Origin: Betaproteobacteria bacterium HGW-Betaproteobacteria-8
GTDB lineage: Bacteria; Pseudomonadota; Gammaproteobacteria; Burkholderiales; Methylophilaceae
DNA length: 23,109 nucleotides
Assembly: GCA_002842135.1 (NCBI GenBank)
Contig: PHCD01000018.1
Coordinates: 1-23,109, forward strand
Direction: 5' to 3'
Below are positions 1 to 23,109 of this stretch, in pieces. The position numbers and the translations under genes were made by a program. Position 1 is the stretch's first letter. Every line of letters begins with the position of its first letter. A model generated the notes under the pieces. It was given only the letters and a program-made list of their open reading frames with translations. It did no database searches and was not told the origin of the DNA.

Positions 1-9
1 TGTTAGAAT
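1..9 (+). promoter_or_regulatory. putative extended -10 promoter element of the rluF-like gene
   Basis: The first nine bases read TGTTAGAAT, an extended -10 (TGN followed by a 5/6 match to TATAAT). Any -35 box would lie outside the window. A start near base 16 would leave a leader of only about 10-16 nt before the TTG start codons at 26 and 32. Confidence 0.35.
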
Positions 10-25
10 GACCCCTTATTGAAAG

Positions 26-1192
26 TTGACTTTGACCACACTCAAACTCCCATCCTCCAAATCCAAACCCGGCAATTCGGCGCACAAGCCGGTGCGTCGC
101 CCTGATGCTGCCAAGCGAGTGCGCACCAGTGCACCGGCAAACACGGAAAAATCTCAAATCAACGCAGCCGGACAGGCAAAGGCGCCGGTAGTCGACAAGC
201 CGGAACGCCAGCGCAACCATCGGCATGACGGCAAGCCGCGTCAGCCTGCGACGCCGGACAGCCGTGCGCCTGCCGAGCGGCCTTTGCAGCGCGGCGAGTT
301 CAAGCGCGATGAGTACAAACGCAATCCGCCGAAAACCCTGGTGCAGGGGCGCGATACACCACGACGCGGCGGCAAGGCACGAGATGGCTTCGAGCAGGGC
401 GATTTCAATCAGGATCGTGCGACCAACCCGATGTTTGCGCCCAAGCCGCTGGCCTCCAATCCCGATTTTCCGCGCCTGTCCAAACGCATGGCGGAGCTGG
501 GCTTGTGTTCCCGCCGTGAGGCCGATGAGTGGATCGTCAATGGCTGGGTAAAGGTCGATGGTCAGGTGGTTGATGTACTGGGCACCCGCGTCGCGCCGGA
601 AGCCAGAATCGAAGTCAGCAAGGCGGCGGAAAAGCATCAGTCGGAAATCGTCACGATTCTGCTGCACAAGCCGGTGGGCTATGTTTCAGGCCAGGCCGAG
701 GATGGCTATGAGCCTGCTGTGGTGCTGGTGCATCCGGATAATCAATGGGAAGAAGACCCGGTCAGAAAAACTTTCCAGCGCGGATTCCTCAAGGGACTGG
801 CGCCGGCCGGCCGGCTGGATATCGATTCCACCGGTTTGCTGGTGCTGACGCAGGATGGCCGTGTCGCCAGACAGCTGATCGGCGAGGATTCGACCATTGA
901 GAAGGAATACCTGGTCAGGGTCGAAGGCACGTTGTCGGCGGAAGGGATGAAGAAACTCAATTTCGGCTTGGCGCTGGACGGTGTCCCACTCAAGCCCGCC
1001 AAGGTTTCCTGGCAGAATGAAGACCAGTTGCGTTTTGTCCTGCGCGAGGGCAAAAAGCGCCAGATTCGTCGTATGTGCGAGCTGGTGGGTCTGCATGTCG
1101 TCGGCCTCAAGCGTGTACGCATCGGCAGCGTGACGCTGGGTAAACTGCCGATGGGACAATGGCGCTATCTCAAACCGGGTGAGCGCTTCTAG
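26..1192 (+). CDS. rluF: RsuA/RluB/RluF-family rRNA pseudouridine synthase with long basic N-terminal extension
   Basis: Converts a specific uridine in 23S rRNA to pseudouridine. After about 145 low-complexity residues rich in K, R, P, G and D there is an S4 RNA-binding domain (about residues 149-200, with CSRREAD), then the catalytic domain with [11 protein letters not shown], whose Asp265 is the expected nucleophile, and the RQIRRMCE motif near the C terminus. RQIRRMCE followed by LPMGQWR resembles RluF more than RluB (which has REVRRLWE), so the symbol is tentative. An in-frame stop at 20-22 means the N terminus lies inside the window. No ATG occurs before the S4 domain except one near residue 137, so translation probably starts at TTG 26 or TTG 32; the latter has GAAAG six bases upstream. 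Similar extensions are common in betaproteobacterial members and may bind rRNA. uppP follows after 41 nt. Confidence 0.85.
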
Positions 1193-1233
1193 CTTTTACG
1201 ATTCAAGTTAACGAGAAGAAAGACATTCAATCA

Positions 1234-2040
1234 ATGGAATTGATGCTGTTGTTAAAAGCCTTCATTCTGGGTGTAGTCGAGGGCGCGACCGAGTTCCTGC
1301 CAGTTAGCAGTACTGGTCACCAGATCATCGTCGGCGATCTGCTCGAGTTCAATGATGAGAAAAGTAAGGTATTCATGATATTTATCCAGCTGGGTGCGAT
1401 CCTGGCGATCTGCTGGGAATACCGTACTCGCCTGGAACATGTCGTCAGCGGTGCATTCAGCGACAAGTCGGCGCAACGCTTCATTTTCAATCTTGGTGTG
1501 GCCTTCATGCCAGCCGCACTGCTTGGCCTGGCTTTCCATAGCCAGATCAAGGCTTATCTGTTCTCACCGTTCAAGGTTGCCATCGCCCTCATCGTCGGCG
1601 GTTTTATCATCCTGATTGTGGAGAAATTCGCGCCTGCGCCGACGACGGAAACCGTGGATGATATGAGTTTCAAACAGGCACTAAAGATCGGTTGTGCACA
1701 GTCGATGGCATTGATCCCAGGGGTCTCCCGTTCCGGCGCCACCATTCTTGGCGGCGTGATTTTCGGCCTGTCGCGCAAGGCGGCGACCGAGTTCTCATTT
1801 TTCGTCGCCATCCCCATCATGTTTGCCGCGACGATCTTCGATCTGCTGAAGAACCGCGATCTTTTGAGCTGGGGCGATGTCCCCGTTTTCGCTGTCGGCT
1901 TCATTACCTCCTTCTTTGCCGCACTGCTGGCGGTGAAGACTTTCATCCGCTATGTCGCGCATCACGATTTCCGCCTTTTTGCCTACTACCGTATTGTGTT
2001 TGGTTGCCTCGTGCTGGCTTATTTCTGGAATGCTGCATGA
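1234..2040 (+). CDS. uppP: undecaprenyl-diphosphatase (UppP/BacA)
   Basis: Integral membrane phosphatase that converts undecaprenyl diphosphate to undecaprenyl phosphate, recycling the lipid carrier for peptidoglycan and polysaccharide synthesis; overproduction gives bacitracin resistance in other species. Its 268 residues match the family length. Both signature motifs are present: [14 protein letters not shown] (Glu16, Glu20, His29) and PGVSRSG (Arg166), which form the active site in the E. coli enzyme. Several hydrophobic segments follow. The ATG at 1234 has a purine-rich GAGAAGAAAG upstream. Its stop overlaps the start of the ExoD-like gene (ATGA at 2037-2040), which indicates translational coupling. 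Confidence 0.96.
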
Positions 2041-2663
2041 ACGATTATGAACGGCTGGTGGCGACGCTTTCGCGTTTTGAGCAGGAAGCGAAACATAAGC
2101 CGCTGACGCTGGGAGAAGCGCTGGACAGCCTGGATGGTACCGTCTATGCCTTGATTTCGCTGATACTGGTGATTCCGTTTGTGCAGCCTGTGCCACTCGG
2201 CCCGATCACTGTGCTGGGTGGCATCACTTTTATCATTCTCGGTTGGCAGATGTGGCGCGGGCATTCATCGCCTGTGTTGCCAAAAAAGATACGCAATGTC
2301 GAAATGAGTGAGAACTCCTGGCGCATGTTGGGTAATACCTGTTTGAAAATTGTGAATTTTTGTCATAAGTTTACCAAGCCGCGCATGTTCAACCTGGTGG
2401 AAGGTAGGCAAGGGCAAAAAATCGGAGGTATGATTCTGATGGCTTCCGGGAGCCTCATGGCGATACCGTTCGGCGTCCTGCCGCTGAATAACTCCCTGCC
2501 AGGCCTGGCGATTCTGTTCTTCTGTTTTGGCGATATGGAGAGCGACGGGCTGATGACGGTGATTGCATTTGGCTGGATCGTTGTTACCATTCTTTATTTC
2601 ACGGCCTTCTTTATTGGACTTTATTTCCTTGGCAACGAAGTGTTCGAATATCTGAAATTTTGA
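2037..2663 (+). CDS. ExoD-family membrane protein (exopolysaccharide synthesis ExoD)
   Basis: A 208-residue membrane protein that matches ExoD, a family named from Rhizobium exopolysaccharide mutants and still without a known reaction. Visible features are the conserved early segment LGEALDSL, a hydrophobic hairpin (about residues 38-72) containing [11 protein letters not shown], a central amphipathic part, a [18 protein letters not shown] segment, the FGDMESDG motif and a last membrane helix. The start is taken at the ATG overlapping the uppP stop; the reading frame stays open far upstream inside uppP, but that part is a shadow. AsmA follows after 19 nt. Its position between uppP and asmA suggests an envelope role, which is inference. 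Confidence 0.85.
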
Positions 2664-2682
2664 TCATGAATCGAGTGCAGAC

Positions 2683-5361
2683 ATGAAAAAATTACTCAAA
2701 TACGGAGCTTTCGCTCTGGCCGGCCTGATTGTCGTGGTTTTGATAGTTGCAGGCGTGGTGGCGGCTACATTCAATCCCAATGATTACAAACCGCTGGTGG
2801 TGAAACTGGTGCAGGATAAAAAGCAACGCACCCTGAATATCGAAGGCGATATCAAACTCGCATTCTGGCCGAAGATAGGCGCCAATCTCGGCAAAATCTC
2901 CATTTCTGAGCACAAGAGTGATAAAGAGTTTGCCTCGGTCGATGGCCTGCAGGTTTCCCTTGCATTGCTGCCATTACTGAAGAAGGAACTTATCGTCGAT
3001 ACGATTTATGTCGATGGCGCTCGTGCCAATATCGTGCGCTATGAAGACGGCACGACGAACTTTGATGACTTGCTGAGCGAAGATGAGAGTGAATCCGAGC
3101 AGATCAAGTTCGATGTGGACGGCGTTATCGTCACCAATTCGGCCGTGACTTATACCGATTTGCAGGCGGGCAATGAAGTCCAGCTGAGCAAGTTCAACCT
3201 CAAGGCGGGACATGTGGCTTTAGCCCAGCCGTTCGATCTGTCCACGGATTTCGAGTTGGTTGCGACCAAACCGGCACTGAAGGTGGCGGCCAAAATCGAC
3301 GGCAACTTCATGGCTGATCCTGAGCAGAAGCATTTTGTGGCCAAAGGGCTGGATGCCAATGTGCAGGGTGACTTTGCCGGTGGCAAGGATGTCGAGGTGC
3401 AAGTTTCGGGGGATGTTGATGCGAAACCGGAAAACACCGAATTACTGGTCGATGGTTTGAAGTTGGCTCTGACCGGTAACTTCGACGGTGCCAAGGTCGT
3501 TGTCGATCTGGCAGCACCGAAACTGGTGGTGCTGAAAGACGAAGTCAGTGGCAAGGAAGCCAAACTGAGCCTCAGCCAGGAAAAAGGCAGCGATACCCTC
3601 AAGGCCAACATGGTGCTGGCAGATATCAAGGGCTCGCCAAAAGCGTTGCAAAGCAGCGGCATCAGCGGCGACATCTCGGCTAAACAGGGTGCGCGCACGG
3701 TAGAGGGCAAGTTTTCGTCCCCATTTAGCGGCAATATCGAAAAACTGATTTTTGAATTGCCCAAGCTCGCCGGTAATCTGGATGTGAAAGATCCGGCATT
3801 GCCTAATGGTGCAATGAAGGGTGATTTTGCCCTGAAACTGTATGCCGACGTCAAGCAGGAACAGGTCAAGAGCGATTTCAACCTGGCGATCGACAATACC
3901 AAACTGAAGGGCGATGTGGCGGTTGCCGGTTTCGGCAAGCCGAACATCAAGTTCAATCTGAATGCGGATACGCTGGACCTGAACAAGCTGCTGGGCCAGC
4001 CCACCGCCGCCAAAACGGAAAAGGCTGCAGAAGGCCCGGCTAAACCAGCTGACCTTTCGGTACTGAAGGATCTGCTGCTGGAAGGCAAGGTCAACATCGG
4101 TAGCATCATTTATGACAAATACCGGCTGTCCAATCTCAATATGGGCGTCAAGGCCGATGGCGAGCGCCTGACCGTCAGCCCGTTCGCCGTCAAGCTGGAC
4201 GAATCGCAAATCAAGGGCAGTTTCGCCATCAGCCGTTTTGCCAAGCCGATCTACCATTTCGATGTCGATATCGACAAGCTGGATGCCGATCGTTATATCG
4301 CCAAGAAAGAGGATAAAACAGCGGCCGTCGAAACCAAACCGGCTGTCGATACGCCGATTGATTTGAGTGCACTGAAGGCTATCAACGCGGATGGTGAGCT
4401 TCGTATCGGTTGGCTCAAGCTGGCCAACGTCAAGTCCACCAATGTACGCATCAAGCTCAAAGCAGATGATGGCGTGGCGCAGTTGGCACCGTTCTCCGCC
4501 AATCTTTACGAGGGTGCCATGAACGGATCGCTACAGGTGGATGCGCGCAGCACTCCGCAAATTGCGCTTAAACAGAACATGACGGGTATTGCGATAGGCC
4601 CCTTGCTGGTGGATGCCATCAATAATGACATGTTGAGCGGCAAGGGCAACCTCAGCCTGGATGTGAAGACCAGCGGCGCGACGGTAGGTGCCTTAAAAAA
4701 GTCACTTGGTGGCACGGCCGGGCTGAATCTGGTTGATGGTGCCGTCAAGGGCATTGATATTGCCGGTACCATACGTGGTTACAAGGACAAACTCAGCAGC
4801 TTGAAGGGTGAAGCTACTACAGTTGAAGGCGATAAAACCCAGAAAACTGATTTCACCGAAATGGCTGCAACTTTCAACATCAAGAATGGGGTTGCACACA
4901 ACGATGATTTGAGCATGAAAGCCCCGCTCTTCCGGATAACCGGTAGCGGCGATATCGATATTGCCAATGAAACTATCAATTACCTGGCCAAGCCAACGAT
5001 TGTGAAAAGCCTGGCAGGGCAAGGTGGTGCCGGGCTTGACGAGTTGAGCGGTGTGACTGTCCCGGTGAAACTCACCGGCACATTCTCCAAACCGAAATAT
5101 GCGCTGGATTTTGCCGGTATTGCCACGGCAATAGCAAAGAAGAAGGTGGTGGACAAGATAGGTGGCAGCAAAGGTGAAGCAGTACAGAAGCTGATGGAAG
5201 GTGATACCGCAGGTGGGCTGGAAGGTCTGCTGAAAAAGAAAACCGAGCCAACACCTGTCGAGAAAACCACTGAGCCGGCAGCGACGCCACCGGCGGAAGA
5301 AAAGCCGGCGAGCCAGGAAGACAAGGTCAAGCAGAAGCTGGATAAGCTGCTCGGCTTTTAG
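2683..5361 (+). CDS. AsmA family protein
   Basis: An 892-residue protein with an N-terminal membrane anchor (about residues 7-29, KYGAFALAGLIVVVLIVAGVV region) and a long periplasmic part rich in beta-strand-like repeats. The N-terminal AsmA pattern is clear: FNPNDYKPLVVKLVQDKKQRTL followed by a LAFWPKIGANLGKISISE-type segment. The C-terminal AsmA domain covers roughly residues 600-820 with the GKGNLSLDVKTSG and LSMKAPLFRITGSGDIDIAN segments. Proteins of this family, related to TamB and YhdP, are thought to act in phospholipid movement or outer-membrane homeostasis. Two Lys/Glu/Ala/Pro linkers (near residues 443 and 545) and a Pro/Glu/Lys-rich tail separate the modules. It is the last gene of the uppP operon and is followed by a strong hairpin. 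Confidence 0.92.
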   Translation: MKKLLKYGAFALAGLIVVVLIVAGVVAATFNPNDYKPLVVKLVQDKKQRTLNIEGDIKLAFWPKIGANLGKISISEHKSDKEFASVDGLQVSLALLPLLKKELIVDTIYVDGARANIVRYEDGTTNFDDLLSEDESESEQIKFDVDGVIVTNSAVTYTDLQAGNEVQLSKFNLKAGHVALAQPFDLSTDFELVATKPALKVAAKIDGNFMADPEQKHFVAKGLDANVQGDFAGGKDVEVQVSGDVDAKPENTELLVDGLKLALTGNFDGAKVVVDLAAPKLVVLKDEVSGKEAKLSLSQEKGSDTLKANMVLADIKGSPKALQSSGISGDISAKQGARTVEGKFSSPFSGNIEKLIFELPKLAGNLDVKDPALPNGAMKGDFALKLYADVKQEQVKSDFNLAIDNTKLKGDVAVAGFGKPNIKFNLNADTLDLNKLLGQPTAAKTEKAAEGPAKPADLSVLKDLLLEGKVNIGSIIYDKYRLSNLNMGVKADGERLTVSPFAVKLDESQIKGSFAISRFAKPIYHFDVDIDKLDADRYIAKKEDKTAAVETKPAVDTPIDLSALKAINADGELRIGWLKLANVKSTNVRIKLKADDGVAQLAPFSANLYEGAMNGSLQVDARSTPQIALKQNMTGIAIGPLLVDAINNDMLSGKGNLSLDVKTSGATVGALKKSLGGTAGLNLVDGAVKGIDIAGTIRGYKDKLSSLKGEATTVEGDKTQKTDFTEMAATFNIKNGVAHNDDLSMKAPLFRITGSGDIDIANETINYLAKPTIVKSLAGQGGAGLDELSGVTVPVKLTGTFSKPKYALDFAGIATAIAKKKVVDKIGGSKGEAVQKLMEGDTAGGLEGLLKKKTEPTPVEKTTEPAATPPAEEKPASQEDKVKQKLDKLLGF

Positions 5362-5395
5362 GCAGACAGACTCGCTTTAGCTGTTTCAAATCAAA

Positions 5396-5440
5396 GCGCC
5401 ATTGCCGGACTGGATTGTTGTTCATCTCCGGTAATGGCGC
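5396..5440. terminator. hairpin terminator shared by the AsmA gene (+) and the small lipoprotein gene (-)
   Basis: A 13-bp inverted repeat: left arm 5396-5408 (GCGCCATTGCCGG) pairs with 5428-5440 with one G-T wobble, enclosing a 19-nt loop. It follows the AsmA stop by 34 nt. Read on the minus strand it is followed by a T-rich run (TTTGATTTG), so it can also serve the lipoprotein gene ending at 5461. Confidence 0.75.
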
Positions 5441-5460
5441 TTGTTATTGGTCGTTGCGTA

Positions 5461-5601
5461 TTAGCGTTTGTTATGACCGGGTGCGTTTTCGCTGTTACCG
5501 GGTCCGTGAGGATCATGGCCGGGCGGCACGTCGTGACGATGGTGGTAATGACAGGCGCTGAGAAAAACCGTCAACAGTACAGATGCAAGTATTGTTTTCA
5601 T
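5461..5601 (-). CDS. small His-rich lipoprotein, 46 residues
   Basis: Read on the minus strand, ATG at 5601 opens a 46-codon frame ending in TAA at 5461. It begins MKTILASVLLTVFLSAC, a compact signal peptide with a lipobox (LSAC), and continues HYHHRHDVPP with further His, Gly, Pro and Asn residues to a basic end (HNKR). There are eight histidines in the mature 30 residues. An AGGGA Shine-Dalgarno sequence lies five bases before the ATG and a terminator hairpin follows the stop. The signal peptide, lipobox, ribosome site and terminator all agree, so this is very probably a real gene and the plus-strand frame here is its shadow. I do not recognise a family; the His-rich tail suggests possible metal binding, but that is inference. 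Confidence 0.75.
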   Translation of the reverse strand: MKTILASVLLTVFLSACHYHHRHDVPPGHDPHGPGNSENAPGHNKR

Positions 5602-5729
5602 AAAATCCCTATTATCAAATTAAACGAAATATTGAATTGCGTGGAGCAAACTCCTCAATAAAAACGGATGATAAAGCATCCTGTTGACTCACGTTAAGCT
5701 GTTTGCTTCTTTTAAAGGTACCGCCGACC

Positions 5730-6791
5730 ATGACCGACTTTGCACGCGCGCTTATCCAGTGGCAGAAAATCCATGGTCGTCATGACCTCCCCTGGCAGAA
5801 TACTCGGGACCCTTATGCCATCTGGGTGTCGGAGATCATGTTGCAGCAGACCCAGGTGTCGGCTGTCATTGCCTATTACCAGAAATTCATGCGACGCTTT
5901 CCCGACATTGCCAGTCTGGCCAGTGCCGGGCAGGACGATGTACTGCAGCACTGGAGCGGCCTCGGTTACTATTCAAGAGCGCGTAACCTGCATCGCGCCG
6001 CGCAAATTCTGGTGCAGGAACACGCAGGATGCTTCCCGGGAAATTTTGAGGCAATTCAAACCCTGCCCGGCATTGGCCGCTCGACCGCCGCGGCAATTTC
6101 CAGCTTTGCCTTCGCGCATCCGCAACCTATTCTCGACGGCAATGTAAAACGTGTGTTTGCCCGCCACTTCCTGGTAGAAGGCTGGCCCGGGTCACTCAAG
6201 GTGGAAAAACAGTTGTGGAAGCTGGCGGAAAGGCTGATGCCGCAATCGGAGGTCATTGCCTATACCCAAGGTTTGATGGATATGGGGGCAACCTTGTGCA
6301 CACGTAGCAAACCACGTTGCAATGCCTGTCCTTTGCAATCCACATGTGGCGCTTATATGGAAAACCGGGTGCAATCGCTACCTGAAGCCAGGCCGCGCAA
6401 GGTGTTGCCGGAAAAAAATGCCACCATGTTGCTCCTGCTGCAGGGAGATGAGATTCTGCTGGAAAAGCGCCCACCGAGCGGTATATGGGGTGGACTCTGG
6501 AGTCTGCCGGAAGTGCCGGATGACGTCGATGTACAGGAACTCGCTCGCGAACGCTATGGTGTAGAAGCGGAGCTTCTGCCCAGCCTGCCGGTGCTGACGC
6601 ATACCTTTACGCATTTTCGATTGCATATCACACCGCAACCTTTGCGCATCACCAAAAATTTGAACCAGGCGAGACAGGCATCGTTTGTCATGCTGGGTCA
6701 TGAAGATGCCATCGGCGCGGCCTTGCCGGCACCAATCAGAAAAATCCTTACCGGACTCAGTTCTAGCCGGCCTTGCGAAAAGTCAGGTTGA
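5730..6791 (+). CDS. mutY: A/G-specific adenine DNA glycosylase MutY
   Basis: Base-excision repair enzyme that removes adenine mispaired with 8-oxoguanine. The 353 residues match the family. Visible landmarks are SEIMLQQTQV with catalytic Glu35, the helix-hairpin-helix LPGIGRSTAAAI (about 112-123), catalytic Asp136 in ILDGNVKRV, and a [4Fe-4S] cluster Cys190-x6-Cys197-x2-Cys200-x5-Cys206. The C-terminal Nudix-like domain that recognises 8-oxoguanine starts near residue 230 (GIWGGLWSLPE). The ATG at 5730 is chosen over an upstream in-frame TTG at 5703 because it gives the usual N terminus and has AAAGG 11 bases before it. The 3' end overlaps the convergent alkB by 29 bp. Confidence 0.96.
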   Translation: MTDFARALIQWQKIHGRHDLPWQNTRDPYAIWVSEIMLQQTQVSAVIAYYQKFMRRFPDIASLASAGQDDVLQHWSGLGYYSRARNLHRAAQILVQEHAGCFPGNFEAIQTLPGIGRSTAAAISSFAFAHPQPILDGNVKRVFARHFLVEGWPGSLKVEKQLWKLAERLMPQSEVIAYTQGLMDMGATLCTRSKPRCNACPLQSTCGAYMENRVQSLPEARPRKVLPEKNATMLLLLQGDEILLEKRPPSGIWGGLWSLPEVPDDVDVQELARERYGVEAELLPSLPVLTHTFTHFRLHITPQPLRITKNLNQARQASFVMLGHEDAIGAALPAPIRKILTGLSSSRPCEKSG

Positions 6792-7404
6792 TGCGCTGAT
6801 TGCCTAGCGTGGGATGGTGGCCCGGTTTGACGGGCAAAACACCATGAAAGCGCAGACGGTCGATGCCACCCCAGACCACCACATCCCCATGCATAAGCGG
6901 TAATCGCAAGACCCGATCCGGGCGCTTCAATCCGCTGAACAGAAAGATGGCAGGGATACCGAGAGAAACCGAGACGATGGGTTGGCTGAAGTCCTGCTCG
7001 TCTTTGTCCTGGTGCAAGCCCATTTTGGCACCGGGTTCGTAACGATTGATCAGGCAGGCATCTGGCTGGAAGTCGCTGAATCCGGCCGCGTTTGCAGCAT
7101 TGTGTGCCAGTAATGAGAAAATGTCCGGCATGCGGGGCCATGGCTTGCCGCTGACGGGGTCTGTCGTTTCATAGCGGTAGCCATGCCTGTCCGACACCCA
7201 GCCCAATGCGCCGCAGCTGCTGGTTCGGACAGACATCTTCTGGCCGCCGGGAGTCGTCATTTCGCGCAAGGACGTCTCTGCAAGTATCAGGCTCAGCGCT
7301 TCCAGCAGTGCCATTTCATGGCTGAGCGCAAACCCGCTCAGCGCCCAGGATTCAGGGCCAATTTGCAGTTTTCCGGATTCTGCTAATGCGTCGAACATAT
7401 CCAT
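6763..7404 (-). CDS. alkB: DNA oxidative demethylase AlkB
   Basis: Fe(II)/2-oxoglutarate-dependent dioxygenase that directly reverses 1-methyladenine and 3-methylcytosine damage. The 213 residues align almost without gaps to E. coli AlkB. Iron ligands His131, Asp133 (LHQDKDE) and His187 (RFHGV) and 2-oxoglutarate-binding Arg204 and Arg210 (RINLTFR) fall at the same numbers as in E. coli as I recall them. The substrate-lid segment LINRYEPGAKMGLH is intact. The ATG at 7404 has AAAGG six bases upstream. The gene runs tail to tail into mutY with a 29-bp overlap and no terminator between them. Confidence 0.95.
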   Translation of the reverse strand: MDMFDALAESGKLQIGPESWALSGFALSHEMALLEALSLILAETSLREMTTPGGQKMSVRTSSCGALGWVSDRHGYRYETTDPVSGKPWPRMPDIFSLLAHNAANAAGFSDFQPDACLINRYEPGAKMGLHQDKDEQDFSQPIVSVSLGIPAIFLFSGLKRPDRVLRLPLMHGDVVVWGGIDRLRFHGVLPVKPGHHPTLGNQRINLTFRKAG

Positions 7405-7426
7405 TCACGACCTTTGAGATCAATGT

Positions 7427-7462
7427 AAAAAAGCCCCCTGACCTACGGATGAGGGCTTTTTT
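7427..7462. terminator. rho-independent terminator downstream of the Fae-like gene
   Basis: AAAAAAGCCC at 7427-7436 pairs perfectly with GGGCTTTTTT at 7453-7462. Read on the minus strand it lies 42 nt after the Fae-like stop and ends in six T, a classic terminator. It lies just upstream of alkB and so separates the two minus-strand units. Confidence 0.85.
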
Positions 7463-7504
7463 ACAGCTTGCTTATAAGCTCTAACCGTTCAGGGGGTAGC
7501 TGGC

Positions 7505-8056
7505 TTAGATATCGCCCCAGCTTTCGTCCCACATACAGTGCTTGATGGTATGACGGTTCTTGATCAACTCGTCAATTGAAGGCTCGTCATTCAGTGCACG
7601 TTTGATCGCCAGCTTGGTGGCTTCATAGTTGTTCTTGTACATGTCGGCCTTGTCTAGCTTGCCTTCCTTGGCCAGAGCAGCACAACCCGGGTCAATCCAC
7701 ACCAGGCTGACGATACACAGGTCGTTGACCTGGTCTTTGGGGATGATGCCTTCGATCACGCAGTCAACAATCGCGTCTGCAGTCGCGGCCTGTACCACGC
7801 CACCGAACAGTTCGATATTGATTGAGTCCTTGAGGGTGACTTTAGGCACCATCATGGCCGCTGGGCGGACCAGTTGGTTGATGTCGCGTACGACAAACAT
7901 CGCGGTGTGGCCCTTGCTTTGCGCCATCATATTGGCAAATGCGGTACCTACCGGGCCATCGACGGCACCGATGAGGATTTCCGGCATGGCAGCGGTAACG
8001 TCTTTACCTTCGCTGTAAACAGTGGCTTCACCAGCCTTGAAAACGATTTTGGACAT
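7505..8056 (-). CDS. formaldehyde-activating enzyme (Fae) family protein, catalytic His replaced
   Basis: Fae condenses formaldehyde with tetrahydromethanopterin in methylotrophs. This 183-residue protein is clearly of the family: GPVGTAFANMMAQ, the central VPKVTLKD...FGGVVQAATADAI segment, VIEGIIPKDQVNDL, and the YKNNYEATKLAIKRAL signature near the C terminus. Two departures stand out. Where canonical Fae has A-H-I-D-L-I-I-G with the catalytic histidine, this protein has A-M-P-E-I-L-I-G, with Met24 in the His place. It also carries an insertion around SLVWIDPGCAALAKEGKLDKAD and an extra C-terminal tail with HTIKHCMWDESWGD. It is therefore more likely a Fae paralogue (Fae2/Fae3-like) than the housekeeping enzyme. 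The ATG at 8056 has AAAGGAA upstream; it stands alone between a promoter and a terminator. Confidence 0.88.
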   Translation of the reverse strand: MSKIVFKAGEATVYSEGKDVTAAMPEILIGAVDGPVGTAFANMMAQSKGHTAMFVVRDINQLVRPAAMMVPKVTLKDSINIELFGGVVQAATADAIVDCVIEGIIPKDQVNDLCIVSLVWIDPGCAALAKEGKLDKADMYKNNYEATKLAIKRALNDEPSIDELIKNRHTIKHCMWDESWGDI

Positions 8057-8091
8057 GGAATTCCTTTGATTAATGAGTGGGGAAAAGCGTT

Positions 8092-8120
8092 ATTTTACCG
8101 AAGCGTGTCGCATTCAACAA
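8092..8120 (-). promoter_or_regulatory. putative sigma70 promoter of the Fae-like gene
   Basis: On the minus strand TTGTTG (8120-8115), a 17-bp spacer and TAAAAT (8097-8092, 5/6 match to the -10 consensus) lie 35 nt upstream of the Fae-like start codon. Spacing is optimal and the position fits a single-gene transcript. Confidence 0.5.
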
Positions 8121-8178
8121 ATGCCAGGAAGCCGGCAAGCAGATTGAAAATCAATTGCTTAGGACGGCGTTGGATGAT

Positions 8179-8595
8179 TTAAAGCGGCGCGTTGCTTAAT
8201 TGCATATCGCGGTGCGGGATTCCGGCATCCGGGTATTCATCGCTGCACACAGTGAAGCCGGCTTTTGCATAGAACGGGATGGCATGGGTCTGTGCCGAAA
8301 GCCTGACAGGTTGCCAGCCATTAAGCCTGCACAGTCGAATGGCTTCCTGTAACAACGCAGTGCCTATGCCTCGCCCGCGCCAGTCCGGCAATACCGCCAT
8401 GCGGCCGATGCTGCCATTGTCCAGGATCCGGGCACAGCCGACGGCTTTCCCTGACAAATCCAGCGCCAGCAGATGTCTGGCTTCCGTATCCAGTCCGTCC
8501 CATTCCAGCGCTGGCGGTACCTGCTGTTCCTGGATAAAAACCGCGGTGCGTATGGCGCTTAACTGGTCTTTTCCGGCAGGCCATTCAACTTCCAT
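8179..8595 (-). CDS. GNAT family N-acetyltransferase
   Basis: Acetyl-CoA-dependent acetyltransferase of unknown substrate. The 138-residue form shows an early IRTAVFIQEQQVP segment (as in the ElaA/YjcF-like group), the strand GCARILDNGSIGRMAVLP, and the acetyl-CoA-binding loop WRGRGIGTALLQEAIRL (Q/RxxGxG/A). The C-terminal PFYAKAGFTVCSDEYPDAGIPH closes the domain. The ATG at 8595 puts the usual 12-15 residues before IRTAVF. A TTG at 8667, overlapping the stop of the upstream lipoprotein gene as TTGA, would add 24 residues without recognisable structure and is considered less likely. Substrate cannot be told from sequence. Confidence 0.85.
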   Translation of the reverse strand: MEVEWPAGKDQLSAIRTAVFIQEQQVPPALEWDGLDTEARHLLALDLSGKAVGCARILDNGSIGRMAVLPDWRGRGIGTALLQEAIRLCRLNGWQPVRLSAQTHAIPFYAKAGFTVCSDEYPDAGIPHRDMQLSNAPL

Positions 8596-8663
8596 AATCT
8601 TGAACCTGGTCGCGAAACTGGTCTCGCATCTGGCCTTGAAACTGGCAGTTTGATCAGCGCGGC

Positions 8664-8879
8664 TCAATTGGTCTCAGCATCAATATCCTGCTGCATTTTT
8701 GCGGCAGACTGTTCGATGGAAGCGGCAGCGGCTTCAGCATCTTTCAACACTTCACGCTGGTCTTCTGCGATTTTGGGAGTCGGGTCCGTCGGTGAGCAGC
8801 CGTTCAAAATGAGGCCAAGCAATATCAAACCAACAAATTGTGAGCTGTTGAAAAAGGATACGGGCGTGATGTCCTGCAT
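8664..8879 (-). CDS. small lipoprotein, 71 residues
   Basis: The N terminus has a hydrophobic stretch FVGLILLGLILNGC with a lipobox (LNGC) near residue 28, so the mature protein has about 44 residues. These form one acidic amphipathic helix (EDQREVLKDAEAAAASIEQSAAKMQQDIDAE), alternating Ala with Glu/Asp/Gln. An unusually good GAGGAGG ribosome site precedes the ATG at 8879. It lies 5' of the GNAT gene on the same strand and 87 nt from the divergent doxX-like gene. No family is recognised; a coiled-coil partner in the envelope is possible. Confidence 0.75.
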   Translation of the reverse strand: MQDITPVSFFNSSQFVGLILLGLILNGCSPTDPTPKIAEDQREVLKDAEAAAASIEQSAAKMQQDIDAETN

Positions 8880-8900
8880 GATGACCTCCTCGCTGCGGGC

Positions 8901-8929
8901 TTGCAGCTACAAGTACTTCCGTGCATTAT
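8901..8929 (+). promoter_or_regulatory. candidate promoter of the DoxX-like gene
   Basis: TTGCAG (8901-8906), a 17-bp spacer and CATTAT (8924-8929) match four of six positions at each box and lie 37 nt before the start codon. The divergent lipoprotein gene must be driven from the same 87-bp gap. Confidence 0.3.
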
Positions 8930-8966
8930 GCAGCATCTTTTTGACGAAACATACAAGGGTATATCG

Positions 8967-9344
8967 ATGAACAAATATCTTGCAGTATTGGGACGCGTGT
9001 TGCTCGCTCAAATCTTTCTGGTGCAGGTTTTCATGTTGATCAACAGCTTCATGAGTAATCCTGCTGGCTATGAGCAATATCAGATGGGACTTGCCAATCA
9101 GGGCCTGCCCGGCGTGTTTGCGCCACTGATCATCCTGATTCTGCTGGTCGGTGGCCTCGCGTTGTTGCTGGGCTACAAGACACGCATGGTGGCTATCATC
9201 ATGGCGGTCTATGCTTTGTTTATCATGCTGGTTGGCCTGACACCGGCGCCGCTACAGTATCTCGCTATCGTTGGTGGTTTGCTGGTGCTGGCAGCTAATG
9301 GTGAAACGCCGTTCAGTCTCGACAGTTGCCGTAAGAAGGCCTGA
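8967..9344 (+). CDS. DoxX family membrane protein
   Basis: A 125-residue protein with four hydrophobic segments (about residues 5-25, 48-68, 73-91 and 95-112), the LGRVLLAQIFLVQ N terminus and the GLPGVFAPLIIL segment typical of DoxX/YphA-like proteins. The family name comes from a thiosulfate:quinone oxidoreductase subunit, but most bacterial members have no proven activity. The start at 8967 follows AAGGG with seven bases spacing; an in-frame TTG at 8901 would only translate the promoter. A bidirectional terminator follows. Confidence 0.85.
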   Translation: MNKYLAVLGRVLLAQIFLVQVFMLINSFMSNPAGYEQYQMGLANQGLPGVFAPLIILILLVGGLALLLGYKTRMVAIIMAVYALFIMLVGLTPAPLQYLAIVGGLLVLAANGETPFSLDSCRKKA

Positions 9345-9353
9345 CGCAAAAAC

Positions 9354-9378
9354 AAAAAGGCGCCGCTGGCGCCTTTTT
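9354..9378. terminator. bidirectional terminator between the doxX-like gene and ispH
   Basis: AAAAAGGCGCC (9354-9364), a 3-nt loop, and GGCGCCTTTTT (9368-9378) form a perfect A-stem-T hairpin between two convergent genes, ten bases after one stop and eleven before the other. Confidence 0.92.
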
Positions 9379-9389
9379 ATTCTCCGAGT

Positions 9390-10316
9390 TCAGGCGGATT
9401 TCAGGTTCCTGGGTAACTGAAACACTACATTTTCAACTACGCCCTGTAGTTCAGTGACCTGCGTCGCGCCCAGCGATTGCAATTTCACAATGACTTCCTG
9501 CACCAGTACCTCAGGCGCAGAAGCGCCAGCTGAAATGCCAACGTGCTTCTTGCCCTGGACCCATTCCGGTTTGAGGTGGCTGGCGTTGTCCACCATATAG
9601 GCTTCCACCCCCTGATTCTGCGCGACCTCACGCAGGCGGTTGGAATTGGAACTGTTCGGAGAGCCGACGACGATGACCAGGTCGCAGTCTTTTGCCATGA
9701 TCTTGACGGCATCCTGCCGGTTCTGTGTGGCATAGCAGATGCTGTCGCTTCTCGGGCCCTGGATTTCCGGGAATTTCTTTTTCAAAGCCTCGACAATCAG
9801 CCTCGCATCGTCAATCGAAAGCGTGGTTTGCGTAACATACGAGAGCTTTGACGGATTCTGTACCGTGAGCATTTCCACATCTTCCGGTGTTTCTACCAGG
9901 TACATGCCGCCTTCGGATTGGCCCATGGTGCCTTCCACTTCTGGATGAGCCTTATGGCCAATCATGATGATTTCGCGCCCTGCCTTGCGCATCTTGTCTA
10001 CTTCTATATGCACCTTGGTGACCAGCGGGCAGGTAGCGTCGAATACGCGCAGGCCGCGTTGCTCTGCTTCCTCGCGCACGGCTTTTGAAACGCCATGTGC
10101 ACTGAATATCACGGTATTGCCGGCGGGCACTTCGTTCAATTCTTCAATAAAGATGGCGCCCTTGTTTTTCAGTTCGTCGACGACGAACTTGTTGTGTACG
10201 ACTTCATGGCGCACATAGATTGGCGCGCCGAATTTTTCCAGTGCCTGTTCAACGATGATGATCGCGCGGTCGACACCAGCACAAAAACCTCTGGGGTTGG
10301 CGAGAAGGATATCCAT
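9390..10316 (-). CDS. ispH: 4-hydroxy-3-methylbut-2-enyl diphosphate reductase IspH
   Basis: Last enzyme of the MEP pathway, producing isopentenyl and dimethylallyl diphosphate in the cytosol with an oxygen-sensitive [4Fe-4S] cluster. The 308 residues match the family. The three cluster cysteines Cys12 (PRGFCAGV), Cys96 (DATCPLV) and Cys194 ([10 protein letters not shown]), the catalytic Glu126 ([14 protein letters not shown]), His41, His74 and His124, and the [10 protein letters not shown] substrate motif are all visible. It is the last gene of a minus-strand operon; the CobD-like gene ends ten bases before its ATG. Isoprenoid products feed the undecaprenyl carrier that uppP recycles, but the two genes are not linked here. 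Confidence 0.97.
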
Positions 10317-10326
10317 AATGATTTCT

Positions 10327-11241
10327 TTAATGGCCCAGCCAGTGGGCGAATGTCAGCAACAATAATATTCCGACCATGAGGAACAGCACGCGCCAAACCA
10401 GGCCGATGGCGCTTTGCAGGCAGTCGGCATCGGCTTCATCGCCCAGCCCCAGTTCAGGGCGGAAAACGATGACGCCCTTGTAAGGCAAGGGCTCGCCTAA
10501 TTTTACACCGAGTGCGCCGCCGCCGCTGGCGAGAATGATGCCCAATGCCTTGTTTGGCCATGTCGCGGCCTGTGTGCGCCAGCAGTAGATGGCATCCTCG
10601 AAGTCGCCGACAATGGCAAAGCATACAGCGGTGACCCGAGCCGGCAGCCAGTCGATTACTTCAAACACCTGCTCGGCAAAGTGATTGAAGACATTGTCAT
10701 CCTGGGGATGCCATTCGACCTTGAGCAAATAGGCAAGACGGTAAAGTACGGCGCCTGCCGGGCCGAGGACGGCAAACCAGAAAATTGGGCCGAACAGGCC
10801 ATAATGGGCGCGCTTCAGCGTGCTTTCAATGCTGACTCTTGAAAGTTGTGCATGGCTGTAGTTATCCGCATCGTTACCTTCCCAATGTTTGTATTGTTCT
10901 CTTGCCAGGTCGATATTCTGGTCGCGCAGGGAAGAGACAATCTGTTCGGCGCGCCGCTCGAACTGGCTGAAGCGAAGCGTCAGGTAAAGTGCAACTATGC
11001 TGAACAGCAGGCCGGGCAGGAAATTGATGTACCACAAGATGAAATAGACCGCCCCGATCAGAAGGGTGGGAATCAGAGCACCCAGGATCCAGGCGATGAG
11101 GCCGTGCAGCTTCTTGCCATCGTTGAGGTTGCGTTCCAGCCAGTGTGCATAAGGATGGAACAGGTGCTGCAGCAGGTCCAGCTGACGATGTGGCCGGTAG
11201 TAGGTTAGCAACAGGGCTGCCAGTAGCGCGAGGAAATTCAT
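10327..11241 (-). CDS. CobD/CbiB-like membrane protein
   Basis: A 304-residue polytopic protein that resembles CobD/CbiB (adenosylcobinamide-phosphate synthase) and the related AmpE. Visible signs are the central [21 protein letters not shown] segment, the [21 protein letters not shown] motif with its conserved RV-A pattern, and [11 protein letters not shown]. Hydrophobic helices lie near residues 3-13, 48-83, 147-172 and 285-301. There are no cobalamin genes in the window, and this betaproteobacterial branch often occurs without them, so a role outside cobinamide synthesis is likely (inference). Its ATG overlaps the stop of the GyrI-like gene (ATGA at 11241-11238) and ispH follows ten bases later, so the three are probably cotranscribed. 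Confidence 0.8.
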
Positions 11242-11789
11242 GAGCCCTTACCCCAGGCTGTTTTTGCGGACAGGGATTCTTCCGTCAGCGGCATTTCAAC
11301 ATGCAGTACGCTGGATTCGACTATCTCCAGCGTTGGCAGGTGCAGGCTCGTGTTGTGTTGCTTGGAGTAATCGATCAGGGCCGAGTATGCCTTGCCGTAA
11401 GCAAACAAGGGATGTGCCTTGATTTCCGCTATCGCTACTTTCCTCATTGGAATGGTCTCGATTTTGAGCGGCGTAGCTGGCATTTTGTCCTTGGCGATGA
11501 TGAAGCCGGCACGAGCCTTCAGTTCCTTGTATCGCGTGCTTCTCGGGTCGGAGAGTATCAGCGTGATTTGCGCGCCTGGCTCTATGCCCTGCTGCTTGAG
11601 TACGAACATTACCTCATCATGTTTGGAGGCGAGCTTTGAGTAGGCCCCCTCGGCATCCAGGTAAGCATAGTAATAATCGCCACGTTCGCCGATCTCGACT
11701 TTTGCCGATGAGAACAGGCCCCACCACCATAGAATGGTGATGACAGGAATCAGGAATACGATCAGAAAATAGGGCCAGTGTTTTTTCAC
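11238..11789 (-). CDS. membrane-anchored GyrI-like domain protein
   Basis: A 183-residue protein with one N-terminal membrane helix (VKKHWPYFLIVFLIPVITILWWWGLF) and a soluble domain resembling the GyrI-like/effector-binding fold: the KARAGFIIAKDK segment, IETIPMRKVAIAEIKAHPLFAYGKAYSALIDY and a closing PTLEIVES strand. GyrI-like domains bind small hydrophobic molecules or act as effector domains; the ligand here is unknown. The GTG at 11789 is preferred over in-frame ATGs at 11879 and 11864: it puts the positively charged KK just before the helix, and the residues upstream look untranslated and contain a promoter-like pair. No strong ribosome site is seen before the GTG. It is translationally coupled to the CobD-like gene. 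Confidence 0.7.
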   Translation of the reverse strand: MKKHWPYFLIVFLIPVITILWWWGLFSSAKVEIGERGDYYYAYLDAEGAYSKLASKHDEVMFVLKQQGIEPGAQITLILSDPRSTRYKELKARAGFIIAKDKMPATPLKIETIPMRKVAIAEIKAHPLFAYGKAYSALIDYSKQHNTSLHLPTLEIVESSVLHVEMPLTEESLSAKTAWGKGS

Positions 11790-11841
11790 GCGATGTCTGG
11801 TGGCGCAGTCTTGGTCACCGATAAATGGATACTGATGAAAG

Positions 11842-11870
11842 ATAACACAATCCACGAACGGCATGTACAA
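11842..11870 (-). promoter_or_regulatory. candidate promoter of the GyrI-like/CobD-like/ispH operon
   Basis: On the minus strand TTGTAC (11870-11865), a 17-bp spacer and TGTTAT (11847-11842) would start transcription near 11835, 46 nt before the proposed GTG. Its position downstream of the ATGs at 11879 and 11864 supports the shorter protein. Confidence 0.35.
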
Positions 11871-11908
11871 GCTAGCCACTTAATCGGAGATTCTCGGGCA
11901 GGCATTGT

Positions 11909-11917
11909 TGGTATAAT
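11909..11917 (+). promoter_or_regulatory. extended -10 promoter of purU
   Basis: TGGTATAAT is a perfect extended -10 (TG, one base, consensus TATAAT). No good -35 is present, as is usual for this class. It lies 43 nt before the purU start codon. Confidence 0.6.
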
Positions 11918-11960
11918 CGCGTAATTCATTAATTTTAGACGGCTAACGCGTATTCCAATC

Positions 11961-12815
11961 ATGAAAAATACCGCAACGCTTTTGATTACATGCCCGGACC
12001 AAAAAGGGCTGGTTGCGGCAATTGCCGATTTTCTCTATCGGCATGATGCCAATATTCTCCATGCGGATCAGCATCAGGACAGCGAAAACAATCTGTTCCT
12101 CATGCGTGTGGAGTGGGATCTGGAAGGTTCATCGCTCAGTCTCGATGGGTTTGCCGAGGAATTCGCGCCAATTGCCAGCCGCTTCAATATGAGCTGGCAA
12201 CTGAAGTCCACGCAAAAGCGTCCACGCGTTGCCATCATGGTTTCGCAATATGATCACTGCTTGGCTGACTTGCTACATAGGCATCAGGGCGGCGAACTCA
12301 ATTGCGAGATTTCACTGATTATCAGCAATCACCGTCATACGGAGAAACTGGCCGAGTTTTACGGTATTCCTTTCCACTATATCGAAGTGAACAAGGATAC
12401 CAAGGCGCAGGCAGAAGCGCAGCAGTTCGCCTTGTTCGACCGGCACGAGATTGATCTCATTGTGCTGGCGCGCTACATGCAGATACTGTCGCCGGATTTC
12501 GTCAAACGCTATCCGCAGCGCATCATCAATATCCACCATTCCTTCCTGCCGGCCTTTATTGGCGCACGGCCCTACCATCGCGCCTTCGAGCGTGGCGTGA
12601 AGCTGATCGGCGCTACCAGTCATTATGTGACTGAAGTGCTGGATGAAGGCCCGATCATCGAACAGGACATCACACGGATTTCCCATCGTGAACAGGTGGA
12701 AGACTTGATCCAGAAAGGTCGCGACCTGGAACGTGTGGTGCTGTCGCGTGCAGTGCGCTGGCATATCGAAAACCGCATCCTGGTCTATGCCAACAAGACG
12801 GTGGTTTTTGACTGA
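11961..12815 (+). CDS. purU: formyltetrahydrofolate deformylase PurU
   Basis: Hydrolyses 10-formyl-THF to formate and THF, balancing the one-carbon pool. The 284 residues have an N-terminal ACT regulatory domain (about 5-80, TCPDQKGLVAAIADFLYRHDANIL), and a formyltransferase-fold domain from about 88. The catalytic triad common to this fold is visible: Asn190 and His192 in NIHHSFLPAF and Asp228 in VLDEGPIIEQD, with the expected spacing of 36 from His to Asp. In a methylotroph it would release formate for oxidation as well as serve purine and glycine control; that context is inferred. It has its own extended -10 promoter and a terminator. Confidence 0.96.
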   Translation: MKNTATLLITCPDQKGLVAAIADFLYRHDANILHADQHQDSENNLFLMRVEWDLEGSSLSLDGFAEEFAPIASRFNMSWQLKSTQKRPRVAIMVSQYDHCLADLLHRHQGGELNCEISLIISNHRHTEKLAEFYGIPFHYIEVNKDTKAQAEAQQFALFDRHEIDLIVLARYMQILSPDFVKRYPQRIINIHHSFLPAFIGARPYHRAFERGVKLIGATSHYVTEVLDEGPIIEQDITRISHREQVEDLIQKGRDLERVVLSRAVRWHIENRILVYANKTVVFD

Positions 12816-12834
12816 TACTTTGTAAGATAGAGAT

Positions 12835-12862
12835 AAAAAAGGAGGTCTCGGCCTCCTTTTTT
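12835..12862. terminator. bidirectional terminator between purU and lysA
   Basis: AAAAAAGGAGG (12835-12845), a 6-nt loop and CCTCCTTTTTT (12852-12862) form a perfect A-stem-T hairpin 20 bases after the purU stop. Read on the minus strand it also terminates lysA, about 93 nt past its stop. Confidence 0.9.
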
Positions 12863-12898
12863 ATTGATGCAGTTACTGATGTTTTCGCTTTTGTTTTT

Positions 12899-12925
12899 CT
12901 CTGCGAACTCTGTGCGCTCTGTGGC
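12899..12925. repeat. three-unit 9-bp tandem repeat, consensus CTCTGYGNN
   Basis: Three contiguous 9-mers read CTCTGCGAA, CTCTGTGCG and CTCTGTGGC. The unit phase is exact with no gaps. It sits in the 3' untranslated region of lysA, between the stop codon and the shared terminator. Similar CTCTGTG-type strings occur between genes in many unrelated bacteria as far as I recall; their function is unknown. Confidence 0.6.
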
Positions 12926-12954
12926 TTGGCTTTAATCGGACTTTTTTGGTTTAT

Positions 12955-14202
12955 TCAGTCTTTCAGCACGGATTCCAACGCGAACAGTTGTTCGATGCTC
13001 TCGCGCTGACGGATCAGGGAATGCTTATCGCCATCCACCATGACCTCGGCAGCACGCGGCCGCGTGTTGTAGTTTGAGCTCATGCTCATGCCGTAGGCAC
13101 CTGCTGACATGATGGCCAGCAGATCGCCCTGCTGCAAGGCCAGCTTACGATCATGGCCGAGGAAGTCGCCGCTTTCGCAAACCGGGCCGACGATCTCGTA
13201 GGTTTGTGCTTCACCTTCACCAGCAGTTACCGGCAGGATGTCATGATAGGCGTCATAGAGAGCCGGGCGCATGAGGTCGTTCATCGCCGCATCGACGATG
13301 GCGAAGTTCTTCGCTTCGGTGTGTTTCAGGTATTCGACCTTGGTCAGCAGCAGGCCGGCGTTGCCGACCAGCGCACGGCCCGGTTCGAACACCAGCTTGG
13401 CCTTGCGATGGCCGAGTTTCTGCAGCATGGCTTGCGCGTATTCGGCAAAATCCGGCGGAGTTTCATCCTGATAGCAGATACCGATGCCGCCACCGGCATC
13501 AATATGCTGGATATGGATGCCCGCCGCTTCGAGCTGGTCGACCAGCGTCAGTACACGGTCGAAAGCGTCGAGAAACGGCGACAGTTCGGTCAGTTGCGAA
13601 CCGATATGGCAATCGACACCATGCACGGCGATGTTCGGCATTTTTGCCGCGCGTTGGTAAAGGCTGAAAGCATCTCCATACGCCACACCGAACTTGTTGT
13701 TCTTGAGACCGGTGGAAATATAAGGATGGGTTTTGGCATCCACATTCGGGTTGACGCGCAGGGAAACCGGCGCGATTTTACCCATCTTGCCAGCGACCTG
13801 GTTCAGGCGATCCAGCTCGGCTGCAGATTCAATGTTGAAACAGAAAATACCAGCCTCAAGTGCGGCACGCATTTCTGCTTCAGTTTTGCCGACGCCGGAA
13901 AACACCACCTTGCCCGGGTCGCCGCCCGCCGCCAGCACGCGCGCGAGCTCGCCGCCTGAGACGATATCGAACCCGGCACCGAGTTTTGCGAACAGGTTGA
14001 GTATGGCGAGGCTGGGATTGGCCTTGACGGCAAAACAAACCAGATGGTCGCTACCGGCAAAACCGGCCTTGAATTGTGCAAATGCGGTTTCCAGCGCTTG
14101 CCGCGAATAGACGTAGCAGGGTGTGCCATACTTGCTGGCGATATCGGTCAGTGCGACATTTTCGGCATGCAGCGTGCCGCTCTTACTGTGGAATGGGTTC
14201 AC
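12955..14202 (-). CDS. lysA: diaminopimelate decarboxylase LysA
   Basis: PLP-dependent enzyme that decarboxylates meso-diaminopimelate to lysine, the last step of lysine synthesis. The 415 residues match the family. Lys60 in CFAVKANPS forms the Schiff base with PLP; HIDAGGGIGI and FEPGRALVGNAG contribute to cofactor binding; Cys342 in GPVCESGDFLG lies in the active site of the dimer partner. The start is a GTG at 14202 without a strong ribosome site; the N-terminal sequence after it (FHSKSGTLHAENVAL) is the normal family start. It lies 51 nt downstream of lptM on the same strand, the usual bacterial arrangement. Confidence 0.96.
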   Translation of the reverse strand: MNPFHSKSGTLHAENVALTDIASKYGTPCYVYSRQALETAFAQFKAGFAGSDHLVCFAVKANPSLAILNLFAKLGAGFDIVSGGELARVLAAGGDPGKVVFSGVGKTEAEMRAALEAGIFCFNIESAAELDRLNQVAGKMGKIAPVSLRVNPNVDAKTHPYISTGLKNNKFGVAYGDAFSLYQRAAKMPNIAVHGVDCHIGSQLTELSPFLDAFDRVLTLVDQLEAAGIHIQHIDAGGGIGICYQDETPPDFAEYAQAMLQKLGHRKAKLVFEPGRALVGNAGLLLTKVEYLKHTEAKNFAIVDAAMNDLMRPALYDAYHDILPVTAGEGEAQTYEIVGPVCESGDFLGHDRKLALQQGDLLAIMSAGAYGMSMSSNYNTRPRAAEVMVDGDKHSLIRQRESIEQLFALESVLKD

Positions 14203-14253
14203 GGGTCTTGTCGTTTCGATTGCGTGTTCTGGCTAAGGCTGCTTCGGGATACT

Positions 14254-14382
14254 TTAATCCTGAGGTGCCGGTTTGGGTTGTACATCTTGCGGATACTGTC
14301 GTTCCGGAATATAGAGCGGGCCTTTGGTGCCGCATGCAGTCACCAGCAGACACAGCAGAATTGAAAGGCAGAAAAGTCTCAT
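14254..14382 (-). CDS. lptM: LptM (YifL-like) lipoprotein, 42 residues
   Basis: Read on the minus strand, ATG at 14382 opens a 42-codon frame: a short signal peptide MRLFCLSILLCLLVTAC with lipobox VTAC, then GTKGPLYIPE and a Pro/Gln-rich tail. C-G-x-K-G-P-L-Y-x-P is the signature of LptM/YifL, an outer-membrane lipoprotein reported to help LptD, the LPS translocon, mature its disulfides. An in-frame ATG at 14391 would add three residues; AAGGA lies two bases before it and eleven before the ATG at 14382, so the start is uncertain. The position directly 5' of lysA is the classic context. The gene falls below common ORF length limits. Confidence 0.88.
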   Translation of the reverse strand: MRLFCLSILLCLLVTACGTKGPLYIPERQYPQDVQPKPAPQD

Positions 14383-14482
14383 TAGCGTCATTGTCCTTAA
14401 AAATTGGATACTAACATAATCCCGGATTATCCATTAGGCGGCCCTTCTGGCCTGCACGAGTGCTAGCGGTCGGTTTGCGGTC

Positions 14483-14544
14483 AGTTTTGCCGATAGCTCG
14501 GCGTCCATAGACCAGGCTATGGACTTCTCTCAATCAACAAAACT
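14483..14544. repeat. two tandem hairpins enclosed by an outer inverted repeat, upstream of the pilin operon
   Basis: Inside the 336-base gene-free stretch 14392-14727, GCCGA-TAGC-TCGGC (14489-14502) is a perfect hairpin and is followed without gap by GTCCATAG-ACCAGG-CTATGGAC (14503-14524), also perfect. AGTTTTG (14483-14489, sharing one base with the first stem) and CAAAACT (14538-14544) could close an outer stem. No T tract follows, so it is not a simple terminator. Apart from a candidate -35 box, an AACCGGTT palindrome at 14652-14659 and the pilE ribosome site I see nothing else in this stretch. Confidence 0.5.
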
Positions 14545-14607
14545 GCCTCACAACCTGTCTCACAATCATCACGCGCTCTAATGAATAGTCCGGGATAAAC
14601 TGATATT

Positions 14608-14636
14608 TTGACAGGAGGCTGGACTGGGATTACCGT
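14608..14636 (+). promoter_or_regulatory. candidate promoter of the pilin operon
   Basis: A perfect TTGACA -35 at 14608-14613 is followed after 17 bp by TACCGT, only a 3/6 match to the -10 box. Such a promoter would depend on an activator or be weak. It would leave a leader of about 85 nt before pilE. Confidence 0.3.
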
Positions 14637-14727
14637 TCATCCGTCACCCGAAACCGGTTGTCAGTTCCGGGTAGATTTCAGGAAATTTTTAAAGCAGCAT
14701 ACATTTCAGCGCAAAAGGGGATTAAAA

Positions 14728-15165
14728 ATGCGAATCAGAAAACAGCATAATGGCTTCACGTTAATTGAGCTTATGATAGTCGTTGCAATTATAGGCATCA
14801 TTTCGTCGATTGCCTTCCCCGCATATCAGGATTATGTTGCTCGCGGCAAAATCACTGAGGCCACCTCGGGTTTGTCTGACCTCCGTGTGAAGCTGGAACA
14901 GTACTATCAGGACAACCGCACTTATGCAGGTTATGTCGATGGCAGCTGCATTCGCACTAGCGACGGCAAGCCCGCGATTAATTCCAATAGCTTCACTGTT
15001 GCTTGCGAAAGTAATGCCGATACTTTCAAGATTACTGCGACCGGCAAAGCTACGGGAGGAATGACCGGTTACAGCTACGATATTAACCAAGGAAATGTCA
15101 AGAACTCTTCAGTGCCCGGTGGCAGCGGTGCTTGCTGGATCATGAGAAAAGGCGGCTCATGCTAA
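14728..15165 (+). CDS. pilE: type IV pilin PilE-like
   Basis: A 145-residue prepilin. The leader MRIRKQHNG is cut before FTLIELMIVVAIIGIISSIAFPAYQDY, with Glu5 present for assembly and a N-terminal helix typical of type IVa pilins. The globular part has a KLEQYYQDNRTY segment common to betaproteobacterial PilE proteins. Two pairs of cysteines (SCIRT/VACES and GACWIMRKGGSC) may close loops near the C terminus. The ATG at 14728 has AAAAGGGG seven bases upstream; the frame is open back to 14608 but that part is untranslated leader. As the first gene of a minor-pilin operon it may be a minor rather than the major subunit. Confidence 0.9.
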   Translation: MRIRKQHNGFTLIELMIVVAIIGIISSIAFPAYQDYVARGKITEATSGLSDLRVKLEQYYQDNRTYAGYVDGSCIRTSDGKPAINSNSFTVACESNADTFKITATGKATGGMTGYSYDINQGNVKNSSVPGGSGACWIMRKGGSC

Positions 15166-15722
15166 CTAATCATTTTATGCGAATGCAGCATGGTTTTAGC
15201 CTGATAGAAATGGTTATTGCGACTGCGATACTGGCGATCCTTGCGGCAATTGCCGTTCCCAGTTTTGCGCAGATGATACAGAACAGCCGTATCCGTACAG
15301 CGGCCGAATCGATTCAGAACGGGTTGCAAGTAGCACGCGCCGAAGCGGTCAAGCGTAATACCATGGTGAAATTTCAACTGAATGCAGACAGTAGCTGGAT
15401 CGCCTGCGTGATCGCCAATGCAGGCGATAATTGTGTTAATGATCCGGCCAATGCAGATTACATACAGGGCCGTTCAACGGCTGAAGGTTCTACTGCAGAC
15501 GTGACTGCGACAGTCACTCCAGCCGGCAATACAACAGTGGTCTTTACCGGGCTTGGTTTGATTGCGCAGGGTACGAATCCGTTTACGCAGGTGGATGTCG
15601 ATATGGATGAGGCGGTGATGTCACCTGCTGACAGTCGTGACTTGCGCATCCTTCTGGGTGCTGGTGGCAGTGTTCGCATGTGTAACCCCAATCTTGGCGC
15701 GGATGATCCTCGCGCTTGTTGA
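15159..15722 (+). CDS. fimT: GspH/FimT family minor pseudopilin
   Basis: A 187-residue prepilin with leader MLTNHFMRMQHG and mature FSLIEMVIATAILAILAAIAVPSF, then the SRIRTAAESIQNGLQVARAEAVKRNTMV segment diagnostic of the GspH/FimT family. The C-terminal RDLRILLGAGGSVRMCNP matches the typical closing strands. Its start overlaps the pilE stop by seven bases; AAAAGG lies six bases before the ATG at 15159. In-frame ATGs at 15177 and 15183 are possible but give shorter leaders. It belongs to the tip complex that primes pilus assembly with PilV, PilW, PilX and PilY1; some FimT proteins also bind DNA during uptake. Confidence 0.9.
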   Translation: MLTNHFMRMQHGFSLIEMVIATAILAILAAIAVPSFAQMIQNSRIRTAAESIQNGLQVARAEAVKRNTMVKFQLNADSSWIACVIANAGDNCVNDPANADYIQGRSTAEGSTADVTATVTPAGNTTVVFTGLGLIAQGTNPFTQVDVDMDEAVMSPADSRDLRILLGAGGSVRMCNPNLGADDPRAC

Positions 15723-15732
15723 GGGAAAGATG

Positions 15733-16185
15733 ATGACGATGAAAAACAAATTTCCAGTTCGCAAAGCCATATCTACCATTTCGCACAGCAAGTCACAGCA
15801 AGGCATGGCGTTGCTGGAAGCCCTGATTGCCGTGTTGATTTTCTCCATGGGCATATTGGCACTGGTTGGATTGCAAGGGGCTATGGTCAAGAACACATCT
15901 GACAGCAAATATCGGGCGGAAGCGACCTTTATTGCGCAGCAGAAATTGGGGGAGGTTTGGGCTAACGCCAAGAGCCATAATACTTTTGGCAGTTATGCCG
16001 TTGTTGATGAGGATATTTCCGTTTTATTGCCGGGAGGCAAACGCACAGTGGCGATTTCGCCCGCCCCGAATTGCCTGGTGACGGTGACGGTGAGCTGGCA
16101 AATGCCTGGCGGCGACATACACAATCACACGACCAATGCGCGCGTTAACAGCATGGCCGAGCCAGGCACCTGTATCTATAAATGA
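15733..16185 (+). CDS. pilV: type IV pilus minor pilin PilV
   Basis: A 150-residue prepilin: a long leader (about 24 residues) ending QQG, cut before MALLEALIAVLIFSMGILALVGLQG, with Glu5 present. MALLEALIAVLIFSxGIL is typical of PilV. The SKYRAEATFIAQQKLGEVWA segment and the VTVSWQMPGGD strand also fit. Three clustered ATGs (15730, 15733, 15739) follow GAGGGAAAG; 15733 has the best spacing. The fimT stop lies ten bases upstream and pilW begins seven bases after the stop, so the operon is tight. Confidence 0.88.
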   Translation: MTMKNKFPVRKAISTISHSKSQQGMALLEALIAVLIFSMGILALVGLQGAMVKNTSDSKYRAEATFIAQQKLGEVWANAKSHNTFGSYAVVDEDISVLLPGGKRTVAISPAPNCLVTVTVSWQMPGGDIHNHTTNARVNSMAEPGTCIYK

Positions 16186-16192
16186 GGCCCCA

Positions 16193-17350
16193 ATGGTTAT
16201 GAGCGGAATGCACGAAAAAGTTGAATTACACAGCCAGTCTGGCTTCGGTCTGGTGGAGGTGATGGTTGGCATGGTTATCGGCCTGCTGGCGACTCTGGTG
16301 ATCATGCAGGTGTTTTCCACTTACGAGAATCAGCGCCGCGCGACCACCGGCAGTTCGGACGCCCAGACTAACGGCAGTATTGCGCTCTTCAATTTGCAGC
16401 GCGATATCCAGATGGCAGGTTATGGCCTGCCTATGCCGATGGCAGATCCGGAAAATTCCTCGCTGAAGTGCAACTTGTTGCCTGAGTATGACCCCGATGC
16501 CGATCCGGTGACCGATAACAGCATCAAGTTGTTCCCGATCGAGATTGAAAATGGCGTTGATGATTCCAGCGATATCATCAAGGTGCGCTACAGTAGGAAT
16601 GCTGCCGGTGCCGTGCCTACCAAGATCGTAAACCATACGCCAATCAACGATATCGTTGTTGATCATAATCTAGGTTGCAAGGACGGTGATGTTGCAATGA
16701 TTAATCAAGGTAATGCGTGCATGATGACGCTGGTGGCAACGGTAGCAATTGATGGCTATGGACACGGAGGCGGATCCAATGATGATACGCATATTGGTTT
16801 GGTTCCAACAACGCCGCTTGGCCCGCCACTCAGCAATAGTGCCATGCTAACCTGCATGGGAGACTGGCAGGAATACCGTTATGTGGTCGTGAACAACCAG
16901 CTGAGACGTCAGACGATTTCCGGCAATCTAGCAGATAACGAGGATAATGTCCTGGTTGATGAAATCGTTGTCTTGCAGGCGCAATACGGTGTTTCGGCGA
17001 CAGCGGACAGTAACCGGGTAACGGAGTGGAGGGATGCGACCGGCAACTGGACCCCTGCCAATCTGGCTGCGAACGTGGATCGGCGCAATCGCATCAAGGC
17101 TGTGCGTGTTGCCGTGGTTGCGCGGAGTGGGCAGCGTGAAAATGAAGTCGTTACCCAAGTCTGTACCACTGACAAGGGTACCGTTAACAACGGTCCATGT
17201 GCCTGGGATGATACCGATTTCGATGCAGCGCCGAAGATTGATCTTTCCCCTTTGTATGCGGTGGCGAATGAGTGGCAACATTACCGTTACCGTTCTTTTG
17301 AAACCATCGTCCCCTTGCGCAACATGCTCTGGTCCAGGGATGCGCTATGA
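16193..17350 (+). CDS. pilW: type IV pilus minor pilin PilW
   Basis: A 385-residue minor pilin. The prepilin site is SQSG before FGLVEVMVGMVIGLLATLVIMQVFSTYENQRRATTG, with Glu5 present and the ENQRR-TTG segment typical of PilW. The large globular domain carries six or more cysteines (for example LKCNLL, GCKDGD, ACMM, TCMGDW, QVCTTD and PCAWDD). LNLQRDIQMAGYG-like text (FNLQRDIQMAGYGLP) is a PilW landmark. The start ATG at 16193 has TGAGG five bases before it; a second ATG at 16199 is possible. The stop overlaps the pilX start as ATGA. Confidence 0.92.
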   Translation: MVMSGMHEKVELHSQSGFGLVEVMVGMVIGLLATLVIMQVFSTYENQRRATTGSSDAQTNGSIALFNLQRDIQMAGYGLPMPMADPENSSLKCNLLPEYDPDADPVTDNSIKLFPIEIENGVDDSSDIIKVRYSRNAAGAVPTKIVNHTPINDIVVDHNLGCKDGDVAMINQGNACMMTLVATVAIDGYGHGGGSNDDTHIGLVPTTPLGPPLSNSAMLTCMGDWQEYRYVVVNNQLRRQTISGNLADNEDNVLVDEIVVLQAQYGVSATADSNRVTEWRDATGNWTPANLAANVDRRNRIKAVRVAVVARSGQRENEVVTQVCTTDKGTVNNGPCAWDDTDFDAAPKIDLSPLYAVANEWQHYRYRSFETIVPLRNMLWSRDAL

Positions 17351-17406
17351 AATTCAGAACCATGAAATCCAGAACTCCGCAATCAAGAACTTTGAAATCG
17401 GCCGGT
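17347..17406 (+). repeat. tandem 15-bp coding repeat in the pilX leader
   Basis: Four consecutive 15-bp units start at 17347, 17362, 17377 and 17392. Units 1 and 2 differ at two positions (ATGAAATTCAGAACC and ATGAAATCCAGAACT); unit 3 keeps the AATC-AGAACT half and unit 4 keeps the TGAAATC part. Each encodes five residues, so gain or loss of a unit keeps the frame. Confidence 0.7.
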
Positions 17407-18021
17407 ATGCAAACGTGGCGGCAACGCGGCGTGGTGTTGTTTATCGCGCTGATTGCCCTGCTGGTGATGTCTCTGGCGGCGGTAGCGTTGATCCGCTCGG
17501 TGGACACCAACACCATGATTGCCGGCAACCTTGCATTGCGACAATCGGCGTTGACTTCCTCCGACCGGGGAGCGGAAACGGCAATGAACTGGCTGGATGC
17601 CAAAGCATTGGCTAATCTGGCTGAACTGGACGGCAACAACGTAGGGGAAGGGTATTACGCCACCTATTTCCCCACTATTGACGCCAACGGCGACGGTGTT
17701 ACTGATGACGAGGATGACAGGCTGTTCGCAAAAAGCCTGGTTGATAACAATGGCGTGCTGGATACCGCTGATGATGGCCAGGGCAATAAAATCGAATACA
17801 TCGTACAGCGTATGTGCCTGAATCCGGCACCGCCGGCCAACGATGCCACCAATAAATGCATGCTGGGTAAGCCGGAGACCGACACCAGCAGTTTCGCCGT
17901 CAAGGATGCTCCAGAAGCCGGCGCTATCGTCAATACAAATCAAAGTCCCATCTATCGCGTCACGGTCAAGGTGACTGGGCCGAAAAACACCGTGAGTTAC
18001 ACGCAAACCTATGTCTATTAG
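17347..18021 (+). CDS. pilX: type IV pilus minor pilin PilX with repeat-built leader
   Basis: A 224-residue PilX-type protein. After the leader ending QRG the mature helix reads VVLFIALIALLVMSLAAVALIRSVDTNTMIAGN; Glu5 is absent, as in GspK/PilX tip subunits. The leader consists of pentapeptide repeats (MKFRT, MKSRT, PQSRT, LKSAG) encoded by tandem 15-bp units, so ATG occurs at 17347, 17362 and 17407. A loop DANGDGVTDDED near residues 117-128 matches an EF-hand/dockerin-type calcium site. The start overlaps the pilW stop. PilX forms a complex with PilY1, the next gene, at the pilus tip. Confidence 0.88.
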   Translation: MKFRTMKSRTPQSRTLKSAGMQTWRQRGVVLFIALIALLVMSLAAVALIRSVDTNTMIAGNLALRQSALTSSDRGAETAMNWLDAKALANLAELDGNNVGEGYYATYFPTIDANGDGVTDDEDDRLFAKSLVDNNGVLDTADDGQGNKIEYIVQRMCLNPAPPANDATNKCMLGKPETDTSSFAVKDAPEAGAIVNTNQSPIYRVTVKVTGPKNTVSYTQTYVY

Positions 18022-18030
18022 GAGCAGGTC

Positions 18031-21000
18031 ATGAAGTTCTATCAACAAGGATATGCGCAATTATTCAAATGGCTGTTGGGCATGATGTTGCTCGCTACAC
18101 TCGTATTGCCCGGCCTGGCGCGGGCAGCAGGCGTCACTACGCCGCTGGATCTGGCGACTGTGCCGCTGGCCAACAGCCCAACGATTACCATACAGCCTAA
18201 CCTTTTGTTCGTGCTCGATGATTCCGGCAGTATGGAATGGAATTTCATGCCGGACCAGTTTGGCTACAATTTAAGCAGTCAGGATCAAAAAAAATGCCGT
18301 AAATATGTTGGAGAAAATTCCAGCAGCACTAAGCGCACTCAATGTTCAGGCGGTAATAGCAACGGCATGGGCGATGGCGGCGATCCGCCGATTTTTAGCT
18401 ATCGAATCAATACGGTTTATTACAATCCGGCTGTTTATTATGAGCCTCCGGTGAATCCATGCAATTTTTCTGAGCACTTGCCGAGCCAGACGAATTGGGC
18501 CAGTGTGCGTACCGATGGATTGAAGATCGATGCCAGTTGCAATCAGACTTCGGGTACAAGAGATCTGCTGACGACTTATCCTGAGCGTGTGTATTGTAAT
18601 AGCAGCGGGGTTGGTAGGGATACACTGACAACCCTTAATTCCGGTTCCCGTACATGTAAGCAGAACGGCATAGATCAAATTGCAGGGGTTGACGGCGATT
18701 ATGATTATCCTCAGACCACTGGCAATTGGTATGCCACCGGTAGCGGTTTTGGAACTTATGTGTACGCCAGGGACTACAACAGCAATCCGCATTATTACAA
18801 TGTGATTCCGCGCGAGCACTGCGCGGACAAATCGCTAGTGGACTGCACATTGACGTCGGTGCCTATTGCAGGCTATCCAGAACCGGCTTATGTGCGGTAT
18901 TGCAGCACAGATGCCCAAGCCAGCAGCTCAAGTGTGCAAACGGGAGCCGGTAAATGTCAGGCTGCATTTGACCGGGAGACTTCTGTTACCCCGGAAACTT
19001 TTACTTATGCTCGTTATGGCAACTTTCAACGGGTGGATATCGTTTCTTCTGTGGGTAGTTACCCCAAGGTCCTTGCCAGGACGGATTGTGCCGGCGCAAC
19101 TTGCACCTATAGCGAGGAAATGACCAATTTCGCTAACTGGTATGCCTATTACCGGACACGTATGCAGCTGATGCAATCATCCGTCGGGCTGGCATTCAAG
19201 GACGTTGGAGAAGACTTCCGGGTCGGCTTCATGACCATCAAACCTATATCTAGCGAGTCTGTGAATTTTGGCACGTTTAACACAGCGCACAAGTCTGCCT
19301 GGTATAAAAAACTCTATTCCATCACTGGGGACAGTGGTACTCCCTTGCGTGAAGCCTTGGGCAAGGCGGGACGTATCTATGCGGGTAAGGAAACCGTCAG
19401 CGGTGCTTTTACCGACCCTATGGAATACGAGTGCCAGCAGAACTTTACATTGCTGACAACGGATGGATTCTGGAACGGTAATGCCGGCGTGAAAGTAGAC
19501 GGTTCTGCCATGACTAATCAGGATGATAATGCGGAAACGCCACCACCCAAGTCTGAAGGTGGTATTGATAGCATAAATTCCTTGGCGGACACGGCAAAGT
19601 ATTATCGTGATACGGACTTACGTACAGGGGCGCTGGAGAACTGTCCTGGTGCGCTAGGGGCGTCAGTCTGCGAGTCGCCAGGCACTTCCGAAGCCAACAA
19701 GAAGCAGACTATGGTCACACTGACTCTGGGTCTTGGTGTGGATGGTACCTTGGCTTACATAACGGACTATAAAACGGCGTTATCAGGAGATTTCTTTGAA
19801 ATCAAAACTGGTTCCAAGGATTGGCCCAAGCCTGTGGGGGACACCCCAACGGCGATCGATGACCTCTGGCATGCTGCGGTTAATGGTGACGGTACCTATT
19901 TTAGTGCGAAGGACCCTGCAGAACTAACTCAGTCGATGAAGGAGGCACTGGCGTCGATTGAAGTCAAGCTAGGAGCTGGCGCCGCCGCGGCCACCAGTAC
20001 CTTGAACCCGGTTTCAACCGATAATGATGCATTTGTTGCCAGTTACACGACAGGCCATTGGACCGGAAATCTTGAAAAGCGCTCGATTGATCCAGTCAGT
20101 GGCGCGGTTAGCGGTACGACCGCGCCCGGCAATTGTGTTGAGGATGTGGTGATTTCCGCCAGTTGTACTGATCCATCCAGCATCGAGGCAAATGGCGCAG
20201 GGGGCTATAACTGTGTGACGCCGGACGTTACAGTGGAAACTGCTTGTGTAGGTGGTACTTGGGATGGGGTGGCTAATACCTGCAGTGTGCCGGTTGCAGC
20301 CTCTTGTACTGGTACGCTGAAAAATAAGGTGTTACCGTTTGAAGATTTCAGAAAGATTTACAAGAACAGCGGTAGTGGTTTGGATAACTTCACCTACACC
20401 AATCTTACTCCGGAAGAGAAGACTACCTTTGAACCGGCTTTTCTGTCAGAAAATTTGACCCAGTGGCCATTGCTGACCGCCGAACAGCAGACGCTGATCA
20501 CGGGGGAAAGTCTGGTGAACTACCTGCGTGGACAGACTGGTCTGGATGAGAATGCTGAAGATCCTATTAACAAGGTATTCCGTAAACGTCAGGCCGTATT
20601 GGGAGATGTGATTAATGCCAAGCCGGCGTTTATTGGCAAACCGACTTTCAGCTATGTGGATTATGGATATGACTCGTTCAAATCCACTAAGGCAACTCGT
20701 GCGGGTATGGTCTACGTGGCATCGAATGATGGCATGTTGCATGCATTTAATGCGGCAACTCTGGAAGAGGTCTGGGCCTATGTACCCAGCATGGTGATTC
20801 CAAACATGTGGAAGTTGGCGGATACGGCTTACGACACCAAGCACAGCTACTATGTCGACGGTGATCCGGTGATTTCCGATATTTGTGTGTCCGGTTGCGG
20901 TGGTGCAGGGGCCACCTGGAAGACTATACTGGTGGGTGGGCTGAATGCAGGCGGGCGCGGTTACTATGCGCTGGATATCACTGATCCGACATCTGCAGAT

Positions 21001-22065
21001 GGGCCTGAACTGCTCTGGGAGTTCGATGCAAATGACGCCCCCAATCTTGGATACACGTTCGGCACGCCGGTCGTGACCAAGGATCCTGATGGCAAATGGG
21101 TTGTGCTGGTGACTTCCGGCTATAACAATATCCCGGACGATAGCTCTTTTTATAACGATGAAGGTGTGAAGTTCAAGCCCAATAACCCGCCGCAGTTCAT
21201 GACAGGTGACGGCAAAGGTTATCTGTATATTCTCGATGCCGTGACCGGTAGCAAACTGACGGAGATTTCGACTGGCGTCGGTACTCCTTCTTTGCCAAGC
21301 GGGTTAGGAAAGATCGCGGCCTATGCTGAAGATCCAGAGAGAAACAATACGGCCAACTTTGTTTATGGTGGCGATTTGTTAGGCAATCTTTGGCGTTTCG
21401 ATCTTAGTGACAATTCGGTGATGAAGCTGGCGCAGTTGGATTCCGGGCAACCTATTACTGTCAAGCCTGAAATCGGTTTGATCAAGAAAAAGCGTGTAAT
21501 CTTCTTCGGTAGCGGCAAATATCTGGAAGTTACCGATCTCACTAACACCGATCAGCAGACGCTGTATGCCATCAAGGACGATAATCTGGCGACGACCGTT
21601 GCTGACCCGCGTGGTACGCTGGTGGAGCAGACTATGGAGATCAATGGCGATGTGCGCAAGATTACGTCGAATAATGCGGTCAATTGGGATAGTGATCTGG
21701 GCTGGTATATCAACTTCCCGGAGACCGCAGAACGGCAGCACGTGGCCTCCAAGTTGATTCTGGGTACCTTGCTGGTGCCGACTACCGTGCCGACCTCATC
21801 GGCCTGCCAGCCGGCCGGTCATGGCTGGTTTACTTTCCTGGATTTTCGGACCGGTCGCTCGGTATTGGATGACAATATTGTTTCTACAATGACCAGTTCG
21901 CCCGTGGTTGGTTTTAATGTGGTTTATATCGATGGAAAACCCAAGGTCTCGATTGTGACTGCGGATAACCCAACACCGAAGTTGATTCCGGGCGTGCCTT
22001 TCTCCGGCTCAGGCTCCGGATTTACGAGGACGAGATCCATCTGGCGCGAATTGATTACAGATTGA
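18031..22065 (+). CDS. pilY1: type IV pilus tip adhesin/assembly protein PilY1
   Basis: A 1344-residue secreted protein that primes pilus assembly with the minor pilins and acts as tip adhesin or surface sensor. It has a signal peptide ending ARAA, then a von Willebrand A-like domain with the MIDAS motif LDDSGSM (about residue 64) and later segments TPLREAL (about 436) and LLTTDGFWNG (about 475). A Cys-rich insertion fills about residues 85-365. A second Cys-rich block lies near 701-760. From about 853 the PilC/PilY1 beta-propeller begins (RQAVLGDVINAKPAFIG) with YVASNDGMLHAFNA, VGGLNAGGRGYYALDIT and VYGGDLLGNLWRFDLSD. AGGAG lies six bases before the ATG. It ends the operon. Confidence 0.95.
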   Translation: MKFYQQGYAQLFKWLLGMMLLATLVLPGLARAAGVTTPLDLATVPLANSPTITIQPNLLFVLDDSGSMEWNFMPDQFGYNLSSQDQKKCRKYVGENSSSTKRTQCSGGNSNGMGDGGDPPIFSYRINTVYYNPAVYYEPPVNPCNFSEHLPSQTNWASVRTDGLKIDASCNQTSGTRDLLTTYPERVYCNSSGVGRDTLTTLNSGSRTCKQNGIDQIAGVDGDYDYPQTTGNWYATGSGFGTYVYARDYNSNPHYYNVIPREHCADKSLVDCTLTSVPIAGYPEPAYVRYCSTDAQASSSSVQTGAGKCQAAFDRETSVTPETFTYARYGNFQRVDIVSSVGSYPKVLARTDCAGATCTYSEEMTNFANWYAYYRTRMQLMQSSVGLAFKDVGEDFRVGFMTIKPISSESVNFGTFNTAHKSAWYKKLYSITGDSGTPLREALGKAGRIYAGKETVSGAFTDPMEYECQQNFTLLTTDGFWNGNAGVKVDGSAMTNQDDNAETPPPKSEGGIDSINSLADTAKYYRDTDLRTGALENCPGALGASVCESPGTSEANKKQTMVTLTLGLGVDGTLAYITDYKTALSGDFFEIKTGSKDWPKPVGDTPTAIDDLWHAAVNGDGTYFSAKDPAELTQSMKEALASIEVKLGAGAAAATSTLNPVSTDNDAFVASYTTGHWTGNLEKRSIDPVSGAVSGTTAPGNCVEDVVISASCTDPSSIEANGAGGYNCVTPDVTVETACVGGTWDGVANTCSVPVAASCTGTLKNKVLPFEDFRKIYKNSGSGLDNFTYTNLTPEEKTTFEPAFLSENLTQWPLLTAEQQTLITGESLVNYLRGQTGLDENAEDPINKVFRKRQAVLGDVINAKPAFIGKPTFSYVDYGYDSFKSTKATRAGMVYVASNDGMLHAFNAATLEEVWAYVPSMVIPNMWKLADTAYDTKHSYYVDGDPVISDICVSGCGGAGATWKTILVGGLNAGGRGYYALDITDPTSADGPELLWEFDANDAPNLGYTFGTPVVTKDPDGKWVVLVTSGYNNIPDDSSFYNDEGVKFKPNNPPQFMTGDGKGYLYILDAVTGSKLTEISTGVGTPSLPSGLGKIAAYAEDPERNNTANFVYGGDLLGNLWRFDLSDNSVMKLAQLDSGQPITVKPEIGLIKKKRVIFFGSGKYLEVTDLTNTDQQTLYAIKDDNLATTVADPRGTLVEQTMEINGDVRKITSNNAVNWDSDLGWYINFPETAERQHVASKLILGTLLVPTTVPTSSACQPAGHGWFTFLDFRTGRSVLDDNIVSTMTSSPVVGFNVVYIDGKPKVSIVTADNPTPKLIPGVPFSGSGSGFTRTRSIWRELITD

Positions 22066-22078
22066 TCGATTCAAGCTG

Positions 22079-22106
22079 AAAAAAGGGCGGCAATGCCGCC
22101 CTTTTT
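22079..22106. terminator. bidirectional terminator between pilY1 and the Gx transporter gene
   Basis: Six A, then GGGCGGC (22085-22091), a 3-nt loop, GCCGCCC (22095-22101) and five T form a perfect A-stem-T hairpin, 13 bases past the pilY1 stop and nine bases before the convergent stop. Confidence 0.93.
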
Positions 22107-22114
22107 GCTGCCCG

Positions 22115-22630
22115 TCAGCTTTGTTGCATCAGTCTGGTTAGCACCAGGCCGTTAATCAAGCCGAAGACCAGTGCGGCTAGTGCGAAGATGGGTGTCAGGT
22201 AGATGATGCCGCTGTGCGGGATGAGCCAGAGCCAGACGATCAGCAGTTGACCGCTGATGTGGGCGAATGAGGCGAGGATGCTGAGGCTGACCGGGCCGAA
22301 CCATGTTCGGGGTAGTTTGATCGCCAAGGTGAGGACACAGAGGCTGCTGAGCGCGCCACCAAAACTCAGCAGGAACGTGGGCGAAAACAGTTGTCCCAAC
22401 AGCAGGCTGCCGGCGAACACGCGCAGCAGGCTGACCCAGGCGGCAGTGCCGATACCGTACTGATAAAGCACGTACAAGGTCACGATGTTGGCGATGCCGG
22501 GTTTGACGCCGGGCAGTGGCGACGGTAGTACGGCTTCGATCAGGTGCAGGCCGATGGCGAGGGCTGCCAGTTTGGCGATGCGGTGATCGTCCGCTGTGGC
22601 GGTAAATGTGTGCTGGATGTTTTTGGGCAT
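22115..22630 (-). CDS. Gx transporter family protein (HepT/heptaprenyl diphosphate synthase component I-like)
   Basis: A 171-residue membrane protein with about five hydrophobic helices. The signature is near the N terminus: AALAIGLHLIEAVLPSPLPGVKPGIANIVTLYVL, found in the Gx-transporter family that is often misnamed heptaprenyl diphosphate synthase component I. RVFAGSLLLGQLFSPTFLLSFGGALSSL continues the family pattern and resembles S components of ECF vitamin transporters. Its ATG lies one base after the stop of the NusG-II gene, so the two are coupled. Substrate is unknown; the ApbE neighbourhood suggests a redox-cofactor connection, which is inference. Confidence 0.85.
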   Translation of the reverse strand: MPKNIQHTFTATADDHRIAKLAALAIGLHLIEAVLPSPLPGVKPGIANIVTLYVLYQYGIGTAAWVSLLRVFAGSLLLGQLFSPTFLLSFGGALSSLCVLTLAIKLPRTWFGPVSLSILASFAHISGQLLIVWLWLIPHSGIIYLTPIFALAALVFGLINGLVLTRLMQQS

Positions 22631-22631
22631 A

Positions 22632-23027
22632 TTAATAATTCAGCGAATCGTAGGGCCTGCTGTTGCCCAGTAACTCGACACTGATCTGGTTCGGCAGGCA
22701 CATGGCAACCTGGCCAGCCTGAGTGAGCCAGCCCTGTTTAACGCAATACTGACGTGGGCCGGGATCACTGGCGACGCGTACCCGGCCGTGGTCGATGATG
22801 ACGGTGGTCGTGCCCAGCGGCCCCGGGATCTGCAGCGTGCGTTGTTGATTGAGACTTTGTGTCGTGAAGATTTCACTGCCGGCGCGGACCTGCACCTTGC
22901 TGGCAGCTTCGCCCAGCCAAAGCGTTTTGAACAGGCCAAAGACCACAACACCGCCCAACAGTACGATCAGGCCATCCCCCCATCTCAGTCCGTGCAGCCA
23001 GTTATGGCAAGGTGCGGACTTCGACAT
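22632..23027 (-). CDS. NusG domain II-containing membrane protein
   Basis: A 131-residue protein with one membrane helix (about residues 17-38, GDGLIVLLGGVVVFGLFKTLWLG) and a C-terminal domain of the NusG-II type (IIDHGRVRVASDPGPRQYCVKQGWLTQAGQVAMCLPNQISVEL), with the typical cysteine pair YC...MCLPN. It is not the transcription factor NusG: it lacks the NGN and KOW domains. The ATG at 23027 has GGAAG five bases upstream and lies inside the 3' end of the apbE-like gene (26-bp overlap). The frame is open upstream to 23072 but that region belongs to the other gene. The role is unknown; such proteins are regularly found next to apbE and Gx genes. Confidence 0.85.
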   Translation of the reverse strand: MSKSAPCHNWLHGLRWGDGLIVLLGGVVVFGLFKTLWLGEAASKVQVRAGSEIFTTQSLNQQRTLQIPGPLGTTTVIIDHGRVRVASDPGPRQYCVKQGWLTQAGQVAMCLPNQISVELLGNSRPYDSLNY

Positions 23028-23109
23028 CGTTCTTCCATTTGAGGCGCTGCTGCATGGCCGGGCTGGCAGCAATATTGCCTGCGTCGTCGATCACCATGAA
23101 GTTTTCAAC
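23002..23109 (-). CDS. apbE: 3' end of probable FAD:protein FMN transferase (ApbE), partial
   Basis: The last 35 codons of a gene entering from beyond the right edge, ending in TAA at 23002. The peptide contains NFMVIDDAGNIAASPAMQQR and then LKWKN, which fits the C-terminal strand pair of ApbE (MVIDxxG, then a short basic W-containing tail). ApbE transfers FMN from FAD to Thr/Ser of exported redox proteins. The call rests on a short fragment plus the neighbouring NusG-II and Gx genes, a familiar cluster. The stop overlaps the NusG-II start by 26 bp. Confidence 0.6.
   Translation of the reverse strand, partial: VENFMVIDDAGNIAASPAMQQRLKWKNDVEVRTLP

Follow-up and report, generated by a model that had tools for sequence, protein, structure and literature searches.

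What does a homologue of the formaldehyde activating enzyme (Fae) do when methionine stands in the column of what we take to be its catalytic histidine? The question arises from one gene within the window, i.e., the whole stretch of 23,109 nt of DNA that was analysed. Fae homologues are called here His-type (canonical), Met-type or Glu-type after the residue they carry in this column.

The fae2 gene and its surroundings

The gene, its putative terminator and the next gene downstream are placed as follows.
7505..8056, minus strand: fae2, a Met-type Fae paralogue of 183 aa with a whole PF08714 domain (ORF, profiles, alignment and model).
7424..7465, no strand assigned: terminator-like inverted repeat between fae2 and alkB, with perfectly matching arms of 13 nt and A/T runs (repeat search).
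6763..7404, minus strand: alkB (DNA oxidative demethylase), the next gene downstream of fae2 (profiles).

The fae2 ORF is intact, begins with ATG and encodes 183 aa. The product had been called a Fae homologue in a first-pass annotation made from the sequence, and this was borne out: in profile searches it scored 197.6 bits against Pfam Fae (PF08714, cut-off 27) and 139.7 bits against TIGR03126 one_C_fae (cut-off 118.05), exceeding both curated cut-offs, and the Fae fold was found in its predicted monomer structure. Canonical Fae is a homopentamer. The structure model used was obtained with an input alignment that included Met-, His- and Glu-types; an earlier model from Met-type sequences alone was set aside, with pLDDT <50 at residues 49–67 and 70–76. 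A domain search of the window protein detected no DUF336 domain, the domain which we take to define EfgA-type formaldehyde sensors, and gave PF08714 as the sole domain at E 0.001. The closest sequence (L001/G186) shows 99% protein identity, its DNA being 77–79% identical over two aligned stretches; by count, genome G186 holds a single Fae of each of the three types, and Mch.

The gene had also been credited with its own promoter and terminator. The promoter was not recovered: no sigma-70-like site was present in 6700–8700, where shuffled sequences gave 1.2 expected sites. For the terminator there is a candidate, the perfect inverted repeat downstream of fae2 (arms 7424–7436 and 7453–7465, loop of 16 nt), which is accompanied by a T-run; the terminator consensus scan accepts loops of 3–8 nt, and the repeat is missing from its list for that reason. 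That no C1 genes lie alongside fae2 is broadly true within the window, with alkB next to it and a gene read as purU about 4 kb off. The latter (11961–12815, formyltetrahydrofolate deformylase as read from sequence) is found at the corresponding position in several relatives. Further along, 14608–22065 encodes a series of proteins that resemble type IV pilins and PilX/PilY1, likewise as read from sequence. A functional pairing of alkB with fae2 was considered and rejected, because the two are not a conserved pair: alkB lies within 3.5 kb in just 2 of 59 loci, and the usual fae2 neighbours in Methylophilaceae are mutY (43 of the 59), GNAT (43) and doxX (49).

The catalytic column, the pocket and the types of Fae

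The residues discussed below have these positions.
7985..7987, minus strand: Met24 codon, column of His22 of M. extorquens Fae (alignment; 119/119 readable matches; 120/120 genomic copies).
7979..7981, minus strand: Glu26, column of Fae Asp24 (among the matches listed, E in 120/120 Met-type, D in 120/120 His-type, E in 120/120 Glu-type).
7907..7909, minus strand: His50, candidate replacement acid/base (in all ungapped Met- and Glu-type rows).
7841..7843, minus strand: Lys72, at a presumed H4MPT contact, common to all three types (conservation).
7835..7837, minus strand: Thr74, at a presumed H4MPT contact, invariant in Met- and Glu-types (conservation).
7790..7792, minus strand: Gln89, at a presumed H4MPT contact, common to all three types (conservation).
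7697..7699, minus strand: Trp120, Phe in canonical Fae (among the matches listed, W in 120/120 Met-type, F in 120/120 His-type, W in 120/120 Glu-type).
7655..7678, minus strand: extra loop, residues 127–134, with no counterpart in His-type Fae (alignment).
7538..7540, minus strand: His173, common to Met-, His- and Glu-types (conservation).

The proposed exchange of histidine for Met24 was confirmed by a gap-free alignment in which A-M-P-E-I-L-I-G stands opposite A-H-I-D-L-I-I-G of M. extorquens Fae (1y5y), whose His22 we take to be the catalytic residue, acting as acid/base. Three protein-database queries (Met-, His- and Glu-type) were run with 120 matches listed for each, and all 360 were read. 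Column 24 was Met in all 119 sequences that could be read there among the 120 matches listed for the window protein (one being incomplete), and His in all 120 listed for canonical Fae; the 120 listed for the Glu-type had Glu (119) or Asp (1). Among Methylophilaceae genomes, Met was found at this column in 120/120 genomic copies, taken from 120 of the 133 Met-type genomes; a 299-row alignment gave M in 223 rows, H in 62 and E in 13, with 1 row incomplete. Met24 is a fixed substitution, and the 119 matches and 120 genomic copies rule out a sequencing slip as its source. A literature search found no paper on a histidine/methionine exchange in formaldehyde activating enzyme paralogs and none on His22.

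Another histidine at the catalytic position had been named as one observation that would overturn this picture; none stands at column 24, and the invariant His50 is a candidate substitute for the lost residue. Among the 120 matches listed for each type, column 50 is H in 119 Met-type sequences (1 gap), H in 120 Glu-type sequences, and F in 119 and V in 1 His-type sequences; the 62 canonical rows of the alignment are more varied (V 39, D 14, I 3, A 3, M 1, N 1, F 1). Glu26 occupies the column of Fae Asp24, presumably a substrate contact, which in the 62 canonical rows is D in 57 and E in 5. The pterin contacts of Fae, following UniProt/HAMAP, are presumably Asp24, Leu53, Lys71, Thr73 and Gln88, and PDB 1y60 is taken here to be the ligand-bound form of the M. 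extorquens enzyme. Of this set the window protein keeps Lys, Thr and Gln, with Asp changed to Glu and Leu to Phe. Lys72 is K in 120, 119 and 120 of 120 listed Met-, His- and Glu-type sequences, and in 223/223 Met-type, 13/13 Glu-type and 62/62 canonical alignment rows; the figures for Gln89 (as Q) are the same. Thr74 is T in 120/120 of each listed set, the 62 canonical alignment rows having T in 40 and D in 22. To judge by the predicted structure and the aligned residues, Fae2 appears to have retained the fold of Fae along with the greater part of its pterin pocket.

Two further peculiarities had been ascribed to the protein, and each stood in part. The insertion rich in Trp, Asp and Cys is real, columns 127–134 being gapped in the His-type, yet it is short, and Ala126–Leu128 are missing from 62% of Met-type rows. 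In the C-terminal tail, said to be unlike that of Fae, Cys174 (81%) and Trp176 (89%) are type-specific, but His173 is found in all three types. Trp120 is kept in 221 of 223 Met-type alignment rows.

A tree had been suggested as a check of these relationships. In a 141-row tree (midpoint root, bootstrap not settled), a 100/100 branch separates the His rows from the Met and Glu rows, and each of the three types forms one side of a branch; the Met-type is thus set apart from the His-type and beside the Glu-type. The Glu-type paralogue (L131–L138, L144) has His-Arg for Asn-Tyr at columns 143–144. The His-, Met- and Glu-type counts equalled the fae, fae2 and fae3 counts published in Table 4 of PMC4109929 in all four genomes compared (strain 11, JLW8, 301 and M. 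mobilis 13); for this reason the Met-type is Fae2, a name in use for Methylophilaceae (PMC4109929, PMC3728764), and the Glu-type is very probably Fae3.

Distribution with the H4MPT pathway and genomes without canonical Fae

We searched 187 mutually related Methylophilaceae genomes (the family of G007, Methylovorus sp. MM2) with Fae, the window protein, Mch, the Glu-type and FTR as queries, a genome with Mch or FTR being scored as having the pathway. Met-type Fae occurred in 130 of 137 genomes with a pathway marker versus 3 of 50 without (pathway only, 7; neither, 47), so that 130 of 133 Met-type genomes have Mch or FTR. The corresponding numbers for canonical Fae, obtained by subtraction after a fragment in G018 had been excluded, were 97 with the pathway and 2 without it (pathway only, 40; neither, 48), and for the Glu-type 65 and 1 (pathway only, 72; neither, 49). 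The exceptions for the Met-type are G057, G070 and G185, which have it with neither marker, and seven genomes with a marker and no Met-type, three of these being without any Fae. Genomes G112 (0.8 Mb), G120 (1.3 Mb) and G175 (2.3 Mb) have Mch and FTR yet no Fae homologue of any type.

Fae-less genomes measured 0.8–1.4 Mb in the 20 listed. Streamlined methylotrophs without H4MPT genes, said to use H4F alone, are described in PMC6794327, and the small Fae-less, marker-free genomes fit such published lineages. The 47 double-negative genomes probably represent one or a few related streamlined lineages, so few independent co-losses would lie behind the association. Three records titled Candidatus Methylopumilus (L004, L011, L012) carry Met-type fae and Mch; the H4MPT pathway is reported from no Ca. 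Methylopumilus strain in what PMC6794327 describes, and these bins may be mislabelled.

The window protein was also used to search 399 Burkholderiales genomes. Outside the Methylophilaceae, Met-type Fae was found in 14 genomes (Met read in 14/14), and Mch in 14/14 of them, in pieces in G213 and G358. A further 21 genomes outside the family gave only canonical-like matches (31–39% identity, the type being judged by identity), and 16 of these have Mch; one of the 21, G456, also has a short piece at 46% identity. The Burkholderiales genome G512 has a Fae 42% identical to the window protein, probably Glu-type as judged by identity, and no Mch. Mch was found in 0 of 8 genomes tested from the 356 Burkholderiales without a Fae match.

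Two of the 14 Met-type genomes outside the family, G445 and G245, have the order fhcA-fhcD-fhcC-fae2-pabB. All five genes were identified by profile in G445; in G245 pabB was identified by profile, and fhcA, fhcD and fhcC by similarity to the G445 genes. (In these GC-rich relatives genes were called by GC3, calls by length being unreliable.) This order was read at L229 6120–12464 and at L232 8171–14321, and the second domain of pabB is similar to PRK07546 proteins. In the other 12 genomes, no fhcA, fhcC, fhcD, pabB or MfnF-like gene was found near Met-type fae in flanks of <1 kb to about 10 kb; a family search of nine neighbours from G525, G435, G304 and G350 gave no H4MPT families, and one G445 ORF gave no family at all. 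Met-type Fae is tied to the H4MPT pathway by its distribution and, in two genomes, by gene order.

Many genomes with the pathway lack an intact canonical Fae. No other Fae was found in 28 of the 133 Met-type genomes, and 9 more have Met- and Glu-types only; a direct canonical query of these 37 returned no canonical Fae, the best identities (28–37%) lying at the Met and Glu places. There were 67 genomes with a single subtracted His-type, and 18 of these were inspected singly: 15 had whole copies, 2 had broken ones (canonical fae remnants are truncated in G136 and frameshifted in G169) and 1, in G125, had a piece at a contig end that was counted as present. After inspection, canonical Fae stood at 95 genomes with the pathway, leaving 42 pathway genomes without an intact copy, 38 of which have the Met-type. 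Hence 38 of the 130 Met-type pathway genomes are without intact canonical Fae (in 29 the Met-type is the sole Fae, in 9 it is accompanied by the Glu-type), a number that may be low since 49 of the 67 single-His-type genomes were counted by subtraction only. One of the 28 Met-only genomes, G070 (0.7 Mb), has no pathway marker. The reverse case, canonical Fae and the pathway without Met-type, was seen in three genomes (G058, G092, G188); the four pathway genomes with neither Met-type nor canonical Fae are G112, G120 and G175 (no Fae) and G165 (Glu-type only). Canonical Fae is absent from three genomes that are whole or nearly whole on one contig (G182, 2.604 Mb; G118, 1.755 Mb; G067, 2.026 Mb), and the 38:3 asymmetry is beyond what patchy assemblies alone explain. 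Broken canonical fae remnants were read at L241, L242 and L244 (truncated, frameshifted and truncated, respectively), all in genomes with Met-type fae; the genome of L244 has another, whole canonical copy.

On the Met-type fae gene tree (120 tips, midpoint root) we counted 18 losses of canonical fae, an upper figure because gene-tree error inflates the count. A Methylophilaceae ecotype that has Fae2 and the full H4MPT pathway and lacks true Fae, ecotype 7 (which includes strains 73s and 79), was noted in print as remarkable and was reported to grow on methanol and methylamine (PMC4109929).

No reversion of Met24 was seen among genomic copies where the Met-type is the only Fae; genomes without canonical Fae show one weak change (position 15, T or S) and an unchanged active site. 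For fae2 the median dN/dS was 0.015 in the 36 pairs that lack canonical Fae and 0.066 in the 261 that have it, the overlapping pairs not being independent of one another. Median identity was 92.9% for fae2 versus 82.5% for a neighbour read as ispH at 24 shared loci, which were chosen by fae2 and so favour it; fae2 was more conserved than all ten neighbours tested at 80 loci, also picked by fae2 and biased towards it. The gene is under purifying selection.

Possible roles of Fae2 and comparison with known systems

Fae2 probably does a real job in pathway genomes and is not a dead copy, because it is inherited with the H4MPT pathway and is the only Fae left in a number of genomes with that pathway. 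We infer that this fixed Fae paralogue would work inside the H4MPT pathway of formaldehyde oxidation, where it may bind H4MPT or methylene-H4MPT and, by holding the pterin, may promote the condensation of formaldehyde with H4MPT without the classical histidine acid/base; His50 possibly takes that role. Its activity would be enough to supply the pathway in cells that have lost canonical Fae1; alongside Fae1, Fae2 would serve as a second member of the pathway that is slower or tuned differently and has a link to the Fhc complex. For a role in the H4MPT pathway that includes direct support of formaldehyde entry, our confidence is evenly divided.

Part of the genomic evidence speaks against this explanation: Met24 does not revert in genomic copies where Fae2 is the only Fae, the independent co-losses are probably few, 12 of the 14 flanks outside the family are without fhc or pabB genes, and three genomes have the Met-type without a marker and seven a marker without the Met-type. 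Published genetics also bears on it, the fae2 and fae3 genes of M. universalis, M. alcaliphilum and M. aquaticum being likened to the Met-type by gene name alone. In M. universalis, Δfae1 abolished growth on C1 compounds despite the presence of fae2 and fae3, and strains deleted for either or both of these two genes grew like wild type (PMC5023235), which counts against the proposed role. Methylamine revertants arose from Δfae1 and none from the fae1 fae3 double mutant; a revertant still grew after removal of fae3, or of fae2 and fae3, and the paper is inconsistent on Δfae1Δfae2 (growth in Table 1, none in the text). In M. alcaliphilum, fae1-2 and fae3 mutants grew normally (data not shown in that paper); fae1-2 rescued an M. 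extorquens fae mutant on plates and not in liquid, and fae3 failed to complement it on either (PMC11748545), the latter being a second point against. Growth of Methylobacterium aquaticum Δfae2 on methanol was slower, from which a part of the gene in methylotrophy was concluded in that paper (PMC7356819). Transcription of the fae2 and fae3 types in Methylophilaceae was moderate and did not respond to conditions (PMC3728764). For Fae paralogues, papers have suggested sensing, H4F-linked transfer or C1 shuttling.

A serious possibility, though one that falls short of probable, is that Fae2 is a non-catalytic H4MPT-binding regulator or carrier, which holds or reports methylene-H4MPT and tunes the Fhc complex or the pterin supply, with spontaneous condensation being enough in cells without Fae1. 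The loss of the catalytic histidine over the whole clade, the unchanged Met24 where there is no other Fae, the position of the gene between fhcC and pabB in two genomes, the moderate and unresponsive transcription (PMC3728764) and the silent deletions (fae2 and fae3 in M. universalis, fae3 in M. alcaliphilum) agree with such a role. Spontaneous condensation is not always enough, however, because M. universalis needs Fae1 for C1 growth despite having fae2 and fae3; the growth of ecotype 7 on methanol and methylamine without true Fae (PMC4109929) and the slower growth of M. aquaticum Δfae2 on methanol (PMC7356819, matched by gene name) also count against it. The first-pass annotation had proposed a sensor, buffer or regulator in place of a catalyst. 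Its suggestion that a pterin may be bound is consistent with the invariant Lys72, Thr74 and Gln89 and the predicted Fae fold; an absence of catalysis is not made likely, because 38 of 130 pathway genomes are without intact canonical Fae.

The reading of Fae2 as an enzyme can be put in a fuller, joint form, which is tentative and as a whole unlikely: Fae2 would carry out a His22-free condensation in which the acid/base now stands where Fae has Phe49 (His50), and would be slower or adapted to low formaldehyde. It would be the sole activating enzyme in a sizeable minority of the Methylophilaceae that have the H4MPT pathway, after several losses of canonical Fae, and the Glu-type Fae3 would be a third catalytic solution.

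It is improbable that Fae2 acts without H4MPT as a sensor, buffer or regulator for formaldehyde, as was first worded. The His to Met change and the sensing or signalling roles proposed in print for Fae homologues would suit it, but a role apart from C1 metabolism is unsupported, because the Met-type is tied to the pathway by distribution (3/50 marker-free versus 130/137 marker-bearing genomes) and by gene order; moreover, the marker-free genomes fit streamlined methylotrophs without H4MPT genes (PMC6794327), the pocket residues are kept, and there is no further domain. No more credit can be given to an enzyme of H4F-linked C1 transfer, or to one that passes C1 units from one of the carriers H4F and H4MPT to the other, roles that have been put forward for the Fae homologues of methanotrophs and Methyloversatilis. 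Of the 50 marker-negative genomes, 47 are without any Fae, and streamlined relatives are said to be H4F-only (PMC6794327), which speaks against an H4F-linked role and does not touch H4F–H4MPT transfer. A decaying, functionless paralogue, for which the lost catalytic residue could be cited, is refuted by the invariant active-site region, the dN/dS medians of 0.015 and 0.066, and an identity above that of IspH (medians 92.9 versus 82.5%, at the 24 loci chosen by fae2).

Roles independent of H4MPT are disfavoured by the distribution, which also draws attention to naturally occurring strains that lack Fae1. Should Fae2 be the enzyme in such strains, formaldehyde would be activated with no catalytic histidine in the place of His22, and "no true Fae" in surveys of methylotroph genomes would not mean "no enzymatic entry to H4MPT".

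Earlier papers already contain the name Fae2, an ecotype that lacks true Fae, and the proposal that Fae homologues act in sensing. The available portions of the Fae2 accounts (PMC4109929, PMC3728764) make no mention of Met or Glu at the catalytic column, of the family-wide link with Mch or FTR and the fhc-pabB placement, or of the 38 genomes without intact canonical Fae. Fae groups 2–4 are Fae-like, as is the Met-type, and their function is stated as unknown in PMC11748545. The Glu-type Fae3 resembles the Met-type in lying on the same side of the tree and in sharing Pro25, Glu26, His50 and Trp120; it differs in having Glu (119) or Asp (1) at the catalytic column among the 120 matches listed, and it is patchy, being present in 66 of 187 Methylophilaceae genomes. 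Compared with canonical Fae, 5,6,7,8-tetrahydromethanopterin hydro-lyase (M. extorquens, PDB 1y5y/1y60), the window protein is 26–32% identical to 27 canonical rows and has Met24 for His22, Glu26 for Asp24, His50 for Phe49, Trp120 for Phe, and a longer loop.
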